Shown piece after piece: positions 1-64,000 of a DNA stretch of 64,000 bases. The stretch lies in assembly GCF_002563965.1 (NCBI RefSeq), contig NZ_PDJF01000001.1, forward strand, positions 620,001 through 684,000. The letters are read 5' to 3'. Origin of the DNA: Corynebacterium renale. Its GTDB lineage: Bacteria > Actinomycetota > Actinomycetes > Mycobacteriales > Mycobacteriaceae. Under the pieces are notes generated by a model. The model saw only the letters and a list, made by a program, of their open reading frames with translations, was not told the DNA's origin and ran no database searches. The position numbers were made by a program, and so were the translations under genes. Position 1 is the first letter of the stretch. Every line of letters begins with the position of its first letter.

Positions 1-109
1 GGACCTGCGGCGCAATCAACGCTGGTAGCCCAAAAGCTACCAACAGTGCAGCCAGCACACCTGCCCAGAGGCCCCCGACCCGCGCCGGTTGTAAACGATA
101 TTCCCGCAT
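1..109 (-). CDS. N-terminus of a membrane protein, cut by the window edge
   Basis: Reading left from an ATG at 109 gives an uninterrupted N-terminus of at least 36 residues: a short basic start (MREYRLQPARVGG) and then a hydrophobic segment (LWAGVLAALLVAFG), as in a signal anchor or first membrane helix. A TACTGT box lies on the minus strand at 122-117, exactly 7 nt before the ATG. This fits a leaderless start. The gene is divergent from the M13 peptidase gene. The rest lies outside the window, so no function can be given. Confidence 0.5.
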   Translation of the reverse strand, partial: MREYRLQPARVGGLWAGVLAALLVAFGLPALIAPQV

Positions 110-144
110 GCACAACACAGTACGTGAATGGTTAGAGTGGGTGC

Positions 145-2046
145 ATGAACTCTTTAACTGACCTGTACTCATACGTTAATGGGGACTGGATGAAGTCCCA
201 CGAAATCCCCGCTGACCGTGGCGTCGATGGCACTTTCCACGCCCTGCGCGACCAGGCGGAAGCCCAGGTCCACGCCTTATTGCAGGAAGATTCGGGCCGC
301 GGCGGCGCGGTGTACCGCAGCTTTATGGATGTGAATAATGTCAACGCCGCTGGTGTGGGGGTGCTTCACGACGACCTCCGGCTCCTCAACGTGGACTCCG
401 CGGAGGAACTCGCCCGCGCCCTGGGCCAGCTTGACCGCGTGGGCGTCGGCGCGCCCCTGGGCTTCTGGGTGGAAAAGGATTCCCAGGGTTCTGACGCTGT
501 CCCCTACCTTGTGCAGTCTGGCCTGGGGCTTCCCGACGAAGCCTACTACCGCGAAGACGCCCACGCCGAGACCCTGGCCGCCTACGCCGACCACGTGGAG
601 CGCATGCTCTCCTACGCCCCGTCGCTGCCCGTCACCCCGCGTGAGGCCGCCCCGCGTGTAGTCGCGTTGGAGAAGAAGCTCGCGGCCGCGCACTGGGACG
701 TGGTTGCTTCCCGGGACGCGATGCGCACCTATAACCCGACTACCGTCGCCGAATTGCCCGAGTTGGTGCAGGTTATGCTGGCTGGTGCCGGCCTGACGGA
801 GGGCCGGGTGATTAATATGATGCCGTCGTATACGGATGCGCTGGGCCAGTTGCTTGCGGAGTCTCTCGAGGATTGGGTCCTGTGGGGTTACTGGCATGTG
901 CTGCGCGCCCGCGCGAGCGTCCTTCCCGAGGAGGTTGGGGAGGCGAACTTCGATTTCTACGGCCGCCGCCTTTCCGGTGCGACGGAGCAGCGCGACCGTT
1001 GGAAGCGTGGCGTGGCCCTTGCGGAGGGCCTGGTCGGCCACGACATTGGCAAGGCGTACGTGCGCGAACACTTCTCCCCCGAGGCGAAGAAAGACATGCT
1101 GCGCCTGGTGGATTACCTGCTCGCCGCCTACGACGAACGCATCCGCGCCCTCGACTGGATGACCGACGCCACCAAGACCCGCGCCCTAGAAAAACTCTCC
1201 CAGTTCAAAGCCAAGATCGGCTACCCGGAAACTGGCCGCAGCTACGAAGGGCTAGTGCTTCACGACGAAGGCTCGCTCCTGGTGGACAACGTGCGCGCGG
1301 CCGCGGCCTTCAACCACGATTACGAACTGTCTAAGGTGGGCAAACCCGCCGACCGCGACGAATGGGTGACCACCCCACAAACCGTCAACGCCTTCTACAA
1401 CCCAGTGGTCAACGACATCACTTTCCCCGCCGCCATCCTTCAGCCCCCATTCTTTGGCCTGGACGCGGACGCTGCGGAAAACTTCGGCGCGATTGGCGCG
1501 GTCATCGGCCACGAAATCGGCCACGGCTTCGACGACCAAGGCTCGCAATACGACGGCCACGGCAACCTCGAACCCTGGTGGGACGACGCCTCCCGCGAAG
1601 CCTTCACCCAACGCACCAACGCCCTGGTCGGCCAATTCGACGGCCTAGTCCCCTCCGTCCTGGAAGGCACCGACTCCTCCGGCGTCAACGGCAAGTTCAC
1701 GTTGGGCGAAAACATCGGCGACCTCGGCGGCCTGGGCATCGCCGTAGTGGCGTACCGCAACTGGCTCAAGGACCACGACCAGACCGGCCAGGAAACCGCC
1801 CCGTTCGGGGAACTCGAAGGCGAATACACCGGCTACCAGCGACTCTTCCTATCCTGGGCCCGCGTATGGCGCACCGCAATCCGCCCGGAGATGGCCACCC
1901 AATACCTTGCGATCGACCCACACTCCCCCGCCGAGTTCCGCTGCAACGTCATCGCAAGCAACATCGACGAGTTCTACGCCGCCTTCCCCACCGCCGAGGA
2001 CGGCCCCATGTACCGCGCACCCGAAGAACGCGTGACCATCTGGTAA
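145..2046 (+). CDS. pepO: M13 family zinc metallopeptidase (PepO/neprilysin-like)
   Basis: A 633-residue peptidase of the neprilysin/PepO family, which cleaves oligopeptides. The zinc site HEIGH is at about residue 456 (in VIGHEIGHGFDD) and the second family motif ENIGDLGG at about residue 522 supplies the third zinc ligand. The C-terminus ends in the CNVIASNIDEFYAAF region usual for the family. No signal peptide is visible, so it is probably cytoplasmic, as in other actinobacterial members. The ATG at 145 is preceded 6 nt upstream by TAGAGT and has no Shine-Dalgarno sequence, so it is probably leaderless. The gene stands alone, divergent from the partial gene at the left edge. Family assignment is firm. 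Confidence 0.95.
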   Translation: MNSLTDLYSYVNGDWMKSHEIPADRGVDGTFHALRDQAEAQVHALLQEDSGRGGAVYRSFMDVNNVNAAGVGVLHDDLRLLNVDSAEELARALGQLDRVGVGAPLGFWVEKDSQGSDAVPYLVQSGLGLPDEAYYREDAHAETLAAYADHVERMLSYAPSLPVTPREAAPRVVALEKKLAAAHWDVVASRDAMRTYNPTTVAELPELVQVMLAGAGLTEGRVINMMPSYTDALGQLLAESLEDWVLWGYWHVLRARASVLPEEVGEANFDFYGRRLSGATEQRDRWKRGVALAEGLVGHDIGKAYVREHFSPEAKKDMLRLVDYLLAAYDERIRALDWMTDATKTRALEKLSQFKAKIGYPETGRSYEGLVLHDEGSLLVDNVRAAAAFNHDYELSKVGKPADRDEWVTTPQTVNAFYNPVVNDITFPAAILQPPFFGLDADAAENFGAIGAVIGHEIGHGFDDQGSQYDGHGNLEPWWDDASREAFTQRTNALVGQFDGLVPSVLEGTDSSGVNGKFTLGENIGDLGGLGIAVVAYRNWLKDHDQTGQETAPFGELEGEYTGYQRLFLSWARVWRTAIRPEMATQYLAIDPHSPAEFRCNVIASNIDEFYAAFPTAEDGPMYRAPEERVTIW

Positions 2047-2568
2047 ACGCGGTTCGCACGTTTTGCACCCATCAGCTCCGGGTTGGTGGGTGCTTTCGTG
2101 TTTAGTGGGTGCGTTTCGTGTGCGGGCGCACGTTTCGCACCCATTCGGGAGCGAAAACCATGGATGTGTGCGAATAATGGGTGCGTTATGTGTGCGCCCG
2201 GTCCGCCTGGCGCGTTTCGCACCCAAAACGCGTCAGTTTTCGGTGCGGCGCGGGATTTTTGGGTGCGTTGTGCACGAAAAGGTCACGTGGTGTGCCAGGC
2301 GGGGCGCGCGAGCGCGCGCAGGTTTCCCCTTCCGGTCACTGGCCTGCGGTTATGGGGGCTAATTCTCTGGTGACGCGCCCGGCTTCGCACGTTTTGCGCC
2401 CACTTCGCATGGGTTTCAGAGCGAAGCTAGGTTCCATGGGTGCGTTGTGTGCGAAACACCGCGAAACGCACAAAGCGCACGAAGCGCACGAAGCGCACCC
2501 AAACCAGGGCGTGCGCGATAGTTTTGAAGCGTAAGTGGGTGCAAGATGCACGAACCCCCGGAACCGCC
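2047..2568. repeat. Gene-free interval with repeated TGGGTGCG / CGCACCCA modules
   Basis: No credible gene is seen between pepO and the next gene. The interval is packed with copies of an 8-12 nt motif in both orientations: TGGGTGCG near 2087, 2105, 2178, 2261, 2437 and 2535, and its complement within TTTCGCACCCA or TTTTGCACCCA near 2062, 2132, 2214, 2392 and 2495. Each forward copy is followed 20-60 nt later by an inverted one, so several large hairpins could form. Short ORFs here are low-complexity products of the repeat. Confidence 0.6.
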
Positions 2569-3045
2569 CTAACCCACGTCCCAGTACATTTCGGCGATCA
2601 CCCAATCTCCGCGCACGGCGTGGAGTGGCGGGGTCGTGTAGCCCTGCTGGGCGTGGCGGACGGGTTTGAGGGTTGCTGGGATGCGGAGGACAAAATCTTT
2701 GCGTTGGTCGTCGATAAGCACTGAGCCGACGGCCCGCTGGCGGGTGACTTCCTCGAGCTGGACCTCGCGGACTTCGGTGTTGAGGAGCATTCGCAGCACC
2801 GCCTCCACGGCGACGGGATCCGCGGTGAGCATGGCCGCGCTGCGGGTTTCGTCGCGGGCGAACTCGTGGCACGGCGCGATCGCGTCAGACACAGGGCGTA
2901 CCGCGACGGCGAATTGGCGCGGGCTGTCGGCGCCGTCGCGCCCGACGATGAAGTGCACGTCGACCCCGTCGGCGGGGAGGCTCCAGGAGTCGTCGACCTC
3001 TGTCATGCCACCAAAGCGGGTGGCGATCTCAGCTGTGAAGTCCAT
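2569..3045 (-). CDS. Conserved hypothetical protein
   Basis: A 158-residue acidic protein with no signal peptide or membrane segment, beginning MDFTAEIATRFGG and ending in MYWDVG. I do not recognise a domain. The mix of short beta-like stretches (VDVHFIVGRDG, VAVRPVSD) suggests a compact cytoplasmic fold. The ATG at 3045 has no ribosome site but has TAGTCT on its own strand at 3057-3052, 6 nt upstream, which suggests a leaderless start. It is divergent from the hydrolase gene starting at 3069. The two starts are only 23 bp apart and their -10 boxes overlap by 2 bp. Confidence 0.75.
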   Translation of the reverse strand: MDFTAEIATRFGGMTEVDDSWSLPADGVDVHFIVGRDGADSPRQFAVAVRPVSDAIAPCHEFARDETRSAAMLTADPVAVEAVLRMLLNTEVREVQLEEVTRQRAVGSVLIDDQRKDFVLRIPATLKPVRHAQQGYTTPPLHAVRGDWVIAEMYWDVG

Positions 3046-3068
3046 GTCTTAAGACTAGGCTGAAAATC

Positions 3069-3908
3069 ATGGATTCTGCAGACATTGACGCACAAGAACG
3101 GGCAGCCTTCCAGATTGGTGGCGTCGACCGCGAACTGACCGAGGATGAGCAGCTAGAACAGTTGGGCACGTACCTCGACGCGCACCACCCTTACCCCGCC
3201 GATGACCTGGAGGCCGCCGACCGTTACTCCGCCCGCCTCCCGGACCGGATTACGCACGCGTCCATGCTGATGCTGGGGTCGGGGCTGGATCATTCGATGC
3301 CCGGCCAGGCGTACGCGCAGGACGTGGATGTCCGCGACACGGAATATGGGCAGGTCCTGACCCCGCCGGAGCCGAATGGCAGGTGGGCGGTGTCTCTGCA
3401 TTCGGGTGGGTGGCGCCGCGGTTCGGGCGAGCCTTTGGAGATGGCGTGGCGCCCGGAGGTCGCGGCGATTGCTGCGTTGTCTGGCGTGACCGTCCTGGAC
3501 GTCGATTACCCGCTCCTGCCTGCGCATTCCGTGGACGAGGTGGTGGCCGCGGTGCGCCGTAGTGTGGAGTGGGCGCGCACGCAGGCGGACCAGGTTGCGC
3601 TCATCGGGTACAGCTCAGGCGGTGCGCTGGCTTCTTTATTGGCTGACGACGCCGACGCGTTAGTCCTCATCTACCCAGACTTCGCATCCCTCGACGGCAT
3701 TCCCAGCGAACTCCGCGGCGACGCGCAGCTTCCCACGCAGTGGCCGCCGACGTTATTGCAGTGGGCGATCCACGACGAAGTTGCCACCAAACCGGAGATT
3801 CCGGGGGCGACGGTGCGTACCTATACGTCGCGGCACCGGATTTCCACGCCGGCGGTCGCGCGGCAGCGCGTGAAAGACGCCGCTGAATTTTTGCGTAACT
3901 GCAGCTAG
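3069..3908 (+). CDS. Alpha/beta hydrolase
   Basis: A 279-residue alpha/beta hydrolase. The nucleophile elbow is GYSSGG at about residue 180, the oxyanion-hole region is the SLHSGGWRRG segment (the HGG-like motif of HSL/carboxylesterase-type enzymes), and a candidate catalytic histidine sits in SRHRISTP near the C-terminus. The substrate cannot be told from the sequence. No signal peptide is seen. The ATG at 3069 lies 7 nt after TAGGCT (3056-3061), a leaderless arrangement. The promoter overlaps that of the divergent hypothetical gene, so the two may be jointly controlled. Confidence 0.85.
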   Translation: MDSADIDAQERAAFQIGGVDRELTEDEQLEQLGTYLDAHHPYPADDLEAADRYSARLPDRITHASMLMLGSGLDHSMPGQAYAQDVDVRDTEYGQVLTPPEPNGRWAVSLHSGGWRRGSGEPLEMAWRPEVAAIAALSGVTVLDVDYPLLPAHSVDEVVAAVRRSVEWARTQADQVALIGYSSGGALASLLADDADALVLIYPDFASLDGIPSELRGDAQLPTQWPPTLLQWAIHDEVATKPEIPGATVRTYTSRHRISTPAVARQRVKDAAEFLRNCS

Positions 3909-3948
3909 GGGCAGGGATTAACGTCGAGAAGCATTCGGCGGGTTTAAT

Positions 3949-3980
3949 ATATGTGCATTTACTTTCTACTGTGCACATAT
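3949..3980. promoter_or_regulatory. Operator-like inverted repeat upstream of the secreted protease
   Basis: ATATGTGCA (3949-3957) and TGCACATAT (3972-3980) form a perfect 9-bp inverted repeat with a 14-nt spacer, about 30 bp upstream of the protease start. The left arm overlaps a TTTAATAT stretch that could be a -10 box. The size and symmetry suit a dimeric regulator, but none is encoded beside it. Confidence 0.45.
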
Positions 3981-4009
3981 TGCATCCATAGACGAAAGCT
4001 TCTTCACAC

Positions 4010-6019
4010 GTGAACCCCTTGAAAGATTTCCCGCGCTTTGCCAACGCACTTGGCGCGGCCATCCCATTTATTGGGACAGTCCTGACCGTCGTGGCTCTGG
4101 TTCTGGGCATTACGCTGGGCACCTCTGAGTCCGCCGGGAATGCAGGATCATCGAACGTTACCGCTGGCCGCGAGGAGCAGCCAAAGACGGAAGACCCCGT
4201 TGAGGTCGCTCCCGACGAGCTGGCTCCACTGCCCGCACCTGCGGATACGACCGCGGATCCGGTCCCTGCCCCGGGCCCGGACGACAAGCCATTCCCGGCG
4301 CCAGCGCCAAGCGAAGCGCCAGCGCCAAGCGAAGCGCCAGCGCCAGCGCCCGCGCCCGCGCCCGCTCCAGAACCAGCTCCAGCCCCGTCTGAGCTGCCCG
4401 AGCCAGAGGTCAAGCTTCCGACCGCCCCCGAGCCCAGCCCGATTGAGCTGGGTGAGGCTACGGTCGTCGGCGGCGTGAATGATACGACGGCGTTTGAGCT
4501 TCCCGTCACCCTGGAGTTGCAGCCGGGCGACCGCGTCACTGTCGACGGTGGCGTTGGCGTGCAGTTGAATGCGAAGGAACGTGAACTTCGCGTCACCACG
4601 AAGACCAAGACGGCTCCGGGCCGCTACTCGTACCGGATTAATCGTGGTGGGCGCGTGATTGGTAACGGTGCCGTCGTCGTGAGTAAGCCTGCTCCGACGC
4701 CGCGCAAGATTGTGAAGTTGGGCAACGTCGAGCTTGCCCCGAACCACTGGACCGCGTGGAACCTGCCGCGAAACTTTGACTTGGGTTCGCGCCAGGAGAT
4801 TGTGGTTTTCGATAACACGTCGGGCCGTATCGTGGGTGATGTCGTCGGCGGTATTTACAATGGCCAGCTGCAGGTTGCTGCGAACCGGGATGCCCGGATC
4901 GGTGCTTACGTGGTGGGCATGTACGTTGACGGCAAACCTGCTGCGTACGGTGTGGTTAATGTTGTCCCGAAGGCGGTTGAGCTGCCTGCTGCCGAGGTCC
5001 GCGTGGGTTCGAGCTTTGGCCTTGACTTGCCGGACACGATCTTCATCAATGACACCTCCACCGCCGGCGTCTACGTTTCTGGGACCGATACGCCGGCCGA
5101 TGGCCTGCAGCTCTGGTACGACAAGGACGAGCGCAAGCTCAACGTCACCGCCCTGGAGAACGCGAAGCCGGGTACCTACGATTTCTACCTGTACACCGGC
5201 AAGTACTTCATCGGTAAGGGTACGGTCACGGTCGTCGCAGCGGACATCGCGCCTGGCCGTATTGACTTGGACGAACTGCGCGAAGGCCGCCTCAACGCGA
5301 CGTGGACTGTGGCCCCGGAGTACCAGCTTCCGAACCGCCGCAACGACGCGTCCGGCGACTTCCGCCCCAGCTGGTACCCGCAGGCCGCGACGGAGATGCG
5401 CAACACCGGCTACCTGACCCCGGGCTCTGAGTACTTCACCCGCACCGGTATTTGTTCGTCTGGTTTCTTTGTCACTATCGACGGCCGCCCGTTCATGTTG
5501 ACCGCCGGCCACTGCGGCAAGCCGGGCGATCCCATCTTCATGAACACCCTGTACGGCCAGCGTCAGGTGGGCACCTTCATCCCGGAGGGCCACTTCCTGA
5601 TTGATAAGGATCCGAGCGAATACTTCGACCCGGAGTATGACTTCGCCCTGGTTGAGCTCAATAACGTGGGCGCTTCCCTGGTGCACCCGGCTGTCGGCGG
5701 CCAGTTCGAACTGTCTGGTTACATTGATGCCCGCAGCCTGCGTAACCAGGACGTGGTGTGCCGCATCGGTCGTACTCGTGGTTACTCGTGTGGCCGCTAC
5801 CTGAACCACATGAATTCGGAGATTTTCCGCGTCAGCAACATCAGCTCGCAGGGTGATTCCGGCGGCCCGCTGTTCGCGATCATCGACGGCAAGTACTACG
5901 CCGTGGGCATGACCTCCCTGGGCCCTGTCCAGGGCGAGTACTTGGGCGCACAGAATGTGTACGGCCCGATTAAGCACTTCAACGCAACGCTGTACGGCGG
6001 TTTGCGCGCTGGCAACTAG
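4010..6019 (+). CDS. Secreted or surface-anchored trypsin-like (S1) serine protease with Ala-Pro linker
   Basis: A 669-residue exported protein. Residues about 11-38 form a single hydrophobic signal-anchor. Residues about 60-130 are an Ala/Pro-rich linker that includes the repeat PAPSEA. Residues about 140-410 hold three similar beta-rich modules of about 80 residues (each with V-x-L-P-x-x-F and G-x-Y-x-x-x-I/V-x-G/R patterns). The C-terminal domain is a chymotrypsin-fold protease with the full triad: H501 (TAGHC), D544 (YDFAL) and S617 (GDSGGP). The GTG start follows the inverted repeat at 3949. The linker and modules suggest a protease held across or on the cell wall. Its substrate is unknown. 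Confidence 0.9.
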   Translation: MNPLKDFPRFANALGAAIPFIGTVLTVVALVLGITLGTSESAGNAGSSNVTAGREEQPKTEDPVEVAPDELAPLPAPADTTADPVPAPGPDDKPFPAPAPSEAPAPSEAPAPAPAPAPAPEPAPAPSELPEPEVKLPTAPEPSPIELGEATVVGGVNDTTAFELPVTLELQPGDRVTVDGGVGVQLNAKERELRVTTKTKTAPGRYSYRINRGGRVIGNGAVVVSKPAPTPRKIVKLGNVELAPNHWTAWNLPRNFDLGSRQEIVVFDNTSGRIVGDVVGGIYNGQLQVAANRDARIGAYVVGMYVDGKPAAYGVVNVVPKAVELPAAEVRVGSSFGLDLPDTIFINDTSTAGVYVSGTDTPADGLQLWYDKDERKLNVTALENAKPGTYDFYLYTGKYFIGKGTVTVVAADIAPGRIDLDELREGRLNATWTVAPEYQLPNRRNDASGDFRPSWYPQAATEMRNTGYLTPGSEYFTRTGICSSGFFVTIDGRPFMLTAGHCGKPGDPIFMNTLYGQRQVGTFIPEGHFLIDKDPSEYFDPEYDFALVELNNVGASLVHPAVGGQFELSGYIDARSLRNQDVVCRIGRTRGYSCGRYLNHMNSEIFRVSNISSQGDSGGPLFAIIDGKYYAVGMTSLGPVQGEYLGAQNVYGPIKHFNATLYGGLRAGN

Positions 6020-6032
6020 CCCGCACAAGGAG

Positions 6033-6071
6033 CCGCCACCTGCGCTAATGCAGGTGGCGGTTTGTGTTTTT
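6033..6071. terminator. Intrinsic terminator between convergent genes
   Basis: CCGCCACCTGC (6033-6043) pairs perfectly with GCAGGTGGCGG (6050-6060) around a 6-nt loop, followed by TTTGTGTTTTT. It ends transcription of the protease gene and reads into the stop region of the convergent phosphatase gene. Confidence 0.85.
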
Positions 6072-7551
6072 AGAAGCGTGGCAGCAGGTTGCGCAGGGCG
6101 TCTGCGATCTGCGGCAGGTTCAGTGCCCCGACGATGGCTGCGATGAGGCCGATCACTCCGGCGATTGCACCGGCGACGGCGCCTGCGGAGGAGCCGCCAT
6201 CGGTAGTGCCGGTCCACCAGTTGTTCAGGGTCAGCTTTGCGACGGTCGTATTATCCACGTAGCCGCCACGAACCGGGTCGGTGCCTTCGGTGGCCGCCTT
6301 AATATCTTCGGAGCCTGCGCCCTTGAAGAAGATGGGAACCAGCATGTTGGTGTGGTTCGGGGAGTAGTACTTGTGGCTTGGGACCTCGCCCTTTGCGCCG
6401 GTGAGCGCGGTGTAGCCGGGCTGGTCGCCGGCGCCGGAGAGGTAGCCGGTTTCGTGGTCGGCGGTGACGATGAGCAGGGTTTCGTCCCAGGAGGAGTTCT
6501 TTTCTACCCATTCGATGACCGCGTCGACGGCTTCGTTGAAGTCGATGACTTCTTCGATGTTCGGGCCGATTGTGTTGGCGTGGCCGGCCCAGTCGATGGC
6601 GCCGCCTTCGATCATGAGGTGGAAGCCGTCTTCGTCTTGGCCAAGCACGTTGAGCGCTGCCTTGGACATGGTGGGCAGGTCAACGATGTCGTTTTCGGGG
6701 GTTGCGAATGGTTGCAGTGGGTCGTTGCCAGTGCGGTTGAACTGGAGGGTGGACGCTGCCGGTGCGAGGCCAAAGTACTGCTGGTCGGGCTTGACGGTGC
6801 CGTCGGCAAGTGCTTGGAATTCGGATTCGTCGACGATGACGTCCCACTTGGAGCCTTCTGCCATGATCTCTTCGTAGGATTTTTCGGAGATGTACTTGTA
6901 GGTCGCCTGCTCAGCGAGTGTCGCGTCGTCGGTGTAGAGCGGGTGCCCGGCGCCCATGATGACGTCGAGGTCGCTGGCGATCATTTCCGCGGCGATCTCG
7001 TGGTAGTTGTTGCGCTTGGGGTTGTGGGAGGCCCAAGCGGCAGGGGTGGCGTGTGAGAACGGGACGGAGGACACCACACCCGCTGCCTTGCCGAGTTTCT
7101 TGGCGCGCTCGGAGGTGTTTTCCAGCTTCACGTCGTTGGGGTCGACGCCGAGTTTGCCGTTGGCGGTCTTCACGCCGGTGGCCAGGGCGGTGCCGGAGGC
7201 GGCGGAGTCGGTGTAGGATTCGTTGACCCAGTTGTGGTCGGACCAGGCTTTCTGGCCGTCGTAGTAGTTACCGTGCTGGTAGGTGGACATGCCGAGCAGG
7301 TTGAAATTCTCGAACTGCTGGACCGCCTTGCCCGGCTTTTCCTTCAGGGTGGCCGGGTTGGCTTCGCCTTCTACTTGGTAGCGGGTTTCGCCGGCTTGGT
7401 ACAGGTTGGTTGCGGCGACATGGTTGTAGCCCATGCCGTCGCCGACCATGTAGATGATGTTTTTGGGACCTGTGGTGGTCTGCGCTAGTGCAGGAGTTGG
7501 GAGGGCAATCGCGACTGCGGTTGCGGTCAGAACGGCGCATAGCTTTTTCAT
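6070..7551 (-). CDS. phoA: Secreted alkaline phosphatase with C-terminal membrane helix
   Basis: A 493-residue alkaline phosphatase that hydrolyses phosphate monoesters outside the membrane. Residues 1-23 are a signal peptide (cleavage after ALA). The metal and catalytic sites are present: DGMG at 38-41, the phosphorylated serine in DSAASG (S116), EGGAIDWAGH at 315-324, ADHETG at 364-369 and H400 in NHTN. The mature enzyme ends in a hydrophobic helix (about 455-480, AGVIGLIAAIVGA) followed by a short basic tail (LRNLLPRF), so it is probably membrane-tethered. The upstream region (7552-7640) holds GACGGT...ACCGTC half-sites and one copy of the GCTTATCGACG 11-mer. Phosphate control is likely but is not proven by a motif I can name. 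Confidence 0.93.
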   Translation of the reverse strand: MKKLCAVLTATAVAIALPTPALAQTTTGPKNIIYMVGDGMGYNHVAATNLYQAGETRYQVEGEANPATLKEKPGKAVQQFENFNLLGMSTYQHGNYYDGQKAWSDHNWVNESYTDSAASGTALATGVKTANGKLGVDPNDVKLENTSERAKKLGKAAGVVSSVPFSHATPAAWASHNPKRNNYHEIAAEMIASDLDVIMGAGHPLYTDDATLAEQATYKYISEKSYEEIMAEGSKWDVIVDESEFQALADGTVKPDQQYFGLAPAASTLQFNRTGNDPLQPFATPENDIVDLPTMSKAALNVLGQDEDGFHLMIEGGAIDWAGHANTIGPNIEEVIDFNEAVDAVIEWVEKNSSWDETLLIVTADHETGYLSGAGDQPGYTALTGAKGEVPSHKYYSPNHTNMLVPIFFKGAGSEDIKAATEGTDPVRGGYVDNTTVAKLTLNNWWTGTTDGGSSAGAVAGAIAGVIGLIAAIVGALNLPQIADALRNLLPRF

Positions 7552-7657
7552 GCAACAGATCTTTCTGCTTATCGACGGTCAGTGTGACACCGTCAGACCC
7601 TATGCATGAAAGGAGTCCTTACCGCTACCCCGCGGTTAATCTTTGGTGAACAATACT

Positions 7658-8446
7658 TTATGCGATGCCGGCGTCCTTGAGTACCTGGAGGATGTCGTCG
7701 CCTTCTTCGACGGTTTCCTCAACGTAGGGGTCTACCTGGGCGAGGGTGATGGTGGCGCCGGTGGAGTCGGCGACGATGGCGATGCGCCCGAAGTCGGCGT
7801 CCCAGGGTTCGCGGATGATTTCTCCGCCGAGGCCGGGGACGGCGGCGACGGCTGCATCGACATCCGCAACGCCCAGGTAGGACTGCCAGAAACTGGGTAC
7901 TTGGGGTGGGAATTGGCCGCGGGCGTCGGCGATGCCGGCGAAGGCGCCGCCGTCTTGGAGGATGACGGTGTAGCGGTCGCCTTCTTGGGTGGCCCAGCCG
8001 AAGAGTTCGCGGTAGAAGTCGGCGGCTTCGGTGTACTTTGTGGTGGCGGTGAGTTCGTGCCAGACGGCGGTGCCGGGTTCGCCGGCGGCCACGAAGGCCC
8101 CTTCGCCTGCGGGGTTGATCAGGCCGAGGAGTGCTCCGGCGGGGTCGGACAGGATTGCGATGTCACCGATTTCGGTGGTGGATTCGGCCAACACGCGGGC
8201 ACCGAGTTCTTGTGCGCGGGCGACGGTGGCGGACAGGTCGGGGGCGTAGAAGTAGGTGACCCACGTGTCGGGGGTGTTGCCGGTGGCTTCAATGACGCCG
8301 GCGACAGGGAGGCCTTCGACGCGGGCGAGGCGGTCGCGGAATTCCCAGCCGAGGAGTTCGGTGTAGAAGTGGCGGGATTTCCGGGGTTCGGAGCTCATGA
8401 GGTCTACCCAGTAGGGCATTCCAACTTCTGCTTTGAAGGCTGGCAT
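7658..8446 (-). CDS. Two-domain VOC (glyoxalase/dioxygenase-fold) protein
   Basis: A protein of 262 residues with two vicinal-oxygen-chelate repeats. The first starts at VGMPYWVDLMSSEPRKSRHFYTELLGW and the second at VWHELTATTKY, each with the F-Y-x-x-L-F/L-G-W motif. Such proteins bind small hydrophobic ligands or act as glyoxalase-like enzymes. The ligand here is unknown. The start is the ATG at 8446, not the upstream ATG at 8461: GGAGGAA lies 6 nt before it, and its A is shared with the TAA stop of the S4 gene (TAATG). It is the last gene of a four-gene operon joined by 1-4 nt overlaps. Confidence 0.9.
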   Translation of the reverse strand: MPAFKAEVGMPYWVDLMSSEPRKSRHFYTELLGWEFRDRLARVEGLPVAGVIEATGNTPDTWVTYFYAPDLSATVARAQELGARVLAESTTEIGDIAILSDPAGALLGLINPAGEGAFVAAGEPGTAVWHELTATTKYTEAADFYRELFGWATQEGDRYTVILQDGGAFAGIADARGQFPPQVPSFWQSYLGVADVDAAVAAVPGLGGEIIREPWDADFGRIAIVADSTGATITLAQVDPYVEETVEEGDDILQVLKDAGIA

Positions 8447-8721
8447 TACATGTTCCTCCACTTTTCAGGATCGAAGTCGTCATCAAATTCGGGTTCGCCG
8501 TCGTCGGCGGTGACGGTGGCGCGCACGCCTGGGATGGAGACTACGTCGCCGTCGTGAAGCACGTGGCCGCGGGCGGTGACTACCTCACCGTTGACCTGGA
8601 CGTGGCCTTCGGCAATGAGTTCTTTGGCGTGGCCACCGGTCTCTGCGAGGCTGGCGAGCTTGATGAACTGACCCAGTTTGATTGTGCCGCTGACGGGCAC
8701 CTCGAATTCCTGCATGCTCAT
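8446..8721 (-). CDS. Small S4-domain RNA-binding protein
   Basis: A 91-residue protein made almost entirely of one S4 domain (IKLGQFIKLASLAETGGHAKELIAEG then VQVNGEV and DGDVVSIPG), of the YbcJ/RQC-P35-like type that binds structured RNA. It has an acidic C-terminal tail (DDDFDPEKW). The ATG at 8721 overlaps the TGA of the LysE gene (ATGA), so translation is coupled. A second in-frame ATG at 8715 is possible. It sits in the SDR-LysE-S4-VOC operon. The role in this operon is not evident. Confidence 0.88.
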   Translation of the reverse strand: MSMQEFEVPVSGTIKLGQFIKLASLAETGGHAKELIAEGHVQVNGEVVTARGHVLHDGDVVSIPGVRATVTADDGEPEFDDDFDPEKWRNM

Positions 8722-9308
8722 AGTGTACTGAAGCCCCCAACTGCGATTATGAGGCCGAAGATAATGAACAGGATGCCGGCACCCCGGTCGAGCCACGGGC
8801 CCAGGCGCTGTAGCAGTGGGGAAATCTTATCTACCAGCAGCGCAAAGCTTATGAAGTAGATGAATCCGGTGCTGCACACCAAGGCCACGGCCCAGAAACT
8901 GTTGCCGTATTGGGCGAAGATCGCGGCGAAGAAGAGGAGCGCCTTCGGGTTGGCCAGGTTCGTTACTAGGCCCACGAGGAATGGGTTGCGTTCGCGTGGC
9001 TGCGCCGGGGGCGCGCTCCCGTCCCCGTCACCGCCGGCGCCGGCCGGTGCGGGCGCGGGGCGAACGGCCTGCACGCCCATCCACACCAGGAACACGCCAC
9101 CGAGGATCTGGACGGCCGCGATCGCCTGGGCGGGAAGCGCGGCGAGGCCGAGCCAGGAGGCCAGGGCCCACCCGGTGTTGCCGGTCATGATGCCGAGCGC
9201 GCACAGCACCCCGGCGCGCCGTGAGCGGCTGCCTACCCGGATGATCTGGAAGACGTCCGGCCCGGGACTTAGGAGTACCGCGATCCACGCGACGAGCAGT
9301 CCGAGCAT
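8718..9308 (-). CDS. LysE/RhtB family amino-acid exporter
   Basis: A 196-residue inner-membrane protein with about six hydrophobic helices, typical in length for LysE/RhtB permeases that export amino acids or small metabolites. The N-terminal family motif SPGPD is at residues 14-18, and GIMTGNTGW and LVTNLANPKALLFFAAIF are further signatures. A proline/alanine/glycine-rich cytoplasmic loop (about residues 85-105) is longer than usual. The start overlaps the stop of the SDR gene by one base (TAATG). The exported substrate cannot be told. Confidence 0.93.
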   Translation of the reverse strand: MLGLLVAWIAVLLSPGPDVFQIIRVGSRSRRAGVLCALGIMTGNTGWALASWLGLAALPAQAIAAVQILGGVFLVWMGVQAVRPAPAPAGAGGDGDGSAPPAQPRERNPFLVGLVTNLANPKALLFFAAIFAQYGNSFWAVALVCSTGFIYFISFALLVDKISPLLQRLGPWLDRGAGILFIIFGLIIAVGGFSTL

Positions 9309-10036
9309 TAGACCTGGTCTGCCGGCATGATGTGCAGGCGGTCGATGTTGACGTGGGCGGACAGGGACGCTACCCAGCGGACGGTTTCGGCGATGTCTTC
9401 GGCGGTGAGGTTGAGGTGGCCTTCGTAGACGGCGGCGGCGCGCTGTGCGTCACCTTTGAAGCGGACGAGGGAGAAGTCTGTTTTGACGCGGCCGGGGTCG
9501 ATTTCGGTGATGCGAATTTTTCCGGCGTCTTCGATCCGTTGGACGCGGGTCAGGGCGCGGAGCCCGAATTTGGCGGCGTTGTACCCGGCCCCGCCTTCGT
9601 ACGGGTTGAAGGCTGCGACGGAGGCCATGTTGATGATCAGCGGTGCCGTGGCCGCGAGTAGTTGGGGCCGCAGGGCGTTGGTGACGCGGACGGTGCCGAG
9701 CACGTTTGTGTCATACATCCACTGCCAGTCCTCTAAGTCGGCTTCAGCCAGCGGGTCCAGGCCCTTGGCTCCGCCGGCGTTGTTGACCAGTAGGTCTACC
9801 CGGGGCAGCGCGGCGGCGAAGGCGTCCACGGAGTTCTGGTCCGTGACGTCTAGGACGTGGGCAGCGCCCCCGATGTCTGCGGCGATGCGCTCGAGGTTTT
9901 CTTTGCGACGCGCCGCTACCACGACGAACCAGCCGTCGGCAGCGAGTGCGCGGGCGCTGGCCTCCCCGATCCCGGAGGAGCCTCCGGTGACTACTGCTAC
10001 GCGTGTGTTGTCAGGTACTTCGATCATGGCGCTCAT
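9308..10036 (-). CDS. Short-chain dehydrogenase/reductase (SDR)
   Basis: A cytoplasmic NAD(P)-dependent oxidoreductase of the classical SDR family, about 242 residues. The cofactor motif TGGSSGIG is near the N-terminus, NNAGG follows at about residue 85, the catalytic serine lies in NMASVAAF, and YNAAK gives the catalytic Tyr and Lys. The start is uncertain: ATG at 10036 or 10027, or GTG at 10048. None has a clear ribosome site. It is the first gene of the SDR-LysE-S4-VOC operon. The substrate is unknown. Confidence 0.92.
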   Translation of the reverse strand: MSAMIEVPDNTRVAVVTGGSSGIGEASARALAADGWFVVVAARRKENLERIAADIGGAAHVLDVTDQNSVDAFAAALPRVDLLVNNAGGAKGLDPLAEADLEDWQWMYDTNVLGTVRVTNALRPQLLAATAPLIINMASVAAFNPYEGGAGYNAAKFGLRALTRVQRIEDAGKIRITEIDPGRVKTDFSLVRFKGDAQRAAAVYEGHLNLTAEDIAETVRWVASLSAHVNIDRLHIMPADQV

Positions 10037-10146
10037 TCTGGCACGCACGCCAGACTCCGGGGGTGAAAACCACTACCCCCTAAAAGTATTGCGCAGGTGA
10101 AACACAGCAACAATAATTGTGCCATCCGACACATAAGGAGAATTGC

Positions 10147-11439
10147 ATGAAAAAGCTGCTTGCAACCGTTGCTGCTGCGGCGCTGGCTTTCACCGCCACC
10201 CCAGCGCAGGCGTACACCTTCCACGACACGTACCCGGAAACCCCGAAGCTGAACCCGCAGCTTCCAATCGTGCACACTACCCACGGCTCTGACCACATCA
10301 AGGCCAATGTGCTCAACGCGCGTCCGGTATGCAATTCGGGTGAGGATTTCCGCACCGTGGTCTACCAGGCTTCGGACAACTTCACTCCGGCAGGCACGAT
10401 TTCCACCACGAATAAGACGTCGAGCCCCATTCCGCTGACTCAGGACCTGGCGCGCACCCAGTCCATTTCCCTGTCCATCCAGGGCGACCGCACCAACACC
10501 ACCTCCGTCAACCTGGGCGGTTCGGTCAGTGAGGACGGTAAGTCTGGTTCGGTGGGTATCACGAAGTCGATCGTCGAGAAGATTGGTGCCCAGTTCTCGT
10601 ATTCCTTGAGCTGGACTGCCGGCCAGAAGATCGGCCCGTACGAGGTTCCTGCAGGCCACACGGGTGAGGCGACGTTCGGTTTCCGCACCATCCACCTGGA
10701 TGGCACCCAGCAGTACTGCAAGCCCAACGGCACCTGGTCCAACCCCACTCCGTGGCGCGTCATGGCTCCGGTGAAGAATGAGGTGGAGGTCAAGGTGTAT
10801 GACACCCTTGCCGGCTCCTGGCTGGGCGACACCACTCCAGGCACCCCAGACACCCCAGACACCACCTCGGAACCGGATACGTCCGTGGCGGACCCGGACG
10901 TCGTCGACGGCCCTGCCGAGGAGCCAGAAATCATCCCGGAGCCGACCCTGGACCCGGGCGACCACGAGTATGACCTCGAGCCGTATTTCACCGTCGCCGC
11001 AGGTAAGGCGTCTGGTTTCGCGGGCCTGGTGGCGCTGCGTGTGAAGAATGTGGGAACCAAGCAGTACTACCAGGACAACCTGGCGACCCGTTTCCGCATC
11101 GACGTTCACACCGACCGTGGCCCGGAGGGCGTTGATCGCTTGATCACGCCGGGCTGGTTCAACGGGGCGTACACCCGTGACCTGGGCTTTAATAAGGAAA
11201 CGTCCACGCGTTCCTTCGAGGTGACACTGTCGAATCCGGTGCGCCCGGGCCAGTCGCAGCTGGTGGCGAACCTGAACTTCGGCGATGGCAACACGTCTGA
11301 GGGCCGCCTGCACAACTACATCACGGTCACCCAGATTGGCCGCGTGGCTGGCGACGTGTCCGAGTACAACGACCAGAACGTGGATTCCCGTGAGGCCACT
11401 GTGGACCACATGAAGCGGAAGAATAAGGGCATCTTCTAG
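10147..11439 (+). CDS. Secreted protein of unknown function
   Basis: A 430-residue exported protein. The signal peptide is residues 1-22 (MKKLLATVAAAALAFTATPAQA). The ATG at 10147 is chosen because AAGGAG lies 7 nt upstream. Residues about 50-200 form a beta-rich domain with a single Cys in the VCNSGEDF segment and another in QQYCKPNG. Residues about 225-275 are a Thr/Pro/Asp-rich linker (GTPDTPDTTSEP), and the C-terminal half is a second beta-rich domain. I do not recognise either domain. The linker suggests a wall-spanning or surface protein. The gene runs into hrpB after only 9 bp. Confidence 0.85.
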   Translation: MKKLLATVAAAALAFTATPAQAYTFHDTYPETPKLNPQLPIVHTTHGSDHIKANVLNARPVCNSGEDFRTVVYQASDNFTPAGTISTTNKTSSPIPLTQDLARTQSISLSIQGDRTNTTSVNLGGSVSEDGKSGSVGITKSIVEKIGAQFSYSLSWTAGQKIGPYEVPAGHTGEATFGFRTIHLDGTQQYCKPNGTWSNPTPWRVMAPVKNEVEVKVYDTLAGSWLGDTTPGTPDTPDTTSEPDTSVADPDVVDGPAEEPEIIPEPTLDPGDHEYDLEPYFTVAAGKASGFAGLVALRVKNVGTKQYYQDNLATRFRIDVHTDRGPEGVDRLITPGWFNGAYTRDLGFNKETSTRSFEVTLSNPVRPGQSQLVANLNFGDGNTSEGRLHNYITVTQIGRVAGDVSEYNDQNVDSREATVDHMKRKNKGIF

Positions 11440-11448
11440 CCTGGAGGA

Positions 11449-13677
11449 ATGTTCAACCTGGAGGTTATTGGGGCGGGGTTGCCCGTCGCGAAGCAAGAAA
11501 GCGCCCTGCGAGCTGCCCTCGAGGCCGGCGGCGCGGTGGTGCAGGCGCCTCCGGGGACGGGCAAGACTACCTTTGTGCCGCCGCTCGCCGCCAACCTGGT
11601 GTCGGGGAAAGTGCTGGTCACGGCACCTCGCCGGGTCGCTGTTCGGGCGGCGGCCCGGCGTCTTGCGTCCCTGGCTGGCCAGGAGTTGGGCCAGGATGTG
11701 GGCTACCGGGTCCATGCGGACACGGTGCCCGGCGCGCGCGTGGAGTTTTGCACACCGGGCGTGTTGCTTCGGATGTTGCTTTCCGACGCCGAGTTGCCCG
11801 GCGTGGACGCCATCATCATCGATGAGGTGCACGAACGCCAGCTGGATACGGACCTGGTGTTGGGCATGGCCGCCGAGCTTGCCCTCCTGCGCGAGGACCT
11901 GCACCTGGTGGTGATGTCCGCGACCGTGGATACCGCCCGCTACCAGCAACTTTTGGGCCTGGATGTGGTGAGCACGCCCGCGGTGACGCACCCCTTGGAG
12001 ATTGAGTACCGCGCGCACCCAGGCCGCGGGCAGCGCACCCGCGAGTTTTGGGACGCCGTCGCCGACACGGCGCGCGGTGAGCTGGGCGATTACTCGGTCC
12101 TGGTTTTTGTGCCGGGCCGGTGGGAGGCGGAGTACGTCGCCGGACGGTGTGGCGGGATTGCGCTGCACGGTGGGGCGAGTTCCCGGGACCAGGATGCCGC
12201 GTTGCGCGACACGGGGCCGCGGATTGTGGTGTCGACGGCGCTGGCGGAAAGCTCAGTAACTGTACCCGGCGTGCGTACTGTGGTCGACGCGGGCCTTTCG
12301 CGGGGCCCGCGCCGCGACGAGAACCGCGGCATGACTGGCCTGGTCACCGTGTCGGAGGCGCGCTCCACCGCCGAGCAGCGCGCTGGTCGCGCCGGACGCG
12401 AGGGCCCAGGCCGGGTGGTGCGCATGTTCACCGAATCCGAATTCCGCCACTTCCCCGCCCACATCACGCCCGAAATCCTGAGCGCCGACCTCACCCAGGC
12501 CACGCTGTGGCTCAAGTGTTGGGGCTCCCCGGATCTCCCGCTTCTCGACGCCCCTCCGGCCGCCTCCCTGCACTCTGCCGAAGAGACCCTGCACCGCTTG
12601 GGCGCGCTGGATGGCGAGGAGGTCACGCCCCTGGGAAAGAAGCTGGCGCGCATGCCCCTGGACCCGCGGTTAGGCCGCGCACTCCTGGACACCGGCGGCG
12701 TGGATACCGTGGCCCGCTTATCGGCCCGGGAGGGTGGCGATTGGAAGAAGGAGGCCGCCCGGCTGCGCCGCTTTGTGAAACCCCGCGCCGTGGAACCTGG
12801 CGTGGTCATCGGCTCCGCGTACCCGGAGTGGATCGGGCGGCGCGAAAAGGATTCCTACCTGCTGGCTTCGGGAACGCGCGTGGAGGCACCAGCGAGCAGC
12901 GACTGGATCGCGTGCAGCGAAATCTCGCGCACGGGCAACCGGGCCGTGGTCCGAGACAGCGCCCCCATCGCGGAGGCGGACGCCCTGCGCCTCATCGGCG
13001 TTACTGAAACTACGGAAGCCTGGCTGGAAAGCGGCGCGGTGCGCGGGCGGCGCGTACGCCGAGCCGGCGCCATCGAACTCAGCTCCACGCCAGTGAAACC
13101 CGACCGTGATGCAGCCCGCGGCGCCCTCCGCGACGCCGGCCCCGAGCTCTTCACGTTCTCCCAGGCCGCGCGCGAACTTTTAGACCGCATCCGATTCCTG
13201 CACGAGCAGGTAGGCGAACCGTGGCCCGGTGAGGCACCGGAGGGGTGGTTGGACCCCGAGATTGAGCAGGTCGTAGGCGGTGCACGCGCCGGCGGAATCG
13301 ACATGTACCCCGCGGTGCAACGGCTCCTACCGTGGCCAGAGGCCACGCGGCTTGAGGAGTTGGCGCCGGCGCGGTTGCCGGTGCCGTCGGGAAGCAACCC
13401 GAAAGTGGACTATTCTTCCGGACGCCCCGTTGTACGCGTCAAGCTGCAGGAATGCTTCGGCCTGGCCGCCTCCCCGGAGTGCGCGGGCGTGCGCGTGCAG
13501 TTCCACTTGCTGTCCCCGGCCGGCCGGGAACTAGCAATTACCGACGACCTCGCCTCCTTCTGGAACGGCCCATACACCGGAGTGCGCGCCGACATGCGCG
13601 GGCGCTACCCCAAACACCCGTGGCCGGAAGACCCCTGGACCGCGCCCGCGACGGCGCGAACGAAGAAGCGGATGTAG
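11449..13677 (+). CDS. hrpB: ATP-dependent RNA helicase HrpB (DEAH family)
   Basis: A 742-residue DEAH-box helicase. Motifs in order: Walker A PPGTGKTT (about 34-41), DEVH (125-128), SAT (157-159), then STALAESSVTVPG (motif V) and EQRAGRAGREGPG (motif VI), followed by the HA2/ratchet region and the C-terminal HrpB domain (FWNGPYTGVRADMRGRYPKHPWPEDP). The last element is diagnostic of HrpB. The cellular target of HrpB is not established in general. GGAGGA lies just before the ATG at 11449, and it probably shares a transcript with the upstream secreted-protein gene. Confidence 0.95.
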   Translation: MFNLEVIGAGLPVAKQESALRAALEAGGAVVQAPPGTGKTTFVPPLAANLVSGKVLVTAPRRVAVRAAARRLASLAGQELGQDVGYRVHADTVPGARVEFCTPGVLLRMLLSDAELPGVDAIIIDEVHERQLDTDLVLGMAAELALLREDLHLVVMSATVDTARYQQLLGLDVVSTPAVTHPLEIEYRAHPGRGQRTREFWDAVADTARGELGDYSVLVFVPGRWEAEYVAGRCGGIALHGGASSRDQDAALRDTGPRIVVSTALAESSVTVPGVRTVVDAGLSRGPRRDENRGMTGLVTVSEARSTAEQRAGRAGREGPGRVVRMFTESEFRHFPAHITPEILSADLTQATLWLKCWGSPDLPLLDAPPAASLHSAEETLHRLGALDGEEVTPLGKKLARMPLDPRLGRALLDTGGVDTVARLSAREGGDWKKEAARLRRFVKPRAVEPGVVIGSAYPEWIGRREKDSYLLASGTRVEAPASSDWIACSEISRTGNRAVVRDSAPIAEADALRLIGVTETTEAWLESGAVRGRRVRRAGAIELSSTPVKPDRDAARGALRDAGPELFTFSQAARELLDRIRFLHEQVGEPWPGEAPEGWLDPEIEQVVGGARAGGIDMYPAVQRLLPWPEATRLEELAPARLPVPSGSNPKVDYSSGRPVVRVKLQECFGLAASPECAGVRVQFHLLSPAGRELAITDDLASFWNGPYTGVRADMRGRYPKHPWPEDPWTAPATARTKKRM

Positions 13678-13713
13678 AGGCACCCAAAGTAATTACCGTA
13701 AGGAGTTCTCTCC

Positions 13714-13938
13714 ATGGAGCTAACATACTACGACCCCGAGGCCGATGCAGCGTACCTATCCCTAGCCGAAGAAGGCGTTGCATCGGATTCGCAAATAGCA
13801 GGAATAACCTGCGATAAGATCGCCGGCGAAGTTGAAATAGACGTCAGCAGCGATGGAAAGATAATGGGAATAGAGTTTGTCTGCGCCTCATCGATACTCC
13901 CAGCGACGCTTCTCCAGAATGCAAAAATACAACGCTAA
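13714..13938 (+). CDS. DUF2283 small protein
   Basis: A 74-residue protein with the DUF2283 pattern: YDPEADAAYLSL at the start, then GVASDSQIAG and a central EIDVSSDGKIMGIEF. These proteins are small beta-sheet units of unknown function, often encoded by mobile or toxin-like loci. AAGGAG lies 9 nt before the ATG. Base composition is lower in GC than in the flanking hrpB gene (ATA and AAT codons), which hints at separate ancestry. No partner gene is visible beside it. Confidence 0.85.
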   Translation: MELTYYDPEADAAYLSLAEEGVASDSQIAGITCDKIAGEVEIDVSSDGKIMGIEFVCASSILPATLLQNAKIQR

Positions 13939-14037
13939 ATTTAAACCGATTCAAGCGTGAGCGGCATATTCCAGCACTGTGGCCTCCCTTGAAGGCCGCC
14001 TTCCTCCGCGCGCACAACGACGAGCCATATCTAGGCT

Positions 14038-14256
14038 CTAGCTCCTGTTCTTCCACCAGCGGGCGAAAACAAATATAAGGAAGCCCACAAGGGGGAGAAG
14101 AAAAACCATCAACGCCCAACCAACCGCCGAGCCAGTGCCGCGGCGCCGGAATTCATAAACAAATACGCCCACACTCAACACAAGGTGCAGCAGGATTATG
14201 ACTAGCCAGGCAAGATCATAGGCCAAAGGAATCGTTACGGCTTCCCCACTCACCAC
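14038..14256 (-). CDS. Small PLDc_N-type membrane protein
   Basis: A 72-residue protein with two membrane helices (LAWLVIILLHLVLSVGVFVY and VGWALMVFLLPLVGFLIFVF) and the pattern R-R-x-x-x-x-S-A-V-G-W, as in the PLDc_N domain found alone in many actinobacteria. It has no catalytic residues. The GTG start at 14256 has GAGGAGG 9 nt upstream. Function unknown. Confidence 0.8.
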   Translation of the reverse strand: MVSGEAVTIPLAYDLAWLVIILLHLVLSVGVFVYEFRRRGTGSAVGWALMVFLLPLVGFLIFVFARWWKNRS

Positions 14257-14322
14257 GGCTTGCCTCCTCTAGGTACGTAAAGTTGTGCCCCGCACCGGCG
14301 CCTGGACGCTAACGCCAGTTTC

Positions 14323-14386
14323 TTCTACTCGAAAGCTACTCGAAAGCTACTCGAAAATTTTTCTTTCTAGTAGCTTTCGAGTAGAA
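14323..14386. terminator. Hairpin with triplicated 11-nt arm
   Basis: An 18-nt arm (14323-14340) pairs perfectly with 14369-14386. Inside it, an 11-nt unit CTACTCGAAAG occurs at 14325 and 14336, and with a one-base change at 14347, so the right arm can pair in alternative registers. AATTTTTCTTTCT lies in the loop. It lies between two minus-strand genes and may terminate transcription of the SPFH-RHH operon. Confidence 0.6.
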
Positions 14387-14397
14387 CCATCCCAGCC

Positions 14398-14589
14398 CTA
14401 CGTTCCGGGCGGCCGGCCCCGCCGCGGGATGTCGCCGACGTTTTTGGGTAAACGGCCGGCGCGCCGGAGGGCGTCGCGAAGCATGACCTCGATTTGAGCG
14501 TTCGTGCTGCGTGCTTCGTCGGCGGCCCACCGGGCGATGGCGTCGTGGACCTGCGGGTCTATGCGCAGGGCCACACTTTTGCGTGCCAT
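14398..14589 (-). CDS. Ribbon-helix-helix (Arc-like) DNA-binding protein
   Basis: A 63-residue Arc/MetJ-type protein: a beta strand SVALRIDP, then two helices (VHDAIARWAADEARSTNAQIEVMLRDALRRAG) and a basic tail rich in Arg and Pro. Such proteins bind operators as dimers and commonly act as antitoxins or autorepressors. It lies 2 bp downstream of the SPFH gene, in the same operon. No toxin is encoded beside it, so it is better read as a regulator of the SPFH operon, perhaps acting at the palindromes upstream (15557-15604). That last link is inference. Confidence 0.85.
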   Translation of the reverse strand: MARKSVALRIDPQVHDAIARWAADEARSTNAQIEVMLRDALRRAGRLPKNVGDIPRRGRPPGT

Positions 14590-14591
14590 TG

Positions 14592-15527
14592 TTAGGTGTA
14601 CAAGCTCCCCGTGTTGATCATAGGCTGTGCGTTATTGTCGGAGCACAGCACGACCAGCAGGTTGGAGACCATTGCTGCACGACGCTCTGGGTCCAAATCC
14701 ACAATGTCTTTCTGTTCCAGCTGGTCGAGGGCAGTTTCTACCATAGAGACGGCACCTTCGACGATGGTTTCGCGCGCGTCGACGATCGCGCCGGCTTGCT
14801 GGCGTTGCAGCATGGCTTGCGCAATTTCGGGCGCATAGGACAGGGAGCCGATGCGGGCTTCGATGATTTCTACACCGGCGACGCGGACGCGGGCGGCGAC
14901 TTCGTCGGCAAGCTCCTGGGAGACCAGCTCCGTCGAGCCGCTTAGCGACGGCGCGTGCTGCGTCCCACCGTCGTAGGGGTGAGTGGTAGCCACATGTCGT
15001 AGTGCGGACTCCGCTTGGGAGAGGATGAATTCATCCACATCCTCCACGGCGAAGGACGCTTTGGCGGTGTCGGCGATCTGCCACACCACAATCGCGCCGA
15101 TGTTGACGGGGTTGCCGTTGGAGTCGTTGACTTTGATGGTTTCGGTCTCGAAGTTGCGCACGCGCACGGAGACTTTCTTCGTGGTGGTCAGCGGCGGGAC
15201 CATGGTCAAGCCGGTGCGGCGGTTGGTGCCTACGTAGCGGCCGAAGAATTGGACCACGCGGGTGTGGCCGGGGTCGATGATGCGGACCATACCGAGCACG
15301 ACCAGGAAGATGAGGCCGGTCAGGACGATGAGCAGCAGACTCCAGAGCGCGGCGGTAACAAAGAGGAGCGCGATGCTCGCCACCACGAGCACGAGTGCTG
15401 CGAGCAGGATTCCTACTGCCCCGCCGGCGCCGGTGGACCATGATTTGGTTTCTTTGACTTCTACTTTGGCGCCGTCGTGGCCGACGGGGCGGTCGGCCAC
15501 TTCGGCTTCTTTGACGTGTTCGCTCAT
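14592..15527 (-). CDS. SPFH/Band 7 domain membrane protein
   Basis: A 311-residue stomatin/prohibitin-like protein. Two adjacent membrane helices (about 35-85, AVGILLAALVLVVASIALLFVTAALWSLLL and beyond) precede an SPFH domain (DPGHTRVVQFFGRYVGT, RTGLTMVPPL, FETETIKVND, GNPVNIGAIVVWQI), and the C-terminal helical region ends in ALDQLEQKDIVDLDPERRAAMVSNLLVVL. The family scaffolds membrane microdomains. The operon partner is the RHH protein, a pairing seen in other bacteria. GAGGAGG precedes the ATG at 15527. Confidence 0.92.
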   Translation of the reverse strand: MSEHVKEAEVADRPVGHDGAKVEVKETKSWSTGAGGAVGILLAALVLVVASIALLFVTAALWSLLLIVLTGLIFLVVLGMVRIIDPGHTRVVQFFGRYVGTNRRTGLTMVPPLTTTKKVSVRVRNFETETIKVNDSNGNPVNIGAIVVWQIADTAKASFAVEDVDEFILSQAESALRHVATTHPYDGGTQHAPSLSGSTELVSQELADEVAARVRVAGVEIIEARIGSLSYAPEIAQAMLQRQQAGAIVDARETIVEGAVSMVETALDQLEQKDIVDLDPERRAAMVSNLLVVLCSDNNAQPMINTGSLYT

Positions 15528-15556
15528 GGGGTGCCTCCTCGGGGGCTGAAAATTAA

Positions 15557-15604
15557 TGTGATATCAGATTATCACAGAGCGCCGCGAAATGTGATATCAC
15601 ATTT
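15557..15604. promoter_or_regulatory. Two palindromic operators upstream of the SPFH operon
   Basis: TGTGATA (15557-15563) and TATCACA (15570-15576) form one dyad, and AAATGTGATATCACATTT (15587-15604) is a perfect 18-bp palindrome sharing the TGTGATA half-site. Dyad centres are 29 bp apart, close to three helical turns. The TGTGA halves are too close together for a GlxR/CRP site (which has a 6-nt spacer). The RHH protein of this operon is the natural candidate ligand. Confidence 0.6.
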
Positions 15605-15690
15605 CGAAACACTACCCCCACCCCCGCCTTTACCCCTGGAAACAAACTGCAACAATGTCTGACATGCACATTCTGACCAGGAATTTTGGG

Positions 15691-15706
15691 GGTACCCAGA
15701 GGTACC
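15691..15706. promoter_or_regulatory. Doubled GGTACC site upstream of the TRAP operon
   Basis: Two GGTACC palindromes (15691-15696 and 15701-15706) are separated by 4 nt, about 95 bp before dctP. The centres are one helical turn apart. A TATGGT box near 15719 may be the -10. This could be the operator of a regulator not encoded here. Confidence 0.35.
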
Positions 15707-15801
15707 TATCAGCGTGTTATGGTCAGACAAATAATGTTCCACTGCAGGTCAGCGCCCTCCCTGGGGCCGAGTCCCTGCCCAAGCCCCGAGGAGACACACA
15801 C

Positions 15802-16845
15802 GTGCGACTCCGCCACACACTCGCGGCCGCCGTCACTGCCGTTGCACTGAGCTTCGGCGTGTCAGGATGCGGCGATCTCGGCGGCCTCGACCTGGAAACG
15901 GTCGGCGCCCCCGACAAAACCACCTACGTCAAACTCGCCCTCAACCAGTCTGAGGACCACCCCAGCTTCATCGCGCTGGAAAGCTTCTCCGAGAAGTTCG
16001 AAGCAGCCACCGACGGCCGCTGGAAGATTGAGGTCTTCCCGAACGAACAGTTGGGTTCCCAGCAGGAAGTCCTCCAGTTCATCCAGTCTTCTGCGATTGA
16101 GCTGGCGATCGTGTCCGGCACCCAGCTGGAGAACCTGAACACGGATTTCCGCGTGCTCAACATGCCGACCACGTTCAAGTCGGTGGACCACCAGATGGAT
16201 GTGATCCGCGACCAGGAGGTCGTCGGTGATTTGTTCACCAGCCTGGAGGACAAGAACATTTCCGTCATCGGCGGCTTTACCCAGGGCACGCGCTCGGTGT
16301 ACACCAAGGATTCCCCGGTGCTGAAGCCGGAGGATCTGCACGGCCGCAAGATCCGTGTCCAGGAATCGGATATGCACATCCGCATGATTGAACTCATGGG
16401 CGGTTCCGCTACCCCATTGTCGTACGGCGAGGTCTACACCGCGATTCAGTCTGGCGTGCTGGACGGCGCGGAGAACAATGAGGTTTCCTACGTCACCCAG
16501 AAGCACAATGAGGTCGCGCCCTACTGGTCCAAGACGGAACACCTGGTGGGCCTGGACTACATGATTATGCGCCACGACCTGCTCGAGGCCATGACTCCGG
16601 AGGACCGCGAGCTCTTCCTGAAGATGTGGGATGAGGCCATGGTGGAGCACACGCAGCTGTGGGCGAAGAAGACTGACGACGCCATCGCGACCGCCAAGGC
16701 CGCCGGCTCCGAGTTCAACGACGTCGACCGTGAGGCCTTCGACAAGGCGCTCGCCCCGATGCGTGACGAGTTCCTGAACACCGAATACCAGAACCAGCTG
16801 TACGACGCTATCCACGCCAAGGAGGATCCTGATGCTGGCAACTAA
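15802..16845 (+). CDS. dctP: TRAP transporter substrate-binding lipoprotein (DctP)
   Basis: Extracytoplasmic solute receptor of a tripartite ATP-independent periplasmic-type transporter, 347 residues. The start is taken as GTG at 15802 because AGGAG lies 9 nt upstream and the resulting N-terminus is a perfect lipoprotein signal (lipobox VSGC, lipidated Cys23). The DctP fold is shown by NEQLGSQQEVLQFIQSSAIELAIVSG, the RIRVQESDMHIRM type strand with the substrate-binding Arg, and LSYGEVYTAIQSGVLDGAENN. Substrates are usually C4-dicarboxylates or other organic acids. The exact one is unknown. It overlaps dctQ by 14 nt. Confidence 0.95.
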   Translation: MRLRHTLAAAVTAVALSFGVSGCGDLGGLDLETVGAPDKTTYVKLALNQSEDHPSFIALESFSEKFEAATDGRWKIEVFPNEQLGSQQEVLQFIQSSAIELAIVSGTQLENLNTDFRVLNMPTTFKSVDHQMDVIRDQEVVGDLFTSLEDKNISVIGGFTQGTRSVYTKDSPVLKPEDLHGRKIRVQESDMHIRMIELMGGSATPLSYGEVYTAIQSGVLDGAENNEVSYVTQKHNEVAPYWSKTEHLVGLDYMIMRHDLLEAMTPEDRELFLKMWDEAMVEHTQLWAKKTDDAIATAKAAGSEFNDVDREAFDKALAPMRDEFLNTEYQNQLYDAIHAKEDPDAGN

Positions 16846-17389
16846 GAATGCCCTGCTCAAGGTGCTCGGTGTGCTGTCTGTCATCCTGTTCGCACTCTTG
16901 GTGTGCGTGACGGTGTGGCAGGTCATCACCCGCCAGATTTTGCATGACCCATCGACCTGGTCGGAAGAACTGTCCAAGCTCCTGTTCGTCTGGCTGTCGT
17001 TCATCGGCGGCGCTTTCCTGTACGGCGAGCGTGGCCACATTGCGGTGGACTTCGTTGCCCGCCGCCTGCCGCGCGGTAGCCAGAAGTACTTGGCCGCGAC
17101 GGTGCAGGCGATCATCTTCATCTTCGCCGTGGTGGCGATGGTGTGGGGCGGTTACCTGGCGTCGTCGATCGCGTGGAACCAGAACCTGACGGCCTTGCCG
17201 TTTGCTATCGGTTGGGTGTACTTGGTCATTCCGATTACTGGCGTGTGCATCGCGATTTTCTCCGTGATCCACTTCGTGGCGCTGCTGCGTGGCGAAGAGG
17301 AACCGTACCCCGACGTCGAAGAACCTGAAGAGCCGCGCGACCTCGAAGAGGCTGAGGAAGAGCTCGTCGCTGTGGATGGGAGGAAATAA
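16832..17389 (+). CDS. dctQ: TRAP transporter small permease (DctQ)
   Basis: The four-helix small membrane subunit, 185 residues, with the family motif TWSEELSKLLFVWLSFIGGA and then GERGHIAVDFVARRLP. A cytoplasmic acidic tail (EEPEEPRDLEEAEEEL) follows the last helix. GGAGG lies before the ATG inside the end of dctP, and its TAA shares a base with the ATG of dctM, so all three subunits are translationally coupled. Confidence 0.93.
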   Translation: MLATKNALLKVLGVLSVILFALLVCVTVWQVITRQILHDPSTWSEELSKLLFVWLSFIGGAFLYGERGHIAVDFVARRLPRGSQKYLAATVQAIIFIFAVVAMVWGGYLASSIAWNQNLTALPFAIGWVYLVIPITGVCIAIFSVIHFVALLRGEEEPYPDVEEPEEPRDLEEAEEELVAVDGRK

Positions 17390-18699
17390 TGTCACCCGCA
17401 TTAGTTGCAGCTCTGATTCTGCTGTTCGGCGTGGTCATCCTTATTGCCATGTCCGTGCCGATCACGGTGGCCATTGGCCTGCCGTCCCTGCTTGCCGCGA
17501 TGGCGGTCCTAGGCCCGGAGAACGCGGCCCAGGCGGTCACGCAACGTATGTTTACCGGCACGAATAGTTTCAGCCTGCTGGCGATTCCGTTCTTCGTGTT
17601 GGCGGGCTCGCTGATGAATTCAGGCGGTATCGCCGCCCGGCTTATCGACGCCGCCAAGGTCCTCGTCGGCCGCATGCCCGCATCCATGGCGCAGACCAAC
17701 GTCCTGGCCAACGGCCTGTTCGGCGCGGTCTCTGGCGCAGCTGTCGCGGCCGCGTCCGCGGTCGGTACCGTGATGACCCCGCGCATGGAGGAAGACGGCT
17801 ATTCGCGTTCCTACTCCGCCGCCGTGAACGTGGCGTCCGCCCCGGCCGGCATGCTGATTCCGCCGTCGAACACGTTCATCGTGTACTCGCTGGTGTCCTC
17901 GACCTCCATTGCCGCGCTGTTCATGGCTGGTGTGGGGCCGGGTCTGCTGTGGATCATCGCGTGTTCCATCGTGGCGTGGTTGCTGTCGCGTAAAGAGAAT
18001 TACACGAAGGCCACCGAACGGCCGTCGTTAAGCCTCTTCGCCCTGACCATCTGGCGTGCCGTGCCGTCCCTGGCCATGATCTTCATCGTGGTGGGTGGTA
18101 TTTTGGCCGGCTGGTTCACCCCTACCGAATCCGCCGCGATTGCCGTGGTGTACTGCCTGATCCTGGGCTTTGCGTACCGTCAGATTAAGGTCAAGGACCT
18201 GCCGGGCATTCTGCTGAGCTCCACGCGCACCACGTGTATCGTCATGATGCTGGTTGCGGTCAGTTCCGCCCTGTCGTGGGTGATGGCGTTCGCTAAGATT
18301 CCGCAGCTGATTGCCGACGCCCTGCTGGCCGTCAGCGATTCCAAGGTGATCATCCTGCTCATCATGATGTTCATCCTGCTGTGCATCGGCACCTTCATGG
18401 ACCCGACCCCTGCGATCTTGATCTTCGTCCCGATCTTCCTGCCCGTGGTCACGGAACTTGGAGTGGACCCGGTTCACTTCGGCATGATGGTCGTGATGAA
18501 CCTGTCGCTGGGCGTGATCACACCGCCGGTGGGCAACGTGCTCTTCGTCGGCGCCCAAGTCGCCGGTCTGCGCCTGGAATCGGTCTTGAGCAAACTGTGG
18601 CCGTTCCTCATCGCAATCCTGGTGGCGCTGCTCTTCGTGGTCTTCATCCCGCAGATTTCCCTGTGGCTGCCGTCCACGATGGGACTCATCGGCAGTTAA
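17389..18699 (+). CDS. dctM: TRAP transporter large permease (DctM)
   Basis: The 436-residue large permease with about 12 hydrophobic helices. Family signatures are SFSLLAIPFFVLAGSLMN and ANGLFGAVSGAAVAAASAVGT near the N-terminal half, and GTFMDPTPAILIFVPIFLPV and MNLSLGVITPPVGNVLFVG in the second half. It imports the ligand delivered by DctP using the sodium or proton gradient. The start overlaps the dctQ stop (TAATG). One GCTTATCGACG copy at 17640 encodes RLIDA. Confidence 0.95.
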   Translation: MSPALVAALILLFGVVILIAMSVPITVAIGLPSLLAAMAVLGPENAAQAVTQRMFTGTNSFSLLAIPFFVLAGSLMNSGGIAARLIDAAKVLVGRMPASMAQTNVLANGLFGAVSGAAVAAASAVGTVMTPRMEEDGYSRSYSAAVNVASAPAGMLIPPSNTFIVYSLVSSTSIAALFMAGVGPGLLWIIACSIVAWLLSRKENYTKATERPSLSLFALTIWRAVPSLAMIFIVVGGILAGWFTPTESAAIAVVYCLILGFAYRQIKVKDLPGILLSSTRTTCIVMMLVAVSSALSWVMAFAKIPQLIADALLAVSDSKVIILLIMMFILLCIGTFMDPTPAILIFVPIFLPVVTELGVDPVHFGMMVVMNLSLGVITPPVGNVLFVGAQVAGLRLESVLSKLWPFLIAILVALLFVVFIPQISLWLPSTMGLIGS

Positions 18700-18711
18700 C
18701 CGCGCCCCTGC

Positions 18712-18921
18712 TTATTCGGCCCGCAGCTGGAAGTATTCCGGCAGCGGGCCTTCGTAATGCGCCACATCCGCCGCAAGCGCCGGCAAATCCCGCTCCGGGG
18801 CGACCAACGCCACGCCCATCATCCCCGCCACCACGGCCACAATGCTGGCCACCGCCATCACCACGTGCGTGTGGGCAGGAGTTTCGCGGTGGATACGCAC
18901 CGCCACTGGAATATTCAACAT
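18712..18921 (-). CDS. Small membrane protein, hypothetical
   Basis: A 69-residue protein with one clear hydrophobic helix (VVMAVASIVAVVAGMMGVALVA) between a polar N-terminus (RIHRETPAHTH) and an acidic tail. The start is uncertain: GGGAGG sits only 1 nt before the ATG at 18921, so initiation at the next codon (TTG) is possible. It is convergent with dctM. No function can be given. Confidence 0.5.
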   Translation of the reverse strand: MLNIPVAVRIHRETPAHTHVVMAVASIVAVVAGMMGVALVAPERDLPALAADVAHYEGPLPEYFQLRAE

Positions 18922-18999
18922 GCCTCCCAGGCTAAAAACACCTGCTGCCGGCCAGCTGCGAAATACCCCCTTGAAGGCTGCCGGTTTACAGTAGACACC

Positions 19000-20058
19000 G
19001 TGAAGAACACGGACTATAAGCGCTGGTTAATCGTGGCGCCGCTTTCCATCGCCCTGGGCGCGCTGCTGGCCTGGGCGCACGTCCCGGCGGCGTGGATCCT
19101 TGGGGCGATCGTGGTCTCTGGGGTGGTTGCCTTATCGACGGGTCATGACATGCACGTAGCGCGGCCCGTGTACGCGGCGTCCCGCGCCGTCATCGGAGTG
19201 ATAGCCGGTATTCCGGTTGTGGGGATCACGTGGGGCCAGGTTGGATCGTTCATCATCCCAGGCCTGTGCATCGCGCTGCTAACTACCGCGTTCGGCCTGG
19301 CGGGCGGGTATGTCCTCGCGCGTTCCGACCGCACCATCGACGCCAACACCGGCGTCCTGTCCATGCTGCCGGGCGGGGCTTCGATGATGCCGGTCCTGGC
19401 CTCTGAACTGGGTGCCGATTACCGCTACGTGTCCCTGGTCCAGTACCTGCGCCTGCTCATCGTGTCTGTCACGCTGCCACTAGTTGCCGGCCTTTTCCCC
19501 GGCGATGGCGCGGCGCAGCTCGACGATCCGCGGCTGAGCGTGGCGGAATTGTTCATCGCGGCCGCGGTTGTGGCGGTGCTGGCGGGCGTCGGCAGTTGGG
19601 CGGGGCGCCTCCTGCACCTGCCCGTTCCCTCGGTGGTGGGGCCGCTGGCGTTGACGGTAGTGGTCGGTTCGTTCGTACCGGCAGACTATGCGGCGCTGTT
19701 GACCGTGCCGGCGCCGCTGGCCGTGTTCGCGTTTGTGTGCATCGGCTGGATTTGTGGCGGCGGGTTGTCGCTGCCCACCCTGAAGGTGTTTGCCCGCCAG
19801 TTGCCGGTGACGGTGACGATGATCGTCCTCATGATGGCCGCCTGCGCCGGGGCGGGCTGGCTGCTCACGCTCGCGATCGACGCGACCGGCCTCGAAGGCT
19901 ACTTGGCGACCTCGCCCGGCGCGCTGGAGACCGTCCTCGCGCTGGCGAGCGAGGGGCATGCGGGCGCGGTCGTTGTGGTGTTGCAGATAATTCGCCTGCT
20001 CACCGTGATTGTGGTGGCCTCGTACGTGCCGGCGATCCTGCGCCGGCTGCGTCGCTAG
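19000..20058 (+). CDS. AbrB-family (AbrB duplication) integral membrane protein
   Basis: A 352-residue protein of about ten membrane helices made of two similar halves, as in the AbrB-duplication family (named for a putative regulator of ammonia mono-oxygenase, but clearly a membrane protein). The motif SMLPGGASMMPVLASELGADYRYVSLVQYLR is repeated in weaker form as TSPGALETVLALASEGHAGAVVVVLQIIRLL. The GTG at 19000 is preceded 7 nt upstream by TACAGT, so the mRNA is probably leaderless. The function is unknown. The stop is 6 bp from the convergent DUF885 gene. Confidence 0.88.
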   Translation: MKNTDYKRWLIVAPLSIALGALLAWAHVPAAWILGAIVVSGVVALSTGHDMHVARPVYAASRAVIGVIAGIPVVGITWGQVGSFIIPGLCIALLTTAFGLAGGYVLARSDRTIDANTGVLSMLPGGASMMPVLASELGADYRYVSLVQYLRLLIVSVTLPLVAGLFPGDGAAQLDDPRLSVAELFIAAAVVAVLAGVGSWAGRLLHLPVPSVVGPLALTVVVGSFVPADYAALLTVPAPLAVFAFVCIGWICGGGLSLPTLKVFARQLPVTVTMIVLMMAACAGAGWLLTLAIDATGLEGYLATSPGALETVLALASEGHAGAVVVVLQIIRLLTVIVVASYVPAILRRLRR

Positions 20059-20064
20059 ACGTCG

Positions 20065-21720
20065 CTAGTTGTCCAGCACCTCGGAGGCGAGCACGGACAT
20101 GGGCACCGAGCCAAGCGCCAGGGCGTTGGTGTGGAACTGCTTGAGCGTCTGCCCTTCGGCGAGCGCGGCGGCGCGGGTGTCCAGCCACATGCGCTGGCCC
20201 ACGGCGTAGGAGGCGGCCTGGCCGGGCCAGCCGAGGTAGCGGTTGATTTCGAAGTTGAGGTTGGCCTCGTCCATGGCGGTGTTTTCGCGCAGGAACCACT
20301 TGGCGTAGGACGCGTCCCACACGCCGGTCTTGACGGGTACCTGTTTGCGCAGGTGGACGCCAATGTCTAGGGCGACGCGGGCGACGCGGAGGCGTTGGGC
20401 GTCGAGGTAGCCCAGCCGTGTGGCGGGGTCGTCGAAGTAGCCGAGTTCGTCCATGAGGGTTTCGGCGTAGGTGGCCCAGCCTTCGCCGTGGCCGGAGATC
20501 CAGCAGACGCTGCGGCGCCACATGTTGAGTATGTCGGAGGAGACGGTGGTGCCGCATTGCAGGTGGTGTCCGGGCACGCCTTCGTGGAAGACGGTGGTGA
20601 GTTCTTGCCAGGTGTGGAAGGTGTTTTGGCCTTCGGGGACGGACCACCACATGCGGCCGGGGCGGTCGAGGTCGTCGGTGGGTGGGGTGTAGAAGATTCC
20701 GCCGGTGCCTGCTGGGTCGATGCAGCAGTCGAGGGTGCGCATCTCTGGTGGGATGTCGAAGTGTTCGGCCCCGAGTTCGGCGACGGCCTTGTCGGAGGTG
20801 CGCTGCATCCATTCGCGCAGGTTGTCTACGCCGGTGATGGTGTAGCGGTCGTCGTGGTTGAGGTTGAAGAAGGCTTCGCGGATGGAGACGTCGGAGCCGT
20901 AGAGGCTGTGGACGATTTTCTTTTGTTCGGCGCGGATTTCTTGGAGGCGTTCGAGGGACCAGGTGTAGGTTTCGTCGAGGTCGATTTCGTCGCCGACGAA
21001 TTCGTGGGAGAACAGTTCGTAGCGGTCGCGGCCGACGGCGTCGGTGTCGGGGGCGGATGGTGCGAGTTGGTCGCCGAGCCATTCGGCGAAGTCTTCGAAG
21101 GCGTGTTTTGCGGCGACGATTTCGGCGCAGTGTTCTTCTAGGCCGAGGTGGTCGAGCATGGAGTCGGCGTCGACGAGGTCGTCGCACTGGGAGATGACCT
21201 CGTCGATTTGGCGTGCCGACGCCACGTGCCCCCGGTTGGCGGCCTCGCTTAAGGATTCGCGGTAGCCGTCGAGCGCGGCCGGGATTTTGGACATGCGGCT
21301 GCGGATGGCGTCGCGGCCTTCGGCGGTCTCGCGGTCCATGAGGAGGAAGGTGTCGCGGATGGTTTGGACGGGCGAGTCAATATTATTAAGGAGCCGCAGC
21401 GTCTCGTCGAGGTGGTGTTTGTCCAGCTCGAGGGTGAGTCGGTCGCGGAGGGTGGCGGCGGTGACGTGGTCGACGGCGTCGAAGTCGTCATCGTCGTCGG
21501 ATTCGTCGGTGCCTTCGTCGAAGGCGTCGACGTCCATGATCATGTCGCGGTAGCGTTCGGCGCGGCGTTCCCAGTATTCGGGTGAGAAGTCCTGCAATTC
21601 GCCGTTGAGCCCTTCGATGCCCCAGGCGGTGGCGTCGGTGGGGCTGATGTGGGCGAGGTCGACGACGAAGGCATCGCACGACGAATCGAGCAACGAGTAC
21701 TCACGTTCTTCAGAACTCAT
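20065..21720 (-). CDS. DUF885 family protein, likely metallopeptidase-like
   Basis: About 551 residues. The family signature HEGVPGHHLQ gives a zinc-like HExxxxHH pattern near residue 375, followed by YAETLMDELGYFDDPATRLG and GWPGQAASYAVGQ near the C-terminus. DUF885 proteins resemble M32/M3-type peptidases, but their substrates are mostly unknown. The ATG at 21720 is preferred over the TTG at 21729: TAAGAT lies 8 nt upstream and there is no ribosome site. It is divergent from the sirtuin gene. Confidence 0.9.
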   Translation of the reverse strand: MSSEEREYSLLDSSCDAFVVDLAHISPTDATAWGIEGLNGELQDFSPEYWERRAERYRDMIMDVDAFDEGTDESDDDDDFDAVDHVTAATLRDRLTLELDKHHLDETLRLLNNIDSPVQTIRDTFLLMDRETAEGRDAIRSRMSKIPAALDGYRESLSEAANRGHVASARQIDEVISQCDDLVDADSMLDHLGLEEHCAEIVAAKHAFEDFAEWLGDQLAPSAPDTDAVGRDRYELFSHEFVGDEIDLDETYTWSLERLQEIRAEQKKIVHSLYGSDVSIREAFFNLNHDDRYTITGVDNLREWMQRTSDKAVAELGAEHFDIPPEMRTLDCCIDPAGTGGIFYTPPTDDLDRPGRMWWSVPEGQNTFHTWQELTTVFHEGVPGHHLQCGTTVSSDILNMWRRSVCWISGHGEGWATYAETLMDELGYFDDPATRLGYLDAQRLRVARVALDIGVHLRKQVPVKTGVWDASYAKWFLRENTAMDEANLNFEINRYLGWPGQAASYAVGQRMWLDTRAAALAEGQTLKQFHTNALALGSVPMSVLASEVLDN

Positions 21721-21777
21721 AGCGGGCAATCTTAGCTACCGTGCCGGTGAACTGCCACCTGTGGGACAATAGGAGTT

Positions 21778-22551
21778 ATGCAGACGGACTTTTTCGCAGC
21801 GATCAGCGGTGTTTTCGAGCGGGTGGAGCGCCCGGTTGTGGAGTTCTTCACCGGGGCGGGAATCAGTGCGGATTCGGGGATTGCCACGTTCCGGGATAAG
21901 GATACGGGCTTGTGGTCGCAGGTGGATCCGCAGGAAGTGTGCAGCATGTCGGCGTGGGCGCGTGACCCGGAGCTGGTGTTCGGCTGGCACCTGTGGCAGG
22001 CGCGGCTGATGTCGCAGGCCGCGCCGAATCCGGGGCACTTCGCCGCCGCCACGTGGGAGGCTTCTTCGCTTTGCGACGCCCACGTGACCACCCAAAACAT
22101 CGATTCCTTGCACGAGGCCGCGGGTTCGCGCAACGTTGCTCACCTGCACGGGAACGTCGCAAAGTTCGAGTGCGGTATCTGTGGGCGCCCGTATCGCGGC
22201 GAGGTGCCCCTGCCGGAGGAGCCGGTGGAGCGGATTGCCCCGCCGGAGTGCCCGGCCTGCGGGAACCTGGTGAAGCCGGCGGTGACGTTCTTCGGGGAGG
22301 CGTTGCCGGCGCGGGATTGGCAGGTGGCGCAGGAGCGGATGCTGGCTGCGGATCTGGTGATCATTGTGGGGACGTCGGGCGTGGTGTTCCCGGCGGCGGG
22401 TTTGCCGGTGGAAGCGAAAAGGGCTGGGGCAACCCTCGTGGAGGTGAGCCCTCAGCCCACGGACCTAACGCCACTATGCAGCGCCACGTGGTCCACGACC
22501 GCCGCGGAGGCGGGTCCTGCGTCGCAGGAGTTTATTTCAGCGCCTTATTAA
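21778..22551 (+). CDS. cobB: Sirtuin (Sir2/CobB) NAD-dependent protein deacylase
   Basis: A 257-residue class sirtuin that removes acyl groups from lysines using NAD. Seen in order: GAGISADSGIATFRD (NAD binding), TQNIDSLHEAAG, the catalytic HLHG (H124), a zinc finger with two Cys pairs (CGIC and CPAC), KPAVTFFGE and GTSGVVFPAA. All key residues are present. GACAAT and AGGAG lie directly before the ATG, so either a very short leader or leaderless initiation is possible. The 3' end overlaps the convergent HdeD gene by 20 nt. Confidence 0.95.
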   Translation: MQTDFFAAISGVFERVERPVVEFFTGAGISADSGIATFRDKDTGLWSQVDPQEVCSMSAWARDPELVFGWHLWQARLMSQAAPNPGHFAAATWEASSLCDAHVTTQNIDSLHEAAGSRNVAHLHGNVAKFECGICGRPYRGEVPLPEEPVERIAPPECPACGNLVKPAVTFFGEALPARDWQVAQERMLAADLVIIVGTSGVVFPAAGLPVEAKRAGATLVEVSPQPTDLTPLCSATWSTTAAEAGPASQEFISAPY

Positions 22552-23125
22552 CCTGGTACGCCAGCACGAAGCTGGTGATGGCGAAGATGATCGCCCAGAT
22601 TCCGGCAACCCATACGGCCGCGACGAGCGCGCCGCCCGGGTTGAGCAGGAGCATCAGGACGAACACGATGGCGATAATCACGTTGAGCACGCCCAGTGCC
22701 GTGGACCAACCGCCGCCGCGGGTGAACAGGGGGACGGCGCGGAAGATGACGCCGATGGCCATGAGCCAGAGGAAGAAAAGGCCTATGAAGAATCCGGCGG
22801 ATAGTGGCAGGAAGAACAAGATGACGCCGGCAATGATGGCAATCACTGCGAAGAACATGTCCCAGCCCCAGCCGGAGACGTCGTTTTTCTTTTCCTGCCA
22901 GGCACCCCAGGCGTGGGCGATGCCGTCGATAAGCAACCAAGCTGCGATAACGATGCCGAGCATCGCCGAGATCGCGGCGGTGCTGGGGCCGGGGGCGATG
23001 AGGACGAGCACACCGAAGATGGCCGCGATGATGCCGCGCACGACGAGCCAGCCGACGCTTGCCTTGCCCACGCGGCTCAAAAGATTCTGAACATTTTGTT
23101 CACTGTAGTAATTTCTAAAAGACAT
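22532..23125 (-). CDS. HdeD/DUF308 family membrane protein
   Basis: A 197-residue protein of six hydrophobic helices in three pairs, with the DUF308 repeats (GIIAAIFGVLVLIAPGPS, AVIAIIAGVILFFLPLSAG, GVLNVIIAIVFVLMLLLNPGG). The Escherichia coli relative HdeD is linked to acid stress. The role here is unknown. The ATG at 23125 is chosen because AGGAG lies 10 nt upstream. Longer in-frame starts would add an unlikely N-terminus. Confidence 0.88.
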   Translation of the reverse strand: MSFRNYYSEQNVQNLLSRVGKASVGWLVVRGIIAAIFGVLVLIAPGPSTAAISAMLGIVIAAWLLIDGIAHAWGAWQEKKNDVSGWGWDMFFAVIAIIAGVILFFLPLSAGFFIGLFFLWLMAIGVIFRAVPLFTRGGGWSTALGVLNVIIAIVFVLMLLLNPGGALVAAVWVAGIWAIIFAITSFVLAYQVNKALK

Positions 23126-23198
23126 AAAACAAATACTCCTGAAAAACAACAAGGTACTGATATGTACCCTACCCGTTGTGGCGGGGGTAGCGCAGGGG

Positions 23199-23240
23199 TA
23201 GACCATGTTGTTCAGATTTACGATGAAAATTTAGACCATG
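23199..23240. promoter_or_regulatory. Direct repeat TAGACCATG, candidate operator of the ROK regulator
   Basis: TAGACCATG occurs at 23199-23207 and 23232-23240, 33 bp apart (about three helical turns), just upstream of the ROK-type gene and between it and hdeD. The second copy is also the left part of the dyad TAGAC CATGCA GTCTA. ROK repressors often control their own region. No experiment is implied. Confidence 0.4.
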
Positions 23241-23268
23241 CAGTCTACTTGTGACTAGGATGTCAACC

Positions 23269-24411
23269 ATGGACCAGACCGGAGCACTCGCATTCGCCAG
23301 GCCGACCACGCCGGCAGCACGCACCCTCCACCTCTTACGGCAGGGAAAACCGCTGACCAGGGCCTCCATCGTAGAATCCACCGGCCTCTCGCAGCCCACA
23401 ATCACGCGCGCGGTCACGAACCTCATTAACGCCGGTTTTGCGCAAGAGCGCCCCGACCTTGCCACCAAACGCACCCGCGGCCGGCCCACCATCCCCGTCG
23501 ACATGCCGCGCGTGCCCACCCTGTTCGCCGGCATCGCGATCGGCACCACCGACCACTTCCTGGGCATTTACTCCGTCCACGGCACCCGCGTCCACGGCAC
23601 CCCCGTGCGCATCCCAGTCGCCGACATGACCCCGCGCGACTTCTTCGCCGCCCTGTCCACCGCCCTGCACGACACGCTCGCCGCCGGGCAGTACACCATC
23701 GCGGCACTTGGCGTCACCACGTCAGGCAGGGTGCTTAACGACGGCACCGTCGACGCCCCCAACCTCGGGTGGGAAGCAGTCCCCGCCGCCGACCTCCTGC
23801 GCGAACACGTCAACGTGCCCGTCAGCATTTCCGGCGCGGTGCCCGCCATCCTGGGCAGCGAGATCCACTCCACCGAACTCACGCGCCTGGAAACCACGAA
23901 TACGCTGGCCCTTTTCGCCGACGACTCCCTCTCCGCCGCCGTCACCACCGACGACGGTGCCTGGCAGATCCGCACCCTACCTGCCGTTACGTCCGAGACC
24001 CTGGGCCTGCGCGACAACGCCCCCGAAACGAGCCTCAACACCGATGGCTTCCTGGCCCACGTGCGCCGCACCGGCCTGCCCGCCCCCTCCCTGCAGGCGC
24101 TGGTGAAATCCGCGGAAACCACCCCGCGTGCGCGCGCGGTCCTCGACGAACGCGGCACCCTACTGGCGCGCCTGACCGCAGAATTGATTGCCCGGTACCA
24201 GCCCAGCACCGTCGTGCTGGCCGGCTCCACCTTCACCGAGGACAAGGGCACCACGAAGGCGTTCTCGCAGGCTATCCGCCAGGTCGTGGACACCGTCCCC
24301 GAGCTGCGCCTGATCCCCACCCACAATGAGATTGTGCAGGCCATCGCGCGGGCCGCAGCGCTCGACCCCGTGCTGCGTGACCCGCTGCGGTTCCCCGTGC
24401 TAAATCGCTAG
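23269..24411 (+). CDS. ROK family transcriptional regulator
   Basis: About 380 residues. A winged helix-turn-helix occupies the first 70 (RTLHLLRQGKPLTRASIVESTGLSQPTITRAVTNLINAGF), then a ROK sugar-kinase-like fold (FAGIAIGTTDHFLGIYSVHG, AALGVTTSGRV, NVPVSISGAVPAILGSE). The usual ROK zinc motif with CxCGxxGC is missing, and the kinase catalytic segment is weak, so it is a regulator and not an enzyme. The start is uncertain (GTG 23251, ATG 23260 or ATG 23269). AGGA lies 8 nt before the last. The ligand is unknown. The 3' end overlaps the convergent YhgE gene by 12 nt. Confidence 0.85.
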   Translation: MDQTGALAFARPTTPAARTLHLLRQGKPLTRASIVESTGLSQPTITRAVTNLINAGFAQERPDLATKRTRGRPTIPVDMPRVPTLFAGIAIGTTDHFLGIYSVHGTRVHGTPVRIPVADMTPRDFFAALSTALHDTLAAGQYTIAALGVTTSGRVLNDGTVDAPNLGWEAVPAADLLREHVNVPVSISGAVPAILGSEIHSTELTRLETTNTLALFADDSLSAAVTTDDGAWQIRTLPAVTSETLGLRDNAPETSLNTDGFLAHVRRTGLPAPSLQALVKSAETTPRARAVLDERGTLLARLTAELIARYQPSTVVLAGSTFTEDKGTTKAFSQAIRQVVDTVPELRLIPTHNEIVQAIARAAALDPVLRDPLRFPVLNR

Positions 24412-26319
24412 TTCTGGGTGCAGGTCCTTGCGGGCAATCACCCGCTTGGCCCACGCCGCCAGCGACGACACCGCAAGCGCGCCGACCCAGACGCACGCCA
24501 ACACGATCACGCCCTGCTGCAGGCGCGGATCCCCCTGGCCCGGCCCGATGATCGCTTGGCGGAATATATTCACCGAATACGTCATGGGGTCGTACGTATT
24601 AAACCAGCGCAGGAACGCCGGCTGCGTCTCCGGCGGGTACAGCCCGCCCGAGGACACCAGCTGCAGCGCCATGAATGCGATCGCGACCACGCGACCGGCC
24701 GTCGCACCCACCGCCGCGTTGATCGCCTGGACCACCGCAACGAACGTCCACGACACACCAACCAGCGCCGCCCACAGCAGACCCGGGCGTGCCGGATCCA
24801 GGCCGACGAGGCCCGTAATCACAGCCCACACAATCGTGGCCTGCAGCGTACCGACGACGATCGCCGGCAGGTAGGACGCCAACACCGCGCGCAGCGGCGA
24901 CACACCCGAATCCAGGGCCCGGCGCTGCAGCGGGTTGAGTACGAAGAACATCATGATCCCGCCAATAAACATGGCCAGGGACAGGAAGAATGGCGCCAGG
25001 CCCACGCCGAACTTGGTCAGGCCGTCGCCGGTGAGTTCGCGGTGGGCGGGCTGGCCGCCGACGGCGGAGGCGTCGTTCAGCCGCTGGCCTTCCCAGGTGG
25101 GCACCGCGTCCGTGCCCTCCCCCAGTTTGAAGGCGAGTTCTCCGGAACCGTCGTCGAGTGTGACCAGGCCGTCGCGCAGGGCGGCCGCACCGGTGCGCAG
25201 CTGGGTCGCGCCGGCGGACAGCTTGGAGGAACCGTCGGCCACCGCATTCACGCCGACGACCAGCGCCGCCGACCCATCCTTGAGCTGCACGAGCCCCTCG
25301 TTCAAGGCGTGCGCGCCCGCCGTCGCCGTATTCATGCCGGCGCGGTAGGCCGCCAGGGCGTCGCGCAGCTGCGCCGCCTGGGATTCGGTGCGCACGCCAT
25401 GAAGCGCCGCATCGATCTGGTCAGCCAGCTGCGGCGCGCCCGGCAGGCCCGAGGAACGCAGCGCCGCCGACGCGTTCACCAGCGGCGCGACCGCCTGGTC
25501 GAAGGCGGCCTGCAGATTATCGGCGCCCTGGCCCACGCGGTTGGTCACGGCGTCGAGCTGGGAAAGGCCGTCGGCAAGCTGCGCCGACGCTTCCTCCGCT
25601 TTCGCCAGGCCTGCGTCCAAGGTGGACGCGCCCTCACGCAGGCGCTGCGTGCCTTGCTCCGCGGTGGCCAAACCTTCCTCCAGGGTGGCGGCACCGCTGG
25701 TGAGGTCCTCGGCGCCGGTGCGAGCGGACGAGGTGCCGTCGTGAAGCGTGCCAGCCCCGTCGCGGGCGGTGGACATGCCGTCCTTCACCGTGGAATAGCC
25801 GAGCAGCAACTGGTTCGTGACTTGCTCGCCCAGCTGCTGGTCAACGGTGTTGACCACCGTCGTGGACACCTGATTGCCCAGCGTGGAGGCGATGAAACCA
25901 TTGTTGTTGTTCAGCTGGACGTTGATCGTCGCGGACTGCGGATTCTCCCCGCGGATCGAAGTCGCGGCGTCCGAGAAATCCTCCGGCAACTCGATCGCCA
26001 AGTAATACGTCCCGTCGGCCACGCCCCGGCGCGCCTCATCCGCCGACACGGGGATGAAGTTCACGGCGTCATTTTTCTCCAGCTCGTCGGCCACCAGGTC
26101 GCCGGCGTTAAACGGCTCCCCGCCGAGCGTGCCGCCGCGGTCCGAGTTCACCACCGCCACCGGCATGCGGCTTAAACCGCCTACCGGGTCGAAGTAGGCC
26201 CACGGGAACAGGCCGCCAAAAATGAGGGGCAGCAGGCAGATCACCACGAAACCTACCGGGGGCAGGACGCCGCGGCGCAGGCGGCGCAGCTCGGAACCAA
26301 TGTGCAGGCCAGCGATCAT
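24400..26319 (-). CDS. YhgE/Pip-type ABC-2 membrane exporter
   Basis: A 639-residue membrane protein. One N-terminal helix (VGFVVICLLPLIFGGLF) is followed by a large outward domain of about 350 residues containing heptad-like repeats of Asp-Gly-x-x-x-L and Ala-Gly-x-x-x-L (SGAATLEEGLATAEQGTQRL and similar), then five C-terminal ABC-2-type helices. This is the YhgE/Pip architecture also seen in phage-infection protein and in ESX-linked proteins. It exports unknown substrates. It overlaps the ATPase gene by 4 nt (ATGA). Confidence 0.92.
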   Translation of the reverse strand: MIAGLHIGSELRRLRRGVLPPVGFVVICLLPLIFGGLFPWAYFDPVGGLSRMPVAVVNSDRGGTLGGEPFNAGDLVADELEKNDAVNFIPVSADEARRGVADGTYYLAIELPEDFSDAATSIRGENPQSATINVQLNNNNGFIASTLGNQVSTTVVNTVDQQLGEQVTNQLLLGYSTVKDGMSTARDGAGTLHDGTSSARTGAEDLTSGAATLEEGLATAEQGTQRLREGASTLDAGLAKAEEASAQLADGLSQLDAVTNRVGQGADNLQAAFDQAVAPLVNASAALRSSGLPGAPQLADQIDAALHGVRTESQAAQLRDALAAYRAGMNTATAGAHALNEGLVQLKDGSAALVVGVNAVADGSSKLSAGATQLRTGAAALRDGLVTLDDGSGELAFKLGEGTDAVPTWEGQRLNDASAVGGQPAHRELTGDGLTKFGVGLAPFFLSLAMFIGGIMMFFVLNPLQRRALDSGVSPLRAVLASYLPAIVVGTLQATIVWAVITGLVGLDPARPGLLWAALVGVSWTFVAVVQAINAAVGATAGRVVAIAFMALQLVSSGGLYPPETQPAFLRWFNTYDPMTYSVNIFRQAIIGPGQGDPRLQQGVIVLACVWVGALAVSSLAAWAKRVIARKDLHPELAI

Positions 26320-26915
26320 AGGGACACCTCCGGGTAGTCGGTCGGGTTGGTGGACAAGGCGACGGTCGGCAGCGGGGCGCGGGCCAGGGTGTCCAGGATG
26401 CGGTCGCGGATTGCCATGTTCTTGACCTGGTCCACGTCATCAACGACGAGCAGGCGCGCGTCCGGGCGGGCGATCAGCGCGAGCGCGACGCGTAAGCGGA
26501 ATCGTTGCTCCACATCCAGGTCCCCGATCACGTCGCCCAGATCCGCGGTGCAGCCGGCCGCGGCGAAAGGTTCCGCGACGTCCGGGGTGCGCGGCACCGG
26601 CTTGTACCACGGCGACGCCCACGCCAGCTGCTCGCGGACGACGGCGCGCACATCGGCTAGGCGCGGGAGGGAATCAACTTCCATCGCGCCGGCCAGGGCG
26701 ACGTGTGCGAAGCGGGCGCGGGTGTCGGCGGGGGTGCCGTCGATAAGCACCTCTCCGGATGTGGCCCGCAGCCTGCCTGCGATGACGAGTGCCGTGGCGG
26801 AGGCGTGACTCTCACGTCCTGTCCGCAGCACGGTGAAGGGCTCTGTGACCTCGAAGGATAATTCGGGGGCGTCCTTGGCTACGCGGAGTGCGCGCAGTTC
26901 CAATGGTGCGTTCAT
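26316..26915 (-). CDS. Degenerate ABC-transporter ATPase-like protein
   Basis: A 199-residue protein that aligns with a short ABC ATPase but lacks key residues. Where Walker A (GxxGxGKS/T) belongs there is TGRESHASATAL with no Gly-Lys-Ser, and the LSGGQ signature is replaced by LDVEQRFRLRVAL. The Walker B-like strand ARLLVVDDVD remains. It is upstream of and overlaps yhgE by 4 nt, and is divergent from a TetR gene. It is probably a non-hydrolysing partner or regulator of the exporter. The ATG at 26915 is chosen (AAGATT 6 nt upstream, leaderless) over 26933. Confidence 0.85.
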   Translation of the reverse strand: MNAPLELRALRVAKDAPELSFEVTEPFTVLRTGRESHASATALVIAGRLRATSGEVLIDGTPADTRARFAHVALAGAMEVDSLPRLADVRAVVREQLAWASPWYKPVPRTPDVAEPFAAAGCTADLGDVIGDLDVEQRFRLRVALALIARPDARLLVVDDVDQVKNMAIRDRILDTLARAPLPTVALSTNPTDYPEVSL

Positions 26916-26943
26916 GTGTCCAATCTTCCACAAGTGGAGGGTT

Positions 26944-26968
26944 TACTATTAATTGTTTGCCAATAGTA
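26944..26968. promoter_or_regulatory. Candidate TetR operator between the exporter operon and its regulator
   Basis: TACTATT (26944-26950) and AATAGTA (26962-26968) form a perfect 7-bp inverted repeat with an 11-nt spacer, within the 73-bp gap between the divergent ATPase/YhgE operon and the TetR gene. Position and size fit a TetR-family dimer site controlling both directions. Confidence 0.6.
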
Positions 26969-26988
26969 GCGCAGCTAAAGTTAAAGCC

Positions 26989-27558
26989 ATGCCACACACC
27001 CCAATGCGCAGCGACGCCCGCAAGCGCCGCACCACCATCATCGGCATCGCGTGCGAGCTCTACCGCACCACAGAACCCGACGCCGTCACCCACGACATGG
27101 TCGCCGAATACGCCGACGTCGGAGTTGCCACCGTCTACCGCAACTTCCCCGACCGCGCCAGCCTGCGCCTCGCCTGCGCCACGCACCTCATGGACCAGCT
27201 GCTCGAACTGCAGACGGACATCATCGCCGACTTCCCCGCCGACCCGCAGGCCGCGTGGGAGGATTTCGTGTACACGCTCGTCGACTTCGGCGTGGCCACT
27301 CTCCTGCCCGCGCTGGCGCCCGACAACCTGGACGACCTCCCCGACGAGGTCAAGACCCTGCGCACGCAAGCCACCGCACAATCGGAGGAAATTCTCCGCT
27401 TAGCGTCGGACGCCGGCCTCATCCGCCCGGGCATCCGCCCCGAGCAGCTCATCGCCGGGTTGTGCGTCGTGGCGCGTCCCGCGCCCCCGGCCGTCGAATC
27501 GCTGAGCCCGGATATTAATTCGCAACTCGTGGACATGCTTATCGACGCCCTCCGGTAA
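26989..27558 (+). CDS. TetR family transcriptional regulator
   Basis: A 189-residue repressor. The helix-turn-helix is in the first 55 residues (VTHDMVAEYADVGVATVYRNFPDRASLRLA), which is the standard TetR recognition-helix region, and the rest is a helical ligand-binding domain. The ATG at 26989 lies 7 nt after TAAAGT (leaderless), so the upstream in-frame ATG at 26953 is not needed. Its neighbour and likely target is the YhgE operon, through the dyad at 26944-26968. One GCTTATCGACG copy at 27537 encodes MLIDA at the C-terminus. Confidence 0.92.
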   Translation: MPHTPMRSDARKRRTTIIGIACELYRTTEPDAVTHDMVAEYADVGVATVYRNFPDRASLRLACATHLMDQLLELQTDIIADFPADPQAAWEDFVYTLVDFGVATLLPALAPDNLDDLPDEVKTLRTQATAQSEEILRLASDAGLIRPGIRPEQLIAGLCVVARPAPPAVESLSPDINSQLVDMLIDALR

Positions 27559-27568
27559 CCTCACGCCC

Positions 27569-27961
27569 ATGCGTTTTCTATGGAACCTGCTGATTAACGC
27601 CGCCGGCATGGGCGTGGCCCTCTACGTGGTCGTGGCCTTCGTGCCCGGCGTCGCCCTGGAGACCGCCGGCACCGACGTCCACCCCGCCTGGGTATTCCTC
27701 GGCGCTGGCCTGGTGTTCGCGCTGGTCAACATGCTGGTGCGTCCCATCGTGCGGGTGGTCAGCCTGCCGCTGAATATTCTCACGCTGGGCTTGTTCGCCC
27801 TGGTTATGAATGCCGGAATGTTCTGGCTGCAGGCGTGGGCGGCCCGCGCCGCGGGCATTGGTCTGGACGTGACGACGGTACGCGCCGCATTTACCGGCGC
27901 GATCGCGATGGGGCTCGTCGGCTGGGTGATCGGCCCGCTGGCCCGCGTCCTGCGCCGCTGA
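27569..27961 (+). CDS. Phage-holin-like (Phage_holin_4_2) membrane protein
   Basis: A 130-residue protein with four hydrophobic helices and the family pattern LVFALVNMLVRPIVRVVSLPLNILTLGLFALVMNAGMFWL. Despite the family name these are common chromosomal membrane proteins of unknown role, and nothing else here suggests a prophage. The ATG is preceded 7 nt upstream by TAACCT (leaderless), which lies over the end of the TetR gene. Confidence 0.9.
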   Translation: MRFLWNLLINAAGMGVALYVVVAFVPGVALETAGTDVHPAWVFLGAGLVFALVNMLVRPIVRVVSLPLNILTLGLFALVMNAGMFWLQAWAARAAGIGLDVTTVRAAFTGAIAMGLVGWVIGPLARVLRR

Positions 27962-27981
27962 AAGTTGGTACGGTGGTGGAC

Positions 27982-28530
27982 ATGACTACATCCCGTATTA
28001 TTGCTTCCGTAACCGTAGCCGGCGCACTGTTCCTCACTGCATGCTCTGGCGATTCCACCACCGAGACCGTCACCGTCTCCCAGTCCTCCGAGGCGGCAAC
28101 CTCCGCATCGTCGGCTGCTTCCTCCACTTCGGCTGCCGCCGCAAACAAGGGTGGCGACCAGAAGTCCGTCGAAGACGCCATCGACGCAGCACTTGACCAG
28201 GTTGACGGCACCGTCGTGTCCGTAGACCGCGAGGACAACTCCAACTCCTACGAAATCCAGATCGTCGCCGGCGAAGAGACCGTTGAACTGCGCGTCGACG
28301 GCACCTCCGTCACCGAACAGGAACGCGAGCGCGACGAAGACGATATCCGCGCAGCCCAGGAAGCGATCGTCTCCGTGAAGGACGCCCTGGCCGAGGCCTT
28401 CGCCGCCCACCCGGACGCGCACCTGGACAACATCGAGCTCGACCGCGAAAACGGCGAACTGCGCTGGGAAGTCGACCTCGAGGACGCATCCGGCAATGAC
28501 ATCGTCGACCTGGTGGTAAAGTCCCAGTAG
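27982..28530 (+). CDS. Lipoprotein with PepSY-like domain
   Basis: A 182-residue lipoprotein with lipobox LTAC (Cys21), then a Ser/Ala/Thr-rich stalk (residues about 35-60), then a domain with alternating strands and one long helix (VSVKDALAEAFAAHPDAHLDNIELDRENGELRWEVDLED), which matches the PepSY pattern found in peptidase propeptides and inhibitors. It is located on the outer face of the membrane. The ATG at 27982 follows TACGGT by 7 nt. Its TAG shares a base with the GTG of the SWIM gene. Confidence 0.85.
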   Translation: MTTSRIIASVTVAGALFLTACSGDSTTETVTVSQSSEAATSASSAASSTSAAAANKGGDQKSVEDAIDAALDQVDGTVVSVDREDNSNSYEIQIVAGEETVELRVDGTSVTEQERERDEDDIRAAQEAIVSVKDALAEAFAAHPDAHLDNIELDRENGELRWEVDLEDASGNDIVDLVVKSQ

Positions 28531-29303
28531 TGTTTCTGCCGCTCGGACCCCTGCCGCCGACGCTGTCGCCGGGGTTCTTGCGCGCTAACTCTTCACCCGC
28601 CACCTATTCCGCTGCCGAACAACTCCAGGCCGGGGTGCGCGTCCATGAACGCACACCCCACCTGGCCGCCGGCAGCGTGACTGACGCCGCAGGCCACACC
28701 TACGATGTGCGCCTGCGTTTGCGTTTCCGCCAACTGGACGCCGTCTGCTTCTGCCCCGACGCCGCGAACGCCGACATGTGCCAACACCTCGTGGCCCTCG
28801 GCTTGCAGGCCCCGACCCTCGACGGCATGCCCGGCGCGTATTCCTTCCCGCCACGCGCATCCGGCGATACGCTCGCCGCGGAACTCATTCGCCCGATCCC
28901 GGGTCTGCGTATCATGCTTCGCGACGACCCCCTCACCGCCTACCTCCAAGCCTCCGACATGCTCGCCCGGGTGGCCATCCTGGCTGCTCATTTCCCCCGC
29001 GCGGAGGGCCTCAACTCCCCGCTGACCATGCTTATGCGCACCCACGTGATGGCGTGGAACAAGCTCACCGACCCGGACCCGGCGCTACTGTTGGCGTGGG
29101 CGGATAATGTGGCCGACTACGGCGGCCGCGTCCGGGTTCCCGACATGACGCAGTACACCCTGCCACGCGCGGCTTTGGAAGCCCACGCCGCCCGGCTACG
29201 CCGGCACGTCGACCGGTGCCAACGCGGCCTCGTCTACGCCGACTACGAGCGCCAGCGCACCTACCTGGAATACCTAGAACTTTCCCTCTTGCAGTTGGAT
29301 TAG
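28530..29303 (+). CDS. SWIM-type zinc-finger protein
   Basis: A 257-residue cytoplasmic protein. The stretch CFCPDAANADMCQHL at about residue 73 is the CxC...CxH pattern of SWIM zinc fingers, which bind DNA or proteins. The flanking regions are Ala/Leu-rich helices with no further recognised motif. The GTG start overlaps the stop of the lipoprotein gene (TAGTG), so the two are coupled, an odd pairing of an outer-face lipoprotein and a cytoplasmic zinc protein. The end overlaps the convergent HNH gene by 4 nt. Confidence 0.8.
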   Translation: MFLPLGPLPPTLSPGFLRANSSPATYSAAEQLQAGVRVHERTPHLAAGSVTDAAGHTYDVRLRLRFRQLDAVCFCPDAANADMCQHLVALGLQAPTLDGMPGAYSFPPRASGDTLAAELIRPIPGLRIMLRDDPLTAYLQASDMLARVAILAAHFPRAEGLNSPLTMLMRTHVMAWNKLTDPDPALLLAWADNVADYGGRVRVPDMTQYTLPRAALEAHAARLRRHVDRCQRGLVYADYERQRTYLEYLELSLLQLD

Positions 29304-30265
29304 GCTTTGGCGAACACCCGCCTCACCTTGTTGTCCATTTTGATGACGTAGCCGCGGGAGGAGCCGGCGCGGGCGTCGTCGTTGATTCGGTTGTGGTATT
29401 TGCACAGCGGGACCAGGTTGTTCAGGTTTGTCGGCCCGCCGGTCACCCACGGTTCGATGTGGTGGATTTCGCATTCAGAGAAGGGGACGCGGCAATCGTC
29501 CCACACGCAGGTCGGGTATTGCGCGGCAAGCATGAGGCGTTGTTTGAAGTTGGCGAAGCGCGCGGTTTCGAAGGCGTCGATGGGGCCGAGCACCTGATTC
29601 ATGATGGTGCCGAAGAGTAGGTCGTCGGAAGCTCGTTCCATGATTTCGGTGGAGGATATTTCTGCACCGTTGGTCATCTGAAGGCGGACTTCTTCACCGT
29701 CGAGGATTTTTCGGAGTTGCTCGTCATGGATGATGATGTGCAGGTTACCTTTTTGTTTCGGTAACAGGGAGCCGTCGAAAAGCGCAGTAACATCATCGAC
29801 GGTCTGAATCTGGGCGCGCAAGTCCTCGATCGTGGCGCGGTCTGCTGTGATCGTGCACGAGGCCATGTTGCCGTCGTGCCGCGCATACGCGACTTTAGGC
29901 TTGCGCACGGTGGGCTGAATTTCCTTCACCCGCTTGTTGGCCAGTGTTTTCATGGAGTTTGGGCCCAGGTTCAGGGCGCAGAGTTCTTCGCGGAATTCCC
30001 ACCGCGCTTTTTCGTCCTTGATTCTGCCCGACGTTTCAGCAATGACGATCAGCGTTTCCACCGATTTACCTTCCGCAGAACGACGACATCGCTCCTGGTA
30101 GCGGCTGAATTTCGTGCGGCCGAACAGCATTTCGTGGGCTTTCACGAGTTTGCCGGCAAGAGTCGTGGACACGCCAAGGTCAATGAGGTGTTGTTTGTTT
30201 GCGGTTTCCTTCACCAGCTCCACCCCTGAAGCTAATGCGGCGAGGAACCCCCCGAGGGTACTCAT
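29300..30265 (-). CDS. HNH endonuclease domain protein (DUF222-like)
   Basis: A 321-residue protein of the abundant actinobacterial type with an N-terminal helical domain and C-terminal HNH nuclease motif: CVWDDCRVPFSECEIHHIEPW, then GGPTNLNNLVPLCKYHNRI. The two Cys pairs, the HH and the final N...H are all present. Such genes are often multicopy and mobile. Nothing here shows an insertion boundary. GGGGG-rich sequence lies before the start, which is uncertain by a few codons. Confidence 0.88.
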   Translation of the reverse strand: MSTLGGFLAALASGVELVKETANKQHLIDLGVSTTLAGKLVKAHEMLFGRTKFSRYQERCRRSAEGKSVETLIVIAETSGRIKDEKARWEFREELCALNLGPNSMKTLANKRVKEIQPTVRKPKVAYARHDGNMASCTITADRATIEDLRAQIQTVDDVTALFDGSLLPKQKGNLHIIIHDEQLRKILDGEEVRLQMTNGAEISSTEIMERASDDLLFGTIMNQVLGPIDAFETARFANFKQRLMLAAQYPTCVWDDCRVPFSECEIHHIEPWVTGGPTNLNNLVPLCKYHNRINDDARAGSSRGYVIKMDNKVRRVFAKA

Positions 30266-30304
30266 GGCTCACACTATACACAGCGCGCCGCTTTTCCATA
30301 CCCC

Positions 30305-31660
30305 CTACCTGAACGGCACTTCCCCCAGGGTGCGTCGCAGTTTGCGGGTGTGTAGTTTCCCGGGGCTTTCGGCGAGTTTTTCTACCGCGCGGACCGCGCA
30401 CATGAGGTGTGCTTGTTTGGAGTTGGCGTAGAACGCCTGCGCGCCAGCCGGGAGTTTCGGTACGGCGTGCAGCGGCAGGTCGGAGACGGAGAGTAGGGTG
30501 CCGTAGGGGATGCGGTAACGGTATCCGTTGGCGGCGAGTGCGCAGGATTCCATGTCGACGGCCACGGCGGTGGATCCGCGGAGCCATTCCCATAGTTCGG
30601 CGGGGGTGCGCCATTCCCAGTTGCGGTCGTCGGTGGATAAGACGGTGCCGGTGCGCATGATGTGTTGTTTGTCGCCGTAGACTTCGTCGACGGCAGCCTC
30701 GAGCGCGCGTTGTACTTCGGGGATCGGCGGGACTGGGAGCGAAGGGGGAATATGCGAGTCTAAAACGTGGTCTTCGCGTTGGTAGGCGTTGCCGAGGATG
30801 AGATCGCCGATGCGCATGCGCCCGTCCATGCCGGCGCAGTGGCCGATCATGATCCACGCTTCGGGGCGCAGGACGGCCAGCGCGTCGGTGATAGTTTTCG
30901 CGTTGGAGGGCCCGACACCGATATTGATAATGGTTATTCCGGTTCCGCCTTCGGCACACAGGTCGAAGCGGGGCATCTGGTTGCGGGATTCCAGGTTGAG
31001 CTTGTCGACGTCCACGTGTGCGTTGATGCGCGTGCCGTCGGCAAGCATCATGTGGGTGTAGCGGCCCCCGAGTTCGGCGACGCCGAAGCGCACGAATTCG
31101 GTGGTGTGCATCGGGTAGTTGGTGAACAGGATGTATTTTTGCAGGCTATCGACCGGGATGCCGGTGTAGTGTTCGATGCGCGCGCAGGCGATGTCGAAGC
31201 GTTGGGGCCCGAATTGGAAGAGGGGTTTTTCGGCGCCGTGGAAGGCGTCCCAGTGGCTGTCGATGATGGCGTCGTGGACGTCGTCGAGGGTGGGGCGCGG
31301 TACTTCGGGGGCGCGGTGGTCGCCGATGTTTTCTAGGCCGCGGATGTATTCGGGGGCGATGCGGATATCTGAAGGTTCGACTCTCACTTCGCACCGGTAG
31401 TGGGACGTGAGCGCGGCGATCTGCTCGCGCAGGTAGTCGGCGATGAGCCCAGGTTTGGACAGGACCGCCGAGTAGGTGCCTGGCCCGTCGACGTAGCCGA
31501 AGGAATAGGTGCGGTCGACGGGTTGCCAGTCGAGGACGTCGATGATCAGTTTGGGGTATGTGACCTCGGCGTATCGTTCCCACTGGCCGGTGTGGAAGAT
31601 GTCGCGGGCGGTGTCGCAGGCGGTGTTGTACAACTCTTGCAGGGCTCTCACGGCGTCCAT
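30305..31660 (-). CDS. amn: AMP nucleosidase
   Basis: A 451-residue enzyme that splits AMP into adenine and ribose 5-phosphate. The N-terminal regulatory domain holds YSFGYVDGPGTYSAVLSKPGLI. The C-terminal phosphorylase-like domain has TIINIGVGPSNAKTITDALAVLRPEAWIMIGHCAGMD, then VAVDMESCALAANGYRYRIPYGTLLSVSD. The ATG at 31660 is chosen because TAGGGT lies 7 nt upstream (31673-31668) and nothing recognisable is added by longer frames. It is divergent from the lipase gene, whose start is only 19 bp away. Confidence 0.93.
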   Translation of the reverse strand: MDAVRALQELYNTACDTARDIFHTGQWERYAEVTYPKLIIDVLDWQPVDRTYSFGYVDGPGTYSAVLSKPGLIADYLREQIAALTSHYRCEVRVEPSDIRIAPEYIRGLENIGDHRAPEVPRPTLDDVHDAIIDSHWDAFHGAEKPLFQFGPQRFDIACARIEHYTGIPVDSLQKYILFTNYPMHTTEFVRFGVAELGGRYTHMMLADGTRINAHVDVDKLNLESRNQMPRFDLCAEGGTGITIINIGVGPSNAKTITDALAVLRPEAWIMIGHCAGMDGRMRIGDLILGNAYQREDHVLDSHIPPSLPVPPIPEVQRALEAAVDEVYGDKQHIMRTGTVLSTDDRNWEWRTPAELWEWLRGSTAVAVDMESCALAANGYRYRIPYGTLLSVSDLPLHAVPKLPAGAQAFYANSKQAHLMCAVRAVEKLAESPGKLHTRKLRRTLGEVPFR

Positions 31661-31666
31661 GTCCAC

Positions 31667-31673
31667 TACCCTA
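31667..31673. promoter_or_regulatory. Shared antiparallel -10 element of amn and the lipase gene
   Basis: TACCCT on the plus strand (31667-31672) is 7 nt before the lipase ATG at 31680. TAGGGT on the minus strand (31673-31668) is 7 nt before the amn ATG at 31660. The two boxes lie on opposite strands of the same 7 bp, so RNA polymerase can open only one at a time. Both genes would be leaderless. Confidence 0.6.
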
Positions 31674-31679
31674 GGCGCT

Positions 31680-32627
31680 ATGGCGCTGAATTTGAAGAAG
31701 GAACTCACCCGCCTTTTAGCCAAGGCGTGGAACAATATCAGCCCGGACGTGCTTTCCGACGGCGCACCGGAGGAGACCCCGCTCCCGGAAGACACGGCGC
31801 GGCGCATCGTGGAGCACTACGAGTCCGAAAACGAGCAGGCTGAGCTGGAGAATCACGACGGCTCCCTGCCGGTTCTCGCCCGCCTGCGCCCGCGCGGCTA
31901 CTGGGAGGATGATTGGCGCGCCCGCCCCACGAAGCAGCGCCCGTGGCCGGTGATTCTGGTCCACGGCACGGGCGCAAGTGCCGGCTATTTCCAGGAACTG
32001 GGTACCGAGTTGCGTCACGACGGTTGGGCCACCTTCGCCGTATCCTACGGTCATCGCGCCACGGACCCCCTGGCTTCCAGTGCCGCGCAGGTGGGCGCGT
32101 ACATTGACGCGGTCCTGGCTGCCACGGGTGCCGAACAGGCGGTGGTCATCGGCCATTCCCAAGGTGGCGTGCTCCCCCGCTGGTGGATGCGCCACGGCGG
32201 CGGGGCGGGCAAGATCCGCCACCTAGTCACGTTGGGTGCGCCGCACCATGGGACTACGCACGGCGGGATCGTGGCGCAGGCGCTCACCGGCGAGGTGGGT
32301 CGCCGGATGGCGGATTCGATCATCGATTCCTGGTTCGGGCCCGCCGGCTTTGAGCAGATTCACGGCTCGGATTTCCTGGCGTCCATCAACGACGACGGCG
32401 ACACGGAGGAAGGTATGTCCTACACGTGCATCGCCACGCATTACGACGCCGTCGTGCAGCCACCCGAGACCGCCTTCCTCCACACCGACCGGGAAAGTGC
32501 CCGCGTGCGCAACGTGTGGGTCCAGGACTTGGACCCCACCAGCGTGGTCTCCCACGACAACTTGCCGCGCGACCGCCGGGTGCGCCAACTGGTGCGCGCG
32601 GACCTCGCGGCGCTGGTTAACGCTTAA
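31680..32627 (+). CDS. Triacylglycerol lipase-type alpha/beta hydrolase
   Basis: A 315-residue lipase/esterase. WPVILVHGTGASAGYF is the oxyanion-hole HG motif, GHSQGG the nucleophile elbow (about residue 160), and LGAPHHGT follows, the lipase class-2 pattern. There is a candidate acid in NVWVQDLDPTSVVSHDNL and a catalytic His there. No signal peptide is visible, so it may act inside the cell or be exported by another route. The last 11 nt overlap the convergent transferase gene. Confidence 0.88.
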   Translation: MALNLKKELTRLLAKAWNNISPDVLSDGAPEETPLPEDTARRIVEHYESENEQAELENHDGSLPVLARLRPRGYWEDDWRARPTKQRPWPVILVHGTGASAGYFQELGTELRHDGWATFAVSYGHRATDPLASSAAQVGAYIDAVLAATGAEQAVVIGHSQGGVLPRWWMRHGGGAGKIRHLVTLGAPHHGTTHGGIVAQALTGEVGRRMADSIIDSWFGPAGFEQIHGSDFLASINDDGDTEEGMSYTCIATHYDAVVQPPETAFLHTDRESARVRNVWVQDLDPTSVVSHDNLPRDRRVRQLVRADLAALVNA

Positions 32628-33585
32628 AGCGCTCGTTCGGCGTGGCGGACAGTGACGCGCGCTCGTGCGGGAGTTCCCAGCCGGACTGGTCGGGGCCCTT
32701 CGGGATGATGGGCTCCGCGCCTTCGGAGAGGACGCCGGCGCCGCCGAAGTAGCCTTCCTTGATGGCGTCGAAGTCCGTGGTGGAACCGAAGCCTGGGGTT
32801 TGGTAGAGGTCGCGGGCGTAGGCCCACAGGTTGGGGAAGTCGACGATGCGCTGGCGGTTTGCTTTGAATCCGCCGTAGTAGGCGGCGTCGAAGCGTGCGA
32901 GGGTGACGTAGAGGCGGATGTCGGAGTCCGTGATGTGGTCGCCCCACAGGAAGCGCTGGGTGCTCAGGCGTTCTTCCAGCTGGTCGAGGGCGGTGAAGAG
33001 GGCGTCGTAGGCGTCGTTGTAGGCGGCTTGGGTGGTGGCGAAGCCGCATTTGTACACGCCGTTGTTGACGTTGTGGAAGAGCCAGTCGTTGAATTCGTCG
33101 ATGTCCTGGCGCAGCGAAGCCGGGTATAGGTCGGGAGCGTCCGCGGCGTGGAGGGGTGCCCAGGCGGTTTCGAGTTCGTTGGTCATGCGGTGGAAGTTGT
33201 TGTTGACAACTTTGCCGGAGGTGACGTCGATAAGCGCTGGGACGGTGCCGCGCTTGGAGTAGTCGGGGTCGGCGGCGCGGTATGCCTCGTCGAGGTACTC
33301 GATGCCGAGTACGGGGTCGCGGTCGCCTTCGTCGAGGTAGAAGCGCCAGCCGTGTTCGGTGCGGCGTGGCCCGGCGACGGCGACGGAGATGTGTTCCTGC
33401 AGGCCGAGGAGTTCGCGGGCGATGAGTTGGCGGTGTGCCCACGGGCAGATCATCGCGACGGCTAGGCGGTAGCGGCCGGACTCCACCGGCAGGCCACCCT
33501 CGCCGAATGAGGTGGTAAATGCCGAGGTCTGGCGCTTGAAGCCGCCTTTTCCGTCGGTTTCTTTAGTGCGTTCGCTGATTGCCAT
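32617..33585 (-). CDS. ECM4/YqjG-type glutathione or mycothiol transferase, copy 1
   Basis: A 322-residue member of the omega-like/ECM4 family (S-glutathionyl-hydroquinone reductases). The catalytic cysteine is C47 in CPWAHR. KVVNNNFHRMTNELETAW and NNGVYKCGFATTQAAYNDAYDALF are family signatures. Since actinobacteria lack glutathione, the thiol partner may be mycothiol (inference). The ATG at 33585 has GGAGG 5 nt upstream. It lies 8 bp after its paralogue, with which it shares the whole fold and most motifs. Confidence 0.9.
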   Translation of the reverse strand: MAISERTKETDGKGGFKRQTSAFTTSFGEGGLPVESGRYRLAVAMICPWAHRQLIARELLGLQEHISVAVAGPRRTEHGWRFYLDEGDRDPVLGIEYLDEAYRAADPDYSKRGTVPALIDVTSGKVVNNNFHRMTNELETAWAPLHAADAPDLYPASLRQDIDEFNDWLFHNVNNGVYKCGFATTQAAYNDAYDALFTALDQLEERLSTQRFLWGDHITDSDIRLYVTLARFDAAYYGGFKANRQRIVDFPNLWAYARDLYQTPGFGSTTDFDAIKEGYFGGAGVLSEGAEPIIPKGPDQSGWELPHERASLSATPNERFKR

Positions 33586-33593
33586 GTGTCCTC

Positions 33594-34538
33594 CTAGTTG
33601 CGGAACTTTTCTGTCGGTGTGGCCGAGAGTACTTCCCGGCCGTGGGCGGTGTCCCACCATGATTCGTCGGGGCCGGCGGGCACGATGCCGAATTCGTTGC
33701 GGATCTGTGGGATTGAGTAGTAGTGGCGTTTGATGTGGTCGAAGTTGGTGGTCGACCCGAAGCCGGGCGTTTGGTAGAGGTCGCGGGCGTAGCCCCACAG
33801 GTTGGGAAATTCGGTGAGACGTTGGCGGTTGCATTTGAATCCGCCGTGGTAGGCGGCGTCGAAGCGCACGAGCGTGACCCAGAGGCGGACGTCGACGTCG
33901 GTGATGTGGTCGCCCATGAGGAAGCGTCGGCCGGCGAGGTGTTCTTCCAGCCGGTCGAGGGCGGCGAAGAGTTCGCGGTAGGCGTCTTCGTAGGCTTCTT
34001 GGGTGCGGGCGAATCCGCATTTGTACACGCCGTTATTCACGTTGTGGAAGATGTAGTCGGCGAGTTCATCGATTTCTGCGCGCAGTTCTTCGGGGTAGAG
34101 GTTCGGCGCGCCCGGTTTCTGATAGTCGGTCCACTCAGTTTCGAAGCGGTGCGAGAGCGTGTGGTAGTCATTGTTGACCACCTTGCCGGTTTCAATCTCG
34201 ACGATCGCGGGGACGGTGGGGCGGCCGTCGAAAAGCGGGTCTGCCTTGAGGTATGCCTCCCGCAGTTCGTGGATGCCCAGCACCGGATCCACCCCGCCGG
34301 GGTCCAGGTTGAATTCCCAGCCGTCTTCGCCGCGGATGGGGTCGATGGTGCCCACGCTGATCGCGTCCTGGAGGCCGAGGACTTCGCGGACGATGAGCTG
34401 CCGGTGCGCCCACGGGCACAGGTTGCCCACAATCAGGCGATACTTGCCGGCGGCGGGTTCGAACGGTTCGGTGAAGCGGTTGCTCTGGCGTTTGAACTCG
34501 CCGCGGGCCCCGGCTTCGGCCGCAAGATGGTCTTTCAT
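33594..34538 (-). CDS. ECM4/YqjG-type glutathione or mycothiol transferase, copy 2
   Basis: A 314-residue paralogue of the downstream gene, with catalytic C41 in CPWAHR, KVVNNDYHTLSHRFETEW and NNGVYKCGFARTQEAYEDAYRELF. The pair arose by tandem duplication but has diverged in the N-terminus and the C-terminal 30 residues, so the two may differ in substrate. AGGAG lies 4-5 nt before the ATG. The upstream MFS gene ends 7 bp away, so the three form one operon. Confidence 0.9.
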   Translation of the reverse strand: MKDHLAAEAGARGEFKRQSNRFTEPFEPAAGKYRLIVGNLCPWAHRQLIVREVLGLQDAISVGTIDPIRGEDGWEFNLDPGGVDPVLGIHELREAYLKADPLFDGRPTVPAIVEIETGKVVNNDYHTLSHRFETEWTDYQKPGAPNLYPEELRAEIDELADYIFHNVNNGVYKCGFARTQEAYEDAYRELFAALDRLEEHLAGRRFLMGDHITDVDVRLWVTLVRFDAAYHGGFKCNRQRLTEFPNLWGYARDLYQTPGFGSTTNFDHIKRHYYSIPQIRNEFGIVPAGPDESWWDTAHGREVLSATPTEKFRN

Positions 34539-34545
34539 GTTTCTC

Positions 34546-35865
34546 CTAATGCTTCTCGACGTCCATGTCGGCGGTCGTCGCCTCTTCTGACAGGTCCTTG
34601 CCGCGCGTTTCTGGGATGAAGAACGTCACGATAAGCGAAATGATCACAGTTAACGTGACGTAGATTCCGAAGTGCTGTGGCGACCAGTTTTCACCAATCC
34701 ACGCCTGCAACGCCGGGACCGTGCCCCCGAAAATGGCGGTGGCCAGGGCGTACGAGAATCCCACGCCAATCGTGCGGATCGAGGTGGGCACGAGTTCCGC
34801 CATGAGCGCCGGCAGGATCGAAAGCGGCGCAGCCAACAACACCATCGAGGTTCCCATGCCAATGAGCATGTGCTGCCACGAACCGTCAAGGAACTGCATG
34901 AGCGGGTACGTGCTTAGCGCCAGGCCTACGAAGCCGATGATCAGGACTGGTTTGCGGCCGATCTTGTCTGACAGGGCGCCCCACAGTGGCAGCGCGATGA
35001 TCGCCAGGATATTCGCGGCGACCGCGGTCCACAGCGCGTGCGCCGGATCGGCGTGCAGGATAGAGATGTGGAAACCGACCATCGCAGCCCAGTTCTGGAA
35101 CGCGATCGTAATGCCCAAGGTCAGGCCAATAATCTGGAGGGCCGGACGCCATGCGCGGGCCATCTCCTTCCACAGGTTCGGGCGCTTCGTGGCCTTGGCT
35201 GCGGAGTCTTCGGCAGCGGCCTCGAAGACTTCCGTCTCCTCCAAGCGCCACACGAAGTACAGGGCGATCAAAGAACCGAGGCCGCCCACCAGGAAAGGGA
35301 CGCGCCACAGGCCGTCGATCATCGCTTCCTTGCTGGTCGAGCTAGTGAGCACCGCGCCCAGCAGGGTGGCCAGCAGGGAACCCACCATGATGGACACATA
35401 TATTAAGGAAGAAAGCGCGCCGCGATTGTACGGGGTGGAACGCTCCGCGATGTACGCGCCGGCGGCGGGCTGCTCGCCACCATGCGCCAAGCCCTGGACC
35501 ACGCGCGCCACAACCAGGATGATGGCCGCGCCCACCCCGATCTGCGCGTGCGACGGCGCCAGCGCGATGAGCAGCGTACCAATCAACGCGGTGAGGGAGG
35601 TCAGGAAAAGCGAGACGCGCCGGCCACGCACGTCCGAAATGTAGCCGAACAGCAGGGAGCCGATAGGCCGGGCAATGAAGCCGACCGCAAACACGACCAG
35701 CGAATTAATAAACGCCTGCGTATCACTTCCGCCGCCCCCAAAGAAGGAGAAAGCGAAGAACGCGGCGAACGTTGTGTAAATACTCCAGTCGAAGACTTCC
35801 ATCGCGCTACCGATAAGAGCGCCGAAGATCTTCTTTCCGCCCGCGGGCTGTGTTTGTGTGGTCAC
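34546..35865 (-). CDS. MFS transporter of the metabolite:H+ symporter (MHS) type
   Basis: About 439 residues with 12 membrane helices. The family motif GYISDVRGRRVSL is in loop 2-3 and a second copy, LSDKIGRKPVLIIG, is in loop 8-9. VVQGLAHGGEQPAAGAYIAE matches the MHS subfamily (ShiA, ProP, citrate carriers). The start is uncertain: GTG at 35865 has GGAA 7 nt upstream, and TTG at 35877 is also open. It is the first gene of an operon with the two ECM4-type enzymes, which suggests uptake of an aromatic or quinone-like compound that they reduce. This is inference. Confidence 0.88.
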   Translation of the reverse strand: MTTQTQPAGGKKIFGALIGSAMEVFDWSIYTTFAAFFAFSFFGGGGSDTQAFINSLVVFAVGFIARPIGSLLFGYISDVRGRRVSLFLTSLTALIGTLLIALAPSHAQIGVGAAIILVVARVVQGLAHGGEQPAAGAYIAERSTPYNRGALSSLIYVSIMVGSLLATLLGAVLTSSTSKEAMIDGLWRVPFLVGGLGSLIALYFVWRLEETEVFEAAAEDSAAKATKRPNLWKEMARAWRPALQIIGLTLGITIAFQNWAAMVGFHISILHADPAHALWTAVAANILAIIALPLWGALSDKIGRKPVLIIGFVGLALSTYPLMQFLDGSWQHMLIGMGTSMVLLAAPLSILPALMAELVPTSIRTIGVGFSYALATAIFGGTVPALQAWIGENWSPQHFGIYVTLTVIISLIVTFFIPETRGKDLSEEATTADMDVEKH

Positions 35866-35887
35866 GAGGTTTTCCAATCGTACTATC

Positions 35888-35924
35888 TAGACTGACTGGT
35901 CCACCCTACCTAGACCGACCAGTA
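35888..35924. promoter_or_regulatory. Operator-like TAGACYGAC repeats upstream of the MFS operon
   Basis: TAGACTGACTGGTC (35888-35901) and TAGACCGACCAGT (35911-35923) give both a direct repeat (TAGACYGAC, 23 bp apart) and an inverted repeat (ACTGGTC...GACCAGT). The pattern suits a TetR-family regulator, not encoded in the adjacent genes. The site is just upstream of the MFS start. Confidence 0.55.
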
Positions 35925-36015
35925 TTAGCGAATCGGCGTAACCATTGCACATCTCACCGTATAAGTGTACTGTTACGCCCTGACGCTTGTAGTTTCCCCC
36001 TAGAAGGTATTACTT

Positions 36016-37548
36016 ATGTTTAGAAAACTCGCAGCTTCTGTAGCGGCTGCACTGCTTGCCGTCGGAGCGTTTAATGCACCGCCCGCCACAGCAACCGAGA
36101 ATACGATCACCGACACGGCCGCAGATTATCGCGCGTCCCTTCCACCTGAAGCTAGGATCCAAGACGCGCAGCGTAGCCCCGTTGTCGCAGGCTCTGGCGG
36201 GTATACCGACGCTGAAGTAGAAGCGTTGCAGGAAGAAGCTCGACTCAAGCTTGCGTCTGCCCCGATCCGTGCAAGTCGATCAAATTGCATGAGTATTCCT
36301 TTCAACCAGTTTCAGGTATGTGGGGCAATTAAAGACCGGTACATCCAACAAGGAGGACCCACCTCCTGGTTACTATGGCCTATTGGCCCAGAACTGCGTA
36401 ACCCTGACGGGGTGGGGGCACGCCAACAATTCCAAAACGGGTTTATTTACTGGCACCCGGTAACAGGCGCGCACGCTGTTAGTACCCGTGTTGCCCAGGT
36501 ATGGGCTGCCCACGGGTGGGAAGCAGGCCCTATGGGATACCCGCGTGGTGGTGAAGTCACCTCTACTGGGCGCAGCCCAGTAGAGGGGGACGTATTAGAT
36601 GGGTGGTTACAAGAATTTCAGGGCGGTACCGTCTACCGGTCGAAGGCAGCTCTTGGGGGACCGCTAGAAGGTGTGGGCCAGCATGTGGCTGTGGTGTGGG
36701 GTGCGATCTTAGAACGCTACAAAGCTATCGGTGGGCCGGAGTCAGTACTTGGTTTTCCTATTACCGATGAGCTTGTCGCTAGTGATGGTGTAGGTAGGTA
36801 TCAGGTTTTTCAGAATGGGATGATCACCTGGCATCCAGCTTATGGTGCGTGGGAGAGTTTTGGGTTGGTTCATGACCTGTGGGATATGCGCGGTGGCACG
36901 GATTCTCGGTGGGAGTATCCGGTAGGGGCACCGGTGATGGACCCGGATGTTCCGGTGACAGTAGCCCAGCCCTTTAGTGGTGGACAATTGAGCATTGCGG
37001 AGGAGTTTGAGACTGCTGGGGTACGCGACGTTGGCGGTAAGGAAGTAAGCAACCTCCTTATCGAATACCTCAATTACCATAGGATTTCACTAGAGAATGC
37101 AATCAAGCCGGCAGGTCTTGCCTCCTCCGAAAGTTTAGCGACAAGAAGTGCACGGTCAGTAAGCGTGTGTCCGTTACCCGATTCATCAACTACAGACTTC
37201 GGTGGAATTTCTATTCCTGGGCATTACAATTACTGGGCCTGTCGTGAGTGGCTGAAAGAACTGCCCGCATACGGTCGGCATGACTTCTGCACCAAGAGTC
37301 CCGACCAGTTCCCAGCACCTGGACGTAATGCTCGTTTTGAGGGTGCCTGTGCCCGCCATGACTTGTGCATGGATGTTGCCGATACCCAAGGAAACGGTTA
37401 CGGTCCGTGCAACAAGACCCTATGGAAAGATCTTCATCAAGTGTGTTCCAACAATTACTCCGTAGTGGATCTCCGTCGAAACGGTTGTTTTGATGCACGC
37501 GACATCTATTTCATTGCTGTTACGGGCTACCACATTGGGAATCTCTAA
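36016..37548 (+). CDS. Secreted LGFP-repeat protein fused to a phospholipase A2 domain
   Basis: A 510-residue exported protein. The signal peptide is residues 1-27 (cleavage near ATA). Four LGFP-type repeats (residues about 110-330, including GGPESVLGFPITDE and AAHGWEAGPMGYPRGGE) usually bind the mycolate cell wall. The C-terminal domain carries the prokaryotic phospholipase A2 motif ARHDLCMD (H448, D449) with flanking cysteines (CTK, GAC, PCN, QVC) that would form disulfides. It would cleave the sn-2 acyl chain of phospholipids. GC content is visibly lower than in neighbouring genes. It is followed after 1 bp by a membrane-protein gene. Confidence 0.9.
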   Translation: MFRKLAASVAAALLAVGAFNAPPATATENTITDTAADYRASLPPEARIQDAQRSPVVAGSGGYTDAEVEALQEEARLKLASAPIRASRSNCMSIPFNQFQVCGAIKDRYIQQGGPTSWLLWPIGPELRNPDGVGARQQFQNGFIYWHPVTGAHAVSTRVAQVWAAHGWEAGPMGYPRGGEVTSTGRSPVEGDVLDGWLQEFQGGTVYRSKAALGGPLEGVGQHVAVVWGAILERYKAIGGPESVLGFPITDELVASDGVGRYQVFQNGMITWHPAYGAWESFGLVHDLWDMRGGTDSRWEYPVGAPVMDPDVPVTVAQPFSGGQLSIAEEFETAGVRDVGGKEVSNLLIEYLNYHRISLENAIKPAGLASSESLATRSARSVSVCPLPDSSTTDFGGISIPGHYNYWACREWLKELPAYGRHDFCTKSPDQFPAPGRNARFEGACARHDLCMDVADTQGNGYGPCNKTLWKDLHQVCSNNYSVVDLRRNGCFDARDIYFIAVTGYHIGNL

Positions 37549-37549
37549 G

Positions 37550-37954
37550 ATGAACCGTTTTTCTGTACCCCTATTCTTTGCTATCGCCAGCCTGCCTTTC
37601 CTCATCATCACGTATCTTGTTCCCCAGGAGCGTTTGATTTCGATTAGCGTGTGGCCGATCCCCTTCCCTATCTACCTGTGGGAAACATCATTCATGCTCA
37701 GATTTTTGTTCCAGATTTGTTGCATTATCTCTATCCCCATGGCTTGGGCGAGTAGGAAATGGCTGTTTTGGATCATCGGATTAACCTTCACAGCTTTCCT
37801 GGGAGCTCTCCTAGTTTCCACCGCCGGGACAGGGCCGTTTTATAGTGGGCTAGCGGAGTGGTCAACCCTAATAACTCCACCGTTTATCATTGCGGCAGGT
37901 GCTCACCTGATTCAGGACTGGTGGAAACGAAAAAAGAATTCACCGACCACGTGA
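37550..37954 (+). CDS. Small membrane protein coupled to the phospholipase gene
   Basis: A 134-residue protein with four hydrophobic helices (LFFAIASLPFLIITYLV, FMLRFLFQICCIISIPMAW, LFWIIGLTFTAFLGALLV, ITPPFIIAAGAHLI) and a basic tail. It starts 1 bp after the stop of the phospholipase gene (TAAGATG), so the two are translated together. I know no family for it. Its position next to a secreted membrane-active enzyme would suit an immunity or membrane-repair role, but that is only inference. Confidence 0.75.
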   Translation: MNRFSVPLFFAIASLPFLIITYLVPQERLISISVWPIPFPIYLWETSFMLRFLFQICCIISIPMAWASRKWLFWIIGLTFTAFLGALLVSTAGTGPFYSGLAEWSTLITPPFIIAAGAHLIQDWWKRKKNSPTT

Positions 37955-38083
37955 CCGATTCATCACCTCTTCATTTCGCACCCACGACCGCGCACAACAA
38001 ATTGTCCACGGAATCGCGGACGCTTAGGAGCCAGCAATATATATTACGGCGCAGTCGCCTACCGCACAGGGGATAATCTGTAG
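37955..38083. other. AT-rich spacer
   Basis: No gene or clear signal is seen here. ATATATATTA near 38037 is an AT tract. Confidence 0.4.
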
Positions 38084-38418
38084 CTGCTCACTCGACTTTT
38101 ACTACCGCTTGGCGTGGGTACTATCGATGGTTTTAACTCTGCGTCGCTGTTTTATTTAATTGCACATAAGGAGCATTTATACTTAGACCCTTTATCCATT
38201 GGCACGCTTGGCACAACCCTGGCTAGTCTGAGTTTCCTGGTTTTGCTGATACCGGCTCTACATTCTTGTTCTTTACGTGTGTATTTACCGTGGCATCTTT
38301 GCTCTCTATAATGCTGAGGCTGCGTCAGACAATGAAGCAGCCGGACGAACTGCCTAAGCAACGTGGACCGTTTGCCCCTACCCCAGCACCCCGATACCTT
38401 TATATCGGAACTATTTGA
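38084..38418 (+). pseudogene. Frameshifted remnant of a membrane protein
   Basis: Frame 1 encodes LLLPLGVGTIDGFNSASLFY and on to a helix ending near 38250. Another frame then carries a convincing helix (FLFFTCVFTVASLLSIML) and a basic Pro-rich tail ending at the TGA at 38416-38418. Joined by one frameshift near 38235-38260, the two give a protein of about 110 residues with three helices. Neither part alone is sensible. It lies in the AT-richer islet behind the phospholipase pair. Alternative: noncoding DNA. Confidence 0.35.
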
Positions 38419-38442
38419 ATTTTTAGATGGGGTTACAAGGTC

Positions 38443-39927
38443 ATGCCGCATAGAAATCGTCCGGAAGCGCTGGACGTTGTCAGTTCATTCCGGGCGTCAC
38501 TGAGTTCGTTCGGACGGTTCAAGACGGAGGTCCTCGCCGGCCTGGTCGTGGCGTTCGCGATGATCCCGGAGGCGCTTTCCTTCTCTATCTTGGCGGGCGT
38601 GGACCCGCAGGTGGGCCTCTTCGCGTCGGCTGCGATTGCTATCGTGGTGGCGTTTTCGGGCGGACGCCCGGCGATGATGAGTGGCGCCGCTGGTTCCGTC
38701 GCTCTGGTCATCGCCCCGGTGGTCCGGGATTACGGGATGGACTACTTGATCGCCACGGTTCTTTTCGGCGGCGTCCTCCAAATCCTGATGGGCATCGGTG
38801 GCGTGGCTAAGCTGATGCGGTTCATCCCGCGTTCGGTGAATATTGGCTTCGTGAACGCGCTGGCTATCCTGATTTTCTCCGCCCAGGTGCCACACCTTAT
38901 TGATGTGCCGTGGCTGGTGTACCCGCTGGTGGTCGTCGGCGTGCTTATCGTGTGGTTGCTACCGAAGGTGACGACGGCGCTGCCTTCGTCGTTAGTAGCA
39001 ATTGTGGTGCTGACCGCCATCGTTGTGGCCGCCGGTTGGACGGTGCCCACCGTGGGCGACATGGGGCAGCTGCCGAATTCGTGGCCTAGCCTGCTGCTTC
39101 CCGACGTGCCGCTGAACCTGGAGACGCTCAAGATTATTTTCCCGTACGCGCTGGCGATGGCGCTGGTGGCGACGATGGAATCGCTGCTCACGGCGAACCT
39201 CGTCGACGATTCCACCCAAACGCACTCGAATAAGACGCGCGAGACGTGGGGCCAGGGCGTGGCGAACCTGGCGGCCGGCCTGTTCGGCGGTATCGGCGGT
39301 TGCGGCATGATCGGCCAGACGGTCGTCGGCGTGCAGGCGGGTGCGCGGACCCGTATGTCCACCTTCATTTCCGGCGTATTCCTGCTGGTCCTGGTGGTGG
39401 CGCTGGGCGATATTACCGGCCTGATCCCGATGGCCGCGCTCGTCGCCGTGATGCTGATTGTGGTGGTCAGCACGATGGATTGGCATTCGATCAAACCGCA
39501 GACGCTGCGCACGATGCCGCTGGCTGAGACCGTGATCATGCTCATTACGGTCGCGCTGACCGTGTTTACCGGCAACCTGGCGATCGGCGTGATTGCGGGC
39601 GTGCTCGTCGCGATGATCGCGTTCGCCGGCAAGGTCTCCAACTTCACGAACATGACCCGCGAAGCAACCGACCACGGCACCACCTACCGGATCTCCGGCC
39701 AACTGTTCTTCGCCTCCTCCAACGACCTGGTGTATTCCTTCGCCTACGCCGACGACCCCTCCCCCATCACCATCGACCTCTCCGAAACCCAGATCTGGGA
39801 CGCCTCCACCGTCTCCACACTCGACTCCGTGCAGCACAAGTACGCCGAGCGCGGCAAAGAGGTCCGCATCGTTGGACTACAGGACGCGCACTCCCGCGAG
39901 TTGCTGGAGAAGTTGCGCAAGATCTAG
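38443..39927 (+). CDS. SulP/SLC26-type anion transporter with STAS domain
   Basis: A 494-residue permease with about 11-12 helices. [30 protein letters not shown] is the family signature, and the conserved [25 protein letters not shown] segment follows in the middle. The C-terminal cytoplasmic part is a short STAS domain ([26 protein letters not shown]). It carries sulfate, bicarbonate or a related anion, which one is not known. The gene starts 24 bp after the pseudogene and ends just before the repeat block. One GCTTATCGACG copy begins 4 bp after its stop. Confidence 0.92.
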
Positions 39928-40079
39928 CCCGCTTATCGACGCCCTCCGGCCCGCCAGCGCTGCGACAGGGCGCTTCGCCAGCGCGGGGCGGCCGGCCAGC
40001 GTTGCGCGCTTCGCCAGCGCAAACGCGCTGCTCTTAGGAGCGGGAAGTGCGCAGGGACGTGCATATTTATCAGCTGGCG

Positions 40080-40133
40080 TTAATATCCCAGGTCGCGGGC
40101 GTGCGCTAGGCTCCGCGCGACCTGGGATATTAA
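40080..40133. repeat. Type A palindromic element, copy 1 (54 bp)
   Basis: TTAATATCCCAGGTCGCG pairs with its complement CGCGACCTGGGATATTAA at the two ends of a 54-bp hairpin. It lies in the first repeat block. Confidence 0.85.
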
Positions 40134-40458
40134 GTCTGGCTCGTAAGCCTAGCGTTGTGGGCGTGAGCGCGCTTGCAGAAAATCGGAACCTGAAGCCACC
40201 CGAATCCCACCGGATGGGAAAGTCCGTGGCGTGCTGGGCGCGCCTCGCCTTAGCCAGCATGCTTGTGAAAGTGGCGTGGACCGGAAGGGCCGGCGCAGTG
40301 GCGCCGGGCTGACTATTCCCTTCCGGTTTCAGGCGTGTGGCATGCAAAAGTACAGGTGAGATCTTGGTGCGTACGAAGAATTCTCGGCAGCCCCGCGCAA
40401 ACACGGCGCCCGCCTGGCCCACAACGCATGCGTGTATCCGCATGTTTATCAGCTGGCG

Positions 40459-40512
40459 TTAATATCCCAGGTCACGGCTGTGCAGCGTGGCGAGACTGAC
40501 CTGGGATATTAA
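40459..40512. repeat. Type A palindromic element, copy 2 (54 bp)
   Basis: Same ends as copy 1 (TTAATATCCCAGGTC...GACCTGGGATATTAA) and the same 54-bp length. It is preceded by the same TTTATCAGCTGGCG flank as copy 1 and followed by the same GGCTGGCTCGTAAG flank in closely similar form. Confidence 0.85.
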
Positions 40513-40564
40513 GGCTGGCTCGTAAGGCTAGCGTTGTGGGCGTGAATCCTTGACTCGCAAACCT

Positions 40565-40613
40565 GATACGCCAGGTCGCCAGCACAGCCAGCGTTTCAGC
40601 GACCTGGCGTATA
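40565..40613. repeat. Type B palindromic element, copy 1 (49 bp)
   Basis: GATACGCCAGGTCGC (40565-40579) pairs with GCGACCTGGCGTAT (40599-40612). The core CCAGGTCGC is shared with type A, but the outer arm is different. Confidence 0.85.
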
Positions 40614-40731
40614 CAAGATGCGCACCAAATATTCACGGAACCGGCACTTCGGACGTAGCCGTGGCCTGCGTTTGGACCCCTTCACGTCATGCGTTTGGTA
40701 ACCTTCACAGCCGTCTGCCCAGGTCAGAAAC

Positions 40732-40971
40732 CTACACCCCGAAGAAGAACGCGAAGCCGATCACCAAGATCAGTAATGGCAGCGCCATGCATAGCCCGGC
40801 GCAGATCATGAGCCAGGGCGCTTTGGTTGCTAAGCCGACCGCGAGTGCGTATGCGCCGGCTAGGTAGTGCCACCACGAGTAGGCCTGGTCGAAATGACTC
40901 GGGGCGTACGCAACAGCCCAGGCCACCGCTATGAGAGCGCTGGCCTGGGCTGTGAGTTTTACGGCGGTCAT
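40732..40971 (-). CDS. Small membrane protein
   Basis: A 79-residue protein with two or three hydrophobic helices (ALIAVAWAVAYA, WHYLAGAYALAVGLA, LMICAGLCMALPLLILVIGFAFFFGV). It starts 15 bp downstream of the putative symporter gene on the same strand, so it is probably in the same operon. No family is recognised. Confidence 0.65.
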   Translation of the reverse strand: MTAVKLTAQASALIAVAWAVAYAPSHFDQAYSWWHYLAGAYALAVGLATKAPWLMICAGLCMALPLLILVIGFAFFFGV

Positions 40972-40986
40972 ACGCCGGGATTTTAG

Positions 40987-42180
40987 TTACAGCACGGACA
41001 GAATAATAGAGACGATGACGATGGCGCCGGCGGAGACCGTCGAGAAGCCTCCGATGAGCATGGGGAGCAGGATCTGTTCGCGGAGGGCCTCACGCTCCTT
41101 CGGCGTGCGGCCGGTGGCTTTGACCACTTCTTGGGAGATCATGTAGTCGGCGGGGAAGCCGAACGTGGAGGTCAGGGCGACGGGGATGCCGAGGCGGAGG
41201 TCCCAGCCGACGAGTTTGGTCATGATGGCGCCGCCGAGGAAGACACCGCCGAAGCCGGCGATCATCATGACGACCAGAATGCCGGCGATGGATGCGAGGT
41301 CCGCGAAGGTGAAGCCCGTCAACGGCACGATGACCAGGAATACCAGGCTGGCCATGATAATGCCGAAGGAGCCGGCTTTCTCCAGGGGGCGGCGTGGCAC
41401 GAGGCCGATGTATGCGCCGATGAAGCCGATCGCTAGGCCCCACAGCGAGTAGCTGACGCCCGTCGCGTCTTCGAGTACGCGGGCGACCCAGCCGAGGGCG
41501 ACTGCCATGAAGAGGGCGAAGTAGGCGTTGTCGGCGATGGCGTCGGGAAGCCGGATGAGGGTGCGGTGGCCGTCGTTGAGGTCGCCGTCCTCGTCGATGT
41601 GGTCCTCGACGTCGCCGACCTCAGGGCCGGGCTCGGGGGTGAGGGTCTCACGGTGGGCAAGTGCGTATCGACGCAGCAACGTCGACGCAACCGGCATCCC
41701 CGGAAGACACTGCACCATGAGCAGCATCGATGGGATCATGAGCGCCATCGGATCCAGATCCGGGATGCCCTGGAGGCCCTCATTCATGAGCGTCGTCGCG
41801 ACAAGGCCACCGGTCATCGGGCCAACCGACGCCGCCGCAATGTCGAAACCGTACAGCCACGTACCGATACCCAGCACGAAGGCCGCCGCCATAACAATGC
41901 CCGACACCGCAATAGCGACGGGACGCCACTGCACCAGCAACTTACCAATCGGAATCAGCGAACCCATGTGAATCATGACCGCCGACTGCGCCCACGAACC
42001 AAACGCCACGAGCGCGGATGCCATCGCCATCTCATACGGCAAGAAACCGAGGTTAGCCAGGACGAACGCCAGCAGCATGGCCACCAGGATTGATGGGATG
42101 CGCGCCTTCGACAATGCGGACAGGATTTCCCCGACCGCGATACACCCCAAAATAATTACGGTCACCGAAAGGACAGACAT
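40987..42180 (-). CDS. Putative sodium symporter-like multi-pass transporter
   Basis: A protein of 397 residues with about ten hydrophobic helices in two halves. GSLIPIGKLLVQW, VGPMTGGLVATTLMNEGLQ and GGVFLGGAIMTKLVGWDLRLGIPVALTSTFGFPADY resemble glutamate:Na+ symporter-like folds, but I am not certain of the family. The cytoplasmic loop near the middle is acidic (EPGPEVGDVEDHIDEDGD). The ATG at 42180 is chosen: the protein begins directly with a helix and GGAG lies 11 nt upstream. The longer frame to 42291 adds a basic, non-membrane tail. Confidence 0.8.
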   Translation of the reverse strand: MSVLSVTVIILGCIAVGEILSALSKARIPSILVAMLLAFVLANLGFLPYEMAMASALVAFGSWAQSAVMIHMGSLIPIGKLLVQWRPVAIAVSGIVMAAAFVLGIGTWLYGFDIAAASVGPMTGGLVATTLMNEGLQGIPDLDPMALMIPSMLLMVQCLPGMPVASTLLRRYALAHRETLTPEPGPEVGDVEDHIDEDGDLNDGHRTLIRLPDAIADNAYFALFMAVALGWVARVLEDATGVSYSLWGLAIGFIGAYIGLVPRRPLEKAGSFGIIMASLVFLVIVPLTGFTFADLASIAGILVVMMIAGFGGVFLGGAIMTKLVGWDLRLGIPVALTSTFGFPADYMISQEVVKATGRTPKEREALREQILLPMLIGGFSTVSAGAIVIVSIILSVL

Positions 42181-42404
42181 GATGGGCTTACTCCGCTCTA
42201 CAATTGGCGGGAGCCTGAATGCAACATCCCGCGGACTTTTCCGTGCTACGCCTCGGGACGGCGCTCCCCTGACCGGTTGCCCCAAGGACAATGGTTGTGA
42301 AGGTGCGCGCTAGACGCTGCAGAAAACAGTATTGGTGTTACATATTAGCTTTGCAGGTAAAGGCGAGGCAAGTCACTTTTGCGTTGAGACGGGGTACGTG
42401 AATG

Positions 42405-42746
42405 TCACCGCGAGTTGTATTTCTTGCGCTGTCGCCGGGCGTTACTCCATCCAGTTCGACGAGCCGAGCTACGTTTGTCCGGTCGCATCATCAGGGTAAG
42501 ACCATCAAAGTCGGTGGGTTTCCAGCTGTGGCGGTGTTCCCTGAACTCCATACCTTGTTCATTTGCCGCTGACTGTACAAGCAATGCCCGGCCATCTTTG
42601 CACAAGTCGACAGTGCGCTCCCACAATAGTTCGCGTACGCGCGCGGAAGGGTTACCGACGAATACGCCCGGGCTCAATTCCATGAGCCACTTGGTCAAAT
42701 CACCACGAAGTCCTGCAGGGCAAGCTGTTACCACGAGCACCATCAT
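42405..42746 (-). CDS. cas2e: CRISPR-associated endonuclease Cas2, type I-E
   Basis: A 113-residue Cas2e. It has the N-terminal strand MMVLVVTACPAGLRGDLTKWLMEL and the type I-E pattern ARVRELLWERTVDL, then a C-terminal extension (about residues 85-113) rich in Arg and Lys that in Cas2e contacts Cas1. It acts with Cas1 to integrate new spacers. The ATG overlaps the cas1 stop (ATGA). It is the last gene of the cas operon. Confidence 0.95.
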   Translation of the reverse strand: MMVLVVTACPAGLRGDLTKWLMELSPGVFVGNPSARVRELLWERTVDLCKDGRALLVQSAANEQGMEFREHRHSWKPTDFDGLTLMMRPDKRSSARRTGWSNARRQRKKYNSR

Positions 42747-43681
42747 GATTTCAGTTCTTCCTCGGCCCAGTTAATCCCGGAAGCAATAACTTCGAGTTCG
42801 CTCCACAGCATCAGTTCAGCATCTGAAATGAGATCGTCGTCAGGAATGTCCATGACATACTTCAGGTCAGACACCATGCGCTGCATGAGCCGCTTTTCGA
42901 CGACCGCGTCCCGGATCTTCCGCCGCACCTCAATGTGTGGTGTTCCTTGCGCTGCCGCCACGGCGTCAAATGCGGCAGGAATTGCAATTTCCGCTTTGTA
43001 GAGGTCAGCGATGTCATAGACAAAGGAACGGTCGGTTCCCGTGTGTACAACGCCTAACGCAGGAACAAAGCCGAGACCTGCGATTACTGCGTGTGCTATG
43101 CCATAAAGAGCAGCACTTGCAGCGGTCAGTGCTTGGTTTATTGGGGATCCTGAATCGAAGTCATTGGGGTCGTAGCTACGCCGGTCCCAAAAGACTCCGG
43201 TGCGCTCTGCTTCCTGCGCGTACACCTTTTTCATGCGTGCTCCCTCACGGCCCCGTAGTTGGGCCATCGTCAGGCCAGAAACGTCCTCACCGGGGAAACG
43301 TAACCCGTACATCTTGCGGGCACAATCTAATCGTTTCCGCTGGTTGGTCACAATTTCTGCCTGCGCAATTGCCATGCGGGAAGATTTTGCTGGCGGACGA
43401 CCGGAGGCGTAATACCGCACGCCACGCTCCCCCACCCATACGGTGGACACACCGGCGTCGCCAAGCAGAGCCATTGCAGCATAAGTAATCCTGGTGCCAG
43501 GTCCAAGAAGTAGTGCCGCGAGTTGTGTAGCCGGTACGTGTGCGGTTCCGCGTTTGTCTGTAATGGTTAAAGCGTTTCCGTCGCGGTTAACCACTGCTCG
43601 TTCTACGTATAGAAAAGAAATCCGATCACCCATCTGTGCTAATGCATGACGGGTAATCGGAACTTCTTGTGGTGTTGGCAT
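42743..43681 (-). CDS. cas1e: CRISPR integrase Cas1, type I-E
   Basis: A 312-residue Cas1e. The metal ligands are in place: the Glu of LRGREGARMKKVY, the His of GIAHAVIAGLGFVPALGVVHTG and the Asp of SFVYDIADLYK. The N-terminal beta domain (ALTITDKRGTAHVP) and basic surface are normal. With Cas2 it inserts spacers at the leader end of the array. The start is 1 bp after the cas6e stop. Confidence 0.96.
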   Translation of the reverse strand: MPTPQEVPITRHALAQMGDRISFLYVERAVVNRDGNALTITDKRGTAHVPATQLAALLLGPGTRITYAAMALLGDAGVSTVWVGERGVRYYASGRPPAKSSRMAIAQAEIVTNQRKRLDCARKMYGLRFPGEDVSGLTMAQLRGREGARMKKVYAQEAERTGVFWDRRSYDPNDFDSGSPINQALTAASAALYGIAHAVIAGLGFVPALGVVHTGTDRSFVYDIADLYKAEIAIPAAFDAVAAAQGTPHIEVRRKIRDAVVEKRLMQRMVSDLKYVMDIPDDDLISDAELMLWSELEVIASGINWAEEELKS

Positions 43682-43682
43682 C

Positions 43683-44387
43683 CTATTTCACCGGAGCCAA
43701 CGTCATTAGCCCACACCCATAGCCACGGGCGCGCCCAATTCCGTGTGTAAGCGCGTGGCGGAGTGCCTCGGGCTCTGTGACCTCTAACGTTCCTGCAAAG
43801 CGCGCCTTAACGATGCGCACCGGGTTACCTTTGGTCCCATCTTGGCGGTTCTTGTGGAATACATCGGTCCAGCGTTGCACAACTCCGGTTTGTTCTAACG
43901 CTGACCAGCGTTCCCGTTCCTGTTCAGAGGCTTCATCATCCGTACGTGGAGCAAGGGCGAAACCGTGGAGGTCTGCCTTCTTATATAACCAATCCAGCTG
44001 ATGACGCGGTGAAACATGTGCTTTAATCTTGCCGCGCTTCCCTTCGCGACGCTCGGAATAGGTCGGATTCGCTACTAATTCAAAACGCCACCGCTGGCCT
44101 TTTATCAGTCCGTCCAAGAAACGGGTGTAGTCAGCACTTTGCGCCGGCCGAGTTTCCCATCCGGCCTCAGCGACTATCCCATCTGCTGTAGGTTTCTCAG
44201 GTCCAACGATATAGAGCGTATGAGTGTGTTCATGCGAATCGACACGCCACAAGACGCGGGCCTCATCCTCCTGGATGTCCGGTGGAAATGTACTGCGCAC
44301 AGCAGCATGCAATGCGTTAGTTTCGGTGAGGTATTTACGTCCTGCTCGCCGTGCTGGATTCAGCAAGATTCGTGTAAGTGTTGTCAC
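43683..44387 (-). CDS. cas6e: crRNA endonuclease Cas6e (Cse3/CasE)
   Basis: A 234-residue Cas6e that cleaves the pre-crRNA at the 3' base of each repeat hairpin and stays bound to it. It has the glycine-rich loop GIGRARGYGCGLMTLAPV at the C-terminus, a basic face (RREGKRGKIKAHVSP), and the N-terminal catalytic-His helix region around LTETNALHAAVRSTF. The GTG start at 44387 overlaps the cas5e stop (GTGA). It should recognise the CCCCGC/GCGGGG stem of the repeats and the related pseudo-repeats in the leader region. Confidence 0.94.
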   Translation of the reverse strand: MTTLTRILLNPARRAGRKYLTETNALHAAVRSTFPPDIQEDEARVLWRVDSHEHTHTLYIVGPEKPTADGIVAEAGWETRPAQSADYTRFLDGLIKGQRWRFELVANPTYSERREGKRGKIKAHVSPRHQLDWLYKKADLHGFALAPRTDDEASEQERERWSALEQTGVVQRWTDVFHKNRQDGTKGNPVRIVKARFAGTLEVTEPEALRHALTHGIGRARGYGCGLMTLAPVK

Positions 44388-45106
44388 GCTTTCACCACCG
44401 TATCGAAGAAGATGTCGCTACCCAGGATCTGATCTTTACCGTCTGGATTTTCTAAGATCACGTCCTCGCCGCGAACGACAGTACGCCACCCGTATTTGCG
44501 ATGCTGCGGATCAAACGAAATCGGCACGTCTTGACGGGCGATCCCACCGGCTTCCTGTGGAGTACCGTCACGATAAACAGCCAATGATACTTCCGTAGGA
44601 GACTCACGCTTGTGCTGACGCGTTGCGTACCATTCCTTATGTTCACGGAGTGCTGTTTCCGCATCAGCGTCCACGATGCCAATCACCAGACCAGGATGAA
44701 CTGGGCAAGATCTGCGTCCCATAAACAAGGGGAATGCGGGCTTGCGTAAAGCGCTTGCGATCTCTTCCAAAAACTCTTTGTCATCTGCTTCAACAGCAGC
44801 CACGAAGGCAGCGTCCGAAAGGAAATACCTGGTCACCAATTGGGCTGGAGCTGAAGGCTTAGTAATCCATGGTTGTGCCGTCTGGTAGTCCCGCAATAAG
44901 CTACCGGATTGGTCGACTCGGATTGCCAAGCGTAGCTCAACTAAATCTTCGACGGGGTCAGTTCGGCGTCGCCCCTGCGCAGCAGCGATGAGGCCGATGA
45001 TGCCCGATTTCGTCGGCGTCGGGGCGGTAGCCCTCGTTTTGAAGCGTGACTCATCGCCCCAGGACTGCATTGGTCCTTTGAGGAGAAGAAGGAGTGAATG
45101 CTTCAT
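44384..45106 (-). CDS. cas5e: Cascade subunit Cas5e (CasD)
   Basis: A 240-residue Cas5e, the subunit that grips the 5' handle of crRNA. Family signatures are LLLKGPMQSWGDESRFKTRATAPTPTKSGIIGLIAAAQGRRR at the N-terminus and RKSPTEVS-like central strands (SPTEVSLAVYRDG). Its ATG shares a base with the cas7e stop (TAATG). Confidence 0.94.
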   Translation of the reverse strand: MKHSLLLLLKGPMQSWGDESRFKTRATAPTPTKSGIIGLIAAAQGRRRTDPVEDLVELRLAIRVDQSGSLLRDYQTAQPWITKPSAPAQLVTRYFLSDAAFVAAVEADDKEFLEEIASALRKPAFPLFMGRRSCPVHPGLVIGIVDADAETALREHKEWYATRQHKRESPTEVSLAVYRDGTPQEAGGIARQDVPISFDPQHRKYGWRTVVRGEDVILENPDGKDQILGSDIFFDTVVKA

Positions 45107-46242
45107 TACTCTGCACCTTGCTGGAGCTTCTCGACCTCAGCTACTAGCTTCTCACCGAGCTCAGGCAACGTAACTTCCTGCGCGATCTCTTTGAAAGAAT
45201 CAGCCAGGTTACCCAAACCGATTACATATGCCGCCTTGGGAACGAAGCCATACTTTTCCTGAACTTCCTTTGCTTCTGTGGCCAGGCGGTCGGCAGCTAC
45301 CGTACGACGGTCGCGATCATTGTCGGCTTCAACAGGATCTTCGAAAGCATTGACCAAGGAAACCGGACGGCTGTCGCGCACTGTGATGTACACCAGCTCT
45401 GGAAGTGTCTGGTTGGCAAAAGTGTTGATCTTGCCGGTGGGCATGGAGGCGACGAACGAATCGACAAAATACTTCAGTGTCTCATTTGCCGCTTGCTGCG
45501 ATCCCAAGTTCTTTTCTAGGCCTTCCACGTTGACCGTCGCATAGCGGTACAGCGTCGAGGACATCATCTGGACAGTGCCTAGCATGCCTGCGCCTGTTTC
45601 TTCGCCAGCTTCTGCAAGGTCATCGACAGCGGTGAAGAAATCAAATTCCGGAGCAGAAGCGTGCACACCAATTGCATGCGCGACTTGGACGGCGGCGTCA
45701 ACGTTGTACGCTGCGTCGTCAGCAACCATACGTCCAAACATTGCCATGTCAGCAGAATGGTCGGTGTCGAGAATCTCTTGAGCCTCAGACTTCTTGAGCT
45801 TTTCGCCCTCTTTCTCAATAAGCGTCGTGACTGCACGCTCAACCTGGGCGGGGCTCAAGAAAATGAGATAGGAGGTCTGCGGATATGGGTTGTGTTCAGT
45901 ATCTTCGGCATCTTTTTTGGATGGCTTCTCGACGACCGTTTTGATACCTGCAGCTTTGAAAAGTTGCTCTACACGCCCGATAGCATCTGCCTGCGCGACA
46001 TCTCCACGCTTTTCGAGCAGCCGTGCAATTTGCTCAGGTAGACGCTTGGAACGGCTTCCGACAAGCTCCGGCGAGAAGCGGTCGTTGAAGTCTTTGCGGA
46101 TTGCTCGCTTCCAGGACTGCGACGAAACACGTTGACGTGACACACCACCAAACACTGCTGATTTCGGAGCACCGGTGTCGTCACGATTGATCAGTGATGG
46201 AGGGAGGGTCTGAAGGGCGTGGATATCAATGACGAGGGACAT
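45106..46242 (-). CDS. cas7e: Cascade backbone subunit Cas7e (CasC)
   Basis: A 378-residue Cas7e, six copies of which coat the crRNA. It starts MSLVIDIHALQTLPPSLINRDDTGAPKSAVFGGVSRQRVSSQSWKRAIR, the usual N-terminus. The ATG at 46242 is chosen because AAGGAA lies 8 nt upstream, while the longer frame to 46362 would run into cse2. It has the conserved NAFEDP and GQAxE-like segments (VSLVNAFEDPVEADNDRDR). Confidence 0.95.
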   Translation of the reverse strand: MSLVIDIHALQTLPPSLINRDDTGAPKSAVFGGVSRQRVSSQSWKRAIRKDFNDRFSPELVGSRSKRLPEQIARLLEKRGDVAQADAIGRVEQLFKAAGIKTVVEKPSKKDAEDTEHNPYPQTSYLIFLSPAQVERAVTTLIEKEGEKLKKSEAQEILDTDHSADMAMFGRMVADDAAYNVDAAVQVAHAIGVHASAPEFDFFTAVDDLAEAGEETGAGMLGTVQMMSSTLYRYATVNVEGLEKNLGSQQAANETLKYFVDSFVASMPTGKINTFANQTLPELVYITVRDSRPVSLVNAFEDPVEADNDRDRRTVAADRLATEAKEVQEKYGFVPKAAYVIGLGNLADSFKEIAQEVTLPELGEKLVAEVEKLQQGAE

Positions 46243-46267
46243 GTTTAATTCCTTTCCAGAATTTTGG

Positions 46268-46903
46268 TTATTGAATTTCTTGGGCAGTGGCTTCTGCATC
46301 TCTTCGTGCAGATAGGCGCAAGGTTCCTGTAGCAAAATCGCGCCCCCAACGAAGCAAGACACGGTCCCGGTACTCCGGATTAGAGAGGCTGCGAAGATCG
46401 GCAGCTAATTGCCCGTAGTTGCACGCTATTTCATTGGCTCGAAGCAGCGATATTAACGAACGTAGGTGAACCAGGCGGGATTGCTCGTCACCTGCCACCT
46501 GCATTGCGTCGAAACGCATTTTGATGGAACGTGATTCAGTTACGCGGTAAAGCTGACCGCATGCGGTTGCAAAAGAAACGTCGTTAGAGTGCATAGGTTT
46601 CTTCGCACTTTGCATATGGATACCGAAAAGGCTCAGCGCATAGTACGCAGCTCGCTCGCTCGGGCTAGGCGCGTCACCTCGTCCAACTTCCCGTTCGCTG
46701 AGCGGTGGGTCCAGCGTCAGAAGGACTTCCTGGAGGGCAAGCGGATTAGTGTCGAGTGGCCGCGAAGCGAATTTGCGTAGCTCCGCCAGTGTTCCGCGGG
46801 CTAAGGCACCGTCGGCAGTGTTTTGAGAGTTTAGATACTGCCGCTGTAGCCGCGCTGCAGTTTTACCTACGCTCTGACGAAGTGTGGACTGTTCTTCACT
46901 CAT
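46268..46903 (-). CDS. cse2: Cascade small subunit Cse2 (CasB)
   Basis: A 211-residue all-helical small subunit, present as a dimer, which holds the displaced strand. Typical elements are ALARGTLAELRKFASRPLDTNPLALQEVLLTLDPP and PSERAAYYALSLFGIHMQS. The ATG at 46903 has GGAGGA 7 nt upstream and overlaps the 3' end of cse1 by 8 nt. Confidence 0.93.
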   Translation of the reverse strand: MSEEQSTLRQSVGKTAARLQRQYLNSQNTADGALARGTLAELRKFASRPLDTNPLALQEVLLTLDPPLSEREVGRGDAPSPSERAAYYALSLFGIHMQSAKKPMHSNDVSFATACGQLYRVTESRSIKMRFDAMQVAGDEQSRLVHLRSLISLLRANEIACNYGQLAADLRSLSNPEYRDRVLLRWGRDFATGTLRLSARRDAEATAQEIQ

Positions 46904-48596
46904 CAGACGTTCCTCCTTCTTCATTCTTTATTTTTTTTCGTTGGTTAGTGAGCAAAGGCAGGATGTCACGGAGCTTTCGTAACAACTGGTTGTGTAACGA
47001 TCCAGCGTTGACAATGCGCCCCGTTCCATCTTCACCACCATCTAGCCGTCCGATGAGGGCCTTCGGGCCAGCACCGCGAACGTGTTCGCGCGCCATTTCA
47101 AGCACTGCTCGACGGATCGTGCTTTCCCAACGCACGCATTCATCATCAATATTCTCCGGCGTTAAGCCCCGGAGCCAAGCAATGAACTTGGGCTCTAAAT
47201 CCGTGTAGAGCCGGTCAGCTGCGTCAACGTTGAACGCATAGTCGCCTCCGGCTGCCAGCGACAGCTGACCGACGAAAGAACCTAGTGCTGTGGCAGCATC
47301 ACGCACCGTTTGCGCTGCATTGCGCACCTTCTGCCGGCTTTCTTCAGAATGCTGCGCACTACGTAGCAGGTGCAATGGAATACCCAGTTGCGAACTGATA
47401 ATTGTCCCCACAGATGAACTCTGCGGCCCATATTCCATAGACACGATGGACACATCGAGTACCTCATCGACATATCCAACCAACGCTTCGGAACTAAGAT
47501 TTTCAAGCGTTTGTGGCCTTTTCGGTGGATGCAATTTTTCGCTAAACCCAGAATCCATTTGAGAGACGAGCAAGGCATCCAAAGAATTCCACATGGTTCG
47601 CTCCACAGAATATGTCTGTGGATAGTAAGCGAGGATGCCTTTTTTGGTCTGGTTCGGACTGAAGCGGTACGGAGTCATCACGTCACCAAACACGTTCTTA
47701 CCAGCGTCTGGAATACGGTCACCATTGCCGACTAATACTGCGACTACCTCGCCCCCTTCTGTGAAGAGGCGAATACGGCGTGACTGCCAGGTTGCCAGGT
47801 CAGAAGCGCCCTCAGGAGTCATCGCAGCATTAACATCAGCCTCATTGAGGACCCGCTGGGCACTTGAGTCTGGTTTACGTTCCCACACTGGCCGGTCATT
47901 CGCAGCATCAGGTCCGATTGCCTCCAGCGTCGTGTTCAGCAACAAGGTATCCAGCAGATTTTCGCCTTGGACAAAAGTACCGCCGGTCATACCAGTCCAC
48001 CCAGTACCGATGGGATACCCTTTCCCACCTTTCACACGGGGATCGCCTTCTACGCCCGGTTTAATCCCCGAATAGTCGTAGGCTTGTGTGTGAATTAACC
48101 AGCGTGCTGCCTCAGCGAAGGACAAAGATGTGCGTCCTGTCCCGGTACGCATCGTGAAATAATCATGTTCCGCTTCCGGGATAATCCTAGAAACTTCTAA
48201 TGTATTTCCGTTTTTTGTATGCAGGTCTGCGACCTGCATAAATGGGGCTTCATGATCCAGCAGATCAAAGCGATCACGGTATTTTTCCAGGTAGGAAAGT
48301 ACGGCTTCGTCTCTACCTTCAGCGAGCAAAGCTTTTCGCTTCTCAATGAACCAAGATGACCATTCAAATGGACCATAAGCTCGTGGATTAGTGAAAGATC
48401 CTTCTAGGCTTTGATGCTGGGCACGCCAGAAAATCGCCAGCAATGTTCGAAGAACGGCATAGTCCTGTGTCGGTGAATCACCAACAACTCTTAGGACCTT
48501 CTCCGATCCGTCAAAAATCGACTTGATTCCTAGGGCCTTAGTCCCCTGCGCGGTCTCGCAGATGATCCACGGCTCTTCAATCAGATTGAAAGACAT
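46896..48596 (-). CDS. cse1: Cascade large subunit Cse1 (CasA/Cas8e)
   Basis: A 566-residue large subunit that reads the PAM and recruits Cas3. It begins MSFNLIEEPWIICE, the family start, and has SFAEAARWLIHTQAYDYSGIKPGVEGDPRVKGGKGYPIGTGWTG, the characteristic middle region, and a C-terminal four-helix bundle. GGAG lies 10 nt upstream of the ATG at 48596. A TATAAA box at 48641-48636 on the minus strand could give the Cascade genes a promoter of their own, separate from cas3. Confidence 0.94.
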   Translation of the reverse strand: MSFNLIEEPWIICETAQGTKALGIKSIFDGSEKVLRVVGDSPTQDYAVLRTLLAIFWRAQHQSLEGSFTNPRAYGPFEWSSWFIEKRKALLAEGRDEAVLSYLEKYRDRFDLLDHEAPFMQVADLHTKNGNTLEVSRIIPEAEHDYFTMRTGTGRTSLSFAEAARWLIHTQAYDYSGIKPGVEGDPRVKGGKGYPIGTGWTGMTGGTFVQGENLLDTLLLNTTLEAIGPDAANDRPVWERKPDSSAQRVLNEADVNAAMTPEGASDLATWQSRRIRLFTEGGEVVAVLVGNGDRIPDAGKNVFGDVMTPYRFSPNQTKKGILAYYPQTYSVERTMWNSLDALLVSQMDSGFSEKLHPPKRPQTLENLSSEALVGYVDEVLDVSIVSMEYGPQSSSVGTIISSQLGIPLHLLRSAQHSEESRQKVRNAAQTVRDAATALGSFVGQLSLAAGGDYAFNVDAADRLYTDLEPKFIAWLRGLTPENIDDECVRWESTIRRAVLEMAREHVRGAGPKALIGRLDGGEDGTGRIVNAGSLHNQLLRKLRDILPLLTNQRKKIKNEEGGTSDE

Positions 48597-48657
48597 GCTG
48601 CTCACTCCTTTCTCTGTACTCACTTCTACTCAACTTTTATATGGTTTAACCCTAGCG

Positions 48658-51468
48658 TTAGGCATGGACATCAGCCTTCTTCCCATCGCTCAAAATTTCG
48701 AATCCGAGTTCGCTGCTGTAGGTGACCACGAACCGACCCACACGAGCTGTCTTGTCTTCGTCCAAAACGAGAGCGACTTGCCCCTTCAACAGGAAGTGTT
48801 TGCTCCAGGAGACGGGAGTGTTGCGTTCCAGTTCGCTAATTACCTGCTCGAAATCGTTCGCATAACGTGTCATTCGCGCAGGTAGCCGAAGCGTGCTGGA
48901 AGCAAGATGAAAAGCAGTGGGATAATCTACGTCATTTTCATCCAAGATTTCCATCTCTTTCCCTAGCGGCCGATACCCATATTCCGTTTGAATAATCGGT
49001 ATCACTTCCACCGTCGGCTCAGCGTCTCTGACCTGAGCCGCTCCGGCTTCTTCATCGGCAAGTGAAAGAGCAGCATTGACTTTGCTAAACAGCTGATTCA
49101 ACTCTTTAACAGTGAAAGGAGAAGGTGTCCGGAAACCTTTCGATCGCCTATGCGCTTCCGCCTCGCGCTGCGCACTTGTTATTTTGGATTGTTCCCACAG
49201 CTCCTGCAGTTCCTCGCCCATTTCAGGTTGGTCGTCGCTATACGTGGCTTGGACCAATCCGGCAATGTCATCGGGGCGATTGAATTCTTTGGGAAGATGA
49301 AGCAAGGTTGCAACGAGGATCTTCGGATCGTAAATAGCCATCGCACCGCCATCTATTTCGGGAGTGGGCGCCACTTGCGTAAGTCCTCGAATAAAGATTT
49401 TGGGTTTGCGGACCGGCTCTGGGCGATCATGCTCGGAACGGTTATGGCGGTGCAACCTACCTGCGCGTTGAATGATCAGATCCATAGGAGCCAAATCTGT
49501 AATCAGCACGTCGGCGTCGATATCCAGGCTTTGCTCCGCAACCTGTGTGGCCACAACTATTTTGGAATCGGGGCGACCATCACCCCTACTAGCCTTTGGC
49601 CCCAATTGTTCGCGCAGAAAATCTTCCTTCTGCGAACGCTCCCACGCCATGAAACCCGCATGGTGCAACTCAACCTTTTCGGGATACGCCGAAGATAGAG
49701 TTCGGTAGACATCTTGCGCGCGAGCTATGGTGTTGCAGATTATGAGCGCGCAGCCGCCGTCGATAAGCAGTTCATGAGTAAGGTTCTCTAGCTCATCCAA
49801 GGAATCCCCGATGACCTGGACAGAAGCTCGAAGATTTGTTGGGTTGGGAGCTGGCGTTGCGAAACTGTAACCATCCGCAGTGCCGACAGTAATCAGGGGA
49901 TACGAATCGGGCACGTTTTCCAACCTGTGACCCGTATACGCTTGTGCGAGTGCTGCCCGCCGATTCGCAGGCAACGTCGCGGACATCATAATCACGGTAG
50001 CGCCGTAGTATGCCAACCACTCAAGTGTTGTTTCTAAATAATCGGAAGTGTAGGCATCATAGGCGTGAACCTCGTCGAAAATGATTATCTTCCCAGCTAG
50101 AGCGGCATGGCGAAGCATGGAATAACGCTGCTCCAATGCGAGCATCAGCACCTGATCCACGGTGCCCACAACAATGTTGGATAGCAGCCCACGCCGCTTA
50201 CCATTCATCCACTGGCTAGCGACGGCCGCACCACCATGTTCCGGCACATCCTCCGCAATATTTTACAGCTTCAGCTTCTTGAACTGTGTCGAAAGCTGAT
50301 TCTTCGAGTGCGCCAGGTACATTGACGCAACCGTTTCTCGCGCTCCGGTGTTCTTCGCCCACTCAATCGTTCGCTCCAGGATGCCGTTAGCTGTAGACAT
50401 CGTCGGCGCTGCAAAATATATCCCCTGAGCAGAAGTATTCCGTCCGATGATATGTGCAGCCGCGAGCGCTGCCTCTGTCTTACCCACGCCCGTCTCTGCT
50501 TCAAGCATCACGAGCGCAGGACCCTTCAGTTGTCGAGCGCACTCGGCGATGGCCTGCTGCACGCTTTTAGCGTTAAACGAATCGGGCCACCCAAAAGAAT
50601 CACGATAGAACGTATCCATATCCTTATTAGGCATGGACGTAGTCCACGGGTTGGTTAAATCAGTAAGCGCCATCCCATCTTTCAGGCGGTCCTCCTGAGA
50701 TTGCTGAACTACCATCGGGAAAGCGTCTGCGTTCGAAGCTATCCAGTCAGCAATGACAATAATTCCAGTGAGAATTTGCGCTACGCCACCCCGGGCAAGG
50801 CGGACCTCTCCAAGCTTTTCCAGGACAGGGTAAACATCTAGAGTGTCAGCCATTGCGGTGATGATCTCATCCTGAACCGCCTTCCACGTTTCGGGATAAC
50901 CATCGAGAATGAGACGAATCGTACGCGCTTCGGAGTCTGCGGAGGCAATGCCGTGGTGAGCATCGACAGTCGAAGCGATACGCCGTGCTAGCAGGGCAGA
51001 AATCCCCTGACCCTTAAGCCATTTACTCACTAAAACACCTGACGATATGCCGTGTGGCATCTTAGGTAGCTTTAGCTCTAAATTAGGTTTTTCCAACGTC
51101 AAACCTGAATCGTAGACCGCATTTACGATATGCGGATAAGTCATCTCAATCTGTGATTGGAAAGTCATGGTTGCTTTCCCGCAATCATGTACGCCAGCCA
51201 GCCATAGGTAAAGAGTGCGCAGTTCTTCGACTTCAATCCCCAGCTCTTTAGCCAACTGACGTTTCACGTTTGCCGCTAACCACACGTCAAACACCGCAGC
51301 AGCAGCGCAAGCTGCATCAACTAGATGCTGCGTTAATGAAAGATACCCAGATTCATCGCCTGACTTGGCCCACAAAGAATTGGCCATGGGGCTGCGCCGA
51401 GAAACCCACCCATCGAACAGGCGTGCCACATCAAGGACACTTTTCGGAAGTTCATGTCCGACACTCAT
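48658..51468 (-). pseudogene. cas3: Cas3 helicase-nuclease, interrupted by an in-frame TAA
   Basis: Normally one Cas3 protein of about 936 residues that degrades DNA bound by Cascade. The first part (51468-50263, 401 residues) has the HD nuclease site (H94-D95 in GVHDCGKA, His48 in QHLVDAA) and helicase motif I (ETGVGKTEAA). Codon 402 is TAA (50265-50263). Reading on in the same frame, after five codons comes a GTG at 50247 and then IIIFDEVHAYD (motif II), MMSATLP (III), VVATQVAEQSLDIDADVLITD (V) and QRAGRLHRH (VI), ending at 48658. Everything else looks intact, so the stop is recent. It divides the first RecA domain, so two separate working pieces are unlikely. GGAGG lies only 2 nt before the GTG, which makes restart poor. 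A base-call error must be excluded. Confidence 0.9.
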
Positions 51469-51507
51469 GATTAGCTTTCTTTTAGATGTTTTCTTCGATG
51501 GTTTTGA

Positions 51508-51536
51508 ATCTATCCTGAAAAGTAAAACATGTCAAT
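51508..51536 (-). promoter_or_regulatory. cas3 promoter
   Basis: On the minus strand, TTGACA (51536-51531) is a perfect -35 box, followed after exactly 17 nt by TAGATT (51513-51508) as the -10. Transcription would begin near 51501, about 33 nt before the cas3 ATG. A tandem AATACCC repeat (51534-51547) borders the -35 box. Confidence 0.8.
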
Positions 51537-51544
51537 ACCCAATA

Positions 51545-51558
51545 CCCAACTTAACAAG
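51545..51558 (-). promoter_or_regulatory. Predicted target site of the leader-region crRNA-like guide
   Basis: The minus strand reads CTTGTTAAGTTGGG here, preceded by AA at 51560-51559 (PAM position). It is identical to the first 14 nt after the pseudo-repeat at 51615-51644. A full 32-33 nt protospacer would extend down to about 51527 and so cover the whole -35 box of the cas3 promoter. Confidence 0.7.
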
Positions 51559-51614
51559 TTTTATTGTGTAAATCTGACGCTCTTAGAGCATTACGGAGCA
51601 GGGCTATAGAATGT

Positions 51615-51693
51615 GGCTCATCCCGGCTTCTGCCGGGATGAGCCCTTGTTAAGTTGGGGCAATTATTTTTCCCTGCACCTGCAGGGACGGACG
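51615..51693 (+). ncRNA. crRNA-like guide RNA (CreR type) in the leader region
   Basis: Two repeat-like hairpins flank a short pseudo-spacer. The first (51615-51644) has stem CCCGGC/GCCGGG with loop TTCT and ends in ATGAGCC, exactly the 3' end of the true repeats. Its outer bases extend to a 13-bp perfect dyad. The second (about 51666-51693) has stem CCCTGC/GCAGGG with loop ACCT. Both keep the 6-4-6 geometry of the true repeat (CCCCGC, 4 nt, GCGGGG) through paired changes, so Cas6e processing is plausible. The 21-nt pseudo-spacer (51645-51665) starts with 14 nt matching the cas3 promoter region. TAGAAT at 51607-51612 is a possible -10, which would start the RNA just before the first stem. Crediting it as a Cascade-loaded repressor rests on analogy with known CreR RNAs. 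Confidence 0.65.
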
Positions 51694-51703
51694 TAAGCCC
51701 CTA

Positions 51704-51767
51704 TTTTCATTCGATCAAGTCGTATGTAAAATAGGCAATCGGCTGATAAAACTCCTGTTCAAGGAGT
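51704..51767 (+). promoter_or_regulatory. CRISPR leader: array promoter and boundary dyad
   Basis: TTTTCA (51704-51709) and TAAAAT (51727-51732) are separated by 17 nt and would start transcription near 51739, about 30 nt before the first repeat. ACTCCT (51751-51756) and AGGAGT (51762-51767) form a dyad with a 5-nt loop that directly abuts the first repeat. It could be the leader-anchoring site for Cas1-Cas2. The leader is AT-rich relative to its surroundings. Confidence 0.65.
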
Positions 51768-53057
51768 GTGTTCCCCGCATGCGCGGGGATGAGCCCGAAA
51801 TGGGCGGCAGAATATCGTTCAGGGCTTGGTGTTCCCCGCATGCGCGGGGATGAGCCTCCCACGGCACGGCCAGGTGCTCAGCATTGACAGTGTTCCCCGC
51901 ATGCGCGGGGATGAGCCGTGTAAATCGAGGAGTAGGAAAGAAACACCCGAGTGTTCCCCGCATGCGCGGGGATGAGCCCCAGGAAAAACGGCACCTTCAC
52001 CGACACCATCAGTGTTCCCCGCATGCGCGGGGATGAGCCCCCCGAAAGGACACACCATGAACCTCACATTCCGTGTTCCCCGCATGCGCGGGGATGAGCC
52101 CGCGGTCGCAATCGGCCCCAGCTCCGTCGCAAAGTGTTCCCCGCATGCGCGGGGATGAGCCCCGACCAGCAAGAACACACTCCTCCAACGACGCGTGTTC
52201 CCCGCATGCGCGGGGATGAGCCCCGTGGCCAAACGTAGCGTGGGAGATCACTGAGGTGTTCCCCGCATGCGCGGGGATGAGCCCTCTGCGCAGGTCAGGT
52301 AAATTTCAAATCATGAGTGTTCCCCGCATGCGCGGGGATGAGCCCCGCCCGGCGCGTACGTCAGCATCCGAACCATCGTGTTCCCCGCACACGCGGGGAT
52401 GAGCCCTCCACCCCACCGGCACCCCAGTCGAGGCACCAGTGTTCCCCGCACACGCGGGGATGAGCCGTTGGCGCCGCGTTTGCCGGGCACGATCTCGAAG
52501 TGTTCCCCGCACACGCGGGGATGAGCCGAAACTAAGCTCTTTTTCCGACCAACCACTGCTGTGTTCCCCGCACACGCGGGGATGAGCCCTTTACCGCGCG
52601 ATTAACTCCATCATTCCACCTGTGTTCCCCGCACACGCGGGGATGAGCCGTTTGCGGTTGGTCTGCGTGTGTCGTGGGAGATGGTGTTCCCCGCACACGC
52701 GGGGATGAGCCCCCTTTACGGCGTTGACAACGGCGTACTTTACTGTGTTCCCCGCACACGCGGGGATGAGCCCCGCGCACTGTCTGACATGAAGCTACGC
52801 GGGTGGTGTTCCCCGCACACGCGGGGATGAGCCGGTTAAAAGGGAACCCCCGGCTGTGTATGAAGCGTGTTCCCCGCACATGCGGGGATGAGCCGGGGCG
52901 GGTCACTGTCCTAGAGGTCACACACGGGTGTTCCCCGCACCGTTCAGCAACCGCCATACAAGGGCCTAGTGTTCCCCGCACATGCGGGGATGAGCCCAAC
53001 ATTCACGCTGGCCACGGGGTTGCTGACTGGCGTTCCCCGCGCATGCAGGGATAGATA
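51768..53057 (+). CRISPR. Type I-E CRISPR array, 22 repeats and 21 spacers
   Basis: Repeats of 28 nt recur every 61 bp (29-nt repeat if the PAM-derived base is counted, with 32-nt spacers). All share GTGTTCCCCGC, a 4-nt loop, GCGGGG and ATGAGCC. Repeats 1-10 (51768 to 52344) have loop ATGC, repeats 11-18 (52378 to 52833) have loop ACAC, and repeats 19 and 21 have ACAT. Repeat 20 (52928) is cut after 13 nt by a deletion of about 20 bp, and repeat 22 (53030-53057) is degenerate. One spacer (after repeat 15) is 1 nt longer. The degenerate end on the right and the promoter on the left give the transcription direction as plus, divergent from cas3. The first base after the repeat is C or G in 19 of the 20 intact units. 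Confidence 0.98.
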
Positions 53058-53180
53058 ATTCTCCAGTTACTATGTCGGAACTCTGAACGCTTCTGATGTC
53101 TACAGTTTCACGCCCAGCTTCCGCACCACCACGAAATTAATCCCTGACACTCTCCCCCACCGCGGGCCATAATGGTCCCC

Positions 53181-54500
53181 ATGACTCTTTATGATGACAC
53201 CCTCGCCCTTTTGCAGCAGTTGATCCGCAACGCGTGCGTCAATGACCTCACCGCCGATTCTGGTCATGAGGTCCGTAACGCAGATACGTTGGAGGAGTTT
53301 TTCGCCGCGGAGATCGCGGCCGGTTCGGTGAAGGTGCAGCGTTTTGAGCCGCATCCGGGTCGTCGTTCGGTGGCGTTTACGGTGCCCGGCGCGGACGAAA
53401 CCGCTGAACCGCTTACTCTTTTGGGACATATTGATGTGGTGCCCGTCGATAAGCCGAAGTGGACCACGGATCCTTTCGGGGCGGAGATTATTGATGGGAA
53501 GATTTTTGGCCGCGGCGCGATGGACATGCTCTTCATCACCGCGGCGCAGGCTGCTGTGACCAGGGACATTGCGCGCACCGGCACCCCAAAGGGCACGCTG
53601 ACGTTTGTGGGGCTTGCCGACGAAGAAGCGCGTGGCGGCCTCGGCGCGGGATGGATCGCCGAGCATGAGCCCAGCGCGTTTAGCTGGAAGAACTGCCTTT
53701 CTGAGACCGGTGGCTCTCACTTCGGTGACGGTGCGATCGGGTTCAACGTTGGTGAGAAGGGTGCCGCGCAGCGTCGCATTCACGTGCATGGGGATGCCGG
53801 CCACGGGTCCACGCCGTATGGGAAGGATTCGGCCGTCGTGAAGATTGGTGAAGTCGCCCGCCGCATCGCCGCCATCGAACCCCCAGTGACCCACAATTCG
53901 GTGTGGCGCGGCTTCGTGCAGTCCTTCCGCTTTGATCCCACCACCGAGCAAGCGCTTCTCGACGGCACCGGCAACTACTCAGCCTTCGGTGACCTCGCAG
54001 CGTACGCCCATGCATTCTCCCACGTCACGCTGGCGCAAACGGTGCTGCGTGCCGGCGGCGCGATCAACGTGATGCCCTCGCACGCCTACCTGGAGATGGA
54101 CATCCGCCCCCTGCCCGGCCAGACGCAGGAAGAAATCGACGACCTGCTGCGCGCCGGCCTGGGCGACCTCGCCGACGAAGTAGAAATCGAGCACCTGCTC
54201 ACCGAGCCGGCCACCCAATCGCCTACCGAAGGCCCCCTGTGGGACGCGATTGTGACCACTACCAGGGAAATCTTCCCCAACGCCAACGTCGTCCCCGTCC
54301 ACGCGACCGGTGGCTCTGACCTGCGGTTCGCCCGCCGTCTCGGTGGCGTGGGCTACGGCTTCGCGATGCACGCCGCCTCCCGCAACCTCGCCGACGTCAA
54401 CCGGCAGCTGCACTCCCACGACGAGCACCTCTACCTCGAGGACCTGGAACTGACCGTGCGCGCATACCGCCGCGTGGCGGAACTCATGCTCGGGGTGTAG
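53181..54500 (+). CDS. M20 family metallopeptidase
   Basis: A 439-residue M20/ArgE/DapE-type zinc peptidase. Metal and catalytic residues are in GHIDVVP, GRGAMDM, LADEEARGG and the later HATGGSDLRF segment. A dimerisation domain (RRIHVHGDAGHGSTPYGKDSAV) lies in the middle. Members of this group hydrolyse peptides or deacylate amino acids. The substrate is not known. The ATG at 53181 has CATAAT 7 nt upstream (leaderless), so the earlier ATG at 53172 is disfavoured. It is not part of the CRISPR locus. Confidence 0.92.
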   Translation: MTLYDDTLALLQQLIRNACVNDLTADSGHEVRNADTLEEFFAAEIAAGSVKVQRFEPHPGRRSVAFTVPGADETAEPLTLLGHIDVVPVDKPKWTTDPFGAEIIDGKIFGRGAMDMLFITAAQAAVTRDIARTGTPKGTLTFVGLADEEARGGLGAGWIAEHEPSAFSWKNCLSETGGSHFGDGAIGFNVGEKGAAQRRIHVHGDAGHGSTPYGKDSAVVKIGEVARRIAAIEPPVTHNSVWRGFVQSFRFDPTTEQALLDGTGNYSAFGDLAAYAHAFSHVTLAQTVLRAGGAINVMPSHAYLEMDIRPLPGQTQEEIDDLLRAGLGDLADEVEIEHLLTEPATQSPTEGPLWDAIVTTTREIFPNANVVPVHATGGSDLRFARRLGGVGYGFAMHAASRNLADVNRQLHSHDEHLYLEDLELTVRAYRRVAELMLGV

Positions 54501-54571
54501 GCGCCGGACCGAGCAACAGTCCTACAGTGGGGCTTAATCATTGCCGTTCGCTGAGGTGAAAGAGGTCCACT

Positions 54572-56347
54572 GTGCTTACTGTTCGTGAAACGCCCTCCCG
54601 GTCGGTCCATGTTCTGGATGGAATCTGGGACTTTGCAATTGATAGCAACGATTCCGGTATCGAAGACGGGTGGTTCGCCGGCCGCCTGCCCAACCCCCAA
54701 CGCATGCCGGTGCCGGCGTCGTTTAACGACATCGTCACCGATGCGGACGTGCGCAATCACGTGGGGCTGTTGTGGTACCAGCGGCGCGTCGTCGTGCCGC
54801 GCACGCTTGCCGGGGATCGCATGATCCTGCGTTTCGGTTCCGCGACGCACGCCGCAACCGTGTGGGTCAACGGCACCGAAGTAGCCCACCACACCGGCGG
54901 TTACCTACCGTTTGAGGCGGATATCACCGACGTTGTTGCGGGGTGCGCGGAATTTCGGCTGACGGTGGCCGTCGATAATCGCTTGTCCTGGGAGACGATC
55001 CCTCCCGGCTACGTGACCACCGACTCGCAGGGCCGCCGAGTCCAGAACTATTACCACGACTTTTACAACTACGCCGGCATTCACCGCTCCGTGAAGCTGT
55101 ATACGCGGCCGGAAACGTACGTCGAGGACGTCACCGTGGTCACAGATATCGACGGCACGGACGGCCTGGTCACCTACGACGTCGTGTCCGCGGGTGAGGT
55201 TTCAGTGCGCCTGCTCGACCGCGACGGCGCGGAAGTGACCCGCGCAACCGGAGCGATCGGCACCCTGCGCGTTCCCGGCGCGCACCTCTGGGCGCCCGGC
55301 GACGGCTACCTGTACACCCTGGAAATTACCGCCGGCCAGGACGTGTACCCGCAGACCGTGGGCATCCGCACCGTCGAGGTCAAGGATTCGCAGTTGCTCA
55401 TCAACGGTGAGCCCTTCTACTTCCGCGGGTACGGCCGCCACGAGGACGCCGACATCCGCGGCAAGCAACACGACAACGTGATGATGGTCCACGACTTCGA
55501 ACTCATGAAGTGGCAAGGCGCCAATTCCTTCCGCACCTCCCACTACCCCTACGCGGAAGAAGTCATGGACTACGCCGACGAGCAAGGCTTCGTAGTCATC
55601 GACGAAACGCCTGCCGTGGGCCTGAATACCGGCATCTCAGGAGGTATTTTCGGCGGCGAACCACTACCGACCTTCTCCCCCGAGACCATCAACGAGCGCA
55701 CCCAAGCCTCCCACAAACGCGAAATCGAGGCCCTGATCGCGCGCGACAAAAACCACCCGTGCGTGGTCCTGTGGTCGATTGCCAACGAACCCGAATCGCA
55801 CACCGACGCCGCCCGCGACTACTTCGCCCCACTGGTGCAGGCCGCCCGGGAGGCGGACCCCACCCGCCCCGTCGGCTACGTCAACGTGATGACCTCACCC
55901 GCCGACAAAGAAAACATCACGGACCTCTTCGACGTCATCATGCTCAACCGCTACTTCGGCTGGTACGTCCAGACCGGCAACCTCGCCGACGCGGAGAAAG
56001 CACTGCGCGAAGAACTCGCCGTCTGGATCGCACGCTACCCCGGCAAGCCGATCATCTTCACCGAATACGGCCCCGACACCATGCCCGGGCTCAACGACCT
56101 ATACCGCCGCCCCTGGTCAGAGGAATACCAGGTGGACATGCTGGCCATGTTCCACGCAGTTTTCGACGACACCCCGCAGGTCATCGGCGAACAAATGTGG
56201 AACTTCGCCGACTTCATGACCACCCCCGGCATCATGCGCGTCGGTGGCAACAAGAAAGGCATGTTCACCCGCGACCGCCGCCCCAAGAAGGCGGCCTACG
56301 ACGTACGCGACCGCTGGCTCGCGCTACGGGAGGAACAGGGACGGTAG
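54572..56347 (+). CDS. uidA: Beta-glucuronidase (GH2)
   Basis: A 591-residue glycoside hydrolase of family 2. The jelly-roll sugar-binding domain (FNDIVTDADVRNHVGLLWYQRRVVVP, GGYLPFEADIT) and the Ig-like domain precede a TIM barrel with acid/base E406 (WSIANEPES) and nucleophile E498 (FTEYGPDT), and the beta-glucuronidase-specific MWNFADFMTTPGIMRVGGNKKGMFTRDRRPK segment. No signal peptide is seen, so it acts on imported glucuronides. No glucuronide transporter is adjacent. The start is GTG at 54572. Confidence 0.95.
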   Translation: MLTVRETPSRSVHVLDGIWDFAIDSNDSGIEDGWFAGRLPNPQRMPVPASFNDIVTDADVRNHVGLLWYQRRVVVPRTLAGDRMILRFGSATHAATVWVNGTEVAHHTGGYLPFEADITDVVAGCAEFRLTVAVDNRLSWETIPPGYVTTDSQGRRVQNYYHDFYNYAGIHRSVKLYTRPETYVEDVTVVTDIDGTDGLVTYDVVSAGEVSVRLLDRDGAEVTRATGAIGTLRVPGAHLWAPGDGYLYTLEITAGQDVYPQTVGIRTVEVKDSQLLINGEPFYFRGYGRHEDADIRGKQHDNVMMVHDFELMKWQGANSFRTSHYPYAEEVMDYADEQGFVVIDETPAVGLNTGISGGIFGGEPLPTFSPETINERTQASHKREIEALIARDKNHPCVVLWSIANEPESHTDAARDYFAPLVQAAREADPTRPVGYVNVMTSPADKENITDLFDVIMLNRYFGWYVQTGNLADAEKALREELAVWIARYPGKPIIFTEYGPDTMPGLNDLYRRPWSEEYQVDMLAMFHAVFDDTPQVIGEQMWNFADFMTTPGIMRVGGNKKGMFTRDRRPKKAAYDVRDRWLALREEQGR

Positions 56348-56585
56348 GCCACAGCTGGGCGGATCTGCTTCGCGACGGGCGCGGGTGGGCGCGTGGCGTG
56401 GGGCCGGGCGGTGGCGCTCGGTCTCGTTGCGCTCGTCATTGCGATCCTTAGGTACCCAATGAGCGCAATGAGGAACTGAATGAAGGCCGTCATTGCGTAT
56501 TTTGGCGCCCTCATTGCGTACGTCATTGCGTAAAAATGGCCCTCATTGCGTACGTCATTGCCATGTGATCGATGACAATGAGCAC
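56348..56585. repeat. Cluster of TCATTGCGTA repeats
   Basis: No gene is seen. The decamer TCATTGCGTA or its close variants occur about seven times between 56434 and 56567 on the plus strand, including two back-to-back pairs (TCATTGCGTACGTCATTGCG), and the complement occurs near 56460. The region ends 20 bp from the stop of the Fic gene. Confidence 0.6.
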
Positions 56586-57278
56586 CTACGTGGACTCCAC
56601 CCACTCGCACATGTATCGCACAACGGGCTCGGTCTCATCGAAGATGTAGGCGCGGGCCAGCAAGTCATGGAACCTGGCTTCAACATCTCCGGGGCCTTCC
56701 GCGTCGAAGGGCACCACAAGCGTTGCGTCGCCAGGCAAAAGCACGTTGGCTGCAAGTAACGCAGTTCGCTTGTTGCCGTCTTCAAACGGTTGAGCTTTCG
56801 CAAGCTCGACGAACAATCGTGCAGCGCCCTCACGGTTCTGTGCACTTCGGTACTTTTCGACGATCACACGCAAACCATCCATACTTACAGCTGGAGGCAT
56901 GTGATTTCCGTATGTTGTGCGCACGCCAATTCGCTGTTCATCGGTACGTAACTGACCTGGGTGCAATGCTGCGGAACGAGTCATCGCAGCATTGATTTCA
57001 CACACCAAGTCAGCAGTCAGTGTTGCCTCATCCCTTTTCGTTTGGGCTACGAGATGGCCTGCAGCTTTGAGATCTTCGAGGAGCTGTAGGTCAGCGCGCG
57101 AAGCAATACCAGCTGTTTCCCCGCTGCGAAGGAAGGCCTCGGTAGCCAACCGGCCTGACCGAAGATTATCGAAGACCTTGCCCGCCGAATATAGAACTGA
57201 AACCAGCGAATCTGTGTGCAGCATGTCCCCAAGACTACCGGTCGCTAGTGCGTATACGACCCTGTGATGTCGATCCAT
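56586..57278 (-). CDS. Fic family protein with altered catalytic motif
   Basis: A 230-residue Fic-domain protein. The family loop is HxFx(D/E)GN(G/K)R, and here it reads AQPFEDGNKRTALLAANVLL, so the catalytic histidine is replaced by glutamine. AMP transfer (or similar) by the normal mechanism would then be lost. The N-terminal part is helical (LRSGRLATEAFLRSG). The start is taken as ATG at 57278. GTG at 57287 is also open. Codon use is AT-richer than in the neighbouring beta-glucuronidase gene. Confidence 0.85.
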   Translation of the reverse strand: MDRHHRVVYALATGSLGDMLHTDSLVSVLYSAGKVFDNLRSGRLATEAFLRSGETAGIASRADLQLLEDLKAAGHLVAQTKRDEATLTADLVCEINAAMTRSAALHPGQLRTDEQRIGVRTTYGNHMPPAVSMDGLRVIVEKYRSAQNREGAARLFVELAKAQPFEDGNKRTALLAANVLLPGDATLVVPFDAEGPGDVEARFHDLLARAYIFDETEPVVRYMCEWVEST

Positions 57279-57342
57279 TTTTGGCACGGAGCCCGCTGTT
57301 TTATACGGAAACCCTGGAACCCCGTTGGTTCAGCGACGAAAT

Positions 57343-57990
57343 CTAAATACCACCAACGCCTTTAAAGTCGTCAGTACCATAAAAAGCTATTTGTTCATCG
57401 CCCCACCATGCCAGGAACTCCGCAGCACTCTCTCCGTTGTGTTCGATTTCGAAAGCACTATCAATCGAGGCGATGACCCCGTCTGTGGCTTCAGCTAAGG
57501 CCGCGGCAACGAGTCCGTAACCGATCGATGCGATTGCTGGTCCAGCAAAGTTGCGGTACTCGGACCAGTAATGGTCTTGGGCAAGTATTTTCGAAAGCTT
57601 TTCCGGAGGCAGCACACCCTCAAACTCCTCGACAATTGCCCATTGTCCAAGATGCTCTGGCTTCGAATGGAATGGGTAAACCAGATCTTCTTCAGAGATT
57701 CGATCTGCGTCATCAACAGGAAGACAGCTTGGCCACGAGCTAGAGTCCCATTCGCCGTTGATCCAGTAGCTGAAACCGACTTCCATGTCCGGCGCCCACG
57801 CAACATGCTTATCGACGTAGCGAATCTCATCTTCAGCGCTCTTAGCGGGATAAAACGCCTTGACTTCGATAGTGGATCCTACCCGGTAGCGATCGAGAAG
57901 CTCTTGAAAAAGCTCTTCTGTGCGGGCACGAGTTTGCTCAACAAACGGAAAATCGCTAATCGACGGATATACCTGGATGGTTGTTGACAT
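57343..57990 (-). CDS. Hypothetical protein
   Basis: A 215-residue acidic protein, rich in Trp and Asp/Glu (YWINGEWDSSSWPSCLPVDDAD), no signal or membrane segment. The ATG at 57990 (MSTTIQVYPSISDF) has TATTGT 6 nt upstream (leaderless), whereas the longer frame to 58185 adds an unlikely basic tail. The overall look is that of small immunity-like proteins, but I cannot assign a family. Confidence 0.7.
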   Translation of the reverse strand: MSTTIQVYPSISDFPFVEQTRARTEELFQELLDRYRVGSTIEVKAFYPAKSAEDEIRYVDKHVAWAPDMEVGFSYWINGEWDSSSWPSCLPVDDADRISEEDLVYPFHSKPEHLGQWAIVEEFEGVLPPEKLSKILAQDHYWSEYRNFAGPAIASIGYGLVAAALAEATDGVIASIDSAFEIEHNGESAAEFLAWWGDEQIAFYGTDDFKGVGGI

Positions 57991-58200
57991 TCCATCACAA
58001 TACAAACAACGTCTTGCACCGTTTACCAACAGGGAGCTGCAACGGGGCGAAAATCTAGTTGAGGACTCAAATTCTGATTGAAAGATAGGCGCACCGCGTA
58101 TCAACATCCTGAGCAAGAAATTCGGATATTTTCCAAAGCAATTACGGAGAAACGTAAATTGGGCGCGTACCGAACCATCTCGCACGCACCCATTACCCCG

Positions 58201-59739
58201 CTACCCCACTTGCAGCCCGCGCCACCGGTTCACGGCCACCATCACCTCGTGGCGGCGTGGGCGGGCGTAGAGGCCGGGGTTGTGGGAGTACGGGGACCAT
58301 TCTTCCAGTGGCATTGCCATGACCTCGTCTAAAGACTTTTCCTCGAGGAGGTCGATGGCGTGGGCGATGGCCACGGTTTGTTGTGGGTCGTTGAGCTGCT
58401 CGGCGGCACCCAGGTTGATCACGTCGCGGCCGTAGCGCACCAGGGCGCGGCCTTTCGGGCTGGCTGGCTTGCGCTTTTCGGGGTTCTCCAGCTTCAGGGA
58501 CCGCGCAGCCGGCACCTCGAACGTGCCGCGCTCGCGTGGTTCGCTTTCCCACGACACCACCGAGGGCACGAATTCTTCCATCATGATGATGGTGTCGGCC
58601 TCGTCGAGGAAGGCGCTCGAGCCGCCGGTGACGATTACGGTGGAGCACGGCAGGTCGCGCACGCGGTCCTGGAGTGGGGTGATCGGCTCGGACTTAATGA
58701 GGGCGCGCATGCGTTCGTCGCGCATCATGAAGTTGGTGGCGGAGGTGTCTTCGTCGATGAGCAGCGCGGACGTGCCCACTTCCAAAGCCTCGATGAGGTT
58801 CGCCGCCTGGGAGGTGGAACCGGACGCGTTCTGGGTGGAAAACGCGGTGGTGTCCTGGCCGCCGGGCAGCCCGTTGATGAATGCGGAAATGTCCACGCCG
58901 GTGATGCAGCGTCCGTCTTCGGCGCGCAGGGCCACGGCGTCGGGGCGCGTGACTACGCCTTCGCGGCCGTCGCCAGCCACGTGGGGATAAACGCCCAGCT
59001 GCAGGGCGCGCAGGAGGGTGGATTTGCCGTGGTAGCCGCCACCGACGATCACGGTCACGCCTTCGGGGATGCCCATGCCGCGTACGCCGTCAATCTCCAC
59101 GGCCAACTCAGAGGGCGCGGTGAACGGGACGGCGTTGTCGGCGGGGGTGTCGCGGTTTCCGGCTTCGCGCGGGAGGATGGAACCGTCGGCAACAAAGGCC
59201 ACAAGGCCACGCTCGGCGAGCTGCGCGCGGATGGATTCTTGGCGCTCCAGGTTGTCGGCTGCATTGTCCCAGTCGGTGTCGGGGATGTCCACGACGTCGT
59301 CGATAAGCGGGGGAAGAACCTCCGTGAGCAGTGTGTTTGCCGCATACCCCATGATGCGCCTGCCGCGAGCCGGCAGCGCCACCGTGAAGCGGAGCACCCA
59401 CACATCGCTGCGAGTGTTCGCCACGGTGCGCTCGATGATCTCCTGGCCCACGTGCCCGACTTGCAGGTCACGGTTGCCACGGAAGGCGTCGCGCAGGCGG
59501 CGAGCCAGCAGGTCCTCCACCGCCAGGGCCTCCGTGCCGTCGAGGGCGTGGTCAGCGATCTCTACATGCGCCAACGACGGCGGCGCGAACGGATCGGCCT
59601 GCACCTTATCGAGCACCAGCACAATCCCCGGCGCAATATCCACCCGTACCCCCGCGAGCGACTTGTACGCCCCGTAATTCTTGTTGTTTAGGTTATCTAG
59701 CTTGTCGGCAAATTCGTCGAGGGTAATCGGAAGACTCAT
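58201..59739 (-). CDS. ABC-class ATPase (PF09818-type)
   Basis: A 512-residue cytoplasmic protein with a single ABC-type ATPase core. Walker A is GGGYHGKSTLL (about residue 230), the signature region is GSTSQAANLIEALE (about residue 305), and Walker B is SALLIDEDTSATNFM (about residue 320), followed by VIVTGGSSAFLDEAD. The family is widely conserved and not linked to a transporter. Its function is poorly known, with a possible RNA-related role. The ATG has TAGACT 6 nt upstream (leaderless). One GCTTATCGACG copy encodes PLIDD. Confidence 0.9.
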   Translation of the reverse strand: MSLPITLDEFADKLDNLNNKNYGAYKSLAGVRVDIAPGIVLVLDKVQADPFAPPSLAHVEIADHALDGTEALAVEDLLARRLRDAFRGNRDLQVGHVGQEIIERTVANTRSDVWVLRFTVALPARGRRIMGYAANTLLTEVLPPLIDDVVDIPDTDWDNAADNLERQESIRAQLAERGLVAFVADGSILPREAGNRDTPADNAVPFTAPSELAVEIDGVRGMGIPEGVTVIVGGGYHGKSTLLRALQLGVYPHVAGDGREGVVTRPDAVALRAEDGRCITGVDISAFINGLPGGQDTTAFSTQNASGSTSQAANLIEALEVGTSALLIDEDTSATNFMMRDERMRALIKSEPITPLQDRVRDLPCSTVIVTGGSSAFLDEADTIIMMEEFVPSVVSWESEPRERGTFEVPAARSLKLENPEKRKPASPKGRALVRYGRDVINLGAAEQLNDPQQTVAIAHAIDLLEEKSLDEVMAMPLEEWSPYSHNPGLYARPRRHEVMVAVNRWRGLQVG

Positions 59740-59803
59740 GCCCCCAGTCTAAAGGTTCCACCGATACACGTCGGCGCCACACCGAAGATTGCTTATCGAC
59801 GAC

Positions 59804-60217
59804 CTACTTCTTCGTGCTACCCAGCGCAATCAAAGCAGCGCCAATGCCTACCAGCCAGGAATCCTTAGCAATCGCGATGCCGTCCTCGGACGGGCGGATG
59901 CCATCTTCCTCAGTCATGTTGTCATTGTTGAAGTACAGAGTCAGCAGACCAGAACCAAACGCCGCGACCGCCGCGCCGGCGAGCTTGTTCGGAACAAACG
60001 GCGCGAGGAGGGACGCGCCAATGCCGATCTCCGAGTAAGAAATGAACTTGCCAAACGTATCCGGATCCAGCTTGCCCAGCGCCGGAATACCAGTCGCCGC
60101 GAAGCCCTGAAGACCTTCCGCCGCCTCGCCCTTCAGGCCCAACTTGCCGATACCCGAATTGAGGATGAACGCGCCAGTTGGGACGCGGAGGAACGCAGAT
60201 GCCAGTTTCTTAGCCAT
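59804..60217 (-). CDS. DoxX-like small membrane protein
   Basis: A 137-residue protein with three or four hydrophobic segments (FGKFISYSEIGIGASLLAPFV, LAGAAVAAFGSGLLTLYF, SWLVGIGAALIALGS) and DoxX-like pattern FLRVPTGAFILNSGIGKLG. The ATG at 60217 has GGAG 6 nt upstream. The longer frame to 60271 is not needed. The function is unknown. Confidence 0.85.
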   Translation of the reverse strand: MAKKLASAFLRVPTGAFILNSGIGKLGLKGEAAEGLQGFAATGIPALGKLDPDTFGKFISYSEIGIGASLLAPFVPNKLAGAAVAAFGSGLLTLYFNNDNMTEEDGIRPSEDGIAIAKDSWLVGIGAALIALGSTKK

Positions 60218-60373
60218 GAAAACTCCTTGGATGTACCTTGTATGAACCTTTGTTGATGTATCTACAATCACCTTCTACGGTACCTGCGTTCGCGGGGACG
60301 CGCAACCGCTTCTAAGGGTACGCGCCTATTCGCAACATGGACCCCACCAGCAACATGTGTAACAATGGTGCGC

Positions 60374-60889
60374 ATGAAACGAATCCTGCTTACCGCCGCC
60401 CTCGCCGGCGGCCTCGCGCTGGCGCCCGCGACCGCTCACGCTGATGTCGTCGACAAGGCACTCGCCGCACTGCCGGCCGGCCCCATCTCCTGCGACCAAG
60501 CCAACCGCTACTGGACCAACGAAGCCGACTACAACAACAAAGTCGCCCAAGCCAACGCCCTAGCCGCCTTCCACCCGCGTGGCGGAGAAGTGCGCGCCGC
60601 GCTCGCGCGTGTCGACGAAGCCGCCAACCGCTGCGGCCTCAAGGGCGGAAACGCTGCCCCGGGTGCTGGTGCCGGTGCTCCGGCGGCTGCTCCGGGTGCT
60701 GGTGCTGGTGCTCCGGCTCCTGCGCCCGCTCCAGCTGCGCCTGCCGCTGCGATTGACCTCTCCGGAGGCCAGCCATCCGTGACCGTGAACGTCGCAGGTC
60801 AGACAATCGCCCTACCTGACGTACTGACGATCCTGCGCAACCTCATCGCGCAGCTGACCGGACAGCTCAACCTGGGCTCATCGTTCTAG
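60374..60889 (+). CDS. Secreted protein with Ala-Pro-Gly linker
   Basis: A 171-residue exported protein. The signal peptide is residues 1-23 or so (MKRILLTAALAGGLALAPATAHA). Then comes a small helical domain with two Cys (ISCDQANRYW and NRCGLKGG), an Ala/Pro/Gly-rich linker (about residues 95-130) and a C-terminal hydrophobic stretch (PDVLTILRNLIAQLTGQLNLGSS). The start ATG at 60374 is chosen because AACAAT lies 7 nt upstream. A terminator follows. The family is not known. It probably acts in the cell envelope. Confidence 0.8.
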   Translation: MKRILLTAALAGGLALAPATAHADVVDKALAALPAGPISCDQANRYWTNEADYNNKVAQANALAAFHPRGGEVRAALARVDEAANRCGLKGGNAAPGAGAGAPAAAPGAGAGAPAPAPAPAAPAAAIDLSGGQPSVTVNVAGQTIALPDVLTILRNLIAQLTGQLNLGSSF

Positions 60890-60900
60890 TAGCAAGTTCA

Positions 60901-60930
60901 GCGCCGGCCATGTGCCGGCGCTTTTCTTTT
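60901..60930 (+). terminator. Intrinsic terminator
   Basis: GCGCCGGC (60901-60908) pairs with GCCGGCGC (60914-60921) around CATGT, followed by TTTTCTTTT. It ends the secreted-protein gene. Confidence 0.85.
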
Positions 60931-60960
60931 GCCGCCACGCGCTGGGCTTACCAGCCAGAC

Positions 60961-61014
60961 TTAATATCCCTAGTCGCGCGTGCCGGGCAGTTAACCGCCC
61001 ACCTGGGATGTTAA
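60961..61014. repeat. Type A palindromic element, copy 3 (54 bp)
   Basis: Ends TTAATATCCC and GGGATGTTAA, the same 54-bp length as copies 1 and 2, with one changed base in the right arm. It lies in the second repeat block (60,945-61,445), in which I see no gene. Confidence 0.8.
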
Positions 61015-61062
61015 GCCTGGCTGCTAATTATGCGATTTCACGCATATTTGGTGCGCGTCTTT

Positions 61063-61111
61063 GATACGCCAGGTCGCGGTTACGCGGCGGGCGCGTGCGA
61101 CCTGGCGTATC
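61063..61111. repeat. Type B palindromic element, copy 2 (49 bp)
   Basis: GATACGCCAGGTCGC pairs with GCGACCTGGCGTATC. The left flank (CGCATATTTGGTGCGCGTC) is the reverse complement of the right flank of copy 1, so the two copies are inverted relative to one another. Confidence 0.85.
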
Positions 61112-61149
61112 AGGTTTGTCAGTCAAGAACGCCAGTCAAGAATCCGGAT

Positions 61150-61290
61150 CAAGAACACGCGCATACAACCGGAAGGGAAATCAGCCCGGCACTCCTGCGC
61201 CGGCCGTTCCGGCTCACGCCCCCTGCACACTCGGCGTCAACTAGAACGAGGCGCGCACAGCGCGCCACGGATTATCCCATCCGGTTGTAA
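61150..61290. repeat. Core segment of the composite repeat, inverted copy
   Basis: About 120 bp (AACCGGAAGGGAAAT...ATTATCCCATCCGGT) is the imperfect reverse complement of 40,208-40,330 in the first block. No ORF is shared. Confidence 0.75.
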
Positions 61291-61326
61291 ACGCCAGGCG
61301 CCGAAACCGGCCGCGAAAAGCCAGAC

Positions 61327-61380
61327 TTAACATCCCAGGTCACGCCTCGCCTGACAAACCGACCCGACCTGGGATATTAA
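61327..61380. repeat. Type A palindromic element, copy 4 (54 bp)
   Basis: TTAACATCCCAGGTC pairs with GACCTGGGATATTAA, with length 54 bp. The right flank (CATAAATATGCACGCGCCC) is the complement of the left flank of copy 1. Confidence 0.85.
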
Positions 61381-61472
61381 GCCCAGCCCATAAATATGCA
61401 CGCGCCCAGCACCTGGCGCACACTTCCGACCGGACGCTGGCCAGGGCAAATAAACGTCGATAAGCAAGCCAA

Positions 61473-61503
61473 AAGCCCTGAGTAGATGAACTACTCAGGG
61501 CTT
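61473..61503 (-). terminator. Intrinsic terminator of the EamA permease gene
   Basis: AAGCCCTGAGTAG (61473-61485) pairs perfectly with CTACTCAGGGCTT (61491-61503). On the minus strand it is followed by TTGGCTTGCTT. It lies just past the stop of the permease gene. Confidence 0.75.
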
Positions 61504-61540
61504 CCAAGTTTGGCAGGCTATTTAATTAGCTACGGGCTGC

Positions 61541-62716
61541 TTACTTCTGATCGCGAAGTGGCGTTGCCTCATCTGGGGAGTGACCCGGTGCGAGACCTTC
61601 ACGGACGAGCTCGTCGTCGATGTTGTCTTCGGGGTTACCAACGTCGCCAGATTTCTTCTTCTTACCGAACATCGAGTCGAAGAGGCCGTTCTGGTACATA
61701 ACCGTACCCAGAATCAGGACGATACCAACCCACTGCAGAGCAGACGGGATCTCGCCGAACAGCGGCCAAGCGATAACAACGGAGGACACTGGGGAGAGCA
61801 GGAGGATACCCGCGGACAGCACTGGCTCCAGCCAGACCGTACCCCACTGAACGAAGGTCCATGCCATAGCCTGACCAACAACAGCCAGGGAGATCAGGTG
61901 GAACCAGTTCCAGCCGGTGAGCTCTGCGCCCAGGTCGTTCCATGGGTCGCCCATTGGCAGCTGGCCGTTCTTGTCGAATACGCCGTACTTGAAGTCGAAG
62001 CCACCACGTGGGGAACCGGTGAAGGCCCACAGGGTAGGAGCAACCATCTGCGCCGCGAAGGTGTACATCATCGGCTGGACGTAGAGGTCCTTACGAGGAG
62101 CCGTGGTACCGGCCTTACGGGAGAAGTACAGGTAGAAGGAGTAGCAGATACCGGAGGTCAGACCCAGGATGGTACCCAGGGTTGCGGTCTTGATGCCAAG
62201 AATCTCTTCTGGGCCAGTCGACGCCTCAGCAGGCTCGAAGACACCACCGGTCAACAGAACACCGACGACCATGATTGGCACGAGAATGAGGAAGACCTTA
62301 GGAATCTTGTACTTGTCGAAGATCGCGGTCAGCATAGGCACAACGATGACCTGCAGGTTCAGCAGAATCGCCGCAATACCGGCGCCGACATAGAAAATGG
62401 AGTAGTTCCAGCAGGTGAAGTCAACACCAAGGAACAGACCCGCGACGACAGAGTAAGTAATGCCCTTCTTAGGAAGTGCGCCCTTACGCTTGATCTCCCA
62501 AATACCGAATGGGAGCAAGCAGAGGAAACCGATGGAAACACGGAGGAAGGCCTGCGTTGCAGGGTCCATGTTGGTCGCCTTCACCCAGATTGGAGTGAAA
62601 GCCAGCATGGCAGTACCGAGCGCAATGATCAGCACAGCCTTCCCGTGCCCTACCGGCTTAACCGGCAGGTAATTGCTGGAGGAGGTGCCTACCGCACCTG
62701 GAGTTGTCTTATTCAC
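61541..62716 (-). CDS. EamA/DMT family permease
   Basis: A 391-residue membrane protein of about ten helices, the two-EamA-domain layout of drug/metabolite exporters. Family elements are ALGTAMLAFTPIWVKATNMDPATQAFLRVSIGFLCLLPFG and LSAGILLLSPVSSVVIAWPLFGEIPSALQWVGIVLILGTVMYQ. The C-terminal 60 residues are a charged cytoplasmic tail (FGKKKKSGDVGNPEDNIDDELVREG). The GTG start at 62716 has TACGGT 7 nt upstream (leaderless). Codon use is highly biased to preferred codons, which suggests strong expression. The substrate is unknown. Confidence 0.9.
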   Translation of the reverse strand: MNKTTPGAVGTSSSNYLPVKPVGHGKAVLIIALGTAMLAFTPIWVKATNMDPATQAFLRVSIGFLCLLPFGIWEIKRKGALPKKGITYSVVAGLFLGVDFTCWNYSIFYVGAGIAAILLNLQVIVVPMLTAIFDKYKIPKVFLILVPIMVVGVLLTGGVFEPAEASTGPEEILGIKTATLGTILGLTSGICYSFYLYFSRKAGTTAPRKDLYVQPMMYTFAAQMVAPTLWAFTGSPRGGFDFKYGVFDKNGQLPMGDPWNDLGAELTGWNWFHLISLAVVGQAMAWTFVQWGTVWLEPVLSAGILLLSPVSSVVIAWPLFGEIPSALQWVGIVLILGTVMYQNGLFDSMFGKKKKSGDVGNPEDNIDDELVREGLAPGHSPDEATPLRDQK

Positions 62717-63600
62717 AGAGTGAACCGTAACAGATGGATTTACCGATTAGTACTATTTATGTTTATTTGGGTAGACCAATAGGCATACTGTTTTCTGACC
62801 TGCAAAACCATACGGTGTTTCTATTGATTGACCACTAATGGCTCACCCCCTTTTGGGGGTACTATATGGGTAAAAGATATATTCAATCATACATTTCTCT
62901 ATCAAATGATTAATGGATTGAGGGCGGGAAAGTTGGGAAAATTCTGGGAGCCCCGACCACGCGATTTAGTGGACATCTACGCAAAATACACAGACCACTC
63001 CACATTGTTCCCAGAAAACTGACAGCACCACCCGGGGTTAAAAAACCACACAAATATGCCACTTCGGTGTGGAAGCAAAAAGTCGGGAACTCGTGCGCGT
63101 TGGACGCCTCCTGGAATGCTGTTCGGATTCGGGATGGCGCTACGGCAAGGAGCCGCGGGATACATTCGTCTACGTAAATGTCGGGTGCGGTGCCGAGGGC
63201 GGATTATGTAGAGAAAGCGTGCATCTCCGATCCGGCAAGACTCCGCCTAGCGGGCCCAAAATAGGTATCCGTTATTCGCTGTGACCTATAAACAAATCGC
63301 ATTCGCGCGTACCAGCCCAGCAACGAAGAGCTGCAATCACAAATCTTCAGTATTCGTGGTGCCCGTTGCCCCTACTGCGCACCCTCGGGGGAACATGGGC
63401 TTGGGAATGATATGAAAAAGACATTTTGCGAGCACCTGGGAAAATTCGCCTGGGGGTTTAACAAAGCTTAACTGGCAGAATGTCTTTTTCGTATCACGCG
63501 GCGCAATTGGCGCGCAGACGAGACGCGCCTGCGTCACGGGCAACCCGAAAAGGAAACCCCGCGCACCCACAGCCCCAACCACCCCCACACCCCCACAGCG
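62717..63600. other. AT-rich interval without a convincing gene
   Basis: ORFs here are short and have no ribosome site or recognisable domain. A hairpin ACCCCCTTTTGGGGGT lies at 62845-62860. GAAAAAGACATT (63414-63425) and AATGTCTTTTTC (63479-63490) form a 12-bp inverted repeat 77 bp end to end. Confidence 0.5.
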
Positions 63601-63610
63601 AAAACAAAAC

Positions 63611-63638
63611 CGGCCACCTTATATATAAGGTGGCCGGT
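63611..63638 (-). terminator. Terminator of tRNA-Leu
   Basis: CCGGCCACCTTAT pairs with ATAAGGTGGCCGG and, on the minus strand, is followed by TTTTGTTTT (63610-63601). It lies just downstream of the tRNA. Confidence 0.85.
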
Positions 63639-63645
63639 CATATTG

Positions 63646-63729
63646 TGCCCGGGGGGGGACTTGAACCCCCACGTCCTTGCGGACACTGGCACCTGAAGCC
63701 AGCGCGTCTGCCAATTCCGCCACCCGGGC
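63646..63729 (-). tRNA. tRNA-Leu (CAG)
   Basis: Reading the minus strand, an acceptor stem GCCCGGG (63729-63723) pairs with CCCGGGC near 63653-63647, discriminator A at 63646. The D-arm, an anticodon loop CTTCAGG (anticodon CAG, leucine), a long variable arm (GTCCGCAAGGAC, type II) and the T-arm with GGTTCAAGTCC are all visible. No CCA is encoded. It lies upstream of the fhaA start, as in related actinobacteria. Confidence 0.95.
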
Positions 63730-63945
63730 GGGCAGCTCCTAAGATATTACTCATATTGACAGAAACCTACAAACCCGCACTACACAGCCCCAATGCCCGT
63801 GCCGCAAGCACACTGAACAGCCCGAAAAAGAACGATTACCTCTGGTTCAGATAGGGTTTAGGGCCTTGTGCGCTCTATACTGGGCTGCAATCACGTGCCC
63901 GCCAGGCACGCTTACGTGTTTAAGGATAAGAAAGGAGGCCCTGCG

Positions 63946-64000
63946 ATGTCGTTGATGGGTCGTTTGGCTAAGTTCGACAGTTCTTTGCAGCGGGGTCTTG
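63946..64000 (+). CDS. fhaA: N-terminus of FhaA-like protein (DUF3662/FHA), cut by the window edge
   Basis: The ATG at 63946 has GGAGG 8 nt upstream and begins MSLMGRLAKFDSSLQRGL, which matches the start of the DUF3662-FHA protein of Corynebacteriales. In that group fhaA opens the pstP-rodA-pbpA-pknA-pknB cluster near the origin of replication, next to tRNA-Leu. A TATACT box lies at 63876-63881. Only 18 codons are inside the window, so the identification rests on these and on the neighbour. Confidence 0.65.
   Translation, partial: MSLMGRLAKFDSSLQRGL

What the first reader, a model, noticed from the sequence alone, without database searches (positions are those of the whole stretch)
51545..51693. 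A crRNA-like guide in the CRISPR leader appears aimed at the cas3 promoter
Seen directly: two hairpins at 51615-51644 and about 51666-51693 keep the stem(6)-loop(4)-stem(6) geometry of the genuine repeats through compensatory changes, and the first also keeps the exact 3' end ATGAGCC. The 14 nt directly after that boundary (51645-51658) are the perfect complement of 51545-51558, 77-90 bp upstream of cas3 and next to its -35 box TTGACA. The site has AA in the PAM position, and its first base is C, as in most genuine spacers. A 14-nt chance match between two stretches of about 300 nt is expected roughly 3 times in 10,000, before the extra demand that it begins at the repeat boundary beside a PAM. 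Known background: CreR-type RNAs in some type I systems guide Cascade with short seed matches to repress cas promoters. Inference: this locus encodes such an autorepressor, divergently placed between cas3 and the array, in a type I-E system of an actinobacterium.
Basis: partly seen in the sequence, partly recalled or inferred. Interest (0 to 1): 0.95.

Follow-up and report, generated by a model that had tools for sequence, protein, structure and literature searches.

The report
Mini-CRISPR guide that silences cas genes
Upstream of cas3 in a Corynebacterium genome, and in dozens of related species, lies a tiny repeat-guide-repeat element whose guide matches the DNA just in front of the CRISPR system's own cas3 gene, and it would likely steer the Cas complex there to turn down its own production.

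Summary
The window carries a type I-E operon and, between cas3 and the array, a two-hairpin mini-CRISPR whose guide matches 51545-51558 upstream of cas3 beside an AA PAM; that seed+PAM site is unique in the genome. I found such an element in 55 of 92 cas3 loci of the genus, window included. Guides differ widely between species, yet in the 49 loci measured guide and target match at positions 1-5 and 7-11 (44-49 of 49 each) but only in 14 and 13 of 49 at 6 and 12, where type I-E Cascade flips bases out (PMC5904413). Of 1974 guide swaps none reached 10/10; 35 of 49 true pairs do. In 15 close pairs of loci, 27 of 39 seed differences changed on both sides with pairing kept; at positions 6/12, 1 of 16. 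This is the comparative signature of a CreR-type autorepressor. New to me: the distance from guide start to second hairpin is canonical (37-38 nt) or 12 nt shorter (25-26, as in the window), nothing between, with about 6 switches on a Cas3 tree. Transcription, Cascade loading and repression remain inferred.

The parts
51615..51644 (+). Pseudo-repeat 1: hairpin with 6-4-6 core (51622-51637) and repeat-type 3' end ATGAGCC (51638-51644); stem extended to 13 bp over the handle
   Evidence: same kind of element in relatives
51645..51658 (+). Guide: position 0 (51645) and positions 1-13 (51646-51658), perfect complement of the target
   Evidence: unique seed+PAM site in genome
51646..51665 (+). Predicted 20-nt guide (32 in the array), followed by 5 nt before the second hairpin
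   Evidence: spacing 26 nt against canonical 38
51671..51686 (+). Pseudo-repeat 2 stem-loop CCCTGC-ACCT-GCAGGG, predicted Cas6e site at its 3' base
   Evidence: cleavage site inferred
51638..51686 (+). Predicted mature CreR RNA, 49 nt (61-nt crRNA minus 12)
   Evidence: inference from I-E processing geometry (recalled)
51605..51610 (+). Candidate -10 of CreR (TATAGA)
   Evidence: read; similar boxes by eye in some relatives; not tested
51545..51560 (-). Target site: seed 51545-51557, position 0 at 51558, PAM AA at 51559-51560
51507..51535 (-). Predicted cas3 promoter TTGACA-17-TAGATT; the -35 box is at protospacer positions 23-28
42405..51468 (-). Type I-E operon cas3-cas8e-cas11-cas7-cas5-cas6e-cas1-cas2
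   Evidence: NCBIfam
50263..50265 (-). In-frame TAA inside cas3 (codon 402); GTG at 50247 resumes the same frame
51768..53055 (+). CRISPR array of 28-nt repeats, 61-nt period

Best explanation
The element is a two-repeat mini-CRISPR upstream of cas3 whose guide matches the DNA just upstream of cas3 next to an AA PAM, and it likely encodes a CreR-type guide RNA that leads the host's own type I-E Cascade there to repress the cas operon. Shown: the anatomy, the guide-target match, its co-variation across the genus, the weak points at positions 6 and 12, and the target-side PAM. Inferred: it is transcribed from its own promoter, Cas6e cuts both hairpins, Cascade loads the roughly 49-nt RNA, binds with 10-15 base pairs, covers or abuts the cas3 promoter and blocks RNA polymerase. 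The pairing should be too short to call in Cas3, so the site would be bound and not cut. Immune crRNAs and anti-CRISPRs would compete for or disable Cascade and so lift repression.
For: 55 of 92 genus loci carry the element. Own-pair seed scores are 10/10 in 35, 9 in 11, 8 in 3 of 49; guide swaps give 0 of 1974 at 10, 1 at 9, 7 at 8. Matches per position in 49 loci: 49, 48, 48, 49, 48 at 1-5; 14 at 6; 49, 47, 46, 45, 44 at 7-11; 13 at 12; 41, 32, 28, 23 at 13-16; 12 at 17; positions 6 and 12 onward were not used in scoring. With no PAM asked for, the best site has AA in 49 of 49 and C at position 0 in 43 of 49, while guide position 0 varies. Close pairs: 27 of 39 seed differences changed on both sides and stayed paired; 1 of 16 at positions 6/12. 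Targets lie a median 80 nt (7-273) upstream of the cas3 start in 49 loci. In E. coli I-E, 5 bp of seed plus PAM suffice for Cascade binding and >18 bp are needed for interference (PMC5904413 abstract). CreRs autorepress I-B, I-E and V-A systems (PMC13131331 passage).
Against: No expression, binding or reporter data. Genus-wide, the best promoter-like site near the target has no fixed position and scores no better than shuffles (mean 8.04 against 7.87, sd 0.70), so promoter overlap rests on the window and a few relatives. Off-target Cascade binding events in E. coli were not seen to change transcription (PMC5904413 passages). 37 of 92 genus loci showed no such element, 15 of them among the 68 with the closest cas3. 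Free CreR is predicted to pair its handle with its guide, and in the window the 13-bp stem hides the handle before cutting. The window's cas3 has a stop codon. L030, L048 and L067 score only 8/10, and L067's guide lies 402 nt from the start.
Confidence: 0.88

Rival explanations
1. The 14-nt pair is an ordinary inverted repeat: a protein operator or an RNA stem/attenuator in the cas3 leader, and the hairpins are incidental.
For: The two arms are reverse complements 86 nt apart; the local RNA folds far better than shuffles (z -5.5).
Against: A stem or operator has no reason to lose pairing at exactly positions 6 and 12, to begin right after a CRISPR repeat end, or to keep AAC on one arm only. 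No terminator-like site was found in 51400-51800.
Confidence: 0.03
2. It is a fossil or accidental self-targeting spacer left from the array, without function.
For: Pseudo-repeats are degenerate and in 29 of 49 loci the guide segment is off-length.
Against: Paired guide/target changes in close relatives (27 of 39 seed differences) show continuing selection; length is held at two discrete values; in 35 of the 49 loci only one or two repeat ends, and no array, lie in the stretch read.
Confidence: 0.04
3. It is the antitoxin (CreA) of a CRISPR-guarding toxin-antitoxin pair, and the real target is a hidden toxin RNA or peptide rather than cas3.
For: CreA has the same anatomy (PMC9458426 passages); such toxins can be small RNAs. 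A relative outside the genus (L193) has a 45-aa hydrophobic ORF between guide and cas3.
Against: In the window only 146 nt separate pseudo-repeat 1 from the cas3 start, and the target faces cas3; targets sit a median 80 nt from the cas3 start in 49 loci. Small ORFs or RNAs in that gap were not searched for.
Confidence: 0.06

Closest known systems
CreR, cas-regulating RNA of modulatory mini-CRISPRs (types I-B, I-E, V-A; Liu et al. 2023, recalled, paper not held; passages in the reviews PMC12737573, PMC13131331, PMC12948488)
   Same: Mini-CRISPR at the cas locus; guide with limited complementarity to the cas promoter region; type I-E; repeats degenerate.
   Different: Here in Corynebacterium, with the weak points at 6 and 12 visible across species, and a guide segment that in 33 of 56 elements (29 of the 49 measured, plus four) is about 12 nt shorter than canonical. 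I could not check whether the original paper saw either.
CreA of CreTA (PMC9458426, passages)
   Same: Pseudo-repeats around a guide, partial match to a promoter, Cascade as repressor.
   Different: Target is cas3's upstream region; no toxin recognised.
tracr-L / Cas9 autorepression in type II-A (PMC11417352, search listing only; tracr-L recalled)
   Same: Effector with a short-match guide represses its own cas promoter.
   Different: Different effector and RNA; no homology.
Racr, phage-encoded solitary repeat RNAs (PMC10651486, start of abstract only)
   Same: Repeat-like hairpins outside arrays.
   Different: Racrs are encoded by phages and inhibit; this is chromosomal, in the cas locus, with a guide.

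Membership tests
CreR | Mini-CRISPR with repeat-like elements apart from the array | tested here: met
   two hairpins in 49 measured loci, the first ending ATGAGCC; an array (18 or more repeat ends) follows in 14 of the 49, not in the stretch read for the other 35
CreR | Limited complementarity to the cas promoter region, in repeat register, with PAM | tested here: met
   position upstream of cas3 is shown, promoter overlap only predicted
CreR | Cognate type I-B, I-E or V-A system present | tested here: met
   type I-E
CreR | RNA made and processed by Cas6 | not testable with these tools
   needs RNA
CreR | Cascade-dependent repression of cas genes, relieved by crRNA load or anti-CRISPRs | not testable with these tools
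   needs reporter assays
CreTA (CreA) | Guide represses a toxin gene whose loss of control harms the cell | tested here: inconclusive
   146 nt between element and cas3 start, target faces cas3; small ORFs and toxin RNAs in that gap were not searched for
Racr | Encoded by a phage or other mobile element as solitary repeat | tested here: not met
   lies inside the chromosomal cas locus with two hairpins and a guide
Type I-E CRISPR-Cas | cas3, cas8e, cas11, cas7, cas5, cas6e, cas1e, cas2e | tested here: met
   cas8e, cas11, cas7, cas5, cas6e, cas1e, cas2e above curated cut-offs; cas3 in two pieces: HD and helicase domain models above cut-off, full-length model below

The most novel reading that the evidence does not exclude
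These bacteria run two sizes of Cascade at once: a six-Cas7 complex for killing and a natural four-Cas7 'repressor Cascade' built on a guide shortened by exactly two Cas7 steps. Evolution has switched between the two lengths about six times, always by about 12 nt and never by 6, which would reveal the in vivo assembly unit of type I-E Cascade (two Cas7 plus one Cas11).
Probability: 0.45. Interest if true: 0.85.

Novelty: new variant of a known kind. Interest (0 to 1): 0.7.

Why it matters
It gives strong genome-only evidence that guide and target have been kept paired by selection while both changed, with the six-base rhythm of Cascade written in natural sequence. It makes CreR autorepression directly testable in many Corynebacterium species. 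It also offers naturally recurring short-guide elements; apart from occasional off-length spacers in arrays, I know short guides only from engineered crRNAs. They are a way to learn how guide length sets Cascade composition and whether a repressor-only complex can be specified by length.

Tried and rejected
Inverted-repeat operator, attenuator, fossil spacer and toxin-guard readings were considered (see rivals). Rfam: four matches, all far below gathering scores (best BSnc120, 27.1 bits against 114), taken as chance from the palindrome. Array against phages: 22 records, 20 listed, none looking like a clean spacer match, not followed further, so the PAM was not checked from phages. Genus-wide promoter position: no better than shuffles. 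A stricter hairpin scan recovered only 25 of 49 known elements, found nothing in the 45 others and 0 of 94 reversed controls; dropped as a census. Outside the genus: of 51 named cas3 loci six were convincing, all Corynebacterium genomes already seen; that scan missed L101, L107, L109 and L111, which are the same contigs as L048, L060, L064 and L071. Order search: 58 of 397 genomes with cas3, 30 loci fetched, 29 scanned (26 outside the genus); 4 of 29 gave a hit against 1 of 29 reversed, and I accept one (L193). That scan also missed L173 and L174, the same genomes as the positives L006 and L044, so absence elsewhere is not shown.

Errors of mine: one search used a mistyped pattern, corrected. 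L045 was cut wrongly (contig end); redone (positive, 9/10, 26 nt), and the tree was rebuilt with L045 and L048 recut. The pairs were picked by me from the tree; some are near relatives, not strict sisters. L076 was missed by my stem filter and added by eye. Left out: L020-L024 (weak or second matches) and G238 (match lacks the N-terminus). L014 (8/10) is not counted. My first swap control (1466 swaps) used loose clusters and had two 10/10 and seven 9/10 swaps; one search is the clean one. One search translated a wrong frame and was not used.

Full report
WHAT IS THERE. The window (in a 2.35 Mb single-contig genome) holds a type I-E operon on the minus strand, cas3 to cas2, 51468 to 42405. Upstream of cas3 and pointing the other way is an array of 28-nt repeats with a 61-nt period from 51768. 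Between them are the two hairpins of the finding. The first ends in the repeat's ATGAGCC (51638-51644); the 14 nt that follow are the exact complement of 51545-51558, 77-90 bp upstream of the cas3 start, with AA at the PAM. One correction: in the window the first stem is 13 bp, not 6, because the 5' flank pairs with the handle; a like extension is seen in L034 (7 more pairs) and L031 (6), while 44 of 49 loci have two or fewer. The genus is Corynebacterium: contig lengths of G246, G147, G026, G144 and G169 equal those of C. tuberculostearicum SK141, C. macginleyi, C. pilosum, C. lowii and C. phoceense records.

THE TEST THAT DECIDES. I searched 242 genomes of the genus with the N-terminal part of Cas3; 93 had a match at E<=1e-20. 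For 92 of them (G238 left out), plus two loci from outside the genus, I took the cas3-upstream region (94 in all). An anchored search (hairpin, then ATGAGCC) found a candidate in 48 of 94. L076 was added by eye. Five more came from dropping the upstream-stem rule and allowing handle variants (L060, L062, L064, L071, L094): 6 hits in 45 loci, against a mean of 0.27 and at most 3 with 291 shuffled handles; the sixth, L014, is left out as weak. L045 came after correcting a cut. That makes 55 of the 92 genus loci, window included; I found none in the two outside loci. By my tally against these are 53 of the 68 loci with a Cas3 bit score of 240 or more, and 2 of the 24 below.

For each candidate I asked how well the guide (positions 1-5 and 7-11) matches the opposite strand of the region between it and cas3. 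In the 49 loci measured, 35 score 10/10, 11 score 9, 3 score 8. Giving each guide to the region of a species with an unlike guide yields 0 of 1974 at 10, 1 at 9, 7 at 8; reading the own region in the same direction yields at most 7 (48 loci). The guides are far from uniform: all four bases occur in guides at every paired position from 2 on.

THE SIX-BASE RHYTHM. Matches by position in 49 loci: 49, 48, 48, 49, 48 (1-5); 14 (6); 49, 47, 46, 45, 44 (7-11); 13 (12); 41, 32, 28, 23 (13-16); 12 (17). Random re-dealing of targets gives 16.9 at position 6, 7.7 at 12 (largest of 2000: 17) and 19.1 at 13 (largest 29); so position 6 is at chance and 12 above the mean but within the range. Positions 6, 12 and onward were not used in scoring. 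Every sixth base of a Cascade-bound guide is flipped out and does not pair (PMC5904413 passage). No stem or protein operator predicts this. Without asking for a PAM, the best site is unique and has AA at -2,-1 in 49 of 49, and C at position 0 in 43 of 49, while position 0 of the guide is C 20, G 14, T 8, A 7: the PAM is kept on the target only. Array spacers in these regions begin with C in 208 of 269, in line with an AAC PAM.

Close relatives show the process. In 15 pairs that I chose from the first tree there are 39 differences at paired positions (1-5, 7-11, 13): 27 changed in guide and target together and stayed paired in both. At positions 6 and 12 there are 16 differences, of which 1 did so. 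For example L025 and L027 differ at 5, 7 and 8 on both sides with pairing kept, and at 6 without pairing.

HOW IT WOULD WORK. E. coli Cascade binds with 5 bp of seed plus PAM, whereas interference and priming need more than 18 bp (PMC5904413 abstract). Pairing here fades near position 16. So Cascade should bind without calling Cas3. In the window the -35-like box is at protospacer positions 23-28, just beyond a 20-nt guide. Targets lie a median 80 nt (7 to 273) upstream of the cas3 start in 49 loci. I could not show a conserved promoter position across the genus. In the window's genome the seed with PAM occurs nowhere else, so the guide looks dedicated. Reviews describe CreRs as autorepressors of type I-B, I-E and V-A cas genes that sense crRNA load and anti-CRISPRs (passages: PMC12737573; PMC13131331; PMC12948488). 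I file it as CreR by anatomy; RNA and repression are untested.

LENGTH IN STEPS OF TWELVE. From ATGAGCC to the CCCCGC arm of the second hairpin the distance is 25 (4 loci), 26 (25), 37 (10) or 38 (10), nothing between, in 49 loci searched over 15 to 44; in arrays it is 38 in 240 of 251, else 39 or 40. Seven further elements fall on or within about one base of these values (four short, three long). The window has 26, so its CreR should be 49 nt instead of 61. On a Cas3 tree of 55 rows (31 short, 21 long, 3 without) the two lengths need 6 switches; for the long class 5 of its 6 changes are forced by well-supported branches, though a few rows sit on long branches. Type I-F1 Cascade follows L = 6N - 4 (a 20-nt spacer would hold four Cas7), and I-E Cascades accept altered lengths, with three to six Cas7 reported (PMC7296934 passages; PMC6828817 passages). 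Against a repressor-only role stands a cited title saying that shortened-spacer E. coli Cascades can still interfere and prime (Kuznedelov 2016, title only). The plain reading is that the guide beyond about position 17 is free to shrink, but only by whole assembly units; the bold one is a dedicated smaller repressor Cascade. That a 6-nt step is not seen hints at a unit of two Cas7 and one Cas11; this is my inference.

REACH. Outside the genus one convincing case appeared: L193, another family of the order, 26-nt spacing, 9/10 to two sites, one of them beside its own first hairpin. The scans used outside the genus are insensitive (they missed known positives), so the true spread is unknown.

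NOVELTY. Searches for Corynebacterium with CreR and related terms showed nothing on point in their listings from the open library; the original CreR paper is not held, so I cannot say whether it lists these species or short guides. CreR in type I-E is known; the genus-wide record and the 12-nt short class are what I take to be new.

Noticed in passing
window 50263-50265 (-): cas3 has an in-frame TAA at codon 402, after the HD domain and the start of the helicase; a GTG with GGAG ahead of it resumes the same frame at 50247. Most relatives' cas3 frames run over 900 codons, but G064, G130, G014, G113 and G176 are also short (424-692). Interference may be off in this strain while Cascade repression could persist.
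   Followed up: partly
window 52925-52966 and 53027-53055: Far end of the array is worn: a repeat cut short inside a 102-nt unit, one 62-nt unit further in, and a degenerate last repeat.
   Followed up: no
window 51768-53000: Repeats come in blocks by loop sequence: CATGCG next to the leader (10), then CACACG (8), then CACATG (2), as if repeat variants spread by leader-end copying.
   Followed up: no
L193 1206-1343 (-) and nearby: Outside the genus, a CreR-like element has two target sites, one beside its own first hairpin (possible self-repression), and a 45-aa hydrophobic ORF lies between it and cas3; could be a guarded toxin or chance.
   Followed up: partly
L031, L034 and window 51615-51644: The first pseudo-repeat's stem is extended over the handle (6, 7 and 7 extra pairs), which would hide the handle until processing.
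   Followed up: partly
L094 (upstream region, handle ATGATCC): An element with a changed repeat end and a 10/10 seed match occurs beside a distant cas3 (30% identity), so the device may exist in a second I-E lineage of the genus.
   Followed up: no
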